Shown here: in pieces, positions 1 to 64,000 of the stretch
Layout: each line of letters starts with the position of its first letter
Numbering within the stretch: the first letter of the stretch is position 1
Assembly: GCA_024398105.1 (NCBI GenBank)
Contig: JAKSJP010000008.1
Location: 16,232 to 80,231 of the forward strand
Direction: 5' to 3'
Origin: Bacteroidales bacterium
Lineage (GTDB): Bacteria > Bacteroidota > Bacteroidia > Bacteroidales > UBA932
Length of the DNA: 64,000 nt
Position numbers and translations under genes: made by a program
The notes under the pieces: generated by a model
Databases searched by the model: none
Seen by the model: only the letters and a program-made list of their open reading frames with translations
What the model was told of the DNA's origin: nothing

Positions 1-1248
1 GGCTACGACTGGTATGAGACCCAGGTCAATGACCTTGCGAACGTATATGACGCATATTCCATCCAGGGAGTGATACGTCAGGCCTACACCAAGCTTGGCT
101 TCACCCATAAGCTGAATGACGACCATACCCTCTCGTACGGCGGTCAGCTCATAGGATATGCCCTGGACCGAGGTAACATGGACCCGCTCAACACGGATGA
201 GTTCGAAGAGTTCGGCATCAAGTCATATGTCATTCCTGTCAGTCTCGGAACTGAATTCGCACTCGAGCCTTCGCTCTGGATGTCGGACACATGGCAGATA
301 GACGACAAGCTGTCATTTGACTATGGTACCAGACTCTCGAGCTTCCTCGCCACCAAGCCGATGAAGTTCTATGCGCTCCCTGAGCTCAGGCTTTCAGGAA
401 AGTATAGCTTCAACCCTAACCTTTCGGTAAAGGGCGGATTCAACACCATGAACCAGTACATCCATATGGTGTCCAACACCACTACCGTGTCCCCTATGGA
501 TACTTGGAAGCTCTCCGACAAGGACATCCGTCCTCAGAGAGGATTCCAGGGTGCGGCAGGAGCGTACTGGAGCATAGACGGAGGAAAGATCGACCTCTCG
601 CTCGAGACCTATTACAAGAGGATGTACAACTACCTCGACTACAAGTCCGGCGCGACACTCGTCATGAACGAGAACATCGCCGACGCCCTCGTCGAGACGA
701 CAGGCCGTGCCTACGGTGCCGAGTTCATGTTCAAGAAGCCTCTCGGAAAGCTCAACGGATGGGTTTCATACACCTATTCGAGAACCATGCTCAAGGAGAT
801 GCATGACAGAGGAGTATCGACCATCAACAGCGGAAAGTGGTACCCTGCAGCGTTCGACAAGCCTCACGACGTGAAGGTAGTGGGCAACTATAAGTTCACC
901 CATCGCTACAGCCTCTCGTTCAACCTTGACTACTCGACAGGACGCCCTGTGACAATCCCTGTGGGAAGGTACTTCTACGGAGGCGGATACCGTCTCGCCT
1001 ACTCAGACAGGAACGGATACAGGATCCCGGACTACTTCAGGCTTGACCTTGCGCTCAATTTCGAGCCAAGCCACTACCTCAGGAAACTGACATATTTCTC
1101 AGTCACTCTCGGTGTATATAATGTGACAGGCAGGAATAACGCCTACTCTGTCTACTACACCACGAAGGGCGGCACGAGACTTTCCGGCTACATGGTCTCA
1201 GTATTCGCCTGCCAGATCCCATATCTTAACATAAACATGAGATTCTAA
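1..1248 (+). CDS. TonB-dependent receptor, C-terminal part (5' end outside window)
   Basis: The frame is open from base 1 and ends in TAA at 1246-1248, so the start lies upstream. The visible 415 or so residues are a run of amphipathic beta strands rich in Tyr, Gly and aromatic residues, with the C-terminal strand ending LNINMRF, a typical outer-membrane barrel end. The family imports ligands across the outer membrane using TonB energy. The following genes (DUF4249 lipoprotein and MG2-type protein) are the usual partners of one Bacteroidota receptor type that carries an N-terminal carboxypeptidase-like domain; that part is not visible here. The substrate is unknown. The stop overlaps the next start by one base (TAATG), so the genes are probably translationally coupled. 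Confidence 0.85.
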   Translation, partial: GYDWYETQVNDLANVYDAYSIQGVIRQAYTKLGFTHKLNDDHTLSYGGQLIGYALDRGNMDPLNTDEFEEFGIKSYVIPVSLGTEFALEPSLWMSDTWQIDDKLSFDYGTRLSSFLATKPMKFYALPELRLSGKYSFNPNLSVKGGFNTMNQYIHMVSNTTTVSPMDTWKLSDKDIRPQRGFQGAAGAYWSIDGGKIDLSLETYYKRMYNYLDYKSGATLVMNENIADALVETTGRAYGAEFMFKKPLGKLNGWVSYTYSRTMLKEMHDRGVSTINSGKWYPAAFDKPHDVKVVGNYKFTHRYSLSFNLDYSTGRPVTIPVGRYFYGGGYRLAYSDRNGYRIPDYFRLDLALNFEPSHYLRKLTYFSVTLGVYNVTGRNNAYSVYYTTKGGTRLSGYMVSVFACQIPYLNINMRF

Positions 1249-2420
1249 TGAAAAGAGCAATATATATCATCCTGACAGCGATCCTGGCTGCCTCGTGCGT
1301 CTATTCGTTCGAGCCGGAAGGAATCGTATCGCAGAGAAGGATAGTCATCGAAGGTGACATCCTCATCGGCGGAATGACCGAAGTCGACGTGAGATCTACC
1401 ATGCCTATCATCTACGATGAGGAATTCGACATGAGCACACCCGTCGGAAGGGCATGGATAGAAGACAGCAACGGACTCACCTATGAGGACCAGTCCGCTC
1501 CATTGCTAAAGTCCTCATTCACCTTCGACACAAGGGAGGCTTCTGCAGACTGCAGTTACCGCCTCCATTTCCAGGACTATGGTACCGGCAACGAGTACAT
1601 CAGCCGCTGGCAGAGTGTCATCAAGGCACCGACTGTCACAGACATGAGCTTCGACTATGATCTTGAGAACGTGAATATCAGGATGGACGTCGTGGGCAAC
1701 GATACCAACTATTACAGATGGGACTATGTCGAGGACTGGGAATACCACGCTGAATACGCCCCTACCTACATCTTCGATCTGATCACATTCAGGGCGAGAT
1801 ACTATAACGACGGTCTCCCTGACTATTCTAACTACTGGTGCTGGAACAGGGCCATATCAAAGGAATTCGGTCTGGCATCCACTGAGAGGCAGAGCCAGAA
1901 CAGGTTGGACAAGCAGATTCTCGTCACTGACAGCAGAAGGAGCATCAAGTACCAGTCACACTACAGGATGGACGTGACTGTACGAGGCCTCGACAAGGAT
2001 GCCTACGACTACCTTCGCAACATGAAAGAGATTTCCAACATCACAGGAAGCCTCTTCGCCCCAAGCCCGGACGACATGAGAGGCAATATCATCTGCCAGC
2101 AGGACTCTACGGAGTTCGTGATCGGCTATATCAGTGCGGTACAGATCGAGAAGCACAGGATGTACATCGGTATGGGAGAGAACACTTTCTACATAGCTCC
2201 GCTGCCTACCCTGCTCTATGAGCCGACAGTTGACGAGAAGACGACACTTCTTGACCATTATAACAATGGCCTGAGACCTGTCATGGACGTCTATGTCACT
2301 GATCCTGACACCGGCATGTCGAGCACAATAGTGGGATGGGGTCCTTCGAACTGCATTTATTGTCAGTCTTTCGGAGGCACGAAGAAACGTCCTGATGACT
2401 GGCCTACATATCACGAATAG
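1248..2420 (+). CDS. DUF4249 family lipoprotein
   Basis: 390 residues. A lipoprotein signal is seen at the N terminus (MKRAIYIILTAILAASC, lipid Cys at 17). After it comes an Ig-like strand-rich region beginning with an RRIVIEGDI segment, which is characteristic of DUF4249 proteins, and a Cys pair near the end (NCIYC). Proteins of this family sit beside TonB-dependent receptors in Bacteroidota and are thought to be surface-exposed partners; no biochemical role is established. The ATG at 1248 overlaps the receptor stop. The gene is followed within 5 bases by the MG2-type gene, so the three form one operon. Confidence 0.8.
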   Translation: MKRAIYIILTAILAASCVYSFEPEGIVSQRRIVIEGDILIGGMTEVDVRSTMPIIYDEEFDMSTPVGRAWIEDSNGLTYEDQSAPLLKSSFTFDTREASADCSYRLHFQDYGTGNEYISRWQSVIKAPTVTDMSFDYDLENVNIRMDVVGNDTNYYRWDYVEDWEYHAEYAPTYIFDLITFRARYYNDGLPDYSNYWCWNRAISKEFGLASTERQSQNRLDKQILVTDSRRSIKYQSHYRMDVTVRGLDKDAYDYLRNMKEISNITGSLFAPSPDDMRGNIICQQDSTEFVIGYISAVQIEKHRMYIGMGENTFYIAPLPTLLYEPTVDEKTTLLDHYNNGLRPVMDVYVTDPDTGMSSTIVGWGPSNCIYCQSFGGTKKRPDDWPTYHE

Positions 2421-2424
2421 AGCC

Positions 2425-4140
2425 ATGAGAAGAATTGCGACTATCATAGCAGCGGCCGTCCTTTCAATCACGGCCATGCACGCACAGGAAGCACCTGTGC
2501 TTGAACGTACCTATATAGCGACAGACAAGGATGCCTATGTGGCAGGAGACAGGATATGGTGCTCCGCATTCTGCTTCAGGGCCGACAGCATCGGCCTTTC
2601 AAGGCAGAGTTCCGTAGCGTATGTCGAGCTTGTCTCTCCTACCGGAGACATATTCCAGACCGCGAAGATATATCTTGACGGCGGCAGAGGCTCAGGATAT
2701 CTGGACCTCCCCGAGACCATGCCTACCGGCAACTACAGGATGTTCGCCTTCACCGCAGCCAACAAGAACGAGGTGGAATATGACTTCCTTCAGAATTCAA
2801 AGGTGGTATCCGTACTCAACGCCAAGTTCCCGGCCAAGATAAAGGACAAGGTAGAGATCGTATCAGACGAGATCTACGCCCAGAGGAAAGAAAAGGTAGC
2901 TGCCGACCCTGAGGATGGCGATATCACCATCGATGTGCCAAGATTCAACAAGGGAGGCCAGCCTTTCTCAATAGGCATAAAGAACAATGGAGCGAAGATC
3001 GCGTCCCTCAGCGTATCTGTATTCCACGAGGATGCCATTGCATCTCCTGAGGACAAGGCGATCACATCATTCGTCATTCCGTCTGTCAGCGGAATCAGGT
3101 ATGAGCCAAGATACAGGATCGAGACAGAAGGCGAGTACATCTATGGAACGCTCAGCGGCAAGGACAGGGATGAGATCATACAGAAGGAGTCAATGCCTAC
3201 AGCCTATATCTCGACCCCAGGAAGCAATGGTGACACCTACACAGCAGCCATCCATGAAGACGGAAGTATCATATTCGCCACGAACAACATCTACGGCAAC
3301 AAGGAGCTTGTGACAGAGGTCGCAGACCTTGAGAATGCCGCTCTTACAGGTCTTATCGACCTGCAGAGCCCGTTCGTGAGCGTCGACGCAGACGTCCCTA
3401 TGCTCGCTCTCTCTGAAGGTATCCAGAAGTCTGTGGTCGAGAGAGGACGCCAAGCGCAGATGTTCCGCATGGAATACAGCGATTCCCTCGCCCAGTTCAA
3501 GCCAAGGCGTGAGGCGTTCCCATACTCCGATGACGAGGCCATCGTCTACAATCTCGACGACTATACCAGGTTCCCTACGGTCAGGGAGGTCCTCGTGGAG
3601 ATCACCAACCTCGTACGTGTGCGAGGCAGGAACGAGAAGCAGAGGATCCAGGTCCTCACCAAGGAGCTTGACGGAGACGGAAATCTCAGCATGTCATGGG
3701 AGACTTCCCTCGTACTCCTCGACGGAGTCCCTGTATTCAAGCACTTCGAGATGATGGACTATGACGCCATGCTCCTGAAGGAGATCCACGTATGGAGAGA
3801 GAGGTACATCTTCGGCAACAGGACTTTCTACGGAGTCGTCAACTTCATCTCGAAGAAGGGAAACATGGCCTTCATGGATTTCGGAAGCAACGTAAGGATC
3901 GTGGATTTCCAGGGTGTATGCTACCCTATGGAGTTCACTAAGAAATATGCCAAGGACGGCAAGGAAGACATACGGCAGACGATTTTCTGGAAACCTGAGC
4001 TCGAGGTCGCTCCTCAGCAGAGCGTCAGCATGGAATGCCAGGCACCGGATTACTTCGGAAGATTCAACGTGGTTGTCGAAGGAGTCACCGAAGATGGCAG
4101 TTTAATACATAAAAAGGCTACCTTTGTAGTCGAAGACTGA
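2425..4140 (+). CDS. MG2-type surface protein with plug-like C-terminal region
   Basis: 571 residues from the ATG at 2425; an upstream in-frame ATG at 2395 lies inside the previous gene and would bury the signal peptide (MRRIATIIAAAVLSITAMHAQ). The N-terminal ERTYIATDKDAYVAGDRIW segment is the typical first strand of an alpha-2-macroglobulin MG2-like domain. Around residue 425 a segment with VLLDGVPVF followed by FYGVVNFISKKG resembles a TonB-receptor plug motif, as seen in related Bacteroidota proteins. It is shorter than many homologues, which are often 800-900 residues. It probably works with the preceding receptor and DUF4249 lipoprotein at the cell surface. Function unknown. Confidence 0.7.
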   Translation: MRRIATIIAAAVLSITAMHAQEAPVLERTYIATDKDAYVAGDRIWCSAFCFRADSIGLSRQSSVAYVELVSPTGDIFQTAKIYLDGGRGSGYLDLPETMPTGNYRMFAFTAANKNEVEYDFLQNSKVVSVLNAKFPAKIKDKVEIVSDEIYAQRKEKVAADPEDGDITIDVPRFNKGGQPFSIGIKNNGAKIASLSVSVFHEDAIASPEDKAITSFVIPSVSGIRYEPRYRIETEGEYIYGTLSGKDRDEIIQKESMPTAYISTPGSNGDTYTAAIHEDGSIIFATNNIYGNKELVTEVADLENAALTGLIDLQSPFVSVDADVPMLALSEGIQKSVVERGRQAQMFRMEYSDSLAQFKPRREAFPYSDDEAIVYNLDDYTRFPTVREVLVEITNLVRVRGRNEKQRIQVLTKELDGDGNLSMSWETSLVLLDGVPVFKHFEMMDYDAMLLKEIHVWRERYIFGNRTFYGVVNFISKKGNMAFMDFGSNVRIVDFQGVCYPMEFTKKYAKDGKEDIRQTIFWKPELEVAPQQSVSMECQAPDYFGRFNVVVEGVTEDGSLIHKKATFVVED

Positions 4141-4147
4141 TTATGAT

Positions 4148-4894
<747 letters not shown>

Positions 4895-4898
4895 GACC

Positions 4899-5603
4899 AT
4901 GGTAGATTACGGACACTACATCGACGCTCCGATTCCGTCGGGAGAAGGCGTGATGACCGTCGAAGAGGGCTCAGTCCTCGAGAAGGTCTTCATCGTACGT
5001 CCCGGTTCGGAGACCCTTCCTTTCAGCAAGATAGTCGCGCTGAAGGATTCCCGTGCCGACATCTGCATCATCGTCATGCCAGGCGTCGACATCGAGGTCC
5101 CTGTCTATGTCGACTTCGCGGGAGAAGGCGCCCATGTCAGCCTCAGCGGAATCTATCTCTGCGGCGGCAGCGAGAAGGTCACTTTCCGCACAGAAGTACG
5201 CCACAGGGTCGGCAACTGCATCTCTGACCAGCTCTTCAACGGTATCGCAGGCGGAGATTCGCGCGCTGCGTTCTACGGCAGGATCGCCGTCGCACCTGAT
5301 GCGCAGAAGACAGAAGCATACCAGTCGAACCACAACATACTCGTATCCCAGAGCGCCAAGGTAGACACCAAGCCTCAGCTTGAGATCTACGCCGACGACG
5401 TGAAGTGCTCCCATGGAGCGACCATCGGCAGCCTCAATCCGGACGAGCAGTTCTACATGCGCTCGAGAGGAATCAGCGAGAAGGAGGCCAAGATCCTCCA
5501 GATGATTTCCTTCGTCGCCCCTGTCCTCGCCCACATCGCCGACGAATCCCTCAGGGAAGAGGTCGCCGCCGAAGTCGAAAGCAACATCCGCAGCCTCGCG
5601 TAG
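4899..5603 (+). CDS. Short SufB/SufD-family scaffold protein
   Basis: 234 residues from the ATG at 4899 (a TTG at 4881 would overlap sufC). The C-terminal half has the family signature DVKCSHGATIG followed by DEQFYMRSRGISEKEA, which contains the Cys and His that form the SufB/SufD interface. The long N-terminal part of usual SufB (about 480) and SufD (about 420) proteins is missing; only the beta-helix core and C-terminal helices remain. Together with sufC this looks like a minimal SufC plus SufB/D system such as those described as SUF-like minimal systems. Whether it is the scaffold by itself or a partner for a SufB encoded elsewhere cannot be decided here. Confidence 0.8.
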   Translation: MVDYGHYIDAPIPSGEGVMTVEEGSVLEKVFIVRPGSETLPFSKIVALKDSRADICIIVMPGVDIEVPVYVDFAGEGAHVSLSGIYLCGGSEKVTFRTEVRHRVGNCISDQLFNGIAGGDSRAAFYGRIAVAPDAQKTEAYQSNHNILVSQSAKVDTKPQLEIYADDVKCSHGATIGSLNPDEQFYMRSRGISEKEAKILQMISFVAPVLAHIADESLREEVAAEVESNIRSLA

Positions 5604-5611
5604 CGGCCGGG

Positions 5612-5661
5612 ACAGCGGCAGAACTCAGCATTCAGGATTGGCAGAATTCAGCATTCAGCAG
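5612..5661. repeat. Tandem-like 19-bp direct repeat before ispE
   Basis: Two copies of GGCAGAAYTCAGCATTCAG lie about 24 bases apart, just upstream of the ispE start. They leave no room for a terminator, so ispE may be read through from suf. No function can be assigned. Confidence 0.5.
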
Positions 5662-5663
5662 CA

Positions 5664-6536
5664 ATGACAACAGAACCGAACGTCAAAGTCAACCTCGGAC
5701 TCAACGTCCTGAGAAAGCGTGAGGACGGGTACCATGATCTTGATACCCTCTTCGTACCATATTTCGGAATCCACGACGTCCTCGAGATCATCAAGGGCGA
5801 CGATTTCAGCGAGACCAGCGCTTCCCTCGCGAAGCGTTATGAGCATGGTACCCAGATTGCGCAGGCCATTTCTGAGGACGGCAAGCTGATGATCACCATC
5901 GCCCGCAAGGAAGGCGTCGACTGGGACCCTCTCAAGGACCTTACAGCGAAGGCCTATTACCTGCTGGACAAGGAGTTCGGGCTTGGACCCGTCAAGATAT
6001 TCCTTGAGAAGACCTCTCCTGTCGGAGCAGGACTCGGCGGAGGTTCAGCAGACGCGGCATTTGCGCTGAAGATGCTCAACGAGCTGTTCGGGCTCGGTCT
6101 TTCCGAAGAGGCTCTTGCCGCCTACGCAGCCCAGCTCGGAAGCGACTGCGCATTCTTCATCTACAACAGACCGATGCTCGGCGAAGGCCGAGGCGAGATC
6201 CTTAACGCCTATCCACTTGAGGATATCGACTACGGTCAAGATGGAGCGGAAAGCTGCTCTTACGTACTCAAGGTTGTAGTACCCGAGGGTATAGCAGTCT
6301 CAACAGCTGAAGCCTACAAGGGAATCGTACCTGCAATACCGGCAACGGACCTTCGCACATTGCTCAAAGGCGATGTAGAATCATGGAAAGAGTCTCTCTC
6401 CAACGACTTTGAAGTCACCGTATTCAAAGCCCATCCAGAGCTCACAGCAATCAAGCGCTCGCTATATGACTGCGGTGCAGCCTACGCATCAATGTCCGGA
6501 AGCGGCTCTGCACTTTTCGGTATATATAAGAAATAG
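5664..6536 (+). CDS. ispE: 4-diphosphocytidyl-2-C-methyl-D-erythritol kinase
   Basis: 290 residues, GHMP kinase fold. The N terminus VNLGLNVLRKREDGYHDL matches the substrate loop of IspE, and the ATP-binding glycine loop is PVGAGLGGGSADAA around residue 115. A third GHMP motif is seen near the end (ASMSGSGSALFG). The enzyme phosphorylates the 2-hydroxyl of CDP-methylerythritol in the MEP isoprenoid pathway. Its ATG at 5664 follows the 19-bp repeats. The stop is one base from the tsaE start, so the two are co-transcribed. Confidence 0.95.
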   Translation: MTTEPNVKVNLGLNVLRKREDGYHDLDTLFVPYFGIHDVLEIIKGDDFSETSASLAKRYEHGTQIAQAISEDGKLMITIARKEGVDWDPLKDLTAKAYYLLDKEFGLGPVKIFLEKTSPVGAGLGGGSADAAFALKMLNELFGLGLSEEALAAYAAQLGSDCAFFIYNRPMLGEGRGEILNAYPLEDIDYGQDGAESCSYVLKVVVPEGIAVSTAEAYKGIVPAIPATDLRTLLKGDVESWKESLSNDFEVTVFKAHPELTAIKRSLYDCGAAYASMSGSGSALFGIYKK

Positions 6537-6537
6537 T

Positions 6538-6963
6538 ATGAAACACATCATCACGATAAAGGACCTGAACGACCTTGACAGAGCTGCCAAGCAGTTCCTC
6601 GAGGAGATCGGCGACAACAAGCTGATTGCATTCTTCGCACCTATGGGTTCTGGCAAGACAACTTTCACAACAGCGATCTGCCGCCAGCTTGGCGTCGAGG
6701 AGGATGCAGTCAGCTCCCCTACCTTCGCAATCGTGAACGAGTACCGCACAGCCAGTGGCGAGATGATGTACCACTTCGACTTCTACCGACTCAACCGCCC
6801 GGAGGAGGCGCTGGACATCGGCTTCTACGACTATATCGACAGCGGCAACCTCTGCATCATGGAATGGCCTGAGAACATCGAGGAGATACTCCCCGAGGAA
6901 ACCCTCCGTGTCAGCATCACAGCCAACCCTGACCTCTCCCGCACCGTCTGCTGGGAGGACTGA
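6538..6963 (+). CDS. tsaE: tRNA threonylcarbamoyladenosine biosynthesis ATPase TsaE
   Basis: 141 residues, the usual length for the YjeE/TsaE family. Walker A is APMGSGKTTF, followed by SSPTFAIVNEY and YHFDFYRL, the conserved TsaE motifs, and IMEWPENIE near the C terminus. TsaE supports TsaB/TsaD in making t6A37 in ANN-decoding tRNAs. An earlier in-frame start at 6409 lies inside ispE and is not needed; the ATG at 6538 fits the family start. It is the last gene before the RAYT-containing region. Confidence 0.95.
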   Translation: MKHIITIKDLNDLDRAAKQFLEEIGDNKLIAFFAPMGSGKTTFTTAICRQLGVEEDAVSSPTFAIVNEYRTASGEMMYHFDFYRLNRPEEALDIGFYDYIDSGNLCIMEWPENIEEILPEETLRVSITANPDLSRTVCWED

Positions 6964-7070
6964 CGTCCATAGGACCGATGCCCAGCGGTGCAATCAAGGT
7001 GCTTTTTGCACCTGGAAGGCATCTCAAGTGGATCATGTGGTGCAGAGCCGTGATTCATCCATACTGGAAT
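6964..7070. other. Intergenic stretch with weak stem-loop after tsaE
   Basis: GGTGCAA (6987-6993) pairs with TTGCACC (7006-7012) with a T-run inside the loop and right arm. It could act as an inefficient terminator for tsaE. Nothing else is recognisable before the palindromic element at 7071. Confidence 0.3.
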
Positions 7071-7225
7071 GAAACCCGAAAATCACCTTCCACCTGAAAC
7101 CTCATTGTGTTGCGTATATTGCCATTCTTGGTGGATGGTGAGGCAATTTTGTCTCACCTTCCACACCAACCATGATTCCAAGCGGATACAGTGCATTCCA
7201 GCGTGGAAGGTGATTTTCAGGTTTC
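7071..7225. repeat. 155-bp nested palindromic element, copy A (RAYT-associated)
   Basis: The outer arms GAAAATCACCTTCCAC (7078-7093) and GTGGAAGGTGATTTTC (7203-7218) are a perfect 16-bp inverted repeat, extended to 23 bp with one mismatch. An inner inverted repeat, TTGGTGGATGGTGAG (7128-7142) with CTCACCTTCCACACCAA (7153-7169), repeats the same word. A second copy in the same orientation is at 8535-8689 on the other side of the RAYT gene. Such palindromes beside a RAYT gene fit REP/BIME-like elements mobilised by the transposase; a MITE is the other option. Confidence 0.8.
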
Positions 7226-7350
7226 GGTTAAGCAGGGGTACCTGTCAAGCAAGCAACTTCTGTCATGCAGGAGGTGACGGTCATACAGTGAGGTGTCGGT
7301 CATTCCGTAGGTTCCGGTCAGCCAGGGAAAGCGGTTAAGCAGCAGAGGGC
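7226..7350. repeat. Degenerate tandem array, seven units of about 18 bp
   Basis: Units begin at 7226, 7243, 7261, 7279, 7298, 7316 and 7333 (17-19 bases each). They share a GGTCAnnCAGG-like core: GGTTAAGCAG, TGTCATGCAG, GGTCATACAG, GGTCAGCCAG. The array starts exactly at the end of palindrome copy A and ends shortly before the RAYT stop. No open frame is kept through it, so it is not coding. Confidence 0.6.
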
Positions 7351-7410
7351 AGATGGATTTCTGGCTCGCTGAACTCAGGGCGCAACCCTATCCTGTGCAT
7401 GTCACTGCAT

Positions 7411-8373
7411 TCACAAGAGAGTCTTGACTTCATCATAGACCAATCCGCAAAGGCGGGCAATCTGCTTTACCGAGCTGTTATACTTAGCCTTGAGTGCTTT
7501 GGCAAGTCTAAGTCGCTGAGCTGAAGACAGTTTTCTGACCGTCTGCACACCAAACATCCTCTGGCACATCTCGTTCTTGTTCTGTCTCATCTCCTGCATA
7601 GGGACAGACAGCATCGATATAGTTCCACCACGCTGCTCGATATCATCCTCACGCGTCCTCCCCATGAAATATAAAAAGCTCCTGCAGGTCCTGAATACGG
7701 CCTCGACCAGTTCGTAGGCAACATAATTTGACGGTACCACCATGCCCTCGAATAATTCCAGATTCTCATAACCAGTTCTACGAGTCCGCAGGAGGTCACG
7801 TTGGAATCTTATTCCAGGATTCAACAGACCATCTGAATATTTTGTCCAAACCGGGCTGGTCCACAAACCCTGTTTCCTGAAATACAAAGCCGCACTTGAC
7901 CATGGATAGTCATAAGGATTGTAGGACAGCCCACCTACCGTAGGATTTCTCAGGACATAGCATATGGCTGTCTTAAGATATACATCATCCGTGATAGGTT
8001 GGTAATTGACCGGGACATCGGATAGTTTTTTCATGTCACCATGATCATGGGCTATCGCCATCGATGTCAGCTTTATATATTCATGCATGAATCGGTTGCA
8101 TTCGTCAAACTCACCATACAGGATGAAATGTATATGCGTATCCATCAAGCAGAAAGCCAATATCACTATCTGGAATCTGGCGGCCAGCACATAGATACGG
8201 TTCATGCCGGCGGCAAAGTCCTTGTCGTTCATGAAAATTGCATCAACCGCATTGCCATCAGTCGTAAAATGCCAGCATTTCCTGACCTTCACTTTCGACC
8301 CACTCACATATGGGACATTGATGCCCAGATCAGTTTCAATCAGGGACAAAGAATCATCATTGAGCTCAATCAT
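7411..8373 (-). CDS. REP-associated tyrosine (Y1/HUH) transposase, RAYT-like
   Basis: 320 residues. The HUH motif is DTHIHF (His80 and His82), followed by the helix EYIKLTSMAI and then NPYDYPWSSAALYF, a conserved RAYT segment. A C-terminal SVKQIARLCGL helix-turn-helix is seen. RAYT proteins nick and join single-stranded DNA at palindromic REP sequences and are usually single-copy domesticated genes, not simple insertion sequences. The gene is AT-richer than its neighbours, stands alone on the minus strand and is bracketed by two same-direction palindromic elements (7071-7225 and 8535-8689). The ATG at 8373 gives the full domain. I did not assign the catalytic Tyr. Confidence 0.85.
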   Translation of the reverse strand: MIELNDDSLSLIETDLGINVPYVSGSKVKVRKCWHFTTDGNAVDAIFMNDKDFAAGMNRIYVLAARFQIVILAFCLMDTHIHFILYGEFDECNRFMHEYIKLTSMAIAHDHGDMKKLSDVPVNYQPITDDVYLKTAICYVLRNPTVGGLSYNPYDYPWSSAALYFRKQGLWTSPVWTKYSDGLLNPGIRFQRDLLRTRRTGYENLELFEGMVVPSNYVAYELVEAVFRTCRSFLYFMGRTREDDIEQRGGTISMLSVPMQEMRQNKNEMCQRMFGVQTVRKLSSAQRLRLAKALKAKYNSSVKQIARLCGLVYDEVKTLL

Positions 8374-8534
8374 AACTACTTGTTTTCATATATCTTATAA
8401 TTATAGCCAGCCAGGGACCCCGAGTCTACGGCAATAGTAGACCCAAGACTTTCATCGGGACCTGTTGCAAAGACAGACTCTCAAATACTACTGCAAGGAG
8501 CCAGCGTATGGATGCCATGAATGACATCTCGAAT
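8374..8534. other. Non-coding stretch upstream of the RAYT gene
   Basis: AT-rich leader (TATCTTATAATTATA around 8390-8405) that may hold the transposase promoter. It also has a small stem GTCTAC/GTAGAC (8424-8429 with 8437-8442). No gene is visible. Confidence 0.4.
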
Positions 8535-8689
8535 GAAACCCGAAAATCACCTTCCACCTGAAACCTCATTGTGTTACGTATATTGCCATTCTTGGTGGCA
8601 GGTGAGGCAATTTTGTCTCACCTTCCACACCAACCATAGACCAAAGCAGTTATACGGCATATCCGCGTGGAAGGTGATTTTCATGTTTG
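8535..8689. repeat. 155-bp nested palindromic element, copy B (RAYT-associated)
   Basis: Same length and orientation as copy A. GAAAATCACCTTCCAC (8542-8557) pairs with GTGGAAGGTGATTTTC (8667-8682), and the inner inverted repeat (TTGGTGGCAGGTGAG / CTCACCTTCCACACC) is also kept. The two copies differ mainly between the inner and the right outer arm. The right end is more degraded (ATGTTTGC instead of AGGTTTCGG). Confidence 0.8.
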
Positions 8690-8711
8690 CATCCGCCGGC
8701 ATAAAAGGTCC

Positions 8712-10334
8712 CTACATCACCTTGTCAAGGAAGCGGTAGCTGATTGCTTCAGAGACATGGGAGACCTCGATCTGGGTTTTGCCCTCGAGATCGGCGATGG
8801 TCCGCGCGATCTTTAAGATTCGCGCATACGCACGTGCGGACAGGCCCATTCTCTTCATGGCTTTCTCAAGAAGGTCCATGCAGTCCTTGTCCAGGGGGCA
8901 GAACTCCTTGAGCTGTTCGGAATTCATCTCGGAGTTGGTCGTGATGGGAAGTGCGGAGAAGCGCTGCAGCTGGATGTCCCTTGCCTTCTTCACTCGGAGC
9001 GAGACCTCAGCGCTGGATTCTTCCCGCCGGGTGCGGCGGACAAGCCGGGACGGGTCGACGCTGTGGAGCCAGAGCTGCAGGTCGATCCTGTCCAGGACAG
9101 GGCCCGACAGACGGCTCATGTAGTTCATTCTGGCGCCCACGGAGCAGGTGCATCTTTCCCCTTCTCCGTAATAGCCGCAAGGGCAAGGGTTCGCTGCGGC
9201 GACAAGCATGAAGGAGGCTGGGTACTGCACTTTGGAGCGAAGGCGTGAGATCGTCACGACCCTGTCTTCAAGAGGTCCCCTGAGCGCCTCTGCCACCGAT
9301 TTCGGCATCTGCATGTACTCATCGATGAACAGTACGCCCGACTGGGCCAGGGACACTTCCCCTGGCATGATGTTGTCGCCGCTGCCTCCTCCAAGGATCG
9401 CCGGCAGCGAGGAACTGTAGTGCGGCGCCCTGAAAGGCCTCCGTTTCATCAGCCCATACTCGTCCACAGCCTTTCCTGCGACCGAATAGATCTTGCTGAC
9501 GACTATCGATTCCTTCTTGGTCATGGGAGGAAGTATCCCAGGCAGGGCCTTGGCGAGGGAGCTCTTGCCACTCCCAGGGGCACCGACCATGATCACATTG
9601 TGCCCCCCGGCGGCCGCGATCTCAAGCCCGCGCTTCGCGCCGTCCTGGCCGACGATGTCAGCGAAATCCAGGGCGTCGTTCCTGAGGGAGCGGGAAGACG
9701 GTCCTGCAGCACTCTCGGGGCATGGTGCCGGTCCTGCCCCCGTACGGCCATCGGCCCTGCCGGAACCTGTACCGCCAGCCAATATCTCGCGGGCCCGGTT
9801 GAAGATCAGGAGGTCGCTGGGGTCGTCCTCTTCCTGAAGGACGAGCAATGCCTCGTGGATATCCCGGACTGCGAAGATGTCAAGGCCTTCGACCTCGGCG
9901 ACCTGAAGGGCGGAGCCGAGGGGAAGGATGCAGCCGGAAAGGCCCTTGCGGGCGGCCAGTTCAGCGATCGGCAGAGCACCCGGGACGTCCCTTACGGAGC
10001 CGTCAAGGCCGAGTTCCCCCATGATCATATACTTCCCGAGGCCGGGAAGGGAGACCTGGTCGGACGCGGCGATGATTCCCAGGGCTATGGGAAGGTCGTA
10101 CCCGCCTCCTTTCTTATGGACGTCCGCGGGAGCGAGATTGATGACTATCTTGCGGCCCGGGACGCGGAAGCCTGAAGCGTTGAGAGCGGTGATGGTCCTG
10201 AGAAGGCTTTCCTTCACGGCGGCATCCGCCAGTCCGACAAGGTGGATACCAATTCCGTTGCTGATGTCAATCTCCACAGTAACGGATTCTGCATCTATTC
10301 CGATGCATCTAGCAGCATTGATGTTGATAAGCAT
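8712..10334 (-). CDS. comM: ComM/YifB family Mg-chelatase-like AAA ATPase
   Basis: 540 residues from the ATG at 10334 (MLININAARCIGIDAESVTV), which matches the family start; an upstream in-frame ATG at 10385 adds 17 unrelated residues. Domains in order: N-terminal ChlI-like (Lon-protease-like fold) domain with the VGLADAAVKES segment, AAA core with Walker A GAPGSGKSSLAKALPG, Walker B LFIDEY, and the C-terminal Mg-chelatase domain with a Cys cluster (NPCPCGYYGEGERCTCS). ComM is a branch-migration helicase that aids integration of foreign DNA in natural transformation in other bacteria. It is isolated on the minus strand, back to back with the ilv operon. Confidence 0.9.
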   Translation of the reverse strand: MLININAARCIGIDAESVTVEIDISNGIGIHLVGLADAAVKESLLRTITALNASGFRVPGRKIVINLAPADVHKKGGGYDLPIALGIIAASDQVSLPGLGKYMIMGELGLDGSVRDVPGALPIAELAARKGLSGCILPLGSALQVAEVEGLDIFAVRDIHEALLVLQEEDDPSDLLIFNRAREILAGGTGSGRADGRTGAGPAPCPESAAGPSSRSLRNDALDFADIVGQDGAKRGLEIAAAGGHNVIMVGAPGSGKSSLAKALPGILPPMTKKESIVVSKIYSVAGKAVDEYGLMKRRPFRAPHYSSSLPAILGGGSGDNIMPGEVSLAQSGVLFIDEYMQMPKSVAEALRGPLEDRVVTISRLRSKVQYPASFMLVAAANPCPCGYYGEGERCTCSVGARMNYMSRLSGPVLDRIDLQLWLHSVDPSRLVRRTRREESSAEVSLRVKKARDIQLQRFSALPITTNSEMNSEQLKEFCPLDKDCMDLLEKAMKRMGLSARAYARILKIARTIADLEGKTQIEVSHVSEAISYRFLDKVM

Positions 10335-10587
10335 AAGTGTCTGAATTGCTGATTGCACGAGCCGTGCAACCTGTTTCAGGACCAAAGAAAAATATTATCA
10401 ATATTTAAGCAAAACAATACACCACACTTACAATCTGTTCGCCACATTATTAAAATTCCTTAACTATTTAATGATTTTTAACCTGGTAAAGATTATTATT
10501 TACCAAGTAAGAAATAAATTGTAACTTGCCATCTAGGGCGCTATGAACCAGTTATCTTCCGCTAAATCGTTTTTGACTGGTTTTTTC
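10335..10587. other. AT-rich divergent region between comM and the ilv promoter
   Basis: Contains the inverted repeat CCTGGTAAA (10482-10490) / TTTACCAAG (10499-10507) with an 8-base centre. The same 9-mer recurs as a direct pair at 47552 and 47573. A comM promoter must lie here, but no clear -7 box is seen. Confidence 0.4.
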
Positions 10588-10618
10588 TTTGAATTTATCT
10601 TATCATTTAATAGATTTG
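10588..10618 (+). promoter_or_regulatory. Promoter of the ilv-leu operon
   Basis: TTTG (10588-10591) and TAGATTTG (10611-10618), 19 bases apart, match the Bacteroides -33 and -7 (TAnnTTTG) elements. Transcription would begin near 10624, about 23 bases before the leader peptide ATG. Confidence 0.7.
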
Positions 10619-10646
10619 CACCCGAAACTTTAACAACAGGAATAAA

Positions 10647-10721
10647 ATGTCCAATCTTATCGTCGTCATTCTCGTCGTCGTCCTTACCCTAAAGGTAGAA
10701 GGACTGGGAAAGCGCGCCTAA
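10647..10721 (+). CDS. ilvL: Branched-chain leader peptide of the ilv-leu operon
   Basis: A 24-codon gene. It reads MSNLIVVILVVVLTLKVEG and then five more residues. Thirteen residues are Val (6), Leu (5) or Ile (2), and codons 4-13 are an unbroken run of them. It is preceded by A-rich AATAAA and followed by a terminator hairpin before ilvD. The last codons (GGA CTG GGA AAG) carry the left arm of an antiterminator, as expected for ribosome-mediated attenuation. Its product is not expected to have a function of its own. The symbol is by analogy with enterobacterial leaders; no sequence homology is claimed. Confidence 0.85.
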   Translation: MSNLIVVILVVVLTLKVEGLGKRA

Positions 10722-10779
10722 GATTTGAACAATGATAATTTAAAGAGCCTTTCTCAGTCAAACTGAAAAAGGCTTTTTT
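10702..10779 (+). terminator. ilv-leu attenuator (antiterminator and terminator)
   Basis: Terminator: AGCCTTTCTCAGT (10746-10758), loop CAA, ACTGAAAAAGGCT (10762-10774), six Ts; 12 of 13 pairs match. Antiterminator: GACTGGGAAAG (10702-10712, inside the leader gene) pairs over all 11 bases, with one G-U, with CTTTCTCAGTC (10749-10759) and so destroys the terminator. A ribosome stalled on the Val/Leu/Ile codons leaves 10702-10712 free (readthrough); one that reaches the stop at 10719 covers it (termination). Confidence 0.85.
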
Positions 10780-10798
10780 AATTCTTACAGAAGACAAT

Positions 10799-12640
10799 AT
10801 GGAAATGAAACATCAGTTGCGCAGCGCAGCTACCACCGAGGGCAGAAGAATGGCAGGAGCCAGGGCTCTCTGGGTTGCGACCGGAATGAAGAAGGAACAG
10901 ATGGGCAAGCCTATCATCGCAGTGGTGAACTCCTTCACCCAGTTCGTACCGGGCCACACCCACCTCCACGAGATCGGCCAGATCGTAAAGGCTGAGATCG
11001 AGAAGCTCGGCTGCTACGCTGCAGAGTTCAACACTATCGCAGTCGACGACGGCATCGCAATGGGCCACGACGGAATGCTCTATTCCCTCCCTTCACGCGA
11101 CATCATCGCAGACAGCGTGGAATACATGGTCAACGCGCACAAGGCCGACGCAATGGTATGCATCAGCAACTGTGACAAGGTCACCCCTGGAATGCTCCTC
11201 GCAGCGATGAGACTCAACATCCCTGCAGTATTCGTGTCAGGCGGCCCTATGGAGGCAGGCAAGGTGAACGGCGAGAACGCCGACCTCATCACTGCCATGA
11301 TCAAGGGTGGTGACAACACCGTCAGCGACGAGGAACTCGACGTAGTTGAGCGTACAGCCTGCCCAGGCTGCGGAGCATGCTCAGGAATGTTCACCGCAAA
11401 CTCGATGAACTCGCTCACCGAGGCCATCGGTCTTTCACTTCCGGGCAACGGATCCATCCTCGCCACACACGTGAACCGTATCCAGCTCTTCAAGGATGCA
11501 GCAAAGCTCATCGTGAAGAACGCCTACGCATACTATCAGGACGGCGACGAGAGCGTACTCCCTAAGAGCATCGCCACACGTCAGGCCTTCCTCAACGCCA
11601 TGACCCTCGACATCGCGATGGGTGCGTCGACAAACACCGTCCTCCACCTTCTCGCAGTCGCAAACGAGGCAGGCGTGGACTTCAAGATGACCGACATCGA
11701 CCAGCTCAGCCGCAAGGTTCCGTTCATCTGCAAGCTTTCCCCTAACTGGCAGAAATACAGCATCCAGGAGGAGAACCGTGCCGGCGGTATACTCGGTATC
11801 ATGGGAGAACTCGCGAAGGGAGACCTCCTCGACCTCAGCTGCAAGAGAGTCAACGGTGCCACCCTCGGAGAGGACATCGTGAAGTACAGCATCACAGGCG
11901 AGCAGATCGACCCTGAGGCCGACCGTATCTACCGCAGCGCACCTGCAGGTAAGTTCAGCATCAGGATGGGCAGCCAGGACGCTCGTTGGGAGACCCTCGA
12001 CACAGACCGTGAGAACGGATGTATCCGCGACCTCGAGCACGCATATACAAAGGACGGCGGAATGGCAGTCCTCTTCGGCAACATCGCACAGGACGGCTGC
12101 GTAGTCAAGACCGCAGGCGTCGCACAGGAGCTCTGGCACTTCGAAGGACCTGCAGTGGTATTCGACAGCCAGGAGGCAGCCTGCGACGGCATCCTCGGAG
12201 GAAAGGTAAAGAAGGGCGACTGCGTCGTCATCACATACGAAGGACCTAAGGGCGGACCTGGAATGCAGGAGATGCTCTACCCTACCTCATACATCAAGTC
12301 AATGCACATGGGCAAGGAATGTGCGCTCATCACCGACGGTCGCTTCAGCGGCGGTACCTCAGGTCTGAGCATCGGCCACATCTCCCCTGAGGCGGCAGCC
12401 GGCGGAAACATCGGTCTCGTAAGGGACGGAGACATCATCGTCATCGACATCCCTTCAAGAAGCATCGACGTCAAGGTATCTGACGAGGAGCTCCAGGCAA
12501 GACGCGACGAGGAACTCGCAAGAGGAAAGAAGGCCTTCACACCTCCTATCAGGAACAGAGTCGTATCCAAGAGCCTCAAGGCATACGCGGCCATGGTAAG
12601 CTCTGCTGACAAGGGTGCGGTCAGAATCATCGAAGACTAG
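10799..12640 (+). CDS. ilvD: Dihydroxy-acid dehydratase
   Basis: 613 residues, the normal length. The Fe-S ligands are in [12 protein letters not shown] and [18 protein letters not shown], and the C-terminal [11 protein letters not shown] is conserved in the family. IlvD makes 2-ketoisovalerate and 2-keto-3-methylvalerate in the valine and isoleucine pathways. It is the first structural gene after the attenuator, with its ATG 19 bases beyond the T-run. The gap to ilvB is 27 bases. Confidence 0.97.
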
Positions 12641-12667
12641 CACCACACCAACAGAACACAAGTATTT

Positions 12668-14389
12668 ATGGAAAATAAGATAATGTCTGGAGCGGACATT
12701 CTGCTCCAATCCCTCATCGACCAGGGAATAGATACCATCTTCGGTTACCCTGGCGGATCAATCATGCCGGTCTACGACAGGCTCTATGACTATGGAGACC
12801 GTCTCAGGCACATTCTCGTGAGACATGAGCAGGGTGCCATCCACGCAGCTCAGGGCTATGCCAGGGCAAAGCACTTCCCTGGTGCCGTGATCGTAACTTC
12901 AGGCCCAGGTGCGACAAATGTCATCACCGGCATCGCAGACGCGATGATCGATTCGACACCGCTTGTAGTCATCACAGGACAGGTAGGCGCCAACCTCCTT
13001 GGAACAGACGCGTTCCAGGAGACTGACGTGATCGGCCTCACCGGCCCTATCACAAAATGGAACTATCAGATACGCAGGCCGGAAGATGTAGCATGGGCCG
13101 TTGCAAGGGCATTCTACATCGCAAAGAGCGGCCGTCCGGGCCCTGTCGTCCTTGACTTCGCCAAGAACGCACAGACAGGCATGGCTGAATATAAGAAAGA
13201 GCAGTGCAGCTTCATCAGAAGCTACGATCCGTATCCGGAGGTGAAGCTCGCTGACATCGCCAAGGCAGCGGACATGATCAACGCATCGAAGAGGCCTCTC
13301 ATCGTATATGGCCAGGGCATCATCCTGGGCAATGCGGAGAAAGAACTTCTTTCCGTCATCGAGAAGGCAGACATCCCTGCAGGATCCACACTCCTCGGAC
13401 TCAGCGGCATTCCTTCCGACTGCCCTAACTATCTAGGAATGGTGGGAATGCACGGAAACATCGCACCTAACGTGATGACCCAGAAATGCGACCTGCTCAT
13501 TGCAGTCGGAATGAGATTTGACGACCGTGTCACAGGTAAGACAGACGAATATGCAAAGCAGGCGAAGATCATACACATCGACATCGACGCAGCAGAGATC
13601 AACAAGAACGTCAAGGTCGACCTCGGAATCATAGGCGATGCCAAGACCGTCCTTCCACGCATAGAGGCTCTTCTCGAGAAGAAGGACCACAGCGAGTGGA
13701 AGAAAGTCGCAGCCAAGTGCCGCGAGATCGAGGAAGAAAAGGTCATTGGTCCTGAATGCCGTCCTGGCAAGGGTTACATCAACATGGGTGAGGTCGTAGA
13801 GACCGTGGCAGAAGTCACCAAAGACTCAGCCATCATCATCACCGACGTCGGTGAGAACCAGATGATCGGCGCAAGATACTCACGCTACAACCAGACACGA
13901 AGCATGATCACTTCCGGTGGTCTCGGCACCATGGGATTCGGCCTTCCTGCAGCGATCGGCGCAAAGATCGGTGCACCGGAGAGACCAGTCTGCCTCTTCG
14001 TCGGAGACGGTGGCCTCCAGATGACGATCCAGGAGCTCGGCACCATCATGCAGGAGCATACAGGTGTGAAGATCGTACTTCTCAACAACAACTGGCTCGG
14101 TAACGTACGTCTCTGGCAGGAGCTCTTCTTCAACGAAAGATATTCTTTCACAAGGATGCTCAATCCTGAATACAAGCTCATCGCCGACGCCTACGGAATC
14201 AGCTACAAGGTAGTGAACAGGAGAGAAGACCTCAGAGCTGCAGTCGAAGAGATGTTCGCTGACGACAAGCCATACCTCCTCAACGTGGAGGTGGAGGAGA
14301 AGGGAATGGTATTCCCTATGGTACCTCCGGGAAAGAGCGTGAGCGAAATCATGTTGAACAAGAAAGATTGGCTTGAATATGGCGAATAA
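12668..14389 (+). CDS. ilvB: Acetolactate synthase large subunit
   Basis: 573 residues. The catalytic Glu is in VRHEQGAIHAAQGYARA, and the thiamine diphosphate/Mg motif runs from GDGGLQM to NNNWLGNVRLWQ. The enzyme condenses pyruvate with pyruvate or 2-ketobutyrate. It overlaps the start of the regulatory subunit gene by 11 bases, so the two subunits are probably made in fixed ratio. Confidence 0.97.
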   Translation: MENKIMSGADILLQSLIDQGIDTIFGYPGGSIMPVYDRLYDYGDRLRHILVRHEQGAIHAAQGYARAKHFPGAVIVTSGPGATNVITGIADAMIDSTPLVVITGQVGANLLGTDAFQETDVIGLTGPITKWNYQIRRPEDVAWAVARAFYIAKSGRPGPVVLDFAKNAQTGMAEYKKEQCSFIRSYDPYPEVKLADIAKAADMINASKRPLIVYGQGIILGNAEKELLSVIEKADIPAGSTLLGLSGIPSDCPNYLGMVGMHGNIAPNVMTQKCDLLIAVGMRFDDRVTGKTDEYAKQAKIIHIDIDAAEINKNVKVDLGIIGDAKTVLPRIEALLEKKDHSEWKKVAAKCREIEEEKVIGPECRPGKGYINMGEVVETVAEVTKDSAIIITDVGENQMIGARYSRYNQTRSMITSGGLGTMGFGLPAAIGAKIGAPERPVCLFVGDGGLQMTIQELGTIMQEHTGVKIVLLNNNWLGNVRLWQELFFNERYSFTRMLNPEYKLIADAYGISYKVVNRREDLRAAVEEMFADDKPYLLNVEVEEKGMVFPMVPPGKSVSEIMLNKKDWLEYGE

Positions 14390-14693
14390 TTTATACGAAA
14401 TAACCGTTTACTCGGAAAACCAGGTCGGTTTGCTCAGCTTCATTGCAAACACTTTCACAAGAAGAAGCATCAACATCGAATCACTCAGGGTATTCCCTTC
14501 GGAGATTCCAGGAGTGCACAAGTTCACCATCAAGAGCCGTACGACTGAAGAGCAGATCCTCCAGGTCGTAAAGCAGATTGAAAAGAAGGTCGACGTACAC
14601 AAGGCTTTCTACTACGTCGATGATGAAAGGCATGTCCGTGAGATCGAAGCCGTACAGGCTCTCATCGACAGCAGAATGGAAGAAAACAGATAA
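14379..14693 (+). CDS. ilvN: Acetolactate synthase small (regulatory) subunit
   Basis: 104 residues from the ATG at 14379 (a TTG at 14373 is also in frame). One ACT domain is visible: YEITVYSENQVGLLSFIANTF, then RRSINIESL. This is short for the family (160 or more residues in two-domain forms), so it keeps the valine-binding ACT part but lacks most of the second domain, like E. coli IlvN. It confers feedback control on IlvB. Confidence 0.93.
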   Translation: MANNLYEITVYSENQVGLLSFIANTFTRRSINIESLRVFPSEIPGVHKFTIKSRTTEEQILQVVKQIEKKVDVHKAFYYVDDERHVREIEAVQALIDSRMEENR

Positions 14694-14699
14694 AAGTTA

Positions 14700-14740
14700 A
14701 AAATATAAAAAAGTAAACAAAAAATATAAAAAAGTAAACA
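14700..14740 (+). repeat. Tandem 20-bp A-rich repeat in the ilvC leader
   Basis: AAAATATAAAAAAGTAAACA occurs at 14700-14719 and again at 14721-14740, just before the ilvC ATG at 14744. A-rich leaders aid translation in Bacteroidota, which lack strong Shine-Dalgarno use; the duplication may boost ilvC output. Confidence 0.8.
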
Positions 14741-14743
14741 ATT

Positions 14744-15793
14744 ATGGCAGTTTTGAACTTTGGCGGTGTCAACGAGACAGTCGTTACCCGCGACGAATTT
14801 ACACTCGATCACGCAAGAGAGGTACTTAAGGACGAGAAGATCGCAGTCATCGGCTACGGTGTACAGGGTCCTGGTCAGGCTTGCAACCTCCGCGACAACG
14901 GTTTCAACGTAATCGTAGGTCAGCGTCAGGGAAAGACTTTCGAGAAGGCAATCGCTGACGGTTGGGTTCCAGGTGAGACACTCTTCTCAATCGAGGAGGC
15001 TGCAGAGCAGGCTTCAATCATCATGTGCCTCCTTTCTGACGCAGCTGTAATGTCAGTATGGCCGACACTCAAGCAGTACCTCACCCCAGGTAAGGCTCTC
15101 TACTTCTCACACGGTTTCGCTATCACATGGAACGACCGTACAGGCGTTGTCCCTGGATCAGACTATGATGTGATCATGGTTGCTCCTAAGGGCTCAGGTA
15201 CCTCACTCCGTACCATGTTCCTCGAGGGCCGTGGCCTCAACTCTTCATACGCTGTATATCAGGACGCTACAGGCCGTGCAATGGAGCGCACACTCGCACT
15301 CGGTATCGGTATCGGTTCAGGTTACATGTTCGAGACTACATTCCAGCGTGAGGCTACTTCAGACCTTACAGGTGAGCGTGGCTCACTCATGGGCGCTATC
15401 CAGGGTCTCCTCCTCGCACAGTACGAGGTTCTCCGTGAGAACGGTCACTCACCAAGTGAGGCATTCAACGAGACAGTCGAGGAGCTTACCCAGTCACTCA
15501 TGCCTCTCTTCGCTCAGAAGGGTATGGACTGGATGTACGCAAACTGCTCTACAACAGCACAGCGCGGTGCTCTTGACTGGATGGGTCCATTCCACGACGC
15601 TTGCAAGCCAGTTGTCGAGAAGCTCTACGCTTCTGTAAAGTGCGGTAACGAGGCTCAGATCTCTATCGACGCAAACTCAAAGCCAGACTACCGTGTAGGT
15701 CTCGAGGCTGAGCTCAAGGCTCTCCGTGAGAGCGAGATGTGGCAGACCGCTGTCACAGTACGTTCACTCCGTCCTGAGAACGACAACAAGTAA
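14744..15793 (+). CDS. ilvC: Ketol-acid reductoisomerase (class I)
   Basis: 349 residues, class I size. The nucleotide-binding motif is IGYGVQGPGQACNLRD and a VGQRQGK loop sets the NAD(P)H preference. The Mg-binding region includes DLTGERGSLMG and the E-rich helix near residue 250. It turns acetolactate into dihydroxyisovalerate. Codon use differs from its neighbours: GGT, GCT and TCA replace the GGA/GGC/GCC used in ilvD or leuC, a pattern shared with susC and susD and best explained by high expression. Confidence 0.96.
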   Translation: MAVLNFGGVNETVVTRDEFTLDHAREVLKDEKIAVIGYGVQGPGQACNLRDNGFNVIVGQRQGKTFEKAIADGWVPGETLFSIEEAAEQASIIMCLLSDAAVMSVWPTLKQYLTPGKALYFSHGFAITWNDRTGVVPGSDYDVIMVAPKGSGTSLRTMFLEGRGLNSSYAVYQDATGRAMERTLALGIGIGSGYMFETTFQREATSDLTGERGSLMGAIQGLLLAQYEVLRENGHSPSEAFNETVEELTQSLMPLFAQKGMDWMYANCSTTAQRGALDWMGPFHDACKPVVEKLYASVKCGNEAQISIDANSKPDYRVGLEAELKALRESEMWQTAVTVRSLRPENDNK

Positions 15794-15814
15794 TAATAGA
15801 GAAACCATCCTTTA

Positions 15815-17314
15815 ATGGACAAGAACAAGGTTTACATATTCGACACCACGCTCCGCGACGGCGAGCAGGTTCCTGGATGTCAGCTCAATACCATTGAGAA
15901 GATCCAGGTAGCCAAGGCCCTCGAGGAGCTGGGCGTCGATGTGATCGAGGCAGGATTCCCTATCTCAAGCCCTGGCGACTTCAATTCAGTCGTCGAGATC
16001 TCCAAGGCAGTCACATGGCCTACCATCTGTGCTCTCACAAGAGCCGTTGAGAAGGACATCGACGTCGCTGCAGAGGCACTCCAGTACGCTAAGCACAAGA
16101 GAATCCATACCGGTATCGGTACATCTGACTCACACATCAGATACAAGTTCAACTCAACACGCGAGGAGATCATCGAGCGTGCCGTCAAGGCTGTCAAGTA
16201 CGCCAAGAAGTACGTCGAGGATGTCGAGTTCTACGCAGAGGATGCGGGAAGGACCGACAACGAGTATCTTGCAAGGGTCGTAGAGGCTGTCATCAAGGCC
16301 GGCGCCACAGTGGTCAACATCCCTGACACGACCGGTTACTGCCTCCCTGCCGAGTACGGCGAGAAGATCAAGTACCTCATGGAGCATGTCGACGGCATCG
16401 ACAACGCGATCCTTTCCACACATTGCCACAACGACCTCGGAATGGCTACGGCCAACACCATGGCAGGTCTCCTCAACGGAGCCCGTCAGTGCGAGGTGAC
16501 CATCAACGGTATCGGTGAGAGAGCCGGCAACACATCCCTCGAGGAAGTTGCCATGATCATGAAGTGCCATAACGACATCAACCTCCACACAGACATCAAC
16601 ACGAGGAAGATCTACCCGCTCAGCCGTACCGTATCGAGCCTCATGAACATGCCGGTCCAGGCAAACAAGGCGATCGTCGGAAGAAATGCATTCGCACACT
16701 CTTCAGGCATCCACCAGGACGGCGTGCTCAAGAATGTCACGACTTACGAGATCATCGATCCTAAGGACATCGGTCTCGACGACAACAACATCGCTCTTAC
16801 AGCAAGAAGCGGACATGCCGCCCTCAAGTTCCGTCTCGAGGTGCTCGGCATCAAGCCTTCGAAGGAGAAGCTCGACATCCTCTATCAGGAGTTCCTGAAG
16901 CTTGCGGACAAGAAGAAGGAAGTCAACGACGACGACCTTCTCGTACTCGCAGGTGTGGAGAGGTCCGAGAACCAGCACATCAAGCTTGACTATCTCCAGG
17001 TGACCAGCGGTATGGGCGTACGTCCTGTAGCAAGCATCGGCCTTGACATCGCAGGTGAGAAGTTCGAGGCGGCTGCAAGCGGAAACGGTCCTGTGGACGC
17101 CGCGATCAAGGCTCTCAAGAACATCATCAAGCGTAACATGACCATCAAGGAGTTCACGATCCAGAATATCACCAAGGGTTCCGACGACGTCGGCAAGGTG
17201 CATATGCAGGTCGAGAGCGACGGCCGTGTCTACTACGGTTTCGGTGTGAACACCGACATCATCACAGCTGCAGTCGAGGCTTACATCGACTGTATTAACA
17301 AGTTCAGCAAATAA
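15815..17314 (+). CDS. leuA: 2-isopropylmalate synthase
   Basis: 499 residues. The N-terminal HMGL-like barrel begins [18 protein letters not shown] and carries the metal-binding HCHNDLG motif, while the C-terminal LeuA allosteric domain covers about residues 375-499. It condenses 2-ketoisovalerate with acetyl-CoA, the first step to leucine, and is feedback-inhibited by leucine. It lies 21 bases after ilvC and 2 bases before leuC. Confidence 0.95.
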
Positions 17315-17316
17315 CA

Positions 17317-18705
17317 ATGAATACTCTTTTTGACAAGATCTGGGATGCTCACGTAGTCAATATGATCGAAGACGGTCCTACCCAGCTCTATATCGACAGG
17401 CTCTACTGTCATGAGGTGACAAGCCCTCAGGCATTCGACACTCTCCGCGACAAGGGCATCAAGCCTTTCCGCGCAGACCATATCATCGCCATGCCTGACC
17501 ACAACACACCTTCAGACCAGCAGGAGGAAATCACCGACCCTATCGGCCGCAAGCAGGTCGAGACACTCGCAGCTAACTGCGAGCAGTTCGGCATCAAGCA
17601 TTTTGCCATGGGCACAAAGGACAATGGCATCATCCATGTCGTAGGTCCAGAGAAGGCTCTTTCACTCCCTGGCATGACAATCGTCTGCGGTGACTCGCAC
17701 ACATCTACCCACGGTGCAGTAGGTGCGATCGCAATGGGTATCGGCACATCGGAGGTAGCACAGGTGCTCGCATCGCAGTGCATCCTCCAGTCAAAGCCTA
17801 AGACTATGCGCATCAACATCGAGGGTGAGCTTCAGAACGGCGTGACCGCAAAGGACGTAGCTCTCTACATCATGTCAAAGATGACTACCGCAGGAGCCAC
17901 AGGCTTCGCAGTGGAGTACGCCGGTTCGACCATACGCAACATGTCCATGGAAGGCCGCCTCACCCTTTCCAACCTCTCGATCGAGATGGGTAGCCGCGCA
18001 GGCCTCATCGCTCCTGACGAGATCACCTTCGAGTATCTCAAGGGCCGCGAGTACGCTCCTAAGGGAGAGGCTTGGGACAAGGCTGTGGAAGAGTGGAAGA
18101 AGCTCCGCAGCGACGACGACGCAGTCTTCGACAAGGAAGTGACATACCAGGCAGAGGACATCAAGCCTCGCATCACATACGGCACCAACCCAGGCGCAGG
18201 TATCGCCATCGACGAGTGCATCCCTACGCTTGAGAGCATTCCTGAGGCAGAGCAGGGCCAGTTCCTCTCACAGCTTCAGTACATGCAGTTCGAGCCGGGC
18301 GAGAAGCTCGAGGGCCATCCGGTCGACTACTGCTTCCTCGGAGCATGTACCAACGGCCGTATCGAGGACTTCCGTGCGTTCGCAAGCGTAGTCAAGGGTA
18401 AGAAGAAGGCTGAGAACGTTGTCGCATGGCTCGTTCCGGGCTCATGGCTAGTGCGCAAGCAGATCATCGAGGAAGGCATCGACAAGATACTGGAGGAAGC
18501 CGGTTTCGAGCTCCGCCTCCCATCTTGCTCCGCATGTCTCGCGATGAATCCTGACAAGGTGCCTGCAGGCAAGCTCGCCATCTCTACAAGCAACAGAAAT
18601 TTCGTAGGCCGTCAGGGCCCAGGCGCACGTACAGTCCTTGCTTCTCCGCTCGTGGTAGCGGCAAGTGCAGTCACAGGCGTAATTACAGACCCACGTAAAA
18701 TCTAG
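17317..18705 (+). CDS. leuC: 3-isopropylmalate dehydratase large subunit
   Basis: 462 residues, aconitase superfamily. 4Fe-4S cysteines are seen in [15 protein letters not shown] and in [13 protein letters not shown], and [19 protein letters not shown] is the typical active-site stretch. It isomerises 2- to 3-isopropylmalate together with LeuD, whose gene starts 4 bases downstream. Confidence 0.97.
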
Positions 18706-18709
18706 GACC

Positions 18710-19327
18710 ATGGCTAAGCAGAAATTCAATATCATCAAGTCGACATGCATTCCTATTGCAATCGACAACTGCAATACAGACCTCATCATTCCTGCACGAT
18801 ATCTTGCATCGACCACACGTGATCCGAAGTTCTTCGGCGACGCGTTCATGCATGATCTCCGCTATGACGCACAGGGTGCACCGGTCTCTGACTTCGTGAT
18901 GAACCTTCCTGAGTACTCAGAGGCTCCTCACGAGGGCGTGCACGAGATTGTCGTAGGCGGTCAGAACTGGGGCTCAGGATCAAGCCGCGAGCACGCAGCA
19001 TGGGCTATCTCAGGCTACGGCGTACGCGTAGTGATCTCTTCAAGCTTCGCTGACATCCACCGCAACAACCTTCTCAACTGCTTCGTCCTCCCTGTCATCG
19101 TAAGCAAGGAGTTCCAGCAGGAACTGTTCGAGTCAATCGCTGCGGATCCTCAGACAGTCGTGACAGTCGACGTACCTAACCAGACAGTCACCAACGAGGC
19201 GACAGGAAAGAGCGAGTCATTCAGCATCAACGCATACAAGAAGCACTGCCTCATGAATGCGCTCGATGACATCGACTACCTCCTCACCCAGAAGGACAAG
19301 ATCGAAGAATACGAACAGAAAGCATAA
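18710..19327 (+). CDS. leuD: 3-isopropylmalate dehydratase small subunit
   Basis: 205 residues, the swivel domain of the aconitase fold. Conserved motifs are NCNTDLIIPARYL and NWGSGSSREHAAWA. Its stop overlaps the start of the next gene (TAATGA at 19325-19330), which points to translational coupling. Confidence 0.97.
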   Translation: MAKQKFNIIKSTCIPIAIDNCNTDLIIPARYLASTTRDPKFFGDAFMHDLRYDAQGAPVSDFVMNLPEYSEAPHEGVHEIVVGGQNWGSGSSREHAAWAISGYGVRVVISSSFADIHRNNLLNCFVLPVIVSKEFQQELFESIAADPQTVVTVDVPNQTVTNEATGKSESFSINAYKKHCLMNALDDIDYLLTQKDKIEEYEQKA

Positions 19328-20856
19328 TGATAGAGATTCTTGACACAACCCTCCGTGACGGCGAGCAGACAGCCGGCGTCTCGTTCAGTGCGGACGAGAA
19401 GCTTGCTATCGCGCGTCTTCTCCTCGACGAGCTGAAAGTCAACAGGATCGAGGTAGGCTCCGCCCGCGTCTCACGAGGTGAGCAGGAAGCCTTCGCAAAG
19501 ATCTGCGGTTGGGCGGCCAAGGCCGGCCACATCGGAAAGATCGAGGCCCTCGGCTTCATTGACGGCGGCATCTCTGTCGACTGGATCGCCACTGCGGGCG
19601 GAAAAGTCATCAACCTCCTCTCCAAGGGCTCGCTCAAGCATGTCACCGGACAGCTCAAGAAGACTCCTCAGCAGCATCTTGAAGATGTCCTCTCCAACAT
19701 CGCCCTGGCCCACGCCAAAGGACTAGAGGTCAACCTCTATCTTGAGGACTGGTCCAACGGAATGCTCCATTCCAAGGACTATGTCATGTTCATGATGGAG
19801 GGCCTCAAGGACGCAGGAATCAAGAGATTCATGCTTCCAGACACCCTTGGAATCCTCGATCCGGACGAGACACGCGAGCTGGTGGCAGAGATGGTAAGGA
19901 CATACCCTGATCTCCATTTCGACTACCATGCCCACAATGACTATGACCTCGCCGCCGGAAACGTCTTCGCAGCCCTCAAGGCCGGTGCACATGGACTCCA
20001 TGTCACGGTAAACGGTCTTGGAGAGAGAGCCGGAAACGTTCCTGTCGCCAGCGTAGTCGGAATCCTCAACGACCATCTCCACATCGAGAACACTCTCAAC
20101 GAGGCCAAGCTGACACATGTCTGCAAGGTAGTAGAGTCGATCTCAGGCATACGCATCGCAGGCAACAAGCCTATCGTCGGCGAACTCGTGTTCACCCAGA
20201 CCAGCGGCGTCCATGCCGACGGAGACAGGAAGGACGGCCTCTACCAGAACGACCTTCTTCCTGAAAGGTTCAACCGAGTACGCGAATACGCCCTCGGCAA
20301 GACCAGCGGCAAGGCCAACATCGTCAAGAACCTCGAAGCCCTCGGCATCAGCCTTGATCCGGAGCAGATGAAGCTCGTGACGAAGAGAGTCGTCGAGCTC
20401 GGAGACAAGAAAGAGACCATGACCGCGGAAGACCTGCCGTTCATCATAGCGGATGTCCTCAAAGGCGGGCACCATGAACTCGAAGAAACCATACAGATCG
20501 TCAACTACAGCCTCAACCTTACCAGGAACCTCCGTCCTCTGGCGAACCTCAGGATCAGCATCGACGGTACCGAGTACGAGGAAAGCGCTGTCGGCGACGG
20601 TCAGTACAATGCCTTCATGAACGCACTCTGGAAGATCTACAGCAAGCTTGGCAAGGACCACCCTATGCTCGCGGACTACCAGGTCAGCATCCCTCCGGGA
20701 GGAAAGACCGACGCGCTCGTGCAGACGACCATCACCTGGAGATGGAACGGCCGCAACTTCAGGACCCGCGGCATCGATTCCGACCAGACAGAAGCAGCCA
20801 TCAAGGCTACCTCGAAGATGTTGAACATTATAGAAAACTCAGACATTAAACTTTAA
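19327..20856 (+). CDS. cimA: Citramalate synthase / second isopropylmalate synthase-like enzyme
   Basis: 509 residues. The HMGL barrel has [16 protein letters not shown] and the metal motif [11 protein letters not shown], followed by a C-terminal allosteric domain with a divergent end. It is clearly distinct from leuA in the same operon. Bacteroidota commonly carry such a second enzyme; (R)-citramalate synthase, which uses pyruvate and acetyl-CoA to open the threonine-independent isoleucine route, is the most likely role. LeuC/LeuD and leuB next door can serve both routes, and no ilvA is present. An alternative is a second 2-isopropylmalate synthase. Confidence 0.7.
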
Positions 20857-20860
20857 TAAG

Positions 20861-21931
20861 ATGAAATTCAAGATTGCCAAGCTTCCAGGAGACGGTATCG
20901 GTCCGGAAGTCGTTGAACAGGCCGTGAAGGCCGTTGACGCCATCTGTGCGAAATTCGGCCACGAGGTCGAGTATTCATTCGGATACGTCGGAGCATGTGC
21001 CATCGACAAGTATGGTGACGCATATCCACAGGAGACACACGAGACCTGCCTCAACGCAGACGCAGTGCTCTTCGGTGCAGTAGGTGACCCTAAATACGAC
21101 AACAACCCTACAGCAAAGGTACGCCCTGAGCAGGGCCTCCTCGCAATGAGGAAGCAGCTCGGTCTCTTCGCGAACCTCCGTCCTGTCGAGACTTTCAAGA
21201 GCCTCGTGCACAAAAGTCCTCTCAAGGAAGAGCTCGTAGACGGCGCAGACTTCCTCTGCATGCGTGAGCTCACCGGCGGCATGTACTTCGGCGCAAAGGG
21301 CCGCGAGGACAACGGCGACACCGCATATGACACCAACCTCTACCACAGATATGAGGTAGAGCGCATCCTCAAGCTCTCATACGAGTACGCACGCAACCGC
21401 CGCAAACACCTCACCGTAGTGGACAAGGCCAACGTCCTCGAGTCTTCACGTCTGTGGAGACAGGTAGCACAGGAGATGGCTCCTCAGTATCCTGACGTAG
21501 AGACAGACTACATGTACGTCGACAACGCTGCGATGAAGCTCATCACAGGTCCTAAGTTCTTCGACGTCCTCGTGACCGAGAACACCTTCGGTGACATCCT
21601 TACCGATGAGGCAAGCTGCGTATCGGGTTCAATGGGTCTCCTCGCATCGGCTTCAGTGGGCGAGCACACCTCAGTGTTCGAGCCTATCCACGGTTCATAT
21701 CCTCAGGCAGCAGGCAAGAACATCGCCAACCCTCTCGCAACCATCCTTTCAGCAGCCATGATGTTCGAATACGCATTCGGTCTCATGGAGGAAGGCAAGG
21801 CTATCCGCGCGGCAGTCGCAGCATCGATCGACGCGAACATCGTCACCGAAGACCTTGCAGCCCCAGGCGAGAAGAAGTACTCTACCTCAGAGGTAGGTGA
21901 CTGGGTTGCAGACTACATCTCAAAGAACTAG
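20861..21931 (+). CDS. leuB: 3-isopropylmalate dehydrogenase
   Basis: 356 residues. The start [18 protein letters not shown] and the Mg/substrate motif of the beta-decarboxylating dehydrogenase family ([15 protein letters not shown]) are clear, as is the coenzyme motif [19 protein letters not shown]. It oxidises 3-isopropylmalate to 2-ketoisocaproate and may also act on 3-methylmalate in the citramalate route. It lies 4 bases after cimA. Confidence 0.96.
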
Positions 21932-21948
21932 AATAAACTACAATAACT

Positions 21949-22989
21949 ATGGCAGAAATGGATTGGTCTAATCTTTCTTTCCAGTACAGAAAGACTAATG
22001 CTATCATCGTCAGCTACTACAAGGACGGCGAATGGTCGCCTTTGACAGCTACAAAGGATTTTGATTTCCACTTCAGCGCATTCGCTGGTGTGTTCCACTA
22101 TGCAAACGCATGCTTCGAGGGTCTCAAGGCCTTCAGAGGCGTGGACGGCAAGGTACGTCTTTTCCGCCCTGATGAGAATGCAAAGAGAATCCAGAGAAGT
22201 GCCGGACACCTTGACATGGCATATCCTAGCGAGGAGATGTTCATCGAGGCCTGCATGATGGCTGTAAGAGAGAACATCGAATTCCTTCCTCCTTACGGAT
22301 ATGGTGCTTCAATGTACCTGCGTCCAGTGATCATCGGCATCAACCCTCAGCTCGGAATCGCTTCTTCAAAGGAAGTGATCTTCGCTGTGATGTGCGCTCC
22401 TGTAGGCACATATTCAGGTGCAAAGATCCTTACCCCTGGCACAGCAGTGCTCGCAAGGAACTACGACCGCGCTGCTCCTAACGGAACAGGTTCATACAAG
22501 ATCGCAGCGAACTACGCTACATCGCTCCACCCATACAACCTCGCTCACAAGCAGGGCTACAGGGAGCTCCTCTTCCTCGATCCTGCCACAAAGACCAAGG
22601 TCGATGAGTTCGGTTCATCGAACTTCCTCGCAATCAAGGGTAACACCTACGTGACACCTCTTTCTGACTCAGTCCTTCCTTCAATCACCAACAAGACCCT
22701 CCAGGCAGTTGCACAGGATTTCGGCATGACAGTAGAGAAGAGAGTCATTCCTGTAGAGGAAATCGCCGAGTTCGAGGAGATCAATGCCTGCGGTACAGCA
22801 GTAGTCATCACTCCTATCTGCTCTGTCGACGACAAGCCTACCCTCGAAAGCACAGAGATCACCAGGACCTACAACGTCCCTTCCGGCGACGAGTGCGGTA
22901 AGGTCAGCCGCAAGATGTACGACCGCATCCGCGGCATCCAGGACGGTCTCGAAGAGGATACCCACAACTGGAACTTCTTCCTTGACTAG
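21949..22989 (+). CDS. ilvE: Branched-chain amino-acid aminotransferase
   Basis: 346 residues, fold-type IV PLP enzyme. The PLP lysine is in GTGSYKIAANYATS, and FEGLKAFRG and GTAVVITPI are family motifs. It transfers an amino group from glutamate to the three branched-chain keto acids, the last step for all of them. It is the last gene of the operon, followed by a strong terminator. Confidence 0.96.
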   Translation: MAEMDWSNLSFQYRKTNAIIVSYYKDGEWSPLTATKDFDFHFSAFAGVFHYANACFEGLKAFRGVDGKVRLFRPDENAKRIQRSAGHLDMAYPSEEMFIEACMMAVRENIEFLPPYGYGASMYLRPVIIGINPQLGIASSKEVIFAVMCAPVGTYSGAKILTPGTAVLARNYDRAAPNGTGSYKIAANYATSLHPYNLAHKQGYRELLFLDPATKTKVDEFGSSNFLAIKGNTYVTPLSDSVLPSITNKTLQAVAQDFGMTVEKRVIPVEEIAEFEEINACGTAVVITPICSVDDKPTLESTEITRTYNVPSGDECGKVSRKMYDRIRGIQDGLEEDTHNWNFFLD

Positions 22990-23015
22990 GAATTTCCCTG
23001 TAAGGGAACCATGAT

Positions 23016-23050
23016 AAAAGCCGTAAGCCACTGACTTACGGCTTTTTTTG
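23016..23050 (+). terminator. Terminator of the ilv-leu operon
   Basis: AAAAGCCGTAAG pairs with CTTACGGCTTTT around a CCACTGA loop, followed by a T-run. A smaller stem, TTCCC/GGGAA, lies just upstream after the ilvE stop. Confidence 0.9.
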
Positions 23051-23089
23051 TGCAAAAAAGAAGAAAAATATGCTGATTTCATGTCTTTT

Positions 23090-23103
23090 CGTGCTCGTTC
23101 ACG
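23090..23103. promoter_or_regulatory. LacI-type operator 1 upstream of susC
   Basis: CGTGCTCGTTCACG, a 14-bp palindrome centred on CG with 5 of 7 symmetric positions; TTTT/AAAA extend the symmetry outside. It lies 12 bases upstream of the candidate -7 box TATATTCG (23116-23123). The half-site GTTCACG is shared with the two other sites. Confidence 0.65.
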
Positions 23104-23115
23104 AAAAATTCTTCC

Positions 23116-23123
23116 TATATTCG
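23116..23123 (+). promoter_or_regulatory. Candidate -7 box of the susCD operon
   Basis: TATATTCG followed by CAC; one mismatch to TAnnTTTG. The identical octamer followed by CA is found before GH67 on the minus strand (40608-40601), also downstream of an operator of the same family. Confidence 0.55.
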
Positions 23124-23168
23124 CACTGGATTGTCCAAAATAGCCTATGTAATAATAGTTTGCTGTTC

Positions 23169-23182
23169 CGTGACCGTTCACG
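23169..23182. promoter_or_regulatory. LacI-type operator 2 upstream of susC
   Basis: CGTGACCGTTCACG, 6 of 7 symmetric positions around a central CG, the best of the three. It lies downstream of the proposed promoter and 79 bp centre-to-centre from operator 1, compatible with roadblock or looping repression. Confidence 0.7.
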
Positions 23183-23234
23183 CACTAATTAGTAAAACAA
23201 AACCACTAAATATTTTTAATCAATCATCTATTCT

Positions 23235-26200
23235 ATGAACAGATCGTCATTTAGGTCTTTGGGCCTGATGCTTTGTGCTCTTCTCATGCCTGTCATGGCA
23301 TTTGCACAGAACATCAATGTACGAGGCTCCGTTGTCGGAACTGACAACGAGCCGATCCCTGGAGCTTATGTCTCCGTGGTCAACACATCGAACGGCACTG
23401 TTACCGATCTCGATGGTAATTTCTCCCTCACAGTCGGCAGCAATGCCACTCTCGAGGTTTCATTCATGGGTTACATCACAGAGACTGTAGCTGTCAATGG
23501 CAGAACAGCTCTCTCAGTTGTACTCAAGGAAGATTCTGAGGCTCTTGAGGCAACCGTAGTCATCGGTTACGGTACCGCAAAGAAGTCAGACATCACCGGT
23601 TCAATTTCATCAGTAGGTGGAAATGACCTCCGCGAAATCCCTGCAAACGACATCTCACGCGCCCTCGAAGGACGAGTTGCCGGTGTCCAGATGACCCAGA
23701 CATCTTCAAAGCCTGGTTCTTCAATGCAGATCCGCATCCGTGGTCAGAGATCACTTTCTGCTTCTAACGACCCTCTCATCGTCCTCGACGGTATTCCATT
23801 CATGGGTAACCTCTCAGATATCTCTCCTAACGATATCAAGAGCATGGATATCCTCAAGGATGCCGCATCAACCGCCATCTACGGTTCAAGAGGTGCGAAC
23901 GGTGTCATCATGATCACTACCTACAAGGGTGTCGAAGGTTCAGACGCAAGAATCTCATTCAACTCTTACATGACCCTCAAGAAGGCTATCAAGTATCCTA
24001 TGATGCATGGTGAGAAGTTCATCAAGATGCGTGAGATGGCTGCCTCTTACAACAACTCTATCTACGAGGACAACAGCGTTGATACAGATTGGCAGGACCT
24101 CCTCTACCGTACCGGTTTCACACAGAACTATGAGCTTTCTGTTTCAGGTGGTACAAAGAGCGGTAGCTACCGTTTCGGTACAACCTATTATAAGGATCAG
24201 GCTGTCATCCCTACACAGGCATACGACCGTATCGCTCTCAACGGAAGCGTTGACCAGAAGATCGGCAAGTGGTTCAAGATCGGTTTCTCGACCAACACCA
24301 ACTACAACACCAACAACGGTAACCAGGTTGACCTTTATGCAGCTCTTTCAAAGTCTCCGCTCGTAAATCCTTACGACAAGGACGGAAACCTCTATACACG
24401 TATCGACATGCCTCTCGATCCTAACCAGTATGTCTTCACAAGAGACGTCATCGAGGATCTCACAGCAAAGGGTGTATACAACAACGAGTCACGTTCATTC
24501 GGTACCTACAACACCGGTTACCTCCAGTTCAACTTCCCTTGGATCGAAGGTCTCAACTACAAGGTAAGCGTAGGTCTCAACTACCGTAACACCAGAGGCG
24601 GCAGCTTCACAGGTTCAGGCGTAAACGCACAGGAAGGCTCACAGAACAGCGCAAGCTGGTCATTCAGCGAGAACCAGAACTGGACAGTCGAGAACCTCCT
24701 CACTTATGACCGCACATTCGGCAAGCATCATATCAATGCTGTTGCTCTCTACTCAGCTGAGCAGACAACTTCACAGGGTCAGTCACTCTCTGGTAAGAAC
24801 ATCCCTAACGAGCTCTTCCAGTGGTACAACATCGGCGCATGTCTTGCAACTGACATCACTGTAGGTAGCGGTTCATACTCACAGTATGGCCTCCTCTCTT
24901 ACATGGGCCGTCTTATGTACACATACGCTGACAAGTACATGCTTTCAGCTGCTGTACGTTCGGATGCATCTTCACGTCTTGCTCCTGGTCACCAGTGGCA
25001 TACATACCCTGCAGTTTCAGCAGGTTGGAACCTCCACAAGGAGAACTTCATGGCAGGCACAAAGGGCTGGCTCGATGAGCTCAAGGTCCGTGTCGGATTC
25101 GGTGAGACTTCAAACCAGTCAATCTCTCCATACGCTACACTTGGTGGTCTTGGTACCTCAGTATATAACTTCGGTGACGAGAAGTACTCAACAGGTTACC
25201 GCGTAACCTCTCTTCCTAACGACGAACTCGGCTGGGAGTACTCACTCACATGGAACTACGGTCTCGACTACTCATTCTTCCAGGGCAGACTCCGTGGATC
25301 AGTCGAGTACTACCGCGTTTCTACAAGAGACATCCTCCTTTCACTCGGTCTTCCTTCAACAGCCGGTGTAGGTTCAACAACTGCTAACATCGGTGCTACA
25401 CAGAACAGAGGTCTCGAGTTCACAGTCAACGGAACCATCATCGACAACGATGACTGGAACTGGACCGCAGGTCTCAACATCTACGCTAACCGCAACAAGC
25501 TCGTCGCTCTCGCAGACGGTACACAGGAGAATACTGGTCAGGGTTGGTTCGTAGGCAAGCCTCTCAACTGTATCTATGACTATGTTTACGATGGTCTCTG
25601 GCAGGTTCCTGCAAACGACCACGAGGAGGCTATCATGGACAAGCTCCAGCCTTCAAAGATGAACACAGCTACCGGTTACAAGGATGCTGTCGGTTCAGTC
25701 AGAGTCAAGTACTTCGGTGAGTACGATGAGAACGGCATTCCTGTAAGAGGCATCTCTGCAGCTGACCGTCAGGCACGCTCAACAGAGCCTATCTTCGCAG
25801 GTGGTTTCAATACTACCCTCCGTTGGAAGAACCTCGATCTCTCAGTGATCGGTTCATTCCAGGCAGGTGGTGTCCTCCTCTCATCTCTCCACACAAGCAA
25901 CTCTTACCTCAACATGCTTACCGGTCGTCGTGGTCAGCTCGATGTTGACTACTGGACTCCAGAGAACACCGGCGCACGTTATCCAAGACCTGGTGCACTC
26001 CTTAGCGGTGATAACCCTAACTATGCATCACTCCTTGGTGAGTTCAACGGTACATATGCTAAGATCCGCACAATCACCCTCGGTTACAACCTCGGCAGAG
26101 TAGCTGCTCTCAAGCAGGCTGGCATCAGCAACTGCCGCGTTTACGCTACAATCCAGAACCCTGGTATCGTGCTCTTCTCTGACTTCCACAAGGAGACAGG

Positions 26201-26333
26201 TCTCGATCCTGAAACCAACGCAAGCAGCGGCTCAACCGCTACAGGTCGTCCTGGTCCATCAGGTCTCTCATACGTGGGCTTCAACACCCCTCAGACCCAT
26301 AACTTCCTCTTTGGTGTCAACTTAACATTCTAA
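23235..26333 (+). CDS. SusC/RagA family TonB-linked outer-membrane transporter
   Basis: 1032 residues. Signal peptide about 1-25 (ends MAFAQ), carboxypeptidase-regulatory-like domain about 26-105, a VVIGYGTAKK segment typical of SusC, plug domain about 115-235 (with GVQMTQ, IVLDGIPF and AIYGSRGANGVIMITT), then the 22-strand barrel to a final LFGVNLTF. With the SusD lipoprotein it takes up oligosaccharides; the neighbouring GH115, GH67, GH3, esterase and uronate genes point to glucuronoxylan fragments. Two LacI-type operators lie upstream. Codon use suggests high expression. Confidence 0.95.
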   Translation: MNRSSFRSLGLMLCALLMPVMAFAQNINVRGSVVGTDNEPIPGAYVSVVNTSNGTVTDLDGNFSLTVGSNATLEVSFMGYITETVAVNGRTALSVVLKEDSEALEATVVIGYGTAKKSDITGSISSVGGNDLREIPANDISRALEGRVAGVQMTQTSSKPGSSMQIRIRGQRSLSASNDPLIVLDGIPFMGNLSDISPNDIKSMDILKDAASTAIYGSRGANGVIMITTYKGVEGSDARISFNSYMTLKKAIKYPMMHGEKFIKMREMAASYNNSIYEDNSVDTDWQDLLYRTGFTQNYELSVSGGTKSGSYRFGTTYYKDQAVIPTQAYDRIALNGSVDQKIGKWFKIGFSTNTNYNTNNGNQVDLYAALSKSPLVNPYDKDGNLYTRIDMPLDPNQYVFTRDVIEDLTAKGVYNNESRSFGTYNTGYLQFNFPWIEGLNYKVSVGLNYRNTRGGSFTGSGVNAQEGSQNSASWSFSENQNWTVENLLTYDRTFGKHHINAVALYSAEQTTSQGQSLSGKNIPNELFQWYNIGACLATDITVGSGSYSQYGLLSYMGRLMYTYADKYMLSAAVRSDASSRLAPGHQWHTYPAVSAGWNLHKENFMAGTKGWLDELKVRVGFGETSNQSISPYATLGGLGTSVYNFGDEKYSTGYRVTSLPNDELGWEYSLTWNYGLDYSFFQGRLRGSVEYYRVSTRDILLSLGLPSTAGVGSTTANIGATQNRGLEFTVNGTIIDNDDWNWTAGLNIYANRNKLVALADGTQENTGQGWFVGKPLNCIYDYVYDGLWQVPANDHEEAIMDKLQPSKMNTATGYKDAVGSVRVKYFGEYDENGIPVRGISAADRQARSTEPIFAGGFNTTLRWKNLDLSVIGSFQAGGVLLSSLHTSNSYLNMLTGRRGQLDVDYWTPENTGARYPRPGALLSGDNPNYASLLGEFNGTYAKIRTITLGYNLGRVAALKQAGISNCRVYATIQNPGIVLFSDFHKETGLDPETNASSGSTATGRPGPSGLSYVGFNTPQTHNFLFGVNLTF

Positions 26334-26346
26334 TGGATTCCGAATT

Positions 26347-28308
26347 ATGAAAAATATGAATAAAATAGTCCTTGGTGCTTGTGGAGCTCTCCTGCTCCTC
26401 AGCTCATGCACCTCAATCCTTGAGGAGCATCCAAAGAACAAGTATACTCCAGAGTTCTTCACTACCCCTGCTGGTATTGAGGGTGGACTTACTGCTCTTT
26501 ACTCACACTACCGTATGTTCGGACAGCATGGTCCGTTCAACAGTGGTTCAGGCGGTACCGATGAGGCTACCTACGCTGAGTCTGCAGACGGTGGATTCAA
26601 GCTCTGCGACTATTCAGGTGCAGCAGCTGCTCCATCTGGATCAAACTCAATCGGTGGTGAGTACTGGTCTTTCAGCTACATCAACACAGCTAACGGTATC
26701 ATCGAGAACGCTGAGGCTGTGAACCTCGCACCTTCACTTATCGCTGAGGCTCGCTTCTTCCGTGCATTCGACTACTTCAACATGGTACGTTCATTCGGTG
26801 GCTGTCCGCTCGACCTCGGTTCAGGTGAGCTTGCATTCAACCGTTCAGCAGTACGTACTTCTACACGTAACACCGTTCCTGAGGTTTACGGCAAGTGTAT
26901 CTTCCCTGACCTCGAGTATGCTGTTGCAAACCTTCCTGAGAAGGGTCGTGTTTCAGGTGCTGTCACAAAGACTGCCGCACGTATCCTCCTTTCAAAGGCT
27001 TATCTTACCTTCGGTTGGTGGCTCGAGAACCCTAAGGGAATCGCTACCTATCCAGAGTGTGACCGCAAGGCTCTTGACGGAAAGTCTGCTCAGCAGTACT
27101 ACCAGATGGCTTACGATATGGCAAAAGAGGGTATCGACAACCCAGGTCCATTCAAGCTCATGGATTACTTCTATCAGGTGAATGATGGTCGCTACGACCG
27201 CGTGAACACTGAGAATGTATTCTATGCTGACCATACTGAGAACTCACAGCAGTACAACGGTTCACCTATCACCGGTTCGAATACCAGCGGTTCTTCAAAC
27301 ATGGTCAGCTGGGCTATGACATGGAACTACCCAGGTATGACTGCAAAGGCTACTCTCGCAGATGGTTCAACCAAGAACATCAACCCTGTCCTCCGTACTG
27401 ATGCACAGGTTGACGGTCGTCCTTGGACCCGTATGGCTCCTACACACGAGGCTCTCAAGATCATGACTGAGAACCATCAGTGGGATTCACGTGCCGACGG
27501 TACTTTCACTTGGACTCTCACAACCAACTGGACAAAGGACAACAACTTCAAGGATGTTGCATATGTTGACGGCCCTAACGGTGCACAGATCAAGATGGGT
27601 GAGCGCTTCCTCGTGTTCCTCATGGATGAAGATCCTGATGTCGAGTACACCTTCGCTTCTGGTAAGGGTGTGATGGGTGTTTCACCTAACTATGACTACT
27701 ACGTAATCAACCCTGCAGGTGTCAGCCGTCTCAACTACCCTTCACTCTGGAAGTTCGGTCCATACCGTACCAACACAACCGGTATCGGTGAGCCTAACTG
27801 CGGTTCAACACGTCCTTTCCCAATCCTTCGCTTCTCTGAGCTCTATCTCACAGCTGCTGAGGCTGCATTCAAGCTCGGCAAGAACGGTGACTCACGCGAC
27901 ATGCTCAATGTCCTCCGTGCACGTGCCGGTAAGTGGAGCATGAAGGAGGAAGGCCGTTTCGAGTATGAGGCTGACTTCAGCAAGGAACTTACAGACGCTA
28001 CTCCAGAGACTATCACCATCGACTTCATCCTCGATGAGGCAATGCGTGAGAACTATGGTTCATGCTTCCGTTGGTTCGAGCTCGTACGTACTCAGACTTT
28101 GATCGAGCGTGCAGGCAAGTACACCATCTGCGGTGCTGCTCAGAACGACAGAACTCCTCAGACCTTCACACGTATCTATGAGAACTACCACTATCTCCGC
28201 CCAATTCCAAAGAGCCAGATGGATGGTATGCTCGCTACAAACGCTGAGAAGAATGCTTATCAGAACCCTGGTTACACCAAGGATTTCGATGAGTCTGCTG
28301 ACCAGTAG
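26347..28308 (+). CDS. SusD/RagB family glycan-binding lipoprotein
   Basis: 653 residues, lipid Cys at 21 (LLLLSSC). The N-terminal helical (TPR-like) region and the C-terminal SusD block are visible, including the conserved RFSELYLTAAEAAFKLG repeat-like segment and the end motif NYHYLRPIPKSQMD. SusD proteins form the lid of the SusC pore and bind the polysaccharide. It is 13 bases after susC and shares its codon use. Confidence 0.95.
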   Translation: MKNMNKIVLGACGALLLLSSCTSILEEHPKNKYTPEFFTTPAGIEGGLTALYSHYRMFGQHGPFNSGSGGTDEATYAESADGGFKLCDYSGAAAAPSGSNSIGGEYWSFSYINTANGIIENAEAVNLAPSLIAEARFFRAFDYFNMVRSFGGCPLDLGSGELAFNRSAVRTSTRNTVPEVYGKCIFPDLEYAVANLPEKGRVSGAVTKTAARILLSKAYLTFGWWLENPKGIATYPECDRKALDGKSAQQYYQMAYDMAKEGIDNPGPFKLMDYFYQVNDGRYDRVNTENVFYADHTENSQQYNGSPITGSNTSGSSNMVSWAMTWNYPGMTAKATLADGSTKNINPVLRTDAQVDGRPWTRMAPTHEALKIMTENHQWDSRADGTFTWTLTTNWTKDNNFKDVAYVDGPNGAQIKMGERFLVFLMDEDPDVEYTFASGKGVMGVSPNYDYYVINPAGVSRLNYPSLWKFGPYRTNTTGIGEPNCGSTRPFPILRFSELYLTAAEAAFKLGKNGDSRDMLNVLRARAGKWSMKEEGRFEYEADFSKELTDATPETITIDFILDEAMRENYGSCFRWFELVRTQTLIERAGKYTICGAAQNDRTPQTFTRIYENYHYLRPIPKSQMDGMLATNAEKNAYQNPGYTKDFDESADQ

Positions 28309-28335
28309 TACTGATAGATTTTCATAGAAAATCGC

Positions 28336-28371
28336 TATATTTGAGGAAGGGCCGGCAAACGACCCTTCCTT
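28336..28371 (+). promoter_or_regulatory. Promoter and 5' stem-loop before GH115
   Basis: TATATTTG (28336-28343) is a perfect -7 box 55 bases before the GH115 ATG. AGGAAGGG (28344-28351) and CCCTTCCT (28363-28370) form a perfect stem immediately after it, followed by TATTTAA. The stem could be a terminator for susCD or a structured leader for a GH115 transcript. Confidence 0.55.
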
Positions 28372-28398
28372 ATTTAATAACATCAACTACACGCTATT

Positions 28399-31080
28399 AT
28401 GAAATTAACCAGAAGGCTCTATGCCGTAGCTCTTGCCGCAGTTCTCTGCTCTTTCCAGGCAATGGCTATAGACAACAAAGGCATAGCTCACCAGGAGCAT
28501 TCCTCAAGCCGTTTCTCAGTCATCAGGAGCAACAGACCGACTGCGATCCTTGCAGACGAGAATGACAATTCTGCCATCCAGATCGCGCTCAAGTCCCTCC
28601 AGAAGGACTTCACCGCTGTCAGCGGCGCGACTCCAAGGATTTCCAACAGCCCTGATGCATCACAGATGATCATCGTAGGCTCGATCGACAGCAAGTACAT
28701 CTCGCAGATCATCGCCAGCGGCAAGATCGATGGCAATGCCCTCAAGGGAAAGAATGAGAAGTATATCATGACCGTCGTCAAGAACCCTGTGGAAGGCGTA
28801 GACGAAGCCCTTGTCATCGCAGGTAGCGACAGACGAGGAACAGTCTATGGAATCTACGAGCTCAGTGAGCAGATCGGCGTATCTCCATGGTATTTCTTCG
28901 CCGACACCCCTATCGAGCACAAGTCAGACGTCGCCATTGACCATGGCACCTATACCGCAGGTGAGCCTGCAGTGAAGTACCGTGGTATCTTCCTCAACGA
29001 CGAGGCTCCTTGCCTCACCAGCTGGGTGAAGAACTACTATGGCACACAGCGCGGAGGCAAGGCCTTCTATGCTGACGTCTTCGAGCTCATCCTCCGTCTC
29101 AGAGGTAACTTCATGTGGCCTGCGATGTGGGACTGGGCTTTCTATGCCGACGATCCTGAGAACAGCAAGACAGCTGATGAGATGGGTGTAGTCATGGGAA
29201 CATCTCACCATGAGCCTATGGCCCGCAACCATCAGGAATGGGCCCGTAATCCTAAGGCCTACGGTGGAATCTGGGACTATACCCAGAACAAGAAGGAACT
29301 TCAGCGCTTCTTCCGCGAGGGTATCGAGCGTTCGAAGAACAACGAGGACCTCATCACCATCGGTATGAGAGGCGACGGCGACGCAGCCCTCAAGGGATCT
29401 GACGCAGACAACATCCAGATGATGGAAGGCCTCTTCAGAGACCAGAGAAACATCATCAGGAAGGTGACAGGCAAGCCAGCTGAGCAGCGCCAGCAGGTAT
29501 GGGCGCTCTACAAGGAAGTCCAGCTTTACTACGAGCAGGGTCTCCGCGTACCGGACGATGTCATCATCCTTATCTCAGACGACAACTGGGGTGATGTCCG
29601 CAAACTTCCAAATGAGGAGGAAAGAAAGCATCCAGGCGGATGGGGTATGTACTACCATGTCGACTACGTAGGTGCGCCACGTAACTCCAAGTGGCTCAAC
29701 GTGACCCCTGTACAGCACCTCTGGGAGCAGATGCAGCTCACCTATGACTACGGTGTCGACAAGATCTGGGTCCTCAACGTAGGCGACCTCAAGCCTATGG
29801 AGTATCCTATCTCCCTCTTCCTCGACATGGCATGGACCCCTCACAAGTACTCTGCAGCAACTCTTCAGGACCATGTACTTGAGTTCTGCGAGCAGCAGTT
29901 CGGTTCTCAGCAGGCAGCTGAGGCAGCACGTATCCTCAACCTCCTCTGCAAGTACAGCGGACGTATCACAGCCGAGATGCTCGACAAGAACACCTACAAC
30001 ATCGAGAACGGCGAGTGGAAGATGGTCGCTGACGAGTGGGCAAGACTCGAGGCCGAGGCTCTCCGCCAGTACATGACTCTCGAGCCTAAGTACCGCGACG
30101 TATACCAGCAGATCATCCTCTTCCCTACCCAGGCACTTGCAAACGTATATGACATGTACTATGCACAGGCCATGAACAACAAGCTCTTCGTAGAAGGCAA
30201 TCCTGCTGCAAACGAATGGGCAGACCGCTGCGAGAAGGACTTCAAGCGCGACTCGCTCCTCTGTCTCTCATACAACAAGGACATCGCAGGTGGCAAGTGG
30301 GACGGCATGATGACCCAGAAGCATATCGGTTACACCCAGTGGAACGACAACTTCCGTGCTGACACCCAGCCACAGGTATGCCGCTTCGAAGGCGAGATCA
30401 AGAGCGGTCTCTTCGAGTTCAAGGAGAAGAACGGCGTCGTAGCAATGGAGGCTGAGCATTACTTCAGCGCAAAGAACGCAGCTGATGCACAGTGGACAGT
30501 CATCCCTTACATGGGACGTACACTCAGCGGAATCTCGCTTCAGCCTTACAACAAGGCCACAGAAGGTGCCGAGATCAGCTACAAGTTCGCTCTCACATCC
30601 GACGTCAGGACCGCAGAGGTACACTTCATCCTCCACTCGACTCTTCCGTTCGTACGTCTTGAGGGACATAGGTTCATGGTTAGTGTCGACGGCGGTGCTG
30701 AGCAGGAGATCAACTTCAACAGCCGTCTCAACGAGCAGCCTGAGAACATCCACTCTATCTACTACCCTACCGTAGCAAAGAGAGTCGTGGACTGCACAGC
30801 GAAGATCGACATCAAGGGTGCCGGTGAGCATATCCTCACCATCAGACCGATCGAGCCTGCGACCGTATTCGAGAAGATCGTCATCGACTGCGGCGGTTAT
30901 GAGGAATCATATCTCTTCGGAACAGAGAGCCCTGTAGCCCGTCCATCCGAGGCAGGTGTGATCCCTTCTCTTCGTCCAGAGAGACCTCGCTTCACCCAAG
31001 AGCAACTCGAAGCCATGCGCAAGGCACGCGAAGAGGCCGAAGCAGCCGAAAAGGCCGCTGCAGGCAAGAAGAAGAAATAG
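28399..31080 (+). CDS. GH115 xylan alpha-1,2-glucuronidase
   Basis: 893 residues, secreted (MKLTRRLYAVALAAVLCSFQ...). The N-terminal domain, with AGSDRRGTVYGIYELSEQIGVSPWYFFAD, and the barrel segments KYRGIFLNDEAPCLTSWV and NFMWPAMWDWAFYADDP are typical of glycoside hydrolase family 115. This family removes 4-O-methyl-glucuronic acid from internal as well as terminal xylose residues. The protein ends in a low-complexity tail of about 35 residues rich in Glu, Ala and Lys that finishes with KKKK, and carries RPRF just before it. It lies 91 bases after susD on the same strand. Confidence 0.9.
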   Translation: MKLTRRLYAVALAAVLCSFQAMAIDNKGIAHQEHSSSRFSVIRSNRPTAILADENDNSAIQIALKSLQKDFTAVSGATPRISNSPDASQMIIVGSIDSKYISQIIASGKIDGNALKGKNEKYIMTVVKNPVEGVDEALVIAGSDRRGTVYGIYELSEQIGVSPWYFFADTPIEHKSDVAIDHGTYTAGEPAVKYRGIFLNDEAPCLTSWVKNYYGTQRGGKAFYADVFELILRLRGNFMWPAMWDWAFYADDPENSKTADEMGVVMGTSHHEPMARNHQEWARNPKAYGGIWDYTQNKKELQRFFREGIERSKNNEDLITIGMRGDGDAALKGSDADNIQMMEGLFRDQRNIIRKVTGKPAEQRQQVWALYKEVQLYYEQGLRVPDDVIILISDDNWGDVRKLPNEEERKHPGGWGMYYHVDYVGAPRNSKWLNVTPVQHLWEQMQLTYDYGVDKIWVLNVGDLKPMEYPISLFLDMAWTPHKYSAATLQDHVLEFCEQQFGSQQAAEAARILNLLCKYSGRITAEMLDKNTYNIENGEWKMVADEWARLEAEALRQYMTLEPKYRDVYQQIILFPTQALANVYDMYYAQAMNNKLFVEGNPAANEWADRCEKDFKRDSLLCLSYNKDIAGGKWDGMMTQKHIGYTQWNDNFRADTQPQVCRFEGEIKSGLFEFKEKNGVVAMEAEHYFSAKNAADAQWTVIPYMGRTLSGISLQPYNKATEGAEISYKFALTSDVRTAEVHFILHSTLPFVRLEGHRFMVSVDGGAEQEINFNSRLNEQPENIHSIYYPTVAKRVVDCTAKIDIKGAGEHILTIRPIEPATVFEKIVIDCGGYEESYLFGTESPVARPSEAGVIPSLRPERPRFTQEQLEAMRKAREEAEAAEKAAAGKKKK

Positions 31081-31093
31081 TCCCTGATACAAT

Positions 31094-31165
31094 AAAGAAA
31101 GACCTCTGAAACCGGGCTCCAAAGAACTTTGGAAAATGTCGCCCTTGTTTCAGAGGTCTTTCTTT
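31094..31165 (+). terminator. Terminator-like hairpin after GH115
   Basis: AAAGAAAGACCTCTGAAAC (31094-31112) and its exact 19-bp complement GTTTCAGAGGTCTTTCTTT (31147-31165) enclose a loop with its own hairpin, CCAAAGAACTTTGG (31119-31132). It is a cruciform-like structure at the convergent junction. Confidence 0.8.
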
Positions 31166-31209
31166 AAGGAATCAAATACTCGCAAGCAACTGAGAATCAG
31201 GCATATACA

Positions 31210-31287
31210 AAATGACTTTCGGCTAAAAAACCGAAAGTCATTTCATAAATAGCTATAATCCAGCGACTTACATAAAGCCGCTGGATT
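31210..31287. terminator. Two further stem-loops between convergent GH115 and uxuB
   Basis: Stem 1: AAATGACTTTCGG (31210-31222) with CCGAAAGTCATTT (31231-31243), A/T-rich on both sides and so usable on either strand. Stem 2: AATCCAGCG (31257-31265) with CGCTGGATT (31279-31287) followed by a T-run on the plus strand. Together with the previous hairpin they insulate the two operons. Confidence 0.75.
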
Positions 31288-31289
31288 TT

Positions 31290-32879
31290 TTATCTTGCTG
31301 AAACGTACTTGTGGAGGGTTGTGCGGACGGCGCCAGGGCCGGCGTAGAGCTCCTTGACCATTCCTTCGATCTGCTCACCGAGGCCTGCCTCATAGAGGTC
31401 AAGGCCGAAGACATCCTTGCGGCTGTAGAGCTGCTTGAGGCAGCTGAAATCCTGCTCCGGCTTACCGAGCTCGAGAGGAGCGACGATTGCCTGAAGCTCT
31501 TCAAGCAATGGATCGGTAGATGGAGTGAAAGGATTGCCGTTGTCATCGAGAGCCTTGAGGAAGCGGGCGTAACCGGCGAGGGTGAGAGGGATGAGGACGA
31601 GGTTGCTCATGTCGAGACCGCGAGCCACATACTTCTTGATGGTCTCACCGAAGCGGATAGGAAGCTTCTGGCTGGTATCGGTAGAGATACGCTGCGGAGC
31701 GTCCGGCATGAACGGGTTAGGCAGACGCTTGTTGATGACTGTACCGATGAACTCGTATGGATTGAGCACACCTGGGTCGGTCACAACCGGCATTGCCTCG
31801 ATATAGCCGATCTTCTGGATGAATCCACGGAGATCCTCATCGGCCATCTCTGCTGAGATGAGGTCATAACCCAACATCACGCCATAGATGGACATGGCTG
31901 TATGGAGAGGGTTGAGACAGGTCGTAACCTTCATGGTCTCTACCTCATCGACAGTCTTGCGGGTCGTGTAGAGCGCACCGCCGAGCTCGAGTGGAGGACG
32001 GCCGTTGGTATAGTTGTCCTCGACAACGAGATACTGAACTTCCTCCGCATTCACGAACGGAGCGGTGAAGGTCTTCTTGTCGGTGATGATGGTCTCATTG
32101 TCCTCGAATCCGTCGGCAGCGAGCATCTCCTGCACCTTCTCATGAGGGCGAGGAGTGATCTTGTCGATCATTGACCATGGATATGTCACCTTCTTCTCAT
32201 CCTGGAGATATGCAAGGAACTCTGCAGGGACGAGACCGGTCTCCACCCATTTCTGGGCATATGCCATGATACCGGCCTTGACCTTGTCACCGTTGTGCGA
32301 GCAGTTGTCCGTGCTCTGGACGGTGAGAGGATACTGACCAGCCTTGAATCGCTCATAGAGGAGCGCTGCCACCTTACCCATCGCGAGGACAGGTGTGAGG
32401 CCTCTCTCGAGGTCTGCAGGTGCGACGCTGTAACCCTTCTCGGTGATGGTGAAGGTGATCATCTGGAGGCTAGGTGTCTGGAATATCTCAACAAGGCGAT
32501 TCCAGTCCTGAGCGAACTGGAAATCGGCCTTGAGGCTTTCTGTGACAGAAGCGATGACCTTCTTCTCGATGGTACCGCTTGACTGAAGGCTCACGAGGAG
32601 GGCAAGGTTGCTGTAAGGGCGGTATGCCTTGTCGATGATCTCGTAGTCGAAGCTCTCGGCTACGATCACACCACGGTCATACTTGCCGCTGTTGAGCGCA
32701 TCGTTGAGTATGGCTGCAGGGAATGCACGGAAGATGTTTCCGGCACCGAAGTGAAGCCATGTAGGATTGTCATGGGTCTTCTTTGCAACCTCAGCGATAT
32801 CGAACTTTGGAAGCTCGTATCCCTTTGCCTCCCACTCGGAAGCATTGAAATTTTCAGAAAGGATATCTGTAAGTTTCAT
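31290..32879 (-). CDS. uxuB: Fructuronate reductase (mannitol dehydrogenase family)
   Basis: 529 residues. The N-terminal Rossmann region has WLHFGAGNIFRAF and the conserved ITFTITEKGYSVA; the C-terminal all-helical domain has the HTAMSIYG and DKITPRPH segments of the polyol dehydrogenase family. Next to uxuA the most likely reaction is D-fructuronate to D-mannonate with NADH; tagaturonate reductase is less likely. It is the last gene of the minus-strand operon starting with GH67, 49 bases after GH3. A UxaC isomerase for glucuronate must be encoded elsewhere. Confidence 0.85.
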   Translation of the reverse strand: MKLTDILSENFNASEWEAKGYELPKFDIAEVAKKTHDNPTWLHFGAGNIFRAFPAAILNDALNSGKYDRGVIVAESFDYEIIDKAYRPYSNLALLVSLQSSGTIEKKVIASVTESLKADFQFAQDWNRLVEIFQTPSLQMITFTITEKGYSVAPADLERGLTPVLAMGKVAALLYERFKAGQYPLTVQSTDNCSHNGDKVKAGIMAYAQKWVETGLVPAEFLAYLQDEKKVTYPWSMIDKITPRPHEKVQEMLAADGFEDNETIITDKKTFTAPFVNAEEVQYLVVEDNYTNGRPPLELGGALYTTRKTVDEVETMKVTTCLNPLHTAMSIYGVMLGYDLISAEMADEDLRGFIQKIGYIEAMPVVTDPGVLNPYEFIGTVINKRLPNPFMPDAPQRISTDTSQKLPIRFGETIKKYVARGLDMSNLVLIPLTLAGYARFLKALDDNGNPFTPSTDPLLEELQAIVAPLELGKPEQDFSCLKQLYSRKDVFGLDLYEAGLGEQIEGMVKELYAGPGAVRTTLHKYVSAR

Positions 32880-32928
32880 TTCTTACTGACTGTTTAGACT
32901 ATTTTTAATTCAAGCCCAAGATTGATTC

Positions 32929-35301
32929 TTAGATAAGTCTGAGCTTGAGAGCCTTGAGATCCTTGTCTGCAGATGACTTGCCACAGAGGACCTTGTACTT
33001 ACCGGTCTTCACTGCGAGCTCGCCGTCAGCTTCGCTGTAGTACTCGAATGAAGAAGCAGGAAGCTCGATCTCCACGACCTTGGTCTCGCCGGCCTTGAGA
33101 GAGATTCTCTTGAAGCCCTTGAGGTCCTTGTTAGGAGCTGTAGCGTCGCCGAGGCGCTTTACGTATACCTGTACGATCTCGTCAGAGTCGACCTTGCTCT
33201 TGTTGGTAACCTTTACCTTCACGGTCACTGACTCGCCAGCCTTGATCTTCTTTGAAGAGAGCTTAGCCTTGCCGTACTTGAAGTCCGCATAGCTGAGACC
33301 GAAACCGAACTGATAGAGAGGAGCCTCTGTCATGTAGCGGTATGTTCTGCCTGCCATGTCGTAGTTCTCGAAATCAGGAAGCTGGTCTGTAGACTTGTAG
33401 AATGTGATAGGAAGACGTCCTGAAGGAGAAACGACACCGCTCACCACGTCACCGACTGCAGTACCTGCAGCCTGACCGCCGTACCATGCACATACGAGTG
33501 CATCGTAGTCAGCCTCGTTTGCAGCAAGTGCGATAGCAGCACCTGTACAGAGGACGAATACGACTGGCTTGCCTGTAGCGTGGAGAGCCTTGAGCATCTT
33601 GCTCTGGATCTCGGGAAGCTCGATCTTTGTACGGTCACCACCGGCGAAGCCGTCGAGCTGTACGCGCATCTCCTCACCCTCGATCTCAGGAGAGATACCG
33701 CCGACGAAGAAGATCACGTCTGACTCAGCTGCACGTGCAGCAAGAGCAGCGAGAGCCTCGTCTGTGTAGTTCTCAGCAGGGATAGGTCTAGGGATAGAGT
33801 TGATGTCGATGTTCTTGATCTGAGCCATCATTCTCTCTCTCTGAGCCTGCATCTGACGTCTCTGCTCGATAGATACACCCTCGTAGTCAGCTGGAGCTGG
33901 ATCGTTAGGGTCCTCACCGTTCTCAAGCATCTGGACGATCATTCTCTCGATGTTGGTAAGAGATACATAGCCCTCGACGAGGTCGCAGCCGCGCTCGAAT
34001 GAGACCTCAGCGTTTGGATATGCGTTCTTGATACCCTGGAGAATGGTAACTGAAGATGAAGGAGTACCGTTGTAGTTACCGAGGAGCATCTTCGCGTTGT
34101 CAGCGTTAGGACCTACGACAGCGATCTTGTTGACAGAGTTCGCCATGATAGGAAGGACACCGTTGTTCTTGAGAAGAACGATAGACTCGCGGGCCATCTT
34201 GAGGGCCTGGTCCTTGTGAGCCTGGCTGTCGACGATGTCGATAGGAAGGTTTGACCATGGTACGAGAGCCTCAGGATCGAACATACCGAGCTCAAACATA
34301 CCATTGAGGATTCGGCGGATGCAGACGTCGATGTCAGCCTCCTTGAGAAGGTTCTTGTCAAGAGCATCCTTGAGGGCGTTGTATGAACGGCCGCACTCGA
34401 TGTCGGTACCTGTGAGGACAGCCTTTGCTGATGCGCTTGCTGCGTCTGGGTATACTGCGTGGGCGTTTGCTCTGTAGAAGTCATCGATAGCGCCGCAGTC
34501 TGAGACTACGAGTCCTGAATACTGCCATCTGCCACGGAGAATGTCCTCGAGAAGAAGCTCACTGCCGCAGCAAGGGTCACCTGCATAGCTGTTGTATGCA
34601 CCCATGACCTCTCTTACGTCAGCGTCGACGACGAGCTTCTTGAAAGCAGGAAGATAAGTCTCCCACATATCCACTGGAGAAACCTCGATGTCGAACTTGT
34701 GACGGAGTGGCTCCGGACCAGAGTGTACTGCATAGTGCTTTGCGCAAGCGTGGAGCTTGTAGTAGTTCTTGTCATTGCCCTGGAGACCGTTTACACAGGC
34801 AGCACCCATCATTGATGTAAGGAATGGGTCCTCACCGTAAGTCTCCTGGCCGCGTCCCCACCTAGGGTCACGGAAGATGTTGATGTTAGGAGTCCAGAAG
34901 GTAAGACCATAGTACTGCTTGTGCTCACCTCTGCTGATGGCATCGTTGTACTTTGCTCTAGCCTCGTCTGAAACTACTGTGAAAGTCTCGAGCTCGCCCT
35001 CTACATCCCATGTAGCAGCAAGACCGATAGCCTGTGGGAATACTGTAGCAAGACCTGCACGACCTACGCCGTGGAGAGCCTCGTTCCACCAGTTGTAGTC
35101 AGGAATTCCAAGACGCTCGACGCCCTTTGCGCCGTTCATCATCATTCCGATCTTCTCTTCAACGGTAAGACGAGAGAGGAGATCCTCGATACGCTCCTGC
35201 CTTGGAAGCTGGGCGTTCATGTAAGGAAGATTGCTCTGCGCCTTAGACGCTGCCGGCATCAAAAGAAGTGCTGATGCCAATGCGATAACTAATTTCTTCA
35301 T
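32929..35301 (-). CDS. GH3 beta-xylosidase/beta-glucosidase
   Basis: 790 residues, Sec signal about 1-21. The domains are the (beta/alpha)8 barrel, the alpha/beta sandwich and a fibronectin-III-like C-terminal domain (about 690-790). The catalytic Asp is in GLVVSDCGAID, and the DPRWGRGQETYGEDP and KHYAVHSGPEPLRHKF segments match xylosidase-type GH3 enzymes. It would release xylose from xylo-oligosaccharides once the side groups are gone, most likely in the periplasm. The family also includes beta-glucosidases; the neighbours favour xylose. Confidence 0.88.
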   Translation of the reverse strand: MKKLVIALASALLLMPAASKAQSNLPYMNAQLPRQERIEDLLSRLTVEEKIGMMMNGAKGVERLGIPDYNWWNEALHGVGRAGLATVFPQAIGLAATWDVEGELETFTVVSDEARAKYNDAISRGEHKQYYGLTFWTPNINIFRDPRWGRGQETYGEDPFLTSMMGAACVNGLQGNDKNYYKLHACAKHYAVHSGPEPLRHKFDIEVSPVDMWETYLPAFKKLVVDADVREVMGAYNSYAGDPCCGSELLLEDILRGRWQYSGLVVSDCGAIDDFYRANAHAVYPDAASASAKAVLTGTDIECGRSYNALKDALDKNLLKEADIDVCIRRILNGMFELGMFDPEALVPWSNLPIDIVDSQAHKDQALKMARESIVLLKNNGVLPIMANSVNKIAVVGPNADNAKMLLGNYNGTPSSSVTILQGIKNAYPNAEVSFERGCDLVEGYVSLTNIERMIVQMLENGEDPNDPAPADYEGVSIEQRRQMQAQRERMMAQIKNIDINSIPRPIPAENYTDEALAALAARAAESDVIFFVGGISPEIEGEEMRVQLDGFAGGDRTKIELPEIQSKMLKALHATGKPVVFVLCTGAAIALAANEADYDALVCAWYGGQAAGTAVGDVVSGVVSPSGRLPITFYKSTDQLPDFENYDMAGRTYRYMTEAPLYQFGFGLSYADFKYGKAKLSSKKIKAGESVTVKVKVTNKSKVDSDEIVQVYVKRLGDATAPNKDLKGFKRISLKAGETKVVEIELPASSFEYYSEADGELAVKTGKYKVLCGKSSADKDLKALKLRLI

Positions 35302-35321
35302 GTTACCTATCTGGATAATAA

Positions 35322-36515
35322 TTATTTAAGTTCATCTTCTACTGCAGCCATCATACCACCGACCAGTCCGAGGGCAAGCATACGGCCATAGAAACCATAT
35401 CCAGGATTGTAGTCGTTGACAGCGTCGTCAAGGATATCCTTTCCATGGTCGACTCTCATAGGGAGTCCGATGCCATTGTTGGCGTTGCGGCGTCTCTCTT
35501 CCTTGGTGAAGATCCTTGCAAGCTCTACAAGGTGGCCTCTGCCGCCTGTGTGAGGAGCCTCGATGAAGTTACCGCCACCGAGGACGTTGCATGAGCGCAT
35601 GTGCACGAAGTGTGTCCTTGATGCGAACTCGTTGGCCATTGCCACGACGTCGTTCTGCTCGCCTGCGCTGAGTGAACCTGCGCAGAATGTAAGGCCGTTG
35701 TGAGGATTGTCGACTGCGTTGAGCATCCAGCGGATGTCCTCAGCTGTACGTACGATTCTAGGAAGACCGAGGACCTCCATAGGTGGATCGTCAGGATGTA
35801 CGCACATGTTGATGTCCCACTTCTCGCAGACAGGCATGATAGCGTTGAGGAAGTACTTCATGTTCTCGCGGAGCTGAGCCTTGTCGATACCCTTGTAGAG
35901 GTCGAGGAGGCCCTTGAACTTCTTGATAGGCTCCTTGTCGCCCTCGTTGATGTTACCGTTGACGAAGCCCTGGGTCTTCACGATGATGGTATATACGAGG
36001 TCGTGCTTCTCCTCTGGGGTCATGGTCTTGTCGAGTTCCTCGACCTTAGCGACTATGTCAGCAGGGAAATCCTTCTCAGCACCCTCTCTCTCGAGGATCT
36101 TGATGTCGAAGTACGCAAAGCGTGCATAGTCGAAGTAAAGTGAGGTACTGCCGTCGTCCCACTTGTGCTTGAGGTCCGTACGGGCCCAGTCAAGCACTGG
36201 CATGAAGTTGTAGCAGATAGTCTTGATGCCGCACTTGCCGAGGTTCTCAAGGCTGATGATATAGTTCTCGATGAGCTTGTCGCGCTCAGGGCCGGCGTAC
36301 TTGATAGCCTCGCATACAGGAAGGCTCTCGACTACTGACCATCTGAGACCGAATGACTCGATGTAGTTCTTGAGGTCCATGATGGCCTCTTCTGTCCATA
36401 TTTCTCCGTTAGGAACCTCGTGAAGCGCTGTTACGATTCCCTCGACTCCAATCTGACGGAGCATGGAAAGGGTGATCTTATCCTTCTTTCCAAACCATCT
36501 CCAGGTTTTTTCCAT
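35322..36515 (-). CDS. uxuA: Mannonate dehydratase
   Basis: 397 residues, cytoplasmic (no signal). The motifs are WRWFGKKDKITL at the start, CVHPDDPP with the metal-binding His, and RMDHGKDILDD-like RVDHGKDILDD near the end. It dehydrates D-mannonate to 2-keto-3-deoxygluconate, so it links the glucuronic acid released by GH67/GH115 to central metabolism. It sits 20 bases after the esterase and 20 before GH3. KDG kinase and aldolase genes are not in the window. Confidence 0.93.
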   Translation of the reverse strand: MEKTWRWFGKKDKITLSMLRQIGVEGIVTALHEVPNGEIWTEEAIMDLKNYIESFGLRWSVVESLPVCEAIKYAGPERDKLIENYIISLENLGKCGIKTICYNFMPVLDWARTDLKHKWDDGSTSLYFDYARFAYFDIKILEREGAEKDFPADIVAKVEELDKTMTPEEKHDLVYTIIVKTQGFVNGNINEGDKEPIKKFKGLLDLYKGIDKAQLRENMKYFLNAIMPVCEKWDINMCVHPDDPPMEVLGLPRIVRTAEDIRWMLNAVDNPHNGLTFCAGSLSAGEQNDVVAMANEFASRTHFVHMRSCNVLGGGNFIEAPHTGGRGHLVELARIFTKEERRRNANNGIGLPMRVDHGKDILDDAVNDYNPGYGFYGRMLALGLVGGMMAAVEDELK

Positions 36516-36536
36516 AATATCTTGATTTCTTTGTTT

Positions 36537-38474
36537 CTATGTAGTGAAATTCATTCTTTCCGAATTGGGCTCGAACTCCCAGTCATCAGTCCTGAAAGGA
36601 GACGCAAGGAGACCTTCCTTGTTGACGAGGTTCGCATCGTCTGGGTTGTCAGCCCATGCGTAGCGCACTGCGACAGGATTCTTCACCTGTGGGCTTGACA
36701 CGATGACTGTGTTGCCCTTGATGACTGCGTCCGCCCATACGAACTTCCTGTCCGCGCCAGCGATCGCGAAGTGCTTGAGAGCACCTCCGCCATTGACCTT
36801 GAGAGCGCTCTCGCTCCTGAAGGTGATGATGATCTTGTCACCCTCGACCCTCATGCTTTCATAGGCCGGGCCGGATGCGACGACCTTCTCCTTGTAGTAG
36901 AGCTTGCGGGCATCGGTGAAGAGTATCTTTGCGAGGTCCTTCTTGTTGAGAGGATGGATGTCGTTGTACTCTCCGAGGTTGTAGCATACTGCGAGAGCGG
37001 TGTTCGGAACCTTCTGGGAAACCTTGAACTGTGCCTCGCGGAGCCTTGCCCAGTCGCTGTCGGTAGGATGGTCATACTTGTCCATGTAGTTAGGGAGCTG
37101 ACAGATGAGGAAAGGCATGTCCGGCATCTTGAAGACATCTCTCCACGAAGCGATGAGCTTGGTGAGAAGCACTTCGTACTCTGATGCACGGGATGCGTTC
37201 GTCTCGCCCTGGTACCACTGGGCTCCGGCGATGGTGTAGTTCCTTACCGGATAGATCATACCGTTGTAGAGACCAGCACCTGTGAAGCTGCTTCTGGCAG
37301 CGCCGCCTCTCTGAGGGCCGGCGAAGCCTGCGTTCCTCTGAACAGGGGCACGTCCGACTTTATATTTCCAAGTTCCCGTAAGGTCGACCTCAGCCTCGTC
37401 ACCGGCGATCTTGTAGGTCTTGTCCGGAACGAAACCTGCGTCGCCCGCATTTGCGGTAAGCCTTACAGCCACTACGTTCTTTCCAGCATGGAGCACTCCG
37501 GCAGGGATGTCGTACTTGCGCGGAGGTCCGAAGTAGGATGTCGAGCCGACGAGCACGCCGTTCACATACACCTCATCGCCGTCCACCATACGGCCCATAT
37601 AGATCTTTGCATGGCGGCCGGACATGGACTCAGGCACGTCGACGGTCTTCCTGAACCAGATGACGCCCTTGCTGATGCCCTGACGCTCAAGATAGCCAGG
37701 CTGCTGTACTGTCGCCCAGTCCGAGTCGTCGAAGTTCTCCTTCTGCCATCCGCCTACCTGGCCATTGTCCTGCTGGGCTTCCTGCTGAGCGGCGAACTGA
37801 GCATCGGCATCGGCCTTCTGCCTGGCGATGGCAGGGATCTGGAGGAGATACTCCTCAGGGACCCAGCTCTCGATCGCAGAGCCACCAAGACTTGAAACGA
37901 GCATACCCTGAGGGATGCCCGTCTTCTCGTATGCCTCCATCGCATAGAAATATGCGAGAGCCTTCCAGTTCATCACATCTGACGCTACTGCAGAGTGCCA
38001 CCTGTCTCCTGCGAGGATATCCTCGTCGAGGACTCCAGGAGTGTTCTGGGTAGGCACCTTGTACATGCGTACCATGTGGTTGTTTGAGACTGGGATCTCA
38101 GGGAACCTGTCGACGAGTCTCTCGATCGGAGTCTCCTGGTTCGACTGGCCTGAGAGGAGCCATACATCTCCCACGAGCACATCCCTCAGGATGATCTCAT
38201 TGACCTCGAGGACATAGGGACCGCCGGCCTTGTGGGCAGCGAGCTTCACCATCCAGTCGCCGTTGGCGTCGGCCTGAGTGAAGTAGTGCTGTCCGTCGAA
38301 CCTTACGGTGACCTTCTCGCCCGGGTCGGCCCATCCCCATACATTTGCCTCGGTGTCACGCTGGAGCACCATGCAGTCGGAGATGACCTTAGGGAGCCTT
38401 ACTTTAGCATCAATGGCCGATGGTGCCATAAGAAGCACCATCAAGGCCAATGACAATTTAAGATATGTCTTCAT
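36537..38474 (-). CDS. SGNH-type acetylesterase (sialate O-acetylesterase family)
   Basis: 645 residues, signal peptide about 1-23. The block-I motif is WLLSGQSNQETP, the usual GQSN serine of this family; a galactose-binding-like jelly-roll insert covers about 260-380, and the second SASA half has GAQWYQGETNAS. These proteins deacetylate sugars, and in xylan loci they are read as acetylxylan or aceto-oligosaccharide esterases, not sialate esterases. That reading is from context. It follows GH67 by 6 bases. Confidence 0.82.
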   Translation of the reverse strand: MKTYLKLSLALMVLLMAPSAIDAKVRLPKVISDCMVLQRDTEANVWGWADPGEKVTVRFDGQHYFTQADANGDWMVKLAAHKAGGPYVLEVNEIILRDVLVGDVWLLSGQSNQETPIERLVDRFPEIPVSNNHMVRMYKVPTQNTPGVLDEDILAGDRWHSAVASDVMNWKALAYFYAMEAYEKTGIPQGMLVSSLGGSAIESWVPEEYLLQIPAIARQKADADAQFAAQQEAQQDNGQVGGWQKENFDDSDWATVQQPGYLERQGISKGVIWFRKTVDVPESMSGRHAKIYMGRMVDGDEVYVNGVLVGSTSYFGPPRKYDIPAGVLHAGKNVVAVRLTANAGDAGFVPDKTYKIAGDEAEVDLTGTWKYKVGRAPVQRNAGFAGPQRGGAARSSFTGAGLYNGMIYPVRNYTIAGAQWYQGETNASRASEYEVLLTKLIASWRDVFKMPDMPFLICQLPNYMDKYDHPTDSDWARLREAQFKVSQKVPNTALAVCYNLGEYNDIHPLNKKDLAKILFTDARKLYYKEKVVASGPAYESMRVEGDKIIITFRSESALKVNGGGALKHFAIAGADRKFVWADAVIKGNTVIVSSPQVKNPVAVRYAWADNPDDANLVNKEGLLASPFRTDDWEFEPNSERMNFTT

Positions 38475-38480
38475 TTCGAA

Positions 38481-40550
38481 TTACCTAGCTGCTGGAGCCT
38501 GAGGTCTTGGGCCTGCAGGCATCTGGCCAGGACGGAAACGAGGGCGGCGCTTCTCAAGCACTACTCTGTTGTCCTCGCCATAGACTGGCATACCGTTCCT
38601 GTCTGAGACAAGATTCTTTGCACGGATAGTGTCGGCAGGGATCATGAGAGGACGTACGCCTGCAGGAAGATCTCTCTTGGAGAACTGCTGGAAGTAGCCT
38701 ACACATGCGTCTCTCCACCACTCAGCATCGTTGTGCTGCTTCTGGAGCTTGTCGGTAACCTCGTTGAAGATTGACTCGCTCACGTATGGCTTGAGAGTCT
38801 CCCATGTCTTCTGGAAGCCTTCAACCTGTGAGATACCTGTATCGTAGTGGAGACAGATCTCATCCCATACGGTCCTGCCTGACTTCATCTTGTAGTCCCA
38901 TGGAACATGGTGGAACCAGAGAAGGAGGTTCTCAGGACATGTCTCGATGTTCTCGTACATAGATGCGAGAGGCTCGTGGTACTGCTGGGTGTTAGCTGAG
39001 CCGGCCTTTGTACGGTCGAAACCGATACCGTTCTCGTCAGCCTTGTGGTAGTATACAGGAGACCAGTCAGGACGTGATGAGATATCCCATGGGCCTGGGC
39101 CGTAGTGTGTACCTGTGAAGAGGTGGTGGAAGCCGAGAGGCATCTCATAGTTGACGACTGCCTCACGTGAGTTCATCATGATGTCCTTCACAGGAGCCAT
39201 GAACTTCTTCTCGAATGCCTTCTGTGACATTCCGTCAGGAGTCTTGAAAGTCTGGCGGATCCACTCGTCAGCGATGTCGCCTGCACTGAGTTCAGGGTTC
39301 CATGCGAGACGGCCGTACATGTACCAGTTGGCCTGAGCGAAGATATAGCCGCAGAAGTTCTTGTCCTGGCCGGTGTTTGCGACACCTGCGATACCGGTGA
39401 TCATCTTAGCGACGGTAGAGCCCTCGCCTCTTGCGTATGTATCGCTGTCGAGGCACTCCTCGTACATTGTTCCGAGATATGCAAGGTGGTTAGAGAAACC
39501 GAGGTACTCCTGGGTAACCTGGAACTCCATCATGAGATTGGTCTTAGGCATGCGGCCGAAGAGAGGGTTGAAAGGCTCTCTTGGCTGGAAGTCGATAGGA
39601 CCGTTCTTGATCTGGATGATGACGTTGTCAAGGAACTGGCCGTCGAGTGACTCGAACTCCTCTACTGCAGTGTTGGCACGGTCAGGGTTGGTTGCCTGGT
39701 ATACGAATGCTCTCCACATCACGATACCACCGAACGGAGCGACAGCCTCTGCGAGCATGTTTGCACCGTCAGCATGGGTACGGCCATGGTCCTGAGGACC
39801 TTCCTGACCCTCTGAGTTAGCCTTTACGAGGAAACCACCGAAATCAGGGATGGCTGCGTAGATCTCAGCAGCCTTGTCCTTCCACCACTGGCGTACAGTC
39901 GGATCGAGAGGGTCACCTGTCTTGACACCGCTGAGAGCGATAGGGCTGGTCCACTTGATTGATACATATGTCCTGATACCGTACTGGCGGAGGATGTCAG
40001 CGATCTTTGCGATCCTGGCGATGTGCTCAGCGTCGAGTACTACAGGGTTTGAGTTCACGTTGTTGAGGACTGAACCGTTGATGCCGACCGATGCGCAGAG
40101 CTGGCCGTACTTGTGGATTCTCTCGACAGGAATGTCCTCTGCGGTCCACTCCCACATAGAAAGACCAGCATAGCCTCTCTCGACAGAGTCGTTCATGTTG
40201 TCCCAGTGGTTGAGGAGACGGTAGTCGTAGGCCGGTTTCTCCTGGATGTCCATGCCGGCGCCTGCCTGGCCGAGGACCTCTGCCCTCTGGATGGCATATA
40301 CACCATACATGACAGCGATGTCAGAACCACCCTCTACGATTCTCTTTCCTTCTGAATCATAGACATGGTACTCTTCCTTTGCAAGATTGTCGGAAACCTT
40401 GGTCTCGACAGATGCGAGGATCTCCTCGTACGGACGCGAATTCGCGAACCAGAGATCGCTTCCGTCCTGAGCCTGAGGCACAGGTTTGCTGCAACCGGCA
40501 GCTGCAAGGAGCAGTGCGCAGGCAGCAAGATTGATAAGTGTTCTTTTCAT
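38481..40550 (-). CDS. GH67 alpha-glucuronidase
   Basis: 689 residues, lipoprotein signal (LLLAAAGC, Cys at 20). The family 67 features are the N-terminal GH67N domain and the catalytic core with GFLVKANSEGQEGPQDHGRTHADGANMLAEA, which includes the active-site acidic residues, then MEFQVTQEYLGFSNHL. It removes 4-O-methyl-glucuronic acid from the non-reducing end of aldouronic oligosaccharides, so it complements GH115. It starts the five-gene minus operon GH67-esterase-uxuA-GH3-uxuB. A Pro/Arg-rich tail (RPRFRPGQMPAGPRPQ) follows the conserved domain. Confidence 0.9.
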   Translation of the reverse strand: MKRTLINLAACALLLAAAGCSKPVPQAQDGSDLWFANSRPYEEILASVETKVSDNLAKEEYHVYDSEGKRIVEGGSDIAVMYGVYAIQRAEVLGQAGAGMDIQEKPAYDYRLLNHWDNMNDSVERGYAGLSMWEWTAEDIPVERIHKYGQLCASVGINGSVLNNVNSNPVVLDAEHIARIAKIADILRQYGIRTYVSIKWTSPIALSGVKTGDPLDPTVRQWWKDKAAEIYAAIPDFGGFLVKANSEGQEGPQDHGRTHADGANMLAEAVAPFGGIVMWRAFVYQATNPDRANTAVEEFESLDGQFLDNVIIQIKNGPIDFQPREPFNPLFGRMPKTNLMMEFQVTQEYLGFSNHLAYLGTMYEECLDSDTYARGEGSTVAKMITGIAGVANTGQDKNFCGYIFAQANWYMYGRLAWNPELSAGDIADEWIRQTFKTPDGMSQKAFEKKFMAPVKDIMMNSREAVVNYEMPLGFHHLFTGTHYGPGPWDISSRPDWSPVYYHKADENGIGFDRTKAGSANTQQYHEPLASMYENIETCPENLLLWFHHVPWDYKMKSGRTVWDEICLHYDTGISQVEGFQKTWETLKPYVSESIFNEVTDKLQKQHNDAEWWRDACVGYFQQFSKRDLPAGVRPLMIPADTIRAKNLVSDRNGMPVYGEDNRVVLEKRRPRFRPGQMPAGPRPQAPAAR

Positions 40551-40600
40551 AAAGCTTTATATGTGATTTTCAGTATATACTAAACTTTCAGAATCCCCTG

Positions 40601-40608
40601 CGAATATA
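40601..40608 (-). promoter_or_regulatory. -7 box of the GH67 operon
   Basis: On the minus strand TATATTCG followed by CAG, the same octamer as before susC. It lies 50 bases from the GH67 ATG and 18 bases from the shared LacI-type operator upstream. Confidence 0.55.
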
Positions 40609-40626
40609 GCAATTTTCCGTCAATTT

Positions 40627-40640
40627 CGTTACCGTTCACG
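40627..40640. promoter_or_regulatory. LacI-type operator 3 between lacI and GH67
   Basis: CGTTACCGTTCACG, centre CG, 5 of 7 symmetric positions, with flanking AATT arms. It lies in the divergent region and so can control lacI and the GH67 operon together. The GTTCACG half is identical to operators 1 and 2. Confidence 0.65.
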
Positions 40641-40682
40641 GAATTAGGATAAAACATTTTACACACTTTCGCACATTTTTCC

Positions 40683-40690
40683 TATATTTG
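40683..40690 (+). promoter_or_regulatory. -7 box of lacI
   Basis: TATATTTG followed by C, a perfect TAnnTTTG match, 21 bases before the lacI ATG at 40712. Confidence 0.65.
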
Positions 40691-40711
40691 CCCCCGTACA
40701 AACCTGGACTG

Positions 40712-41767
40712 ATGGATAAAGTAGCTACGATAAACGACGTCGCAAGACGTGCCGGAGTGTCAAAGGGCACGGTCGACAGAGTCGTACATAACAGGGGCGA
40801 GGTATCTGAAAAGACAGCCGCGAAGGTCAGGAAAGCCATCGAGGAACTCAACTACCAGCCGAACCTCCATGCCGCACTTCTCGCAACAAAGAACGAGAAG
40901 GTCATCGCGTGCATGATACCGGAAGGAGCTGAGGGAACGTACTGGGGAAACGTCCATGACGGGCTCATGTCCCAGCAGGAGAATGCCGGAGCCCTGGGCG
41001 TCCATCTCGAGATGTTCTTCTACGACATGGACGATCTCAGTTCATTCATGAGCACAGGCGAGAAAGTCCTCGGCAGCACCCCCGACGGAGTCATCCTGGC
41101 CCCTCTCTTCATGAGCGAGGCGAGTTCCCTCGCCGGCAAGCTCCACGACAAGAACATCCCTTATCTCTTCATAGACACCAAGCTCGAGGACGAGAACTGC
41201 CTTGCCTACATCGGTATGCCTAAGTACCAGAGCGGCTACCTCTGCGCATCAGTACTGACTCTGAAGTCCAGGAAGGAAGAGGTCATGAAGGCAGCCATCA
41301 TCCGAGCAAAGCGAGACAAGGCCGGACTGTCCGACCCTACTGTCAGCCGAAGGGAAGGATTCCTTGACTTCATGACAGAGAACTACCCTGGATGCGAAGT
41401 CATCAATGTGATGATCGACCCTACGTCAAGCCAGGAAGAGATCGCCGGCACCATCAGTAAAGCGCTGGAAGGAAGCGGCGTACGCCACATCGTCGTCCTT
41501 AACTCCAGGATCCACCTCATCTCCGGATTCCTTGAGAACTTCGATGCGGACGGCCGCATGGTCGTCGGATTCGATGCCCTCTCGAAGAACCTTGACATGC
41601 TGAGGAACGGACAGGTCGACGTCCTGATCACAGAGAAGACCGGCACTATGTCGATGAGTGCCGTCAGGATGATGACCGAATACCTCGTGCTCTACAAGCA
41701 TCCTGAGCACAAGGACAACCATATGCACATGGACATTCTGACCAGCCTCAACCTGGACAACTACTAG
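40712..41767 (+). CDS. LacI family transcriptional regulator of the xylan locus
   Basis: 351 residues from the ATG at 40712 (MDKVATINDVARRAGVSKGTVDRVVHNRG); the longer reading from TTG at 40688 would begin inside the -7 box. Helix-turn-helix and hinge about 5-60, with the hinge helix AALLATKN, then a periplasmic-binding-protein-like sensor domain. It is divergent from the GH67 operon. The GTTCACG-containing palindromes before both susC and GH67 are the likely binding sites. The inducer is not known; a uronate or its oligosaccharide is likely from context. Confidence 0.88.
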   Translation: MDKVATINDVARRAGVSKGTVDRVVHNRGEVSEKTAAKVRKAIEELNYQPNLHAALLATKNEKVIACMIPEGAEGTYWGNVHDGLMSQQENAGALGVHLEMFFYDMDDLSSFMSTGEKVLGSTPDGVILAPLFMSEASSLAGKLHDKNIPYLFIDTKLEDENCLAYIGMPKYQSGYLCASVLTLKSRKEEVMKAAIIRAKRDKAGLSDPTVSRREGFLDFMTENYPGCEVINVMIDPTSSQEEIAGTISKALEGSGVRHIVVLNSRIHLISGFLENFDADGRMVVGFDALSKNLDMLRNGQVDVLITEKTGTMSMSAVRMMTEYLVLYKHPEHKDNHMHMDILTSLNLDNY

Positions 41768-41776
41768 AAACGGATG

Positions 41777-42811
41777 TTACTTTGCCTTGCATGGAATCTC
41801 CATGTATGGCCTGACGGGATCGTTCGTGAATATGCGGACGGTGCCGGAATCCCCCGCTACAGACACGCTCAGCTTCACCGATCTGCCTGCAGGCACTACA
41901 GTACCGCTTGCAAGGGAGCACTCCGACACGCCTTCGGTCTCGACCTTGTGGACCCTCAGCGGACCGGTGCCGGAATTGGATATCTCTATGCTTGCCGAAG
42001 CGGCCGACTGCCAGAAGAACTTCTTGAGAATCAGTTCCTTGGACGAAAGTTCCATCCTCGGCTTGACAGAGGCTGAACGTTCGGTCCTCTCTATGCATCT
42101 GGCCGAGATGCTGACAGGCTTCGTGAGCGGGGTACCATTGACATTGAGCCAGAACTTCTCCGAAAGGCTGCCATAGGCTGTCGATGAAGACGGCAGTTCA
42201 AAGACAAGGCTGAGGTCCGCCATCTCCCCTGCCGGGATGCTGCCTGTGCCGAAGACTGTCACAGAGGAAGGCATGCCCATCGCCGACACCTCGACCGCCT
42301 TGTCCGAAGTATTCCAGAGCGACAGCACACGGAGGAAACGTTCTCCAGGATAGATGACACCGAATCTTATGTCCATGGTACGTGCGCGGAGGCCGTTGCC
42401 CAGATTGACCGCATATCCGTCATTCACCCTCTGGTTGACGATCTTTCCTCTTATCTCGAGCGTATATTTCGGGCCGTCTGTGAAGATGGTGACGGTCTTC
42501 TGCTGGTCGCCGGACAGGCCGTCAGGATTGAATGAGACGGACAGTTCTCCGCTTTCCCCCGGGCCGAACGAAGTCTCGCCCATATAGACTTTCACGCAGC
42601 TGCAGCTGACGGAGACTCGGTCCAGACGGATGGTCGAGCTGCCATGGTTCCGGAACGAGAAGGTATGCATGACCGAGCCCTCGCTCTCGCTGATCGTGCC
42701 GAAGTTCCAGAGTGTGGATTCAAAGCTCAGAGCGCCCTTCTGCGCCGAGGCCGGGAGGGCATGCAGGAGCGAGATAGCCGCCAGGATTGTAATCAGTCTG
42801 ATACGCAGCAT
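41777..42811 (-). CDS. DUF1573-domain protein (secreted, repeated Ig-like domains)
   Basis: 344 residues from the ATG at 42811; a longer frame reaches 42892 but overlaps the next gene. Signal peptide MLRIRLITILAAISLLHALPASAQ. Two or three strand-rich modules carry the DUF1573 pattern (FNFGTISE-like WNFGTISESEG, then SVSCSCVKVYM). The family is abundant in Bacteroidales and is envelope-located; its role is unknown. Codons are neighbour-like. Convergent with lacI. Confidence 0.75.
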   Translation of the reverse strand: MLRIRLITILAAISLLHALPASAQKGALSFESTLWNFGTISESEGSVMHTFSFRNHGSSTIRLDRVSVSCSCVKVYMGETSFGPGESGELSVSFNPDGLSGDQQKTVTIFTDGPKYTLEIRGKIVNQRVNDGYAVNLGNGLRARTMDIRFGVIYPGERFLRVLSLWNTSDKAVEVSAMGMPSSVTVFGTGSIPAGEMADLSLVFELPSSSTAYGSLSEKFWLNVNGTPLTKPVSISARCIERTERSASVKPRMELSSKELILKKFFWQSAASASIEISNSGTGPLRVHKVETEGVSECSLASGTVVPAGRSVKLSVSVAGDSGTVRIFTNDPVRPYMEIPCKAK

Positions 42812-42821
42812 ATTGCAATGG

Positions 42822-44012
42822 TTACCTGAGCCAGGTCTCAGGATTCTGAGGTGTAGTTCCCTTCCAGATCTCGAAATGGAGCTGGGTCGCACCGTCCAGA
42901 GTATCGACGGTTCCTATAGTATCTCCGGTCTTGACCTTGTCGCCGACCTTGACATTGACTTTGCCGAGCTTGCAGTAGAACGAGAAATAGTTGCCATGCT
43001 GGACGAGCACGCACATGTTATATCCCGGCATGACCACTATCTTCGAGACTTCTCCGTCGAAGACCGCCTTCGCCGCAGTTCCCTTGTCGACCGAGATCGT
43101 CACACCGTTGTTGAAAGGAAGCTTGACGTTGGTATATACCGGATGGTAGTGCTGGCCGTACTTCTCGACCACAGGACCGTCTGCTGGCCAAGGGAGCTTG
43201 CCCTTGTTCTTTGAGAACTCGGCGTCGAGCGTATAGTCAATAGGCTTGGCCTTTGAGGTCGAACCCTTCTTGGCACTTCCCTGGGTGGCCTCGCGGATGA
43301 TCCTTTCTATCTCTTTCCTGAGGGCCTCGACCTGCTTCTTCTTCGAGGCGAGGTCATTCTCGTATCTCCTTCGGTCACGCTTCAGGCGGTCCACAAGGCC
43401 CTTTGACTGGGTCTCCTCCTTCTGGAGGGCGTCAACTTCTATCTGACGGCGGTTACGCACTGCCTGAGCCTCGGTCCTCATCGCCATCAGCTTCGCATTC
43501 TCCTCCTCGATCTCGTTCCTTGTAGCCTTTATCTTCTCTGCCTGGACGTTCATCTGGCGGGAGAGGTCGCGGAGATATCCGATGCGGCGGAATGCCTGGC
43601 CTACGTTGTCACTGGCGAGGATATACATGTACCAGACCTTGGAATCCCTGTTCTTGTAGGCATTCCTCACCAGCTTGGAATAGTACATGGAAAGTGTATC
43701 GAGACGTCCTTCGAGGACTTCGATCTCGTGCTGCTTCTGTGCGATGCGGGCAGAGATCTCGGCGATCTCCTGGTCGCTCTCGGCGATCAGTTCGTTTCGG
43801 TTTGAGATCTTCTTCCGGATAAGGGTCAGCTCGTTGAGAGCGGTGTTGCTCCTGGATGTGTTCTCCTTGAGCTGCCTGTTGATCTGCTCGATCTCCTTCT
43901 CAAGCTTAGCTTTCTTGTTTTCCTGAGTACGTGTGTTCTGGGCAAGGGCCGGCAAGGATGCAATGGTGAACACCACTGCCAGCACAAAAGCGACCAGTCC
44001 CTTCCTTCCCAT
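42822..44012 (-). CDS. EnvC-like murein hydrolase activator (degenerate M23/LytM)
   Basis: 396 residues, signal peptide to about 24. A long coiled coil covers about 25-255 (KKAKLEKEIEQINRQLKEN and several heptad stretches). The C-terminal LytM domain is LPWPADGPVVEKYGQHYHPVY followed by the site where catalytic enzymes have HxxxD; here it reads NNGVTISVD, so the first zinc His is replaced by Asn, while LHFEIW keeps a single His. That marks it as an activator of amidases, not a peptidase. Its ATG overlaps the stop of the TPR gene. Confidence 0.82.
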   Translation of the reverse strand: MGRKGLVAFVLAVVFTIASLPALAQNTRTQENKKAKLEKEIEQINRQLKENTSRSNTALNELTLIRKKISNRNELIAESDQEIAEISARIAQKQHEIEVLEGRLDTLSMYYSKLVRNAYKNRDSKVWYMYILASDNVGQAFRRIGYLRDLSRQMNVQAEKIKATRNEIEEENAKLMAMRTEAQAVRNRRQIEVDALQKEETQSKGLVDRLKRDRRRYENDLASKKKQVEALRKEIERIIREATQGSAKKGSTSKAKPIDYTLDAEFSKNKGKLPWPADGPVVEKYGQHYHPVYTNVKLPFNNGVTISVDKGTAAKAVFDGEVSKIVVMPGYNMCVLVQHGNYFSFYCKLGKVNVKVGDKVKTGDTIGTVDTLDGATQLHFEIWKGTTPQNPETWLR

Positions 44013-45661
44013 TATTCAGAGCCCTCCGCAGCTTTGGCCTTCGCCTGTTTCCTGTAGACCTCCGCGAGGTCATTCTCGCCGAGAGCCTCAAGTACGATCG
44101 CATAGTGGGCAAGGATTGTAGCGCTGTCCTTTCCGCCATAGAGCATGGCGTGCTTGAACAGAGGCTTTGCCTCAACGTCCTTGCCCATCAGATGGAGAAT
44201 CCATCCGAAGGTATCGAGGAATGTAGCGTTGTCCGGTTCCTGCTCGACAGTCCTGCGGCTCATCTTGTACGCCTTCTTCAGACTCTTGCCCTCGAGGGAA
44301 AGATAGTAGGCATAGTTGTTAAGCACAGGAGCGTAGTCCGGATTGATCTTGAGTGCCTTCTCATAGGCTTTGTATGCCTTAGGCAGGTCTTTCTTGAGGT
44401 TATAGCAGTCACCGATGGACGCATAGGCCTCAAGGCAGGTGAGGCTGTCGGAAGGATTCCTGGCAATCATCGATTCGCACTTGGCGATGACTGCGTCATA
44501 ATGGTCCTGATTTATCTCGGCATAGATATATACCCTGTCGAAATCAGGGTTGCCCGGGAACCTCTTCGAGGCTTCTTCACACTCCTTCGCAAGCTCCTTG
44601 AAATCATTCATTGAAGAAAGGACCTGGACATAATACTGCTGAGCCTGGAGATTTCCTGGATTGTTTTCCTTGTTTGTCCTGAAGATCTGCTTCGCCTTTT
44701 CCTGGCGGCCTGTCGAGAAATAGTAGATGCCTGCTGTCCTGAGGACCGACGTGTCTGCCGGATGGTGCTCCAGCATGATATCGAAAGTCGAGTCGACCTG
44801 GACTCTGTGTGAACTGATGAACTTAGGATCCACATGCTGCATGAGCTGGGTAAGATAGTCAGCCTTGGCATCGGCGACGATGTCGTCGTCCGCAAGAAGC
44901 TCCTGGATGATCGAGAAATACTCCGGATACCTGCGGGTCATCCTGAAGACCTCGGCCTTTCCAAGACGCGCCGGCGCATAAGAGCTGTCAAGTTCGAGGG
45001 CCTGGTCATAATATGCGACCGCAAGGGAGTCGTTGTACATTCCGGTCTCATGGTCACCCAGCATCGAGAGTACCTGGGGTGAAGCATATTCACGGCTGTA
45101 GTCCTTGAGAGTCTCAAGAGCCTCTTCCTGCTTCTGCTGGTGGAGAAGGATCTGGTACTTGGTCATCACCGTACCGTCGTTCTTGCCCTGGAGGTTCTCT
45201 ATCGAAGTTATGGCACTGACAGCCTTGTCGAGCTCGTTCCGCCCGATATACAGGTTGACCAGGGTATAGTACGATTCAAGCTTGCGAGGGAACATCCTCA
45301 CAAGGTCCTCATATTCTTTCTCCGCGACCTCTATCTCTCCCAATACGGAATAGACCAAGGCCAGGCGGTCCCTGTACCAGTAGTTGGACGTATCGAGGGA
45401 GACGGCCTTGCGGAAGCTCGCGAGAGCGTCTTCGTTGCGGCGCAGACGCATGAGGCTCAGACCCTTGTAGTAATGGGCCGCATCATTGTCCGGCTGGGCT
45501 GCTATGGCCTTGTCAAGAAGGTCGGCCGCCTTCTGCCAGTTTCCTGAGGAATATTCCTGTACGCCATCGATGTAGGAATTGTCGACCCTCACCTGTGCGG
45601 AGACGGAAAGATGGCCCATGACAAGGACCACTAACGACAATATAAAGACTCTCATTTTCAT
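44012..45661 (-). CDS. Secreted TPR protein
   Basis: 549 residues from the ATG at 45661 (MKMRVFILSLVVLVMGHLSVSAQ); an upstream in-frame ATG at 45694 is not needed. Many TPR motifs are visible, e.g. AAHYYKGLSLMRLRRNEDALASFRKAVSLD and GDCYNLKKDLPKAYKAYEKALKINPDY, covering nearly the whole chain. It probably forms an envelope scaffold. It overlaps the EnvC-like gene by one base, so a joint role in cell-wall or division control is suggested; the partner is not known. Confidence 0.8.
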   Translation of the reverse strand: MKMRVFILSLVVLVMGHLSVSAQVRVDNSYIDGVQEYSSGNWQKAADLLDKAIAAQPDNDAAHYYKGLSLMRLRRNEDALASFRKAVSLDTSNYWYRDRLALVYSVLGEIEVAEKEYEDLVRMFPRKLESYYTLVNLYIGRNELDKAVSAITSIENLQGKNDGTVMTKYQILLHQQKQEEALETLKDYSREYASPQVLSMLGDHETGMYNDSLAVAYYDQALELDSSYAPARLGKAEVFRMTRRYPEYFSIIQELLADDDIVADAKADYLTQLMQHVDPKFISSHRVQVDSTFDIMLEHHPADTSVLRTAGIYYFSTGRQEKAKQIFRTNKENNPGNLQAQQYYVQVLSSMNDFKELAKECEEASKRFPGNPDFDRVYIYAEINQDHYDAVIAKCESMIARNPSDSLTCLEAYASIGDCYNLKKDLPKAYKAYEKALKINPDYAPVLNNYAYYLSLEGKSLKKAYKMSRRTVEQEPDNATFLDTFGWILHLMGKDVEAKPLFKHAMLYGGKDSATILAHYAIVLEALGENDLAEVYRKQAKAKAAEGSE

Positions 45662-45680
45662 AACTGATGACGATACTATA

Positions 45681-45688
45681 CAAAAATA
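45681..45688 (-). promoter_or_regulatory. Candidate -7 box of the TPR gene
   Basis: TATTTTTG on the minus strand, 20 bases upstream of the ATG at 45661. It fits the TAnnTTTG consensus, but no clear -33 element is seen. Confidence 0.4.
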
Positions 45689-45702
45689 GTACAAAATTTC
45701 GC

Positions 45703-45710
45703 TAATTTTG
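45703..45710 (+). promoter_or_regulatory. Candidate -7 box of the ECF sigma gene
   Basis: TAATTTTG, a perfect TAnnTTTG match, 50 bases before the ATG at 45760. Confidence 0.5.
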
Positions 45711-45759
45711 AAAAGAGAGACTGATTTCAGTCCCCCTTTTTGAAAATAATGACAGGCTA

Positions 45760-46356
45760 ATGCAACGTTTCGGAAAGAAACTGCATCTAACCAATCGGGA
45801 AAAGGAAAGAAACTCAGCTACGTCCGTCGATGACAAGCTCGGAAAGATTCTGGAAGGATGCCGCAAAGGCAGAGAGTCCTCACAGAAAGAACTTTACGAG
45901 ATGCTCGCACCCAAGATGTTCGCAGTGTGCCTGAGGTACATGGACAACAGGGACGACGCGGAGGACATACTCCAGGACGGCTTTGTGACACTCTTTACCC
46001 GCTTGGACACCTACAGCGGAGAAGGCTCCTTCGAGGGCTGGGCACGCAAGATCTTTGTAAACACTGCACTCATGTCCCTGAGGAAGAACGACGCTCTCAA
46101 GATGAGCGACGACCTGGAGACTGCGTGGGACGTCCGCAGCGACGCCACGACGCAGATCCAGAACATCGGGTACAAGGAGCTGACTCGGATGATCTCATCC
46201 CTGCCTTCGGGCTACAGGACGGTCTTCAACATGTATGTGATAGAAGGCTATTCCCACAAGGAGATTTCAGAAGAGCTGGGCATCAGTGAGGCCACATCGC
46301 GATCGCAGTTGATGAGAGCCCGTACGATGCTGCAGGAAAAGATAAAGGATAGTTAA
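45760..46356 (+). CDS. ECF RNA polymerase sigma factor
   Basis: 198 residues. Region 2 is YEMLAPKMFAVCLRYMDNRDDAEDILQDGFVTLF and region 4 has SSLPSGYRTVFNMYVIEGYSHKEISEELGISEATSRSQL. The next gene starts one base after the stop and codes for a membrane-anchored protein ending in a beta-barrel, the dual-membrane anti-sigma (Dma) type described in Bacteroides. The sigma would be the Dma-associated sigma factor. Its target genes are not visible. Confidence 0.93.
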   Translation: MQRFGKKLHLTNREKERNSATSVDDKLGKILEGCRKGRESSQKELYEMLAPKMFAVCLRYMDNRDDAEDILQDGFVTLFTRLDTYSGEGSFEGWARKIFVNTALMSLRKNDALKMSDDLETAWDVRSDATTQIQNIGYKELTRMISSLPSGYRTVFNMYVIEGYSHKEISEELGISEATSRSQLMRARTMLQEKIKDS

Positions 46357-46357
46357 G

Positions 46358-47530
46358 ATGCAGATGAACGACAAGGAATTCGATCAGATAGTAAGATCGA
46401 TGATGATTGACGCGGAGGAGCAGGTTCCTTCGCGCGTATGGTCGTCTGTATCTTCGCAGATCGGAAAGGCAGGCTCGCCAAAGGTCGTTGCGCTCAGCTG
46501 GAAGCGCATCGCAGCAGGCGTAGCTGCAGCTGCGGCTGTCGTCGCAGGTGTCTTTATCTTCGGCAAACCAACCATTAGCCAAACTAATACTGAGACTGAC
46601 ATGGTCGCTGACCTGTCAGTGGACAGGAAAGCCGTCGAGGCAGTTCCTGTCTTCGATGCCATCCCTTCGGGTGAAGGCAGCGAGAACCTGATCGCGCAGT
46701 CTGCTCCGTCAAATCGCGGAGCAGCTGCACAATCAGCGATTCTACCTGCATACGACGCACAGAGCGCCATGACCGAAGAAGAGACAACCGTCCCTGCAAA
46801 GCAGGAAGAAGAGACTTCGCCTGAAGGTCCTGTATCAGCAACGGATCCGTTCTCGCAGATGGCCTTTGAGGACTCTCAGAGGCCTGAGCGTCGCGGAATC
46901 TCAATTAAGGTAGGAGGTGATGTCGCCACCAACTCGGACGCGAAAGGCGTAAGCCACTCGCGAATGAGCAGACCTGGAGACACAAGGCACAGCATCACCC
47001 AGATCAGCAAGGAATCGTCCTATTCGGTACCTGTATCTTTCGGACTCGGCGTAAAGGTCCCTGTGACAGGAAAGTGGTCCGTAGAGACCGGACTGAGCTA
47101 TTCTTTCCTTGAGAGGACTTTCACAGGTGTCTACAGAGAGGCTGTCGACGGAGGCCCGGACACTGTAATCAACACTGACATCCGCAGTTCCCTCCACTAT
47201 GTGGGAATCCCTGTCAACTTCACATACGACATCGTCAGCAGCAGGAAGACCCAGTTCTACGCATTCGCCGGCGGAGCAGTCGAGAAGGCTCTGGTCAACA
47301 AGTTCCGCATCCCGACAGGCTCCGATCCTATCTTCTATAAGGAAAGCGTCACCGGCATCCAAGCTTCTGCGAATGCAGGTATAGGCGTGAACTTCCTCAT
47401 CACCGACCATCTCGGATTCTACATCGATCCAAGCGTGAAATACTACTTCGACTGCAAGCAGCCTGTCAGCATCAGGACCCAGCAGAGGCTCATGATGAAC
47501 CTTGAGCTTGGATTCAGGTTCAACCTCTAG
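46358..47530 (+). CDS. Dual-membrane-type anti-sigma factor with C-terminal beta-barrel
   Basis: 390 residues. A cytoplasmic N-terminal segment of about 48 residues (MQMNDKEFDQIVRSMM, then EEQVPSRVWSSV) resembles anti-sigma domains, one transmembrane helix covers about 50-69 (RIAAGVAAAAAVVAGVFIFG), a disordered linker about 70-175, and about 178-390 is an OmpW/PorT-like beta-barrel with paired strands ending LELGFRFNL. This architecture matches the Dma proteins of Bacteroides thetaiotaomicron, which span both membranes and control outer-membrane vesiculation. The match is from domain layout; no direct comparison was made. Confidence 0.8.
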   Translation: MQMNDKEFDQIVRSMMIDAEEQVPSRVWSSVSSQIGKAGSPKVVALSWKRIAAGVAAAAAVVAGVFIFGKPTISQTNTETDMVADLSVDRKAVEAVPVFDAIPSGEGSENLIAQSAPSNRGAAAQSAILPAYDAQSAMTEEETTVPAKQEEETSPEGPVSATDPFSQMAFEDSQRPERRGISIKVGGDVATNSDAKGVSHSRMSRPGDTRHSITQISKESSYSVPVSFGLGVKVPVTGKWSVETGLSYSFLERTFTGVYREAVDGGPDTVINTDIRSSLHYVGIPVNFTYDIVSSRKTQFYAFAGGAVEKALVNKFRIPTGSDPIFYKESVTGIQASANAGIGVNFLITDHLGFYIDPSVKYYFDCKQPVSIRTQQRLMMNLELGFRFNL

Positions 47531-47551
47531 AGAAGTACAGTCCGCCTTTTA

Positions 47552-47581
47552 CCTGGTAAAGAAAATTTCTTCCCTGGTAAA
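47552..47581. repeat. Direct repeat of CCTGGTAAAGAA
   Basis: Copies at 47552 and 47573, 21 bp apart (two helical turns), in the gap after the anti-sigma gene. The same 9-mer CCTGGTAAA occurs as part of an inverted pair upstream of the ilv operon (10482). It may be a regulator site. Confidence 0.35.
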
Positions 47582-47619
47582 GAATCCTGAAAAAAGACAG
47601 CATTCATGAAATTGTGGCG

Positions 47620-47657
47620 AAAGCCCCGAGCCTGACGTAAAGGATTTCGGGGCTTTT
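47620..47657 (+). terminator. Terminator after the sigma/anti-sigma pair
   Basis: AAAGCCCCGA (47620-47629) with TCGGGGCTTTT (47647-47657) and an 17-base loop; T-rich end. It separates the pair from the next lipoprotein gene. Confidence 0.75.
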
Positions 47658-47690
47658 CCCATATATGCTTCCTTTGTCTGAAAAAACGAC

Positions 47691-48944
47691 ATGAGAAGCA
47701 CGACACTTTTGGCAGCGGTCCTCACCACCGCACTGCTCTGGATTTCCTGCGACAGGATTCCTGACAACCCGAACCACAGAAGACCCGACGACCCTGACCA
47801 CATCAGCCGTGACGAGGACTCCCCCTCGGCAAAGCGGGACACGACCGTCTACACGCTGGGCATCGAATATCCCGACAGCTACGACTGGCAGAGAGACACC
47901 GCCTACGGGAATGTATCCTGCAGGATCATCGTCTTTGCCGACCAGCGCAGGATACTCGAGGTCAATGCCGGCCCAGGGACCATCTTCAGAGCCGACCCTG
48001 ACATGCACAGGATATGGGACGGACACCTGTACTCCGACTTCTCCGACGGCCGGCAGACCATCTTCAGCATGGACGGCAAGGAAATCTTCCGCTACGACGG
48101 GAACGAGATGATCTGTGGGTTCATGGTACATGACGGCGCCGTCCATACCCTTGGGCAGAGCCGGTCGGGCAAGGGCTTTTCGTACAGGATAGACGGGGAA
48201 CTTATCTTTGCCGACAACAGAGGCTCACTTGTCGGCGACCCATACAGCACGCCGGTAGAGACAGGTACCATGTACCTTGACCAGGGCATGGTATGCTTCG
48301 GATACAGGACCGAGGAAGGCGGCCAGGCAAGATGGTACACAGTCAGGGACGGCAAGGCCGAGGCGGTCGACTGCGGGGTGAAGCTCAGCGATATCTTTGA
48401 CCTCAGGTATGTCGACGGCACTCTCCATGTCAGCGGGACTTCAGCCGCCTACGGAGGACGTGCCGTCCATGTCTGTGATGGCAGGGTCTACACATCCTGG
48501 AAAGACCCTGTCAGGGCTACGAGCTTCTGCCATATAGTCCCATCCGCTGGGAATATCTATCTTTACGAGGGACATATCAGGAACGACGGGACGAGCGAAA
48601 GCAGCCTTTGGAAAGACGGCGGAGGATCGGTCGTCACCTACGGTACCGACTACGCGGGATTCTGGATAAGCGACGGAAGGTATGCCTACATCACCAGGAA
48701 TGGCGGCAGGTTCCTCGGGACCGTGCGCTCCGGCGAAGGATACTGGTGGTTCAAGGACCAGCTGATGCTGATGTCCCACCAGTGTGTAAGATACGACGAA
48801 GGCGTCCTGCTGATCGCAGCGACGCCTGTCAGAAAGGACCTTAGTCCGATATTGTGGAAGAACGGCAGGAGCCTGGCGCTTACTCTGCACGGCTACCTTG
48901 CCGGAATCTGGCTCAGTCACAAGGAACAGCCTGCGGAAGACTAG
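47691..48944 (+). CDS. Lipoprotein of unknown function
   Basis: 417 residues. A lipoprotein signal is clear (MRSTTLLAAVLTTALLWISC, Cys at 20), followed by a low-complexity Asp/Arg/Pro stretch (RIPDNPNHRRPDDPDH). The rest is made of repeated short strand units with aromatic-Gly-Asp pairs (e.g. GHLYSDFSDGRQTIFSMDGKEIFRYDG), suggesting a beta-propeller. No family is recognised. The stop overlaps the trpA stop on the other strand (shared CTAG, 48941-48944). Confidence 0.6.
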   Translation: MRSTTLLAAVLTTALLWISCDRIPDNPNHRRPDDPDHISRDEDSPSAKRDTTVYTLGIEYPDSYDWQRDTAYGNVSCRIIVFADQRRILEVNAGPGTIFRADPDMHRIWDGHLYSDFSDGRQTIFSMDGKEIFRYDGNEMICGFMVHDGAVHTLGQSRSGKGFSYRIDGELIFADNRGSLVGDPYSTPVETGTMYLDQGMVCFGYRTEEGGQARWYTVRDGKAEAVDCGVKLSDIFDLRYVDGTLHVSGTSAAYGGRAVHVCDGRVYTSWKDPVRATSFCHIVPSAGNIYLYEGHIRNDGTSESSLWKDGGGSVVTYGTDYAGFWISDGRYAYITRNGGRFLGTVRSGEGYWWFKDQLMLMSHQCVRYDEGVLLIAATPVRKDLSPILWKNGRSLALTLHGYLAGIWLSHKEQPAED

Positions 48945-49717
48945 TCGTTGCCGAGAGCCTCGAGAAGCTTGTCGACAGCCTCAGCCGGGGTCGCTGAGCT
49001 CTCGAGGAGGCTCACGAACTTAGAGCCGACGATAGCGCCGGCAGCGTTGGCCTGCGCAGACTCGAGTGTCTGGCGGTTGCTGATTCCGAAGCCGATCATG
49101 CGCGGATTGCGCAGAGACATTGAGTTGACCTTGTTGAAATAGGCCTGCTTTGCCTGGTCGAATGACTTCTGGGCACCTGTGGTCGAAGCCGAAGACACCA
49201 TGTAGATGAAGCCGTCGGTGTGCTCGTCGATGAAATGTATCCTGTCCTCGCTGGTCTCAGGGGTGATCAGCATGATGACACGTAGGTCATACCTGTCAGC
49301 CACAGGCTTGAACTCCTCGATATAGTCCTTGAACGGAAGGTCCGGGATGATCACTCCGTCGATGCCGCACTCAGCGCACTTCTGGCAGAAAGCGTCGAAA
49401 CCGTAATGGATTATAGGATTGAGGTAGCCCATCATGATCAGCGGGATGCTGACGTCCTTACGGATATCCTTGAGCTGTTCGAAAAGGACCTTCAGGCTCA
49501 TTCCGTTGCGCAGGGACTTGGTGGCGGCTGCCTGGATGACAGGACCGTCGGCCATAGGATCGCTGAACGGGATGCCGATCTCGATCATGTCGATACCCTT
49601 TGCCTCGAGGGTACGGATCACGTCCGCCGTGCTCTCAAGAGTCGGAGCACCTGCGCAGAAATAGATCGAAAGGATATTGCTTCCCTTTGTCGCGAAAAGA
49701 TTGTTGATTCTGTTCAT
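48941..49717 (-). CDS. trpA: Tryptophan synthase alpha subunit
   Basis: 258 residues. The catalytic Glu is in DMIEIGIPFSDPMADGPVIQ and the second Asp in VIIPDLPFKDY. It cleaves indole-3-glycerol phosphate and passes indole to TrpB. It is the last gene of the trp operon and converges on the upstream lipoprotein gene. Confidence 0.95.
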   Translation of the reverse strand: MNRINNLFATKGSNILSIYFCAGAPTLESTADVIRTLEAKGIDMIEIGIPFSDPMADGPVIQAAATKSLRNGMSLKVLFEQLKDIRKDVSIPLIMMGYLNPIIHYGFDAFCQKCAECGIDGVIIPDLPFKDYIEEFKPVADRYDLRVIMLITPETSEDRIHFIDEHTDGFIYMVSSASTTGAQKSFDQAKQAYFNKVNSMSLRNPRMIGFGISNRQTLESAQANAAGAIVGSKFVSLLESSATPAEAVDKLLEALGND

Positions 49718-49732
49718 ATCTATTGTTGTTCT

Positions 49733-50377
49733 TTATCTTACATCGGCCACAAGGCCTAATTTTTCTCTCACAGCCAGGAGGAACTCCTTCAGTGCCTCGA
49801 CGTCCTTCATCGCAGGAGCCGTCTCGAAACACGAGTTCAGGTCAATTCCGTACCACAGCGGGTGCGAGAACTTCGACAAGGCATCCAGGCTGTCAGGTCC
49901 GATTCCGCCGCTCAGCAGGAATGGGATATGTCCATGGTACCCCTCGATCAGCTTCCAGTCGAAATTCTTACCGCTGCCCCCGTATCCAGGGGTCGGGGTG
50001 TCGAAAAGGAAACCGTCCACTACGCTCTCATATTCAAGGGCTTTCTCCAGATCGGCCTCGGACGATATGCTGAAAGCCTTGATCACGCAGACATCCGGGA
50101 CCTGTTCTGAGACCTCCTTGCAGAACTCAGGGCTCTCGTTGCCATGAAGCTGCACCAGACGGAGGCCGAAACGGGGTACCATGGTCCTGACATAGTCGAC
50201 CGTCGGGTTGACGAACACGCCGACCTTCGGGCAGGCGGGCAGGTAGGCAGGCGGCTCGGATCCGACGAATCTAGGGGACTTCCCGTAGAAGATGAAGCCC
50301 ATCCAGTCGACCAGGCCGGTCGCCTCGAGTGCGCGGATATTCTCCGGATCGCGCATTCCACAGATCTTGAACGTCAT
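49733..50377 (-). CDS. trpF: Phosphoribosylanthranilate isomerase
   Basis: 214 residues, TIM barrel with FKICGMRDPENI at the start (catalytic Cys) and RLVQLHGNE, LLSGGIGPDS later. It lies between trpC and trpA and overlaps trpC by 4 bases. Confidence 0.95.
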   Translation of the reverse strand: MTFKICGMRDPENIRALEATGLVDWMGFIFYGKSPRFVGSEPPAYLPACPKVGVFVNPTVDYVRTMVPRFGLRLVQLHGNESPEFCKEVSEQVPDVCVIKAFSISSEADLEKALEYESVVDGFLFDTPTPGYGGSGKNFDWKLIEGYHGHIPFLLSGGIGPDSLDALSKFSHPLWYGIDLNSCFETAPAMKDVEALKEFLLAVREKLGLVADVR

Positions 50378-51180
50378 TTCTTCAAAGCCTCTATGAATCT
50401 TGCGAGAGCCTCGCCCGGATTCTGTTCCTTCATGAATGTCTCACCTATGAGGAATCCTCGGTAGCCGACTTCGCGCAGGCTCTTAACCGTGTCAGGCGAG
50501 GAGATTCCGCTCTCGGACACGAGCACGGTACCCATAGGAAGCCTTTCGGCTATGTCAAAGGAGCGCTGCACGTCGGTATGGAAGGTTCCGAGGTTGCGGT
50601 TGTTGACACCGACCATGTCGACCTCATCGCTGTACCAGTCAAGCTCCTGTTCGCTGTGGACCTCGAGGAGGACCTGGAGCCTCAGGTCATGGGCTCTGCG
50701 CAGGAGATCCCTGCATTCGTCCTTGCGAAGGTCTGCCGCGATGAGAAGCACTGCATCCGCCCCTATCAGGCGGGCCTGGAAGAGCTGGTACTCATCGACT
50801 ATGAAGTCCTTGCGGAGAATCGGGACATCGACCAGAGGGCGCATCCTCGTGATGAATTCCTGGCTGCCCCCGAAGTATGGCTCATCGGTCAGGATGGAGA
50901 GCGCTGAAGCGCCGTTTGCCGCATAGAACGGAACGACATCCTCTGGCTGGGCATCCGCATGGATCCATCCCTTCGAAGGGGACTTGCGCTTGAACTCAGC
51001 GATGATGCCTGAATCCGAAGATGCAAGGGACTGCTTCATCGAGCGTATCTTCAGCGGAGCTTCGCGCTCCTCCATCATTGCCTCAACCTGACGGTAGAGC
51101 ACTGACGGAGCGACTGCCTCCTTCTGCCTTGCGACCTCGATGCGTTTCGCAGCTACTATTTCTTCAAGGATGTCTTTCAT
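50374..51180 (-). CDS. trpC: Indole-3-glycerol-phosphate synthase
   Basis: 268 residues. Conserved elements are EIVAAKRIEVA, IIAEFKRKSPSKG (catalytic Lys) and VSESGISSPDTV. Its start overlaps the trpD stop by one base. It is a separate protein, not fused to TrpF as in enterics. Confidence 0.95.
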   Translation of the reverse strand: MKDILEEIVAAKRIEVARQKEAVAPSVLYRQVEAMMEEREAPLKIRSMKQSLASSDSGIIAEFKRKSPSKGWIHADAQPEDVVPFYAANGASALSILTDEPYFGGSQEFITRMRPLVDVPILRKDFIVDEYQLFQARLIGADAVLLIAADLRKDECRDLLRRAHDLRLQVLLEVHSEQELDWYSDEVDMVGVNNRNLGTFHTDVQRSFDIAERLPMGTVLVSESGISSPDTVKSLREVGYRGFLIGETFMKEQNPGEALARFIEALKK

Positions 51181-52175
51181 CAGCCGTTGATCTCAAGATA
51201 TTTCTTAAATGCGGCAAGGGCCTTTCCGCTGTCGAGCGACTCGCGTGCCATAGCGATTGACTCCTCGATAGACTTGTTGCGGTCGAGCACTGCGATACCG
51301 CAGGCAGCGTTTGCAAGGATGACGTTCTTCTGAGCCTCGGTAGAGGTTCCTTCGAGGACTGAATCGAATATCTTCATCGCGTCCGCTGCGGTCTCGCCGC
51401 CATAGATGTCCTTAGGGTCCACATAGTTGAAGCCCATGTCCTTAGGCGTAAATACCTTCTCGAAATCGTTGGTCACGAGCTTGAATCCGCTGGTGAGCGA
51501 GATCTCGTCGTAGCCGTCGTAGCTGGTGATCACTCCGAAATTGTCGCCGATCTTCTGATGTGCGCTGACATAGAGACGGAGCTGTGACTGGTTCGCCGTA
51601 CCGTGGAGGGAGTTCTTCGGATGGCAAGGGTTGACCAGCGGTCCGAGAAGATTGAAGCAGGTCGGAACGCCGAGCGCCCTTCTGGTAGGTCCCACGAACT
51701 TCATTCCATACGCGAAGAGCGGAGCATGGAAGTAGCAGATGCCGGCCTCGTCAAGGCTGCGGCGGAGGATGTCAGGATCGTCGGTGAACCTGGCACCATG
51801 GCCCTGAAGCACATTTGAAGCTCCGCTGACAGAGGTGCTGCCGCCGTTTCCGTGCTTTGTGACCTTATAGCCTGCGCCTGCGATCACGAAAGACGAACAG
51901 GTCGAGATGTTGAAGGTGTTCTTGCCGTCGCCGCCTGTTCCGACTATGTCGAGAGTGTTGTATTCGCTGAAATCTATGTACTTGCCGGTCTCGAGAAGTC
52001 CGTCCCTGAAGCCGAGGAGCTCGTCGACTGTCACTCCACGTGTCTGGAGCGCCATGAGGAGAGCCGCGATCTGGCTTTCATTGTACTTTTCCTGAGTGAT
52101 GCCGAGCAGGATCGTGTGAGTATCCTCACGGGTCAGGATCTCGCCTGCGATAAGTCTGTTGAGATAAGCTTTCAT
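51180..52175 (-). CDS. trpD: Anthranilate phosphoribosyltransferase
   Basis: 331 residues, with the PRPP-binding VGTGGDGKNTFNIST and KHGNGGSTSVSGASNVL segments. It transfers phosphoribose to anthranilate. It follows trpG by 22 bases and is not fused to it. Confidence 0.96.
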   Translation of the reverse strand: MKAYLNRLIAGEILTREDTHTILLGITQEKYNESQIAALLMALQTRGVTVDELLGFRDGLLETGKYIDFSEYNTLDIVGTGGDGKNTFNISTCSSFVIAGAGYKVTKHGNGGSTSVSGASNVLQGHGARFTDDPDILRRSLDEAGICYFHAPLFAYGMKFVGPTRRALGVPTCFNLLGPLVNPCHPKNSLHGTANQSQLRLYVSAHQKIGDNFGVITSYDGYDEISLTSGFKLVTNDFEKVFTPKDMGFNYVDPKDIYGGETAADAMKIFDSVLEGTSTEAQKNVILANAACGIAVLDRNKSIEESIAMARESLDSGKALAAFKKYLEING

Positions 52176-52197
52176 ATCTATCTGTTCTGTTTTTCAA

Positions 52198-52764
52198 TTA
52201 ATTATCAAGCCAGTTGGCTACCATTGCCTTGCCTTCTGGGGTAAGGACCGACTCGGGATGGAACTGCACGCCGCGTATGTCCATGGTACGGTGTCTCAGC
52301 GCCATCACCTGGCCTTCGTCGCTTGTCGCCAGGATCTCGAGACAGTCAGGGAAATCCTTAGTGTCGACCACCCATGAATGGTATCTGCCGACCTCGATGG
52401 TCTGGGGAAGACCCTCGAAGATATAGTCGTCCTTCTGGATGGTCGCAGGGGTCTGGACTCCATGGAACACCTCTCCGATGTTGGTGAGAGTGCCGCCGAA
52501 GGACTCGCCTATCGCCTGTTCTCCGAGGCATACGCCGAGAATAGGCGTCCTGCCGGCATATTCCTTTATGACATCCATCAGAAGGCCTGCCTCGGACGGG
52601 ATGCCCGGACCTGGACTGAGGATGATCTTGTCGAAAGGCTCAAGGTCTGAGAGCTCGAACTGGTCGTTACGATAGACCGTTATCTGTGCGCCGAGTTCCT
52701 TCACCAGATGTACGAGGTTGTATGTGAAGGAATCGTAGTTGTCGATTATCACTATCTTTTTCAT
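52198..52764 (-). CDS. trpG: Anthranilate synthase glutaminase subunit
   Basis: 188 residues, class I glutamine amidotransferase: nucleophile Cys in LGVCLGEQAIGESF, His-Glu in VQFHPESVLT. It supplies ammonia to TrpE and overlaps trpE by 4 bases. Confidence 0.95.
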   Translation of the reverse strand: MKKIVIIDNYDSFTYNLVHLVKELGAQITVYRNDQFELSDLEPFDKIILSPGPGIPSEAGLLMDVIKEYAGRTPILGVCLGEQAIGESFGGTLTNIGEVFHGVQTPATIQKDDYIFEGLPQTIEVGRYHSWVVDTKDFPDCLEILATSDEGQVMALRHRTMDIRGVQFHPESVLTPEGKAMVANWLDN

Positions 52765-54158
52765 AACGATGCAGCTGTTTCGATAGCCCTGCGCAGTGCG
52801 CCGAGCTTGTTGTTCACTTCCTGAAGTTCATACTCCTCGTCGCTCTTGGCGACGATACCGCCGCCGGCCTGGAACCAGAGCTCGTTGTTACGGCTCACGA
52901 AGGTACGGATCGTGATCGCCTGGTTGAGCGAACCGTTGAAGCCTATGAAGCCGATGCAGCCGCCGTAGGCTCCTCTGTTGTGTGGCTCGTACTCGCTGAT
53001 GAGCTGCATCGCCCTTACCTTAGGTGCGCCTGAGAGGGTTCCTGCAGGGAAGGTGTCGATGAATGACTTCACAGGATCGGCACCCTCGTCAAGCTCACCG
53101 CTGACGCGGCTGACGAGATGGATGACGTGGCTGTAGTACTGGAGCTCCTTGTAGAACTCGACCTTGACATCGTGGCAATTACGGCTGAGGTCGTTGCGGG
53201 CGAGGTCCACGAGCATCACATGCTCCGCGTTCTCCTTCGGGTCGTTGCGCAGATACTCCGCGTTGCGTGCATCCTGCTCGGCGTTCCCGGTACGCCTGGT
53301 CGTTCCTGCGATAGGATCGATGTAGGCTCTCCTGCCCTCGATGCGGCAGTGGGTCTCCGGAGATGATCCGAAGATACGGAAGCCTCCGAAGTCGAAATAG
53401 AAGAGATATGGCGACGGGTTGATGCTCCTGAGGGCTCTGTAGAGCTTGAAGTCGTCACCCTCGTATTTCTGCACGAAGCGGCGGCTGAGCACGATCTGGA
53501 ATACATCACCCCTCTTGCAGTGGGCGATGCCGCGACGGATGTTAGCCTTGTGCTCCTCGTCTGTGAGAGGGCTGGTGTATGTACCTATTGGCCTGAAGTC
53601 GTATGTCGCTGAGACAGGACGTGCGATCTGCCTCTCGATCTTCTCGAGTGAAGGCTGCTCTCCAACGCCGACCATCTCAATCAAAGTAAGCGAGTTGTTG
53701 AAATGGTCGAACATTATGACATACCTGTAGAGTATGTAGAGAAGGTCAGGAGCGTCGTTCTTCTCCTGGGTCTCGTCCTTTACGGCGATGTTCTCGAAGT
53801 AGCGTACGGCGTTGAAGGTAGTGTAGCCGTAGAGTCCGCAGTACTGCGAGTTCTCGCCCTGGACGTCGAAGCTGTGGAGGAACTCGTTGACAGCCATGTC
53901 GACAGTGTAGTCACGGCCGACCGGATGCTCTACGACGGAGCCGTCGGGATACTGCAGGGTCGCGGTACCATGGCCCACGCTTACATGGGCGATAGGCTCG
54001 ACTCCTATGAAGGAGCGGCCGTTCTCTCCGCCGTGGTAGTCGGAAGACTCCATCAGCGCGCTCTGAGGGAACATGTCCCTGATCTTCAGGTACGCGCTGA
54101 CCGGTGTGTAGAGGTCACCGAGAATCTTCCTGGAATTTGTTAAGTATGTATATTTCAT
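52761..54158 (-). CDS. trpE: Anthranilate synthase component I
   Basis: 465 residues, chorismate-utilising fold. Motifs are IAGTTRRTGNAEQDARN, LVDLARNDLSRNC and PAGTLSGAPKVRAMQLI. It turns chorismate into anthranilate with TrpG. Usual feedback target of tryptophan. It starts 8 bases after trpB. Confidence 0.95.
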   Translation of the reverse strand: MKYTYLTNSRKILGDLYTPVSAYLKIRDMFPQSALMESSDYHGGENGRSFIGVEPIAHVSVGHGTATLQYPDGSVVEHPVGRDYTVDMAVNEFLHSFDVQGENSQYCGLYGYTTFNAVRYFENIAVKDETQEKNDAPDLLYILYRYVIMFDHFNNSLTLIEMVGVGEQPSLEKIERQIARPVSATYDFRPIGTYTSPLTDEEHKANIRRGIAHCKRGDVFQIVLSRRFVQKYEGDDFKLYRALRSINPSPYLFYFDFGGFRIFGSSPETHCRIEGRRAYIDPIAGTTRRTGNAEQDARNAEYLRNDPKENAEHVMLVDLARNDLSRNCHDVKVEFYKELQYYSHVIHLVSRVSGELDEGADPVKSFIDTFPAGTLSGAPKVRAMQLISEYEPHNRGAYGGCIGFIGFNGSLNQAITIRTFVSRNNELWFQAGGGIVAKSDEEYELQEVNNKLGALRRAIETAASL

Positions 54159-54166
54159 GGGGAATG

Positions 54167-55372
54167 CTAGTCTAAGATTCCTGGGTCGTCCTTATGGGCG
54201 AGATATGTGTCAAGGTCCTTGTCGCCGCGGCCGGATACAGTCAGCACGACCACATCCTCAGGTTTAAGCTGGCCCTTGAGGTGAGGAAGCGCGCCGAGGG
54301 CATGGGCCGACTCGAGAGCGGGGATGATTCCCTCGAGGCGTGTGAGCTCGAATGCGGCACGGAGAGCCTCATCGTCATTGATAGGAAGGACTGTAGCGCG
54401 GTGCTGCTGTGCCATGTTGGCGTGGAGAGGGCCTACTCCCGGATAGTCAAGACCTGCGGAGATCGAGTATGGCTCGATGATCTGGCCGTCCTCAGTCTGC
54501 ATGACGAGCGAGCGGCTTCCGTGGAGGATTCCGAGGGTTCCCGCAGCGATCGTGGCTGCTGTAAGACCTGAGTCCACACCCTTTCCACCAGCCTCTGCAA
54601 GCACTATCTTGACGCGGAGGTCATCGACATAATGATATACTGTACCGCCGGCATTCGAACCGCCGCCTACGCAGGCCACGAGATAGTCAGGATAGTCTCT
54701 TCCCTCCTTCTCCATCAGCTGCCACTTGATCTCCTTGGAGATGACGCTCTGGAGCCTTGCCACCATGTCCGGATATGGGTGAGGACCCACTGTAGAACCG
54801 ATGATGTAGAATGTATCGGCAGGATGGCAGCACCAGTCGCGGATAGCCTCGTTGGTCGCATCCTTCAGGGTCATGTTACCGCTCTCAACCGGGAATACCT
54901 CCGCTCCGAGCATCTTCATACGCTCGACGTTGACGTGCTGGCGCTTCACATCGGTCGCACCCATGTAGACGCGGCACGGCATGTTCATGAGGGCACATAC
55001 GGTCGCAGTTGCGACACCATGCTGACCTGCGCCGGTCTCTGCGATGATGCGGGTCTTGCCCATCTTCTTCGCAAGAAGGATCTGGCCTATCGCATTGTTG
55101 ATCTTGTGTGCACCGGTGTGGTTGAGGTCCTCGCGCTTGAGATACAGCTTGCAGCCGTACTTCTCGCTCATGCGCTTGGAGAAGTAAAGAGGTGACGGTC
55201 TTCCGACGTAGTCCCTGAGAAGGTCGTTGTACTCCTTCTTGAACTCCTCGCTCTCGATGATAGGGAGATATGCCTTCTTCAGGTCCTCGACGCATTTATA
55301 GAGGATCTCAGGCACGTATGCTCCGCCGAACTCGCCGTAGAAGCCGTTTTCATCTACCAGAAAAGATTTCAT
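54167..55372 (-). CDS. trpB: Tryptophan synthase beta subunit
   Basis: 401 residues, with the PLP lysine in [13 protein letters not shown] and the PLP phosphate loop GGGSNAGG. It is first in the operon, 28 bases after the attenuator T-run. The order trpB-E-G-D-C-F-A is typical for Bacteroidota. Confidence 0.96.
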
Positions 55373-55399
55373 GTCTATTGTGTTGTTTCGTTATTGCTC

Positions 55400-55441
55400 A
55401 AAAAAAGAAGGAATCTGTGAGTCGTGCCCGCAGATTCCTTC
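55400..55441 (-). terminator. trp attenuator terminator
   Basis: On the minus strand GAAGGAATCTG pairs perfectly with CAGATTCCTTC (11 bp) and is followed by seven Ts. Its loop has CACGACT (plus 55420-55426), complementary to AGTCGTG around the leader peptide stop (plus 55488-55494), with weaker extra pairing of TTTTC with GAAGG. That pairing would be the antiterminator. Confidence 0.8.
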
Positions 55442-55486
55442 GTACTTTCTATATCCTTTCTATTCTTCATTGTACGCCGAAAAGCC

Positions 55487-55543
55487 TCACGACTGTGTAT
55501 GTCTTGAGTGCCAGCGCCACCAGAAGAAAGAATTGTTTGCCAT
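55487..55543 (-). CDS. trpL: Tryptophan leader peptide
   Basis: An 18-codon gene: MANNSFFWWRWHSRHTQS then TGA. Three Trp codons (UGG UGG CGC UGG) lie at positions 8, 9 and 11, and the stop is followed by a terminator hairpin and trpB. A promoter (TTG, 18 bases, TATATTTG) is 20 bases upstream. A ribosome stalled at the Trp codons would leave the region around the stop free to pair with the terminator loop. Confidence 0.88.
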   Translation of the reverse strand: MANNSFFWWRWHSRHTQS

Positions 55544-55562
55544 TTGTGTTGTTTTACGTTTT

Positions 55563-55591
55563 CAAATATAGCGATAATTCTGAAAAAGCAA
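55563..55591 (-). promoter_or_regulatory. Promoter of the trp operon
   Basis: On the minus strand TTG (55591-55589), 18 bases, TATATTTG (55570-55563): a good -33/-7 pair. The leader peptide ATG is 20 bases downstream. It sits in the 3' tail region after nrdG. Confidence 0.7.
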
Positions 55592-55607
55592 GTGCCTGAT
55601 CGGGAAT

Positions 55608-56114
55608 TTATTTTATTCCGACAATCGGAACCGTTCCGGGAATGCTGTCGTCCGGCTGCTCGCCATGGAGATAGATTATCCTCTGGTTCGAGCTGCCTCG
55701 GAACAGGAGCTGCGTGTCTCGGAGCTCCATCTTGAAAGGACCGTCCACGATGACGTCGAGGTATGGCAGGATCATGGAGAGTCGCTCGTCTGCAAGTATC
55801 TCTTCGTAGGTGAAGCCTGTCCAGCACCAGATTGTCTTGCCGGTCTCTTCCTTGATGCGGCGCGCAAGCTCGGTGAAGGCCTCCACCTGGTAGAGAGGAT
55901 CGCCTCCGGAGAATGAGACGTTGCTCATCTCGTCGGCCTTGATGACGTCAAGGATTTCCTGCACGTCCACCCAGTGGCCGTTCTTCCTGTCCCATGACTG
56001 AGGATTATGGCAGCCCGGGCAATGGTGCTCGCATCCCGCACAGTAGATCGCCGTGCGGAAGCCAGGGCCGTCGGCCATGGTCTGCTCAAGTATGTCCAGT
56101 ATACAGATCTGCAT
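55608..56114 (-). CDS. nrdG: Anaerobic ribonucleotide reductase activating protein
   Basis: 168 residues, radical SAM. The cluster motif is CEHHCPGC (CX3CX2C), and FSGGDPLYQ is the SAM-binding GGE-like segment. It activates the class III ribonucleotide reductase NrdD in anaerobes; nrdD is not in the window. A -7 box almost touching the ATG (56119-56126) implies a leaderless or nearly leaderless mRNA. Confidence 0.92.
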   Translation of the reverse strand: MQICILDILEQTMADGPGFRTAIYCAGCEHHCPGCHNPQSWDRKNGHWVDVQEILDVIKADEMSNVSFSGGDPLYQVEAFTELARRIKEETGKTIWCWTGFTYEEILADERLSMILPYLDVIVDGPFKMELRDTQLLFRGSSNQRIIYLHGEQPDDSIPGTVPIVGIK

Positions 56115-56118
56115 GGAG

Positions 56119-56126
56119 CAAAGATA
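56119..56126 (-). promoter_or_regulatory. -7 box of nrdG
   Basis: TATCTTTG on the minus strand, ending 5 bases before the ATG at 56114. Transcription would begin at or near the start codon. Confidence 0.5.
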
Positions 56127-56139
56127 AGGTAATTTTGCT

Positions 56140-56147
56140 TATATTTG
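56140..56147 (+). promoter_or_regulatory. -7 box of the DUF3857 gene pair
   Basis: TATATTTG, 15 bases before the ATG at 56163, divergent from the nrdG promoter. Confidence 0.55.
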
Positions 56148-56162
56148 GAAAAACTGTCAACC

Positions 56163-58133
56163 ATGAACAAAATACTCTCTTCACTGGCAACGATGCTGCT
56201 GCTCTCGAGCATGATGTACGGGCAGTCGATCGACATAACACGCAAGGTTGGAAAGGTGTCTGACGAGGAGGTCGCAATGACCTCGTTCGACAAGGACACA
56301 AGTGCTTCGGTCCTGGTTCTCTGGGAAAGAGAAGAGATTGCTGTCGAGATGACGAATGACGGCAATCTGAGAAGGCATTGCACACATGTCGAAAGAGTGA
56401 AGATCCTCAAGGAAGACGGCAAGGACTGGGGAGACTATTCCTTCAGGCTCTATGACGCCTACCATGAGAACATGTACAACATCAACGTCACCACCTACAA
56501 CATGGACGGCGGCCGCGTCACGGCTACAAAGATGCCAAAGAAGTCCATCTACCAGACGAGGGAGAACGAGACCACCTCTCTGACCTTCTCAGCACCGGAG
56601 GTAAGAGTGGGATCGGTACTTGAAGTTTCCTACGAGACACAGTCCGAAGACTACTGGGACATCGGAACCTACTATTTCCAGCGCTCCGTCCCGGTGAACT
56701 GCAGCGAACTGGAAGTCAACACTCCGAAGTGGCTGAGGTTCAGCCGCAACACGCGCGGTCCTCTGACCCTTGCCTTCAAGGAAGAAGACAAGTCATCCGT
56801 CATCTCAGTCCAGGGAGACAGGATGATCCTGGACACCCATCTGGAGCACTTCACAGGAACAGACATACCTGCGATGAAGTCCGAGGGCCATGTCTATGGC
56901 ATCTCCCAGTACATGTCTTCAGTGACTTACGACCTCCTTGCGCTCGAGCTGCCCGGCAACTTCAAGACATACAGCAACTCATGGGATGACGTGGACAAGG
57001 CCGTACTGGATTCCGACATCTACACCGTGCTCAACTCCAACTGCAGGTTCAGGGCGGAGGTCGACGACATCATGGCACAGGACCTCACCCCGCTGGACAA
57101 GGTCGGCAGAATCATGGAGCTCACACTGAGCAAGGTCACATGGAACAAGAACAGGGCGCTGGTACCGGGAAGCGTCGGAGAAGTACTGACGGCAGGGACA
57201 GGTGACAGTGCCGACATCAACGCCATCCTGGGATCAGCCCTCAAGCATGCCGGATTCAAGGTGGACCCGGTCCTCATCCGTACCCGCAGCAATGGCATGG
57301 TGATGGATTTCCATCCCAGCATCAATTCCTTCAATACTTTCGTGCTCAAGGTCCAAGGCGACGGAATGGATCCTGTCTATCTGGACGGAGCGCGGAAGGA
57401 CGCATACTTCAACATACTTCCTGCAGACTATCTTGTCAAGCAGGGCCGAATCCCTGGTGCCGACGGAAGCGGTTACTGGGAAGATCTCAGCAGCATCTCC
57501 AAGGCCAACACCGAGACTGTGTCTGTACGCGTAACAGTCGGCGCTGAAGGTACCATGGACGGAAACATACGTATGCAGTATATCGGTATCCCTTCCTATT
57601 CCGTGAAAGGAACATACCACGACACCAATGACGAGGAAAAATTCATCGACCTCTTCGAAAACGACATGTCGATCCAGGTCAAGTCCATCACGACGGAGAA
57701 CATGGATGACTATACCAAGGTCTGCAGCATTGGAATAGACTTCGAGAAGGCCTGTGACGTCGCTGGAGACATGATCTATGTCCCTGCGTTCATCGACAAA
57801 TTCCACAACAAGTCGGATTTCAAAAATCCGGACAGGCAGTATCCAGTGGACTTCCCTTGCAATGAGCTATGCAATTACGCGTTCTATCTGGAAGTAGCCG
57901 ACGGCTATGTGATTGACCAGCTGCCAGCTTCGCAGAGACTGGCGTTCGCTCCGCTCGGAGCCTCAGTCCTTCTGCAGGCGACCAGGAGCAGTGACACTAC
58001 AGCCACCCTGCAGTTCAGGTACAAGCAGGACGAGACGTTCCTGGGTGTTGAAGACTACCACGACCTTCAGAAATTCTGGGAGGCCCTCTGCAGCACCTAT
58101 GAGTCGATGATAATCATCCGAAAAGCAGACTAG
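56163..58133 (+). CDS. DUF3857/transglutaminase-like protein with degenerate active site
   Basis: 656 residues from the ATG at 56163, right after the -7 box (a TTG at 56145 would lie in it). Signal peptide MNKILSSLATMLLLSSMMYGQ. The N-terminal DUF3857 domain (about 25-230) is followed by a transglutaminase-core region where the nucleophile site, usually GDCxxK, reads GDSADIN, so Cys is replaced by Ser. A C-terminal strand-rich domain closes the protein. Its stop directly precedes the start of a second, catalytically intact relative. A non-enzymatic partner role is possible. Confidence 0.8.
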   Translation: MNKILSSLATMLLLSSMMYGQSIDITRKVGKVSDEEVAMTSFDKDTSASVLVLWEREEIAVEMTNDGNLRRHCTHVERVKILKEDGKDWGDYSFRLYDAYHENMYNINVTTYNMDGGRVTATKMPKKSIYQTRENETTSLTFSAPEVRVGSVLEVSYETQSEDYWDIGTYYFQRSVPVNCSELEVNTPKWLRFSRNTRGPLTLAFKEEDKSSVISVQGDRMILDTHLEHFTGTDIPAMKSEGHVYGISQYMSSVTYDLLALELPGNFKTYSNSWDDVDKAVLDSDIYTVLNSNCRFRAEVDDIMAQDLTPLDKVGRIMELTLSKVTWNKNRALVPGSVGEVLTAGTGDSADINAILGSALKHAGFKVDPVLIRTRSNGMVMDFHPSINSFNTFVLKVQGDGMDPVYLDGARKDAYFNILPADYLVKQGRIPGADGSGYWEDLSSISKANTETVSVRVTVGAEGTMDGNIRMQYIGIPSYSVKGTYHDTNDEEKFIDLFENDMSIQVKSITTENMDDYTKVCSIGIDFEKACDVAGDMIYVPAFIDKFHNKSDFKNPDRQYPVDFPCNELCNYAFYLEVADGYVIDQLPASQRLAFAPLGASVLLQATRSSDTTATLQFRYKQDETFLGVEDYHDLQKFWEALCSTYESMIIIRKAD

Positions 58134-59993
58134 ATGAGATTACTGATATCCATATTGGCGGTCCTGGCGATGCCACTGATTGCCGACGCTCAGAGCAAGC
58201 AAGCTCCGGCAGTCGTAGAGATGCTTCAGGAAGATTTCGTCATGTCATCCAGCGACAATGCAGTCCATACCGTAAAAAGCCGCATCACCGTGAATTCCGA
58301 GGACGGAAAGGAAGCGTCCGTGTTCTCAGAGACGACCGACAGCTACAAGACTCTCACGTCTTTCTCCGCGACGATCAGCGTCAACGGCAAGAAGATCAAA
58401 GCCAAGCTGTCAGACGTCGAGAAGACCCATGCCTCCGGATCTCTTGTCGATGACATAGTATCAAACTACTATGTCCCGGAAGCCGCCTACCCCTACACCG
58501 TCGAATATGAATATACGATATCCTACAGGAACGGAGTCCCTTCGTTCCCGGCGTTCCTTCCAGTAAGGACCTACGACATTCCTGTGACAAGCGCGTCTTT
58601 CTCGATCACCGTGCCTTCAGGGACCAGGATAATGTACCTCGCCACGGATGAGCCCACAGTCACCCGAGGCGGAGAGAAGGACCTGTACGTCTGGACATAT
58701 CGCGACATCCCACCTCTCAAGCAAGAGGCACTGATGCCTCCGGTGCTGGAACTGGTGCCATACGTACGTGCATCTCCCGAAGAATTCTCCTGGGGGAAAT
58801 CCAAAGGGTCACAGAGATCATGGTTGGACCTCGGTACCTGGAACTCGTCCCTGTTCCCTGCCGACAATGTTCCGGAGAATGTCAGGAACAAGATAACAGC
58901 CCTGACTGACGGCTGCAAGGACGATGCAAGCAAGATCAGGAAGGTCTATGAATACCTACGGGACAACACCAGGTACGTCAGCATACAGCTCGGGATTGGA
59001 GGATATGCTCCATCATCGCCGGAGTCAGTCTGCAAGACCGGCTATGGCGATTGCAAGGCGCTCTCTTATTTCATGCGCACACTGCTCAAGGAAATCGGGA
59101 TCAACTCCCATTATGTCACGCTGAGCACAAAGGACAGAGACTTTGCTGAAGGATACTCGGCGATGGGTCAGATGAACCATGCGATGCTATGCGTCCCTGT
59201 CGGGAAGGACACGGTCTGGGTCGAATGTACAAATCCGTCCCTGCCGCTCGGATACAGGCACAGCGGGATAGCCGGCCACCAGGTACTTCTCGTCAAGGAA
59301 GACGGCCAAAGCAAGATGGTGCGAGTCCCGGACTATCCAGATTCCCTGAAGTATTCCTTCGAGCAGGCAGAGCTTACGCTCAGTCCGGACGGATCTGTCA
59401 AAGCATCCTGCCTATGTTCATTCAGGCTTGACGACGCAGAATCATACGCCGACATAAGGAAGTGGGAAGCCAAGAAGCAGCTGTCCAGACTGACGGGCGG
59501 ATTCCGCGGTTCCGTAGGAGACTTCAGGCTGCTTGGCGTATCTGACAACTTCGAGGCCTGGGCAGGAGAGACTGACTACGTCCCACAGATTGACATCAGT
59601 TTCGAGCTGAGTTCCAACATGTATTCCAAGGTAATGGGTGACAGGCTTTTCGTCCCTGTGCCGATATTCTCCAGAAACCTGTCCGTCAGCCGTTCGGAAC
59701 GAGTACATGAGATGTATGTCACAGGTTCCTCTGCTACGATTGACAAGATCATAGTCCATATACCGGAAGGATACAAGGTCGAAGCACTCCCTAAGTTCAA
59801 CGACACAAGCACCCAGTTCTTTGACATCTCATCGTCAGTCGAGGAAGATGGCGACGTCGTCACCATCACCGTCAAGACAACGGCAAAGCCTGGCCGTTTC
59901 CCGAAAGAAGCCTATGAGGACTATCGTACAGTTGCCAGGAACTTCAACAGAATCTACGAAAGCAACCTGGTGCTTATCAGAAAGCAAGATTGA
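58134..59993 (+). CDS. DUF3857/transglutaminase-like protein, intact Cys
   Basis: 619 residues, signal peptide MRLLISILAVLAMPLIADAQ. DUF3857 about 20-230, then a transglutaminase core with GYGDCKALSYFM (nucleophile Cys), MNHAMLCVP (His) and WVECTNP where an Asp is common. It starts one base after the preceding stop. The 17 bases at its end overlap the convergent TonB-dependent receptor gene. Substrate unknown; family members are envelope proteins of Bacteroidota. Confidence 0.82.
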   Translation: MRLLISILAVLAMPLIADAQSKQAPAVVEMLQEDFVMSSSDNAVHTVKSRITVNSEDGKEASVFSETTDSYKTLTSFSATISVNGKKIKAKLSDVEKTHASGSLVDDIVSNYYVPEAAYPYTVEYEYTISYRNGVPSFPAFLPVRTYDIPVTSASFSITVPSGTRIMYLATDEPTVTRGGEKDLYVWTYRDIPPLKQEALMPPVLELVPYVRASPEEFSWGKSKGSQRSWLDLGTWNSSLFPADNVPENVRNKITALTDGCKDDASKIRKVYEYLRDNTRYVSIQLGIGGYAPSSPESVCKTGYGDCKALSYFMRTLLKEIGINSHYVTLSTKDRDFAEGYSAMGQMNHAMLCVPVGKDTVWVECTNPSLPLGYRHSGIAGHQVLLVKEDGQSKMVRVPDYPDSLKYSFEQAELTLSPDGSVKASCLCSFRLDDAESYADIRKWEAKKQLSRLTGGFRGSVGDFRLLGVSDNFEAWAGETDYVPQIDISFELSSNMYSKVMGDRLFVPVPIFSRNLSVSRSERVHEMYVTGSSATIDKIIVHIPEGYKVEALPKFNDTSTQFFDISSSVEEDGDVVTITVKTTAKPGRFPKEAYEDYRTVARNFNRIYESNLVLIRKQD

Positions 59994-62547
59994 TTCCGAA
60001 GGAAATCTGCTTAGGATCAGGGAATGCTCCCATTTCGACTCCGATGGAAGGATCTGACGTGATGACTGTTTCCGGATCAAGACCCGGATAATTCGTGAGA
60101 CATACGAAATTATCCAAGGAAGCATAGATACGGATCTGCTTGGTCCATATTTTCCTAAGGAGACTCTCAGGCAGAGAGTAACCCAACTGTATCTGCCTTA
60201 GCTTGAAGAAAGAACCATTCCATAGATTGAAGGAAGACTTGTTCACAAAGGTGCTCCAATTATTGACTGACGGGTAAGCGGCATTATCGCCAGGGGCCTG
60301 CCAGGTAGATTCCCACAACTCGGCATAGGTATTCTGCATCGGAATCACCGCGGACCAAAGACATGAGTATATCTGATTTCCCGCTACGCCGGAGCCTGTC
60401 ACCGCAAGATCAAAACCTCTGTACGCAAGACTGATACTGATGCCATAGGACAGAGGTGGAATTCCTGAGCCTATCTCCTGCTCATCAGCGTAATTGTATT
60501 CGCCATCTTCAACGACCTCGGCATAGATTCCTTTTCCAGTCTGCGGATCGACTCCAACAGCCTTGTATCCACGGAAGCTCCACATCGGATAACCCTGTTC
60601 GATGACCGTATTTACATTAAAGTCAGTTATACCAGTATTATAGGATCCTATGAGCCTTGTTATATCAGGTTCGAGAAATGAAGTCCTGTTACGCAGATAT
60701 GAGACATTACCTGAGACAGACCATGAAACCTCTCCTATCCTGTCAGAGGCCGACAAGGAGAGTTCCGCCCCTGAATTAGTGAACGCCATATCAATCCTGG
60801 GGTCTGCTTGAAGGAGATAGTCCTTATAACAGAAAGTTTGCTGGCTCCTGTTATGGAAGTAATCCACCGACACAGAAACCTTCTCGTCCAGCAGGCGAAC
60901 ATCAATCCCGGCATCCATAAAACTCCTGTCAGTCAACATAGATTGAGAAGGTGAAGTCTCTGGAAAAGCCTTGGAGAAGTCTGAAAACTCATTCTGACTT
61001 CTGCCATATGAAGCACGAAGAGAAAGGAATTCAAAGGACCCTGCGCTGGCTGAGACTGAATATGACATATGAGGTTCCTCAATCATCTGAGTGCCCCGGC
61101 TGAAAGCAGCGCTGACAGCGTATCTGCCGGAGAACACATAACCAAGATGTCCGAAGTACCTGTATTTTCTGTCCGACTGGCTCCCCCGCTCCAAAGAATT
61201 GATGACAGCGCTTATATACTCCCCGCCCGCCATGGCTTCAATCCTATGTTTCCCGAAATCCCGGTTGTACGATACAGTCAGATCACCCTGATATCCGCTG
61301 TACTCATCGTCAGTATTTTCTGTATCACGGTAATCTGCATGATTGATGAAATCATAGTAAAACGGAGTGACCTCCATCAGCGAAGTGGATCTGTCACGGA
61401 AATATCCGAGTTTTGCACTTATCTCAAGACCTGACAATGGAGTAAATACGGCTGAAGACATCCCTCGCAATGAGTATCCGTCATACGATCTTGACCAGTA
61501 GTCCCTTCGCAGGAAAGGATGTCCGGTCATGGACACAAAAAGGTCAGCCAGATACAGGCCTGAGCAAGAATCTTTTGCCAGTTCGCTTCCGTCTCCTCCC
61601 AAGTACTGGATCTGATTTGATGTCAGTCCATCCTTATCAACGGTAACCGGTCGGATAGGAGGGGCTACCATAGCCGATATGAATGGTGACTGTGTATCAT
61701 AAGTACCGGTCATTATGGTGCTGCCCTTGTGCTTCTCAAGGGAATTCGACGTAGAAAGGCGCAGCCATGGAGTCAGCTGATATGAGCCGTTGACCTGGGC
61801 AGACATACGATTGTATCTGTCCTTGTCACCAGCGAAGATCCCGTCATTCCCGATTACGCTTGCACTGACGAAATATGCGCCTTTGTCATTTCCTCCCTGG
61901 ACTCCGAAGGTGTGGCGAGAGTTCCAGCTAGGTTCAGTCACCGCCCCAAGCCAGTCAGTATCCACGCCGGAATTGACGTCTTTGATATATTGCCCCAGTC
62001 CGTACTCTTTGGCAAAATCGATATACTGAGAAGCATCCATCATACGGCTCTTATGAGCGAGGCTTGCAAGAGAGAACTCATTCCGGTAGAATACATGTCC
62101 TTTCCCTCCTTTGCCCTTTCTGGTATGGATGATGACGGCACCCTCGCCTGCTTCAGCGCCATACAGCGCAACCGCTGCCCCCTTGAGGACCTCGATGGAC
62201 TCTATCATTTCCGGTGCAAGGTACTGTACATCCTTGACCCTCAGGCCGTCCACTATGAACAACGGCTCTGTATCACGAATGAAAGATGAGAATCCTCGTA
62301 TCTTCAGCCCTGGCATCGCACCTGGTTCGCCTGACGTGTTGAGGACAAGAACGCCAGCCATCTTTCCAGTCAAAGCCCTGACCGGATCGTTATAGGAAAG
62401 ATTCCACAGTTCCTCTCCCTTGACGGAAGAAATCGCTGCGGAAAGAGAGTCGCTTTTACTTATTTCCTGGGCATATGCCTGAACTGATGACATTGCCAGC
62501 ACGGTTGCCGCCGCAACTACAAAAAAGCGTAAGATTCTCATAAACAT
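59977..62547 (-). CDS. Orphan SusC-like TonB-dependent receptor
   Basis: 856 residues, signal peptide to about 26 (MRILRFFVVAAATVLAMSSVQAYAQ; the ATG at 62541 is an equal start). It lacks the N-terminal carboxypeptidase-like domain of the SusC at 23235. The plug begins at VKGEELWNLSYNDPVRALTGKMAGV and has IVDGLRV and a modified GAEAGEGAVIIHTRKG end. The barrel ends KQISFGINLAF. No SusD gene is near, and the substrate is unknown. A TATCTTTG -7 box lies at 62558-62565. Confidence 0.9.
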   Translation of the reverse strand: MFMRILRFFVVAAATVLAMSSVQAYAQEISKSDSLSAAISSVKGEELWNLSYNDPVRALTGKMAGVLVLNTSGEPGAMPGLKIRGFSSFIRDTEPLFIVDGLRVKDVQYLAPEMIESIEVLKGAAVALYGAEAGEGAVIIHTRKGKGGKGHVFYRNEFSLASLAHKSRMMDASQYIDFAKEYGLGQYIKDVNSGVDTDWLGAVTEPSWNSRHTFGVQGGNDKGAYFVSASVIGNDGIFAGDKDRYNRMSAQVNGSYQLTPWLRLSTSNSLEKHKGSTIMTGTYDTQSPFISAMVAPPIRPVTVDKDGLTSNQIQYLGGDGSELAKDSCSGLYLADLFVSMTGHPFLRRDYWSRSYDGYSLRGMSSAVFTPLSGLEISAKLGYFRDRSTSLMEVTPFYYDFINHADYRDTENTDDEYSGYQGDLTVSYNRDFGKHRIEAMAGGEYISAVINSLERGSQSDRKYRYFGHLGYVFSGRYAVSAAFSRGTQMIEEPHMSYSVSASAGSFEFLSLRASYGRSQNEFSDFSKAFPETSPSQSMLTDRSFMDAGIDVRLLDEKVSVSVDYFHNRSQQTFCYKDYLLQADPRIDMAFTNSGAELSLSASDRIGEVSWSVSGNVSYLRNRTSFLEPDITRLIGSYNTGITDFNVNTVIEQGYPMWSFRGYKAVGVDPQTGKGIYAEVVEDGEYNYADEQEIGSGIPPLSYGISISLAYRGFDLAVTGSGVAGNQIYSCLWSAVIPMQNTYAELWESTWQAPGDNAAYPSVNNWSTFVNKSSFNLWNGSFFKLRQIQLGYSLPESLLRKIWTKQIRIYASLDNFVCLTNYPGLDPETVITSDPSIGVEMGAFPDPKQISFGINLAF

Positions 62548-62557
62548 ACATTTTGAC

Positions 62558-62565
62558 CAAAGATA
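62558..62565 (-). promoter_or_regulatory. -7 box of the orphan receptor
   Basis: TATCTTTG on the minus strand, 10-16 bases from the two candidate start codons. Confidence 0.5.
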
Positions 62566-62600
62566 GTCATTTTACAGACATAACGGAGTGGTCCCGCGAT

Positions 62601-62645
62601 ATCAAGCGTCCTCCTCCGCCCAGTTTTCCATGCGGATTCCGGAGA
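62601..62645. repeat. 45-bp direct repeat, left of the toxin-antitoxin pair
   Basis: ATCAAGCGTC ... TGCGGATTCCGGAGA, 42 of 45 bases identical to 63421-63465. On the minus strand it reads in frame as SGIRMENWAEEDA and a stop. Confidence 0.85.
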
Positions 62646-62649
62646 AAAA

Positions 62650-62691
62650 GTTATGACAATTTCATTTTTAAGTGCATTTGTTATAACTTTG
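62650..62691 (+). promoter_or_regulatory. Promoter and likely autoregulatory site of the TA pair
   Basis: TAACTTTG (62684-62691) is a perfect -7 box, 4 bases before the antitoxin ATG, so the mRNA is probably leaderless. An inverted repeat GTTATGACAA (62650-62659) / TTGTTATAAC (62678-62687) overlaps it, a likely binding site for the antitoxin. Confidence 0.55.
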
Positions 62692-62695
62692 TGAC

Positions 62696-62989
62696 ATGAC
62701 CATAAACACAAACATAATTCGCATAGGAAACAGCAAAGGCGTCATCCTGCCATCAAAGATTCTCAAGACACTCGCACTTGACGAGAAAGACTCAGTATGC
62801 ATTATCGAGACCGAAGGAAGCATCGTCATCCGAAAAACAGAGGACGGAATCCCTCTGACTCCATTTTCAGCATTGGACAGATGGTGCGACGAGAACTGCC
62901 ATGAAGAGTCATGTTCAGTCGAGGATGCCCTGCAGTATGTGGATGCAGTCAGGAAGGAGAGGAACGACAAGACTATCATGACATGGTAA
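62696..62989 (+). CDS. AbrB/MazE-type antitoxin
   Basis: 97 residues. The N-terminal swapped-hairpin DNA-binding domain has NIIRIGNSKGVILPSKILKTLALDEKD, as in MazE and VapB antitoxins. The C-terminal half (about 50-97) is acidic and would bind the toxin. The end (MTW then TAA) overlaps the start of the PIN gene. It is preceded by a likely operator. Confidence 0.85.
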   Translation: MTINTNIIRIGNSKGVILPSKILKTLALDEKDSVCIIETEGSIVIRKTEDGIPLTPFSALDRWCDENCHEESCSVEDALQYVDAVRKERNDKTIMTW

Positions 62990-63414
62990 GGGGAAAAAGG
63001 TATCTGATCGATTCCGACATACTGATAACCATGCTCAGGGACAGGACTGACAAGACCGGGCTGAGAAAAAAAGCCCTCCACGTCGGTCTGGACAACTGCT
63101 ATGTGAGTGCTGTATCGGTAGCTGAGCTATCTTCTGGTGCCCATAAGATGAAATCAGAGAGAGGACTGTTCGAGGTCCAGTTCATACAGACAATCTTCAA
63201 TATCCTTCCATTCGGGAAGGATGGATGTAAAGATGCAGAACTGTTCGGTGAGATAAAAGCCTCTTTGGCAACAGGAGGCACTCCAGTCGCAGACATGGAC
63301 CTGCTGATTGCGGCATCGGCATTGGCCGGTGACTTCACCGTCGTCACACATAACATGCGCCATTTCTCACGAATCACAAACCTGGCCGCCGAAGACTGGC
63401 TTTGTGAGGTCTGA
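62983..63414 (+). CDS. PIN-domain toxin (VapC-like)
   Basis: 143 residues from the ATG at 62983, which overlaps the antitoxin end; a longer in-frame reading from 62911 is unlikely. PIN acids: Asp10 in LIDSDI, Glu48 in VAELSSG, Asp106 in MDLLIAASAL; THNMRHFSRI (122-131) is the usual C-terminal motif. It is probably a tRNA- or rRNA-cleaving ribonuclease held back by the antitoxin; the target is not known. Confidence 0.85.
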   Translation: MVRGKRYLIDSDILITMLRDRTDKTGLRKKALHVGLDNCYVSAVSVAELSSGAHKMKSERGLFEVQFIQTIFNILPFGKDGCKDAELFGEIKASLATGGTPVADMDLLIAASALAGDFTVVTHNMRHFSRITNLAAEDWLCEV

Positions 63415-63420
63415 GAGCAA

Positions 63421-63465
63421 ATCAAGCGTCCCTCTCCGCCCAGTTTTCTATGCGGATTCCGGAGA
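63421..63465. repeat. 45-bp direct repeat, right of the toxin-antitoxin pair
   Basis: Right copy of the repeat at 62601-62645, beginning 7 bases after the toxin stop. On the minus strand it is part of an open frame reading LSRISGIRIENWAERDA and a stop. That sequence resembles the end of PIN toxins. Confidence 0.85.
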
Positions 63466-63708
63466 TGCGGCTGAGGTAACCGCTTCTGACACGGCGGTTG
63501 GACAGGGGCCTCTCCTGAGACACACCGAACCTTGTACCTTGTCAATGATCTCAGGTTGCCGTTCCTCCGTTCTGCGTGCTCGTGGTACCCTGAACGCGGA
63601 GATGTGCTAGTCCTCACGATGTCCAGATGGAAGTTCAGTCCCTGACACGAAAGAAGGCGGCAAATGCCGCCTTCTGACTATAAGGATGCAGATATCCTGG
63701 TTAAACGC
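63466..63708. other. Non-coding stretch with a GC-rich hairpin
   Basis: AGAAGGCGGCA (63652-63662) and TGCCGCCTTCT (63665-63675) form an 11-bp stem; on the minus strand it is followed by TTTCG, a weak terminator. No convincing gene; possible decayed PIN sequence on the minus strand at its left end. Confidence 0.45.
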
Positions 63709-63867
63709 AATTCACCTAGCGACTGCTCTTCCTCATAATGTGCCAAATACGCATTGGGTGACTGTTTTCTCCGAATTGCACTGTCTAGGTGCAGACTTGA
63801 CCTCTGCACCTAGACGGCAGACCGTCATTCTGTGTAGTCCATGACATATCAGCTCGCTAGGTGAATT
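63709..63867. repeat. 159-bp nested palindromic element
   Basis: Outer arms AATTCACCTAGCGA (63709-63722) and TCGCTAGGTGAATT (63854-63867) are exact inverted repeats. An inner perfect hairpin is GTCTAGGTGCAGA (63783-63795) with TCTGCACCTAGAC (63803-63815). CACCTAG is used in all four arms. The layout and size copy those of the RAYT-linked elements, but the word is different. Confidence 0.75.
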
Positions 63868-63948
63868 ACACCATCTGTCGGATACCAGAGTGATCAGATA
63901 TCTTTGCCCACGCAAACACACTTTTCATACCCTAGCAAAACAAGAAAA

Positions 63949-63972
63949 TGGAGGCCGATTACTCGGCCTCCA
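63949..63972 (-). terminator. Terminator of a minus-strand gene beyond the window
   Basis: TGGAGGCCGA (63949-63958) with TCGGCCTCCA (63963-63972), 10-bp perfect stem, loop TTAC. On the minus strand it is followed by TTTTCTTGTTTT, so it probably ends a transcript coming from the right. Confidence 0.7.
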
Positions 63973-64000
63973 CAAACATATCTGACGTTCATTTACGCTA

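Follow-up and report, generated by a model that had tools for sequence, protein, structure and literature searches.

The region before ilvD is, with a probability that we put at about 0.92, a classical ribosome-mediated transcription attenuator. It lies in a 64,000-nucleotide stretch of DNA (the window) from a 2.4-Mb Bacteroidales genome of 48 contigs. We observed the parts, how they can pair, and that they are conserved and co-vary; together these point to leader translation, premature termination and an amino acid response. An earlier, sequence-only reading had placed a promoter, a leader gene, an antiterminator and a terminator before ilvD, and its coordinates hold on direct reading.

The leader gene is on the plus strand at 10647–10721, with its ATG at 10647 and its TAA at 10719–10721. 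Its 24 codons specify the peptide MSNLIVVILVVVLTLKVEGLGKRA, in which 13 of 24 residues are Val, Leu or Ile (V/L/I). The control codon run, codons 4–15 (10656–10691, plus strand), has V/L/I at 11 of 12 positions and includes most of segment 1. The Bacteroides promoter consensus is TTTG / TAnnTTTG, and the promoter of the leader (10588–10618, plus strand) reads TTTG-N19-TAGATTTG, with TTTG at 10588–10591, 19 nt of spacing and TAGATTTG at 10611–10618. From this position, transcription would be expected to start near 10624. Partial E. coli-type sigma-70 boxes were also found (9–10 of 12 matches; 4 sites, both strands, 1.2 expected), and this assignment was dropped in favour of the Bacteroides-type boxes, which are the better fit and are seen again before leaders at other loci. 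On the upstream side, the region is bordered by a divergent gene with Mg-chelatase domains (8712–10385, minus strand).

The intrinsic terminator (10746–10779, plus strand) has arms at 10746–10758 and 10762–10774 and a T run to 10779. Its stem pairs at 12 of 13 positions, with one C-A mismatch, and ends in six T (10774–10779, the first within the stem). The hairpin region 10735–10781 folds at -17.4 kcal/mol (z -5.4). The scan for promoters and terminators gave this hairpin on the minus strand alone, where the C-A mismatch becomes a G-T pair; we place the terminator on the plus strand, since there the hairpin is followed by its T run, and this is also the reading direction of ilvD. The ATG of ilvD comes 19 nt after the terminator. 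A second hairpin with a T run (about 10545–10583, plus strand, -10.8 kcal/mol) sits immediately upstream of the promoter; the nearest gene with a family match upstream of it is on the minus strand.

The leader and terminator before ilvD are real and no product of chance. Among the 478 ATG-started ORFs of 15–34 codons in the window, one had 9 or more V/L/I codons making up 50% or more of its length, and the same one had a terminator 10–60 nt past its stop. In three shuffled windows, the V/L/I level was reached by 2 of 1761 ORFs, and none of the 1761 had the terminator too. It is conceivable that a metabolite- or tRNA-binding RNA, a riboswitch or T-box, governs the terminator and that the ORF is incidental, since a terminator before a biosynthetic operon and an alternative pairing would suit such a device; a Veillonella ilvD motif has been proposed, in an excerpt of one report, as a weak riboswitch candidate (PMC8632094). 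Against this, Rfam families (amino-acid leaders, T-boxes and riboswitches) gave no covariance-model match at gathering score in the 64-kb window, the interval from promoter to terminator is mostly leader ORF and the codons match the pathway. We give a binding RNA hardly any weight.

The attenuator reading requires that the leader gene and the terminator be linked by alternative pairings. Segment 2, the left arm of the antiterminator (GACTGGGAAAG, 10702–10712, plus strand), is located in the last leader codons, and segment 3, the right arm (CTTTCTCAGTC, 10749–10759, plus strand), overlaps the left arm of the terminator. The 2:3 antiterminator consists of 11 pairs, one of them G-U, with a pairing z of -3.82 compared with shuffles. 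Folding gave -19.0 kcal/mol (z -3.6) for the antiterminator region 10698–10760 and -41.6 kcal/mol (z -4.4) for the whole leader region 10640–10785. A third, weaker pairing, absent from the sequence-only reading, joins the control codons with segment 2 and its surroundings in the fold of the free leader, as a 1:2 protector hairpin. In free RNA ending at 10762, 2:3 is already favoured over this hairpin (0.96), so that 1:2 would protect only weakly. In the window, 1:2 pairing is no better than in synonymous recodings (z -0.8); over 65 loci it is stronger than in such recodings, at a mean z of -1.35, with 16 loci below -2 and none above 2.

The effect of a ribosome was modelled by setting a 32-nt footprint at each codon, on RNA as it stands before segment 4 is synthesized. 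The antiterminator probability was 0.99–1.00 with the A site on codons 2–15, fell to 0.07 at codon 16 and was 0.00 at codons 17–25. Segment 2 is open while the A site is on codons 4–15, which hold 11 of the 13 V/L/I codons, and is covered from codon 16 or 17 through the stop. Blocking at the codon run versus the stop thus gives the switch that had been expected from the geometry, at a stage before segment 4. At equilibrium, the terminator is the favoured fold of the complete transcript whatever the state of the ribosome (P 0.84–0.99), and therefore the switch must depend on the order of synthesis.

In the proposed mechanism, RNA polymerase would start near 10624 and a ribosome would start on the leader at 10647. 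A shortage of charged Val-, Leu- or Ile-tRNA would hold the ribosome within codons 4–15 and leave segment 2 open. Segment 2 would pair with segment 3 once this is made, no terminator would form and the ilv-leu genes would be transcribed. With an ample supply of these amino acids, the ribosome would go on to the stop (10719–10721) and cover segment 2, allowing segment 3 to pair with segment 4, and transcription would end at about 10779. With no ribosome on the leader, the control codons would be another possible partner for segment 2 (1:2).

The genes placed under this control would be those of a ten-gene row in the order ilvD, ilvB, ilvN, ilvC, leuA, leuC, leuD, cimA-like, leuB and ilvE, all on the plus strand. 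The first structural gene, ilvD, occupies 10799–12640 (NCBIfam and protein comparison), and ilvB through ilvE extend over 12668–22989; names are from NCBIfam, except ilvN, which is from Pfam. Gaps inside the row are 50 nt or less, and this spacing suggests that a single leader controls all ten genes. An operon that includes the citramalate route had been proposed. All ten genes were found, and the citramalate part is less firm: the CimA model is the best match to the cimA-like protein, yet the score is under the curated cut-off (634.6 versus 950 bits).

Leaders of this kind recur before ilvD in related genomes. We collected 188 ilvD loci, of which 187 had usable upstream regions (L131 lacks a start), and called a leader where the best 14-residue stretch had at least 8 V/L/I and the stop was near a terminator. 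This terminator-linked call replaced a detection by V/L/I likelihood, with which some leaders were missed or misassigned. Counts cover loci with an IlvD match, which 26/61 and 64/148 sampled genomes had (the second at E up to 1e-200). Over all sets, a V/L/I leader with a terminator was found in 78/187 upstream regions, compared with 1/935 shuffles and 0/187 reverse complements. The Bacteroidales set, which comes from whole-genome searches and includes the window, has the unit at 60/79 loci and in 36/46 family codes. The remaining 19 of the 79 loci fell under the detection threshold, three of them (L010, L011 and L014) in the window's own genus and with no leader before ilvD; in the window's own family code, used here in place of the genus, 12 of 15 loci have a leader. 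The closest-protein set, mostly Prevotella-type and limited to the best 80 of 515 relatives, has leaders at 6 of 80 loci. Leaders were called at 12/28 loci of a phylum sample, an uneven one made of the 29 best-scoring new loci (L112–L140), many of one family code. A similar scan of another 20 loci elsewhere in the phylum, 4 of which had no usable start, gave leaders in three (L200, L201 and L202). Among eleven minus-strand loci, nine have a leader near ilvD, L023 has a far candidate only and L010 has none.

The leaders also share their layout. Over 65 Bacteroidales-type loci, they have a median of 21 residues, 55% of them V/L/I. In 57/65 loci, a TAnnTTTG box precedes the leader ATG by at most 75 nt, compared with 5.9 expected from shuffles. 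L023 was left out by hand from the 65-locus counts (pairing, recoding and promoter) and kept in those of 66 loci. The leader stop lies a median of 32.5 nt upstream of the terminator (66 loci). The spacing bears on the possibility that the leader acts on translation of ilvD, by reinitiation or translational attenuation, and not on transcription. Leader genes in Bacteroidetes peak 11–14 nt before genes, and reinitiation has been proposed for them, according to part of the report by Korolev et al. (PMC4833913). The leader stop in the window is 77 nt before ilvD, the median over leader-bearing Bacteroidales-type loci is 98 nt, and a terminator with a T run stands between leader and ilvD. These features make a translational role very improbable and fit transcription attenuation.

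Variants of the arrangement were seen at several loci. L191 has tandem leader and terminator units before ilv, with two different leaders, by the scan; L026 and L176 show two tandem units by eye and one each by the scan. Tandem calls at L163 and L023 were rejected, one leader having been counted twice. At five loci of distant phylum members (L114, L120, L122, L127 and L135), V/I-rich ORFs end beside a recurring CCCAAGTCC stretch, with weaker terminators (-11.9 to -14.0); these ORFs are perhaps another form of the same leader device.

By their pairing energies, the arms co-vary among relatives. Over 65 loci, pairing the arm 2 region with arm 3 of the same locus gives -15.8 kcal/mol on average, compared with -11.1 for the arm 3 of other loci, and 0/2000 permutations were as low as own-arm pairing, a test in which relatedness among loci is still included. 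Pairing of arm 2 with arm 3 is below z -2 against shuffles in 52/65 loci. The stop codon is inside arm 2 in 39/65 loci, in an arm search that extended 30 nt to each side of the stop, and TGAGAA or TGAGGA reads from the stop onward in 18/65, which fits a recurring TTCTCA in the terminator arm. In a search blind to the ORF, the arm 2 centre was at most 15 nt from the leader stop in 59/66 loci and in 280/660 shuffled segments. The sequence-only reading had tied itself to homologous leaders with Val/Leu/Ile codons and the pairing, and this check favours it: 60 of 79 Bacteroidales loci keep such a leader and a terminator, and own-arm pairing is on average stronger than pairing with the arms of other loci. 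The leader might instead encode a small functional hydrophobic (membrane) peptide, with the hairpin as its terminator and the operon transcribed by leaky read-through or from another promoter. V/L/I-rich peptides do resemble membrane helices, whereas those listed here share, by eye, little except V/L/I content. Two further points against a membrane peptide are the fit of the arm 2 region to the terminator arm of the same locus and the position of the stop at arm 2; another is that the equivalent his and trp leaders have His or Trp runs in place of hydrophobic helices. We regard a functional peptide as highly unlikely and retain the attenuator.

These his and trp leaders were found by comparable scans. 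A hisG gene is present in 23/40 relatives, and a short His-rich ORF with a terminator accompanies it at 23/23 loci, shortly before hisG at 22 and far upstream at L235. The window's own genome (L242, contig C1) has the His-rich leader MTMIHSHKHHHQI and a terminator before hisG (match 61843–62307). For trp, 13 of 16 TrpE matches were scanned (L250–L262), the three weakest (L263–L265) being left out. A Trp-run leader with a terminator passed at 12/13 of these loci; we trust 11 of the 12 and consider L252 doubtful, and the scan gave no Trp leader at the trp locus L258. In the window, the scan placed the Trp leader MANNSFFWWRWHSRHTQS at 55487–55543 on the minus strand, with a terminator at 55407–55441, before trpB (54167–55372). 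Trp-like ORFs continue beyond trpB down to about 48941, and the trp locus L253 carries two leader and terminator units in tandem. The control codons match the pathway, His before hisG and Trp before trp, which is hard to explain except by attenuation. With equivalent leader-plus-terminator units at his and trp operons, attenuation would not be rare in Bacteroidales.

Prevotella-type genomes differ. We re-scanned 77 loci without a called leader to 700 nt and found two far leaders (L042 and L079; shuffles 0/225). A scan of 74 such loci to 1500 nt gave three units, at L042, L047 and L105; those at L047 (-780) and L105 (-1207) are long ORFs and were taken for chance. The his and trp comparison covered 20 genomes reached through named loci, 19 of them with hisG. 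His leaders were found in 4/20 loci (KHT7, Mediterranea, Ca. C. caccocaballi and Paraprevotella; shuffles 2/100). The same scan gave none at the other 15 Prevotella-type loci, nor at the Marinilabiliaceae locus, where the ilv leader is present. Trp leaders passed in 6/17 loci (KHT7, Paraprevotella, Marinilabiliaceae, Ca. C. caccocaballi and the Prevotella-type L295 and L298; shuffles 4/85), and Mediterranea adds a seventh when a longer stretch is scanned. A weak Trp ORF at L307 (terminator -8.0) was taken for chance. Absence of trp leaders from Prevotella-type loci is not settled, because other trp genes are often upstream of trpB. In this sample, the absence from Prevotella-type loci appears clear at ilv and his operons; at trp operons it is partial or unsettled. 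It would reflect loss and not repeated gain.

The ilvD gene of the window appears to come from this mostly leaderless group. Among named genome contigs, Candidatus Cryptobacteroides caccocaballi has the closest IlvD (93%, among the best 80 of 515 relatives). Relationships were examined with quick trees that carry a single type of support value. The IlvD tree (158 rows) pairs the window with Ca. C. caccocaballi (100), within a 33-row group (99). The 31 other members scored leaderless, and a statement that all 31 of these Prevotella-type neighbours lack a leader would be too strong, as L042 has its far leader. Twelve other own-genus rows form a separate group (98), nine with a leader, and L162 stands elsewhere; L178, L184, L026 and L192 were marked leader-bearing in this tree by eye, though under threshold. 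The IlvB tree places the window with its own genus (99 with G030), in a 15-row set (100) that contains 11 own-genus rows, Ca. C. caccocaballi and two others. Identities follow the same division: ilvD is 85–89% identical to 17 loci (L033–L049) and 69–78% to own-genus loci, and ilvB is 55–61% identical to L033–L049 and 62–76% to own-genus loci, with G258 alone at 55%. Own-genus leaders rank high in similarity to that of the window, with other families mixed in, which is suggestive of an own-genus origin of the leader. Mosaic operons arising by in-place gene displacement are known. The simplest account is that ilvD alone was likely replaced in place by a Prevotella-type gene, between the resident leader and the resident ilvB. 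In a wider history, to which we give even odds, ilv, his and trp attenuation would be old and general in Bacteroidales, Prevotella-type lineages would have lost much of it together, and the foreign ilvD, fitted between resident leader and ilvB, would have come under attenuation.

Classical attenuation requires a ribosome close behind RNA polymerase, and Bacteroidales hardly use Shine-Dalgarno sequences. If attenuation is an old and general feature, coupling of transcription and translation would be tight enough for it despite the scarce use of Shine-Dalgarno sequences. Complete ilv attenuators and his and trp leader-terminator units across many families make coupling directly testable in a major gut and rumen group. 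If the loss is true, Prevotella-type lineages mark where attenuation control was given up, and the contrast with these genomes supplies natural pairs that have or lack the device. The leader would make a compact switch, with a predicted Val/Leu/Ile response open to tests in laboratory Bacteroides. It is also a candidate for an RNA family, one that Rfam does not recognise in the window.

A literature search of titles and abstract starts, with most subscription papers outside its scope, found no ilv attenuator described in Bacteroidales. To judge by its title, a 2010 paper by Lopatovskaya, Seliverstov and Lyubetsky (Mol Biol 44:128) reportedly concerns comparative prediction of attenuators for bacterial amino acid and aminoacyl-tRNA operons, and Bacteroidetes attenuators may already have been predicted there. 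E. coli ilvL (ilvGMEDA) and leuL (leuABCD) are attenuators with Val/Leu/Ile leader peptides. The window resembles them in its Val/Leu/Ile leader codons, alternative hairpins and intrinsic terminator before the operon; it differs in having one leader before ilv and leu together and a Bacteroides-type promoter, and in matching no Rfam leader family. The likeness drawn here is one of design. In excerpts of two reports (PMC11857589, PMC10272879), the Corynebacterium ilvBNC attenuator likewise has a uORF before an ilv operon, a terminator and alternative hairpins, in another phylum and before another first gene. The Staphylococcus aureus ilv attenuator peptide also serves branched-chain synthesis and, unlike that of the window, is leucine-rich and acts beside CodY, as part of its description has it (PMC5794164). 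Closer by descent, an excerpt on Flavobacterium psychrophilum, of the same phylum as the window, points strongly to leader attenuation upstream of amino-acid operons (PMC9723704), and a passage on the Bacteroides thetaiotaomicron map mentions unvalidated sORFs 'reminiscent of leader peptides' (PMC7366714). Compared with these systems, the mechanism proposed here is of a known kind; its interest comes from its breadth in Bacteroidales, its apparent loss in Prevotella-type lineages and the probable displacement of ilvD.
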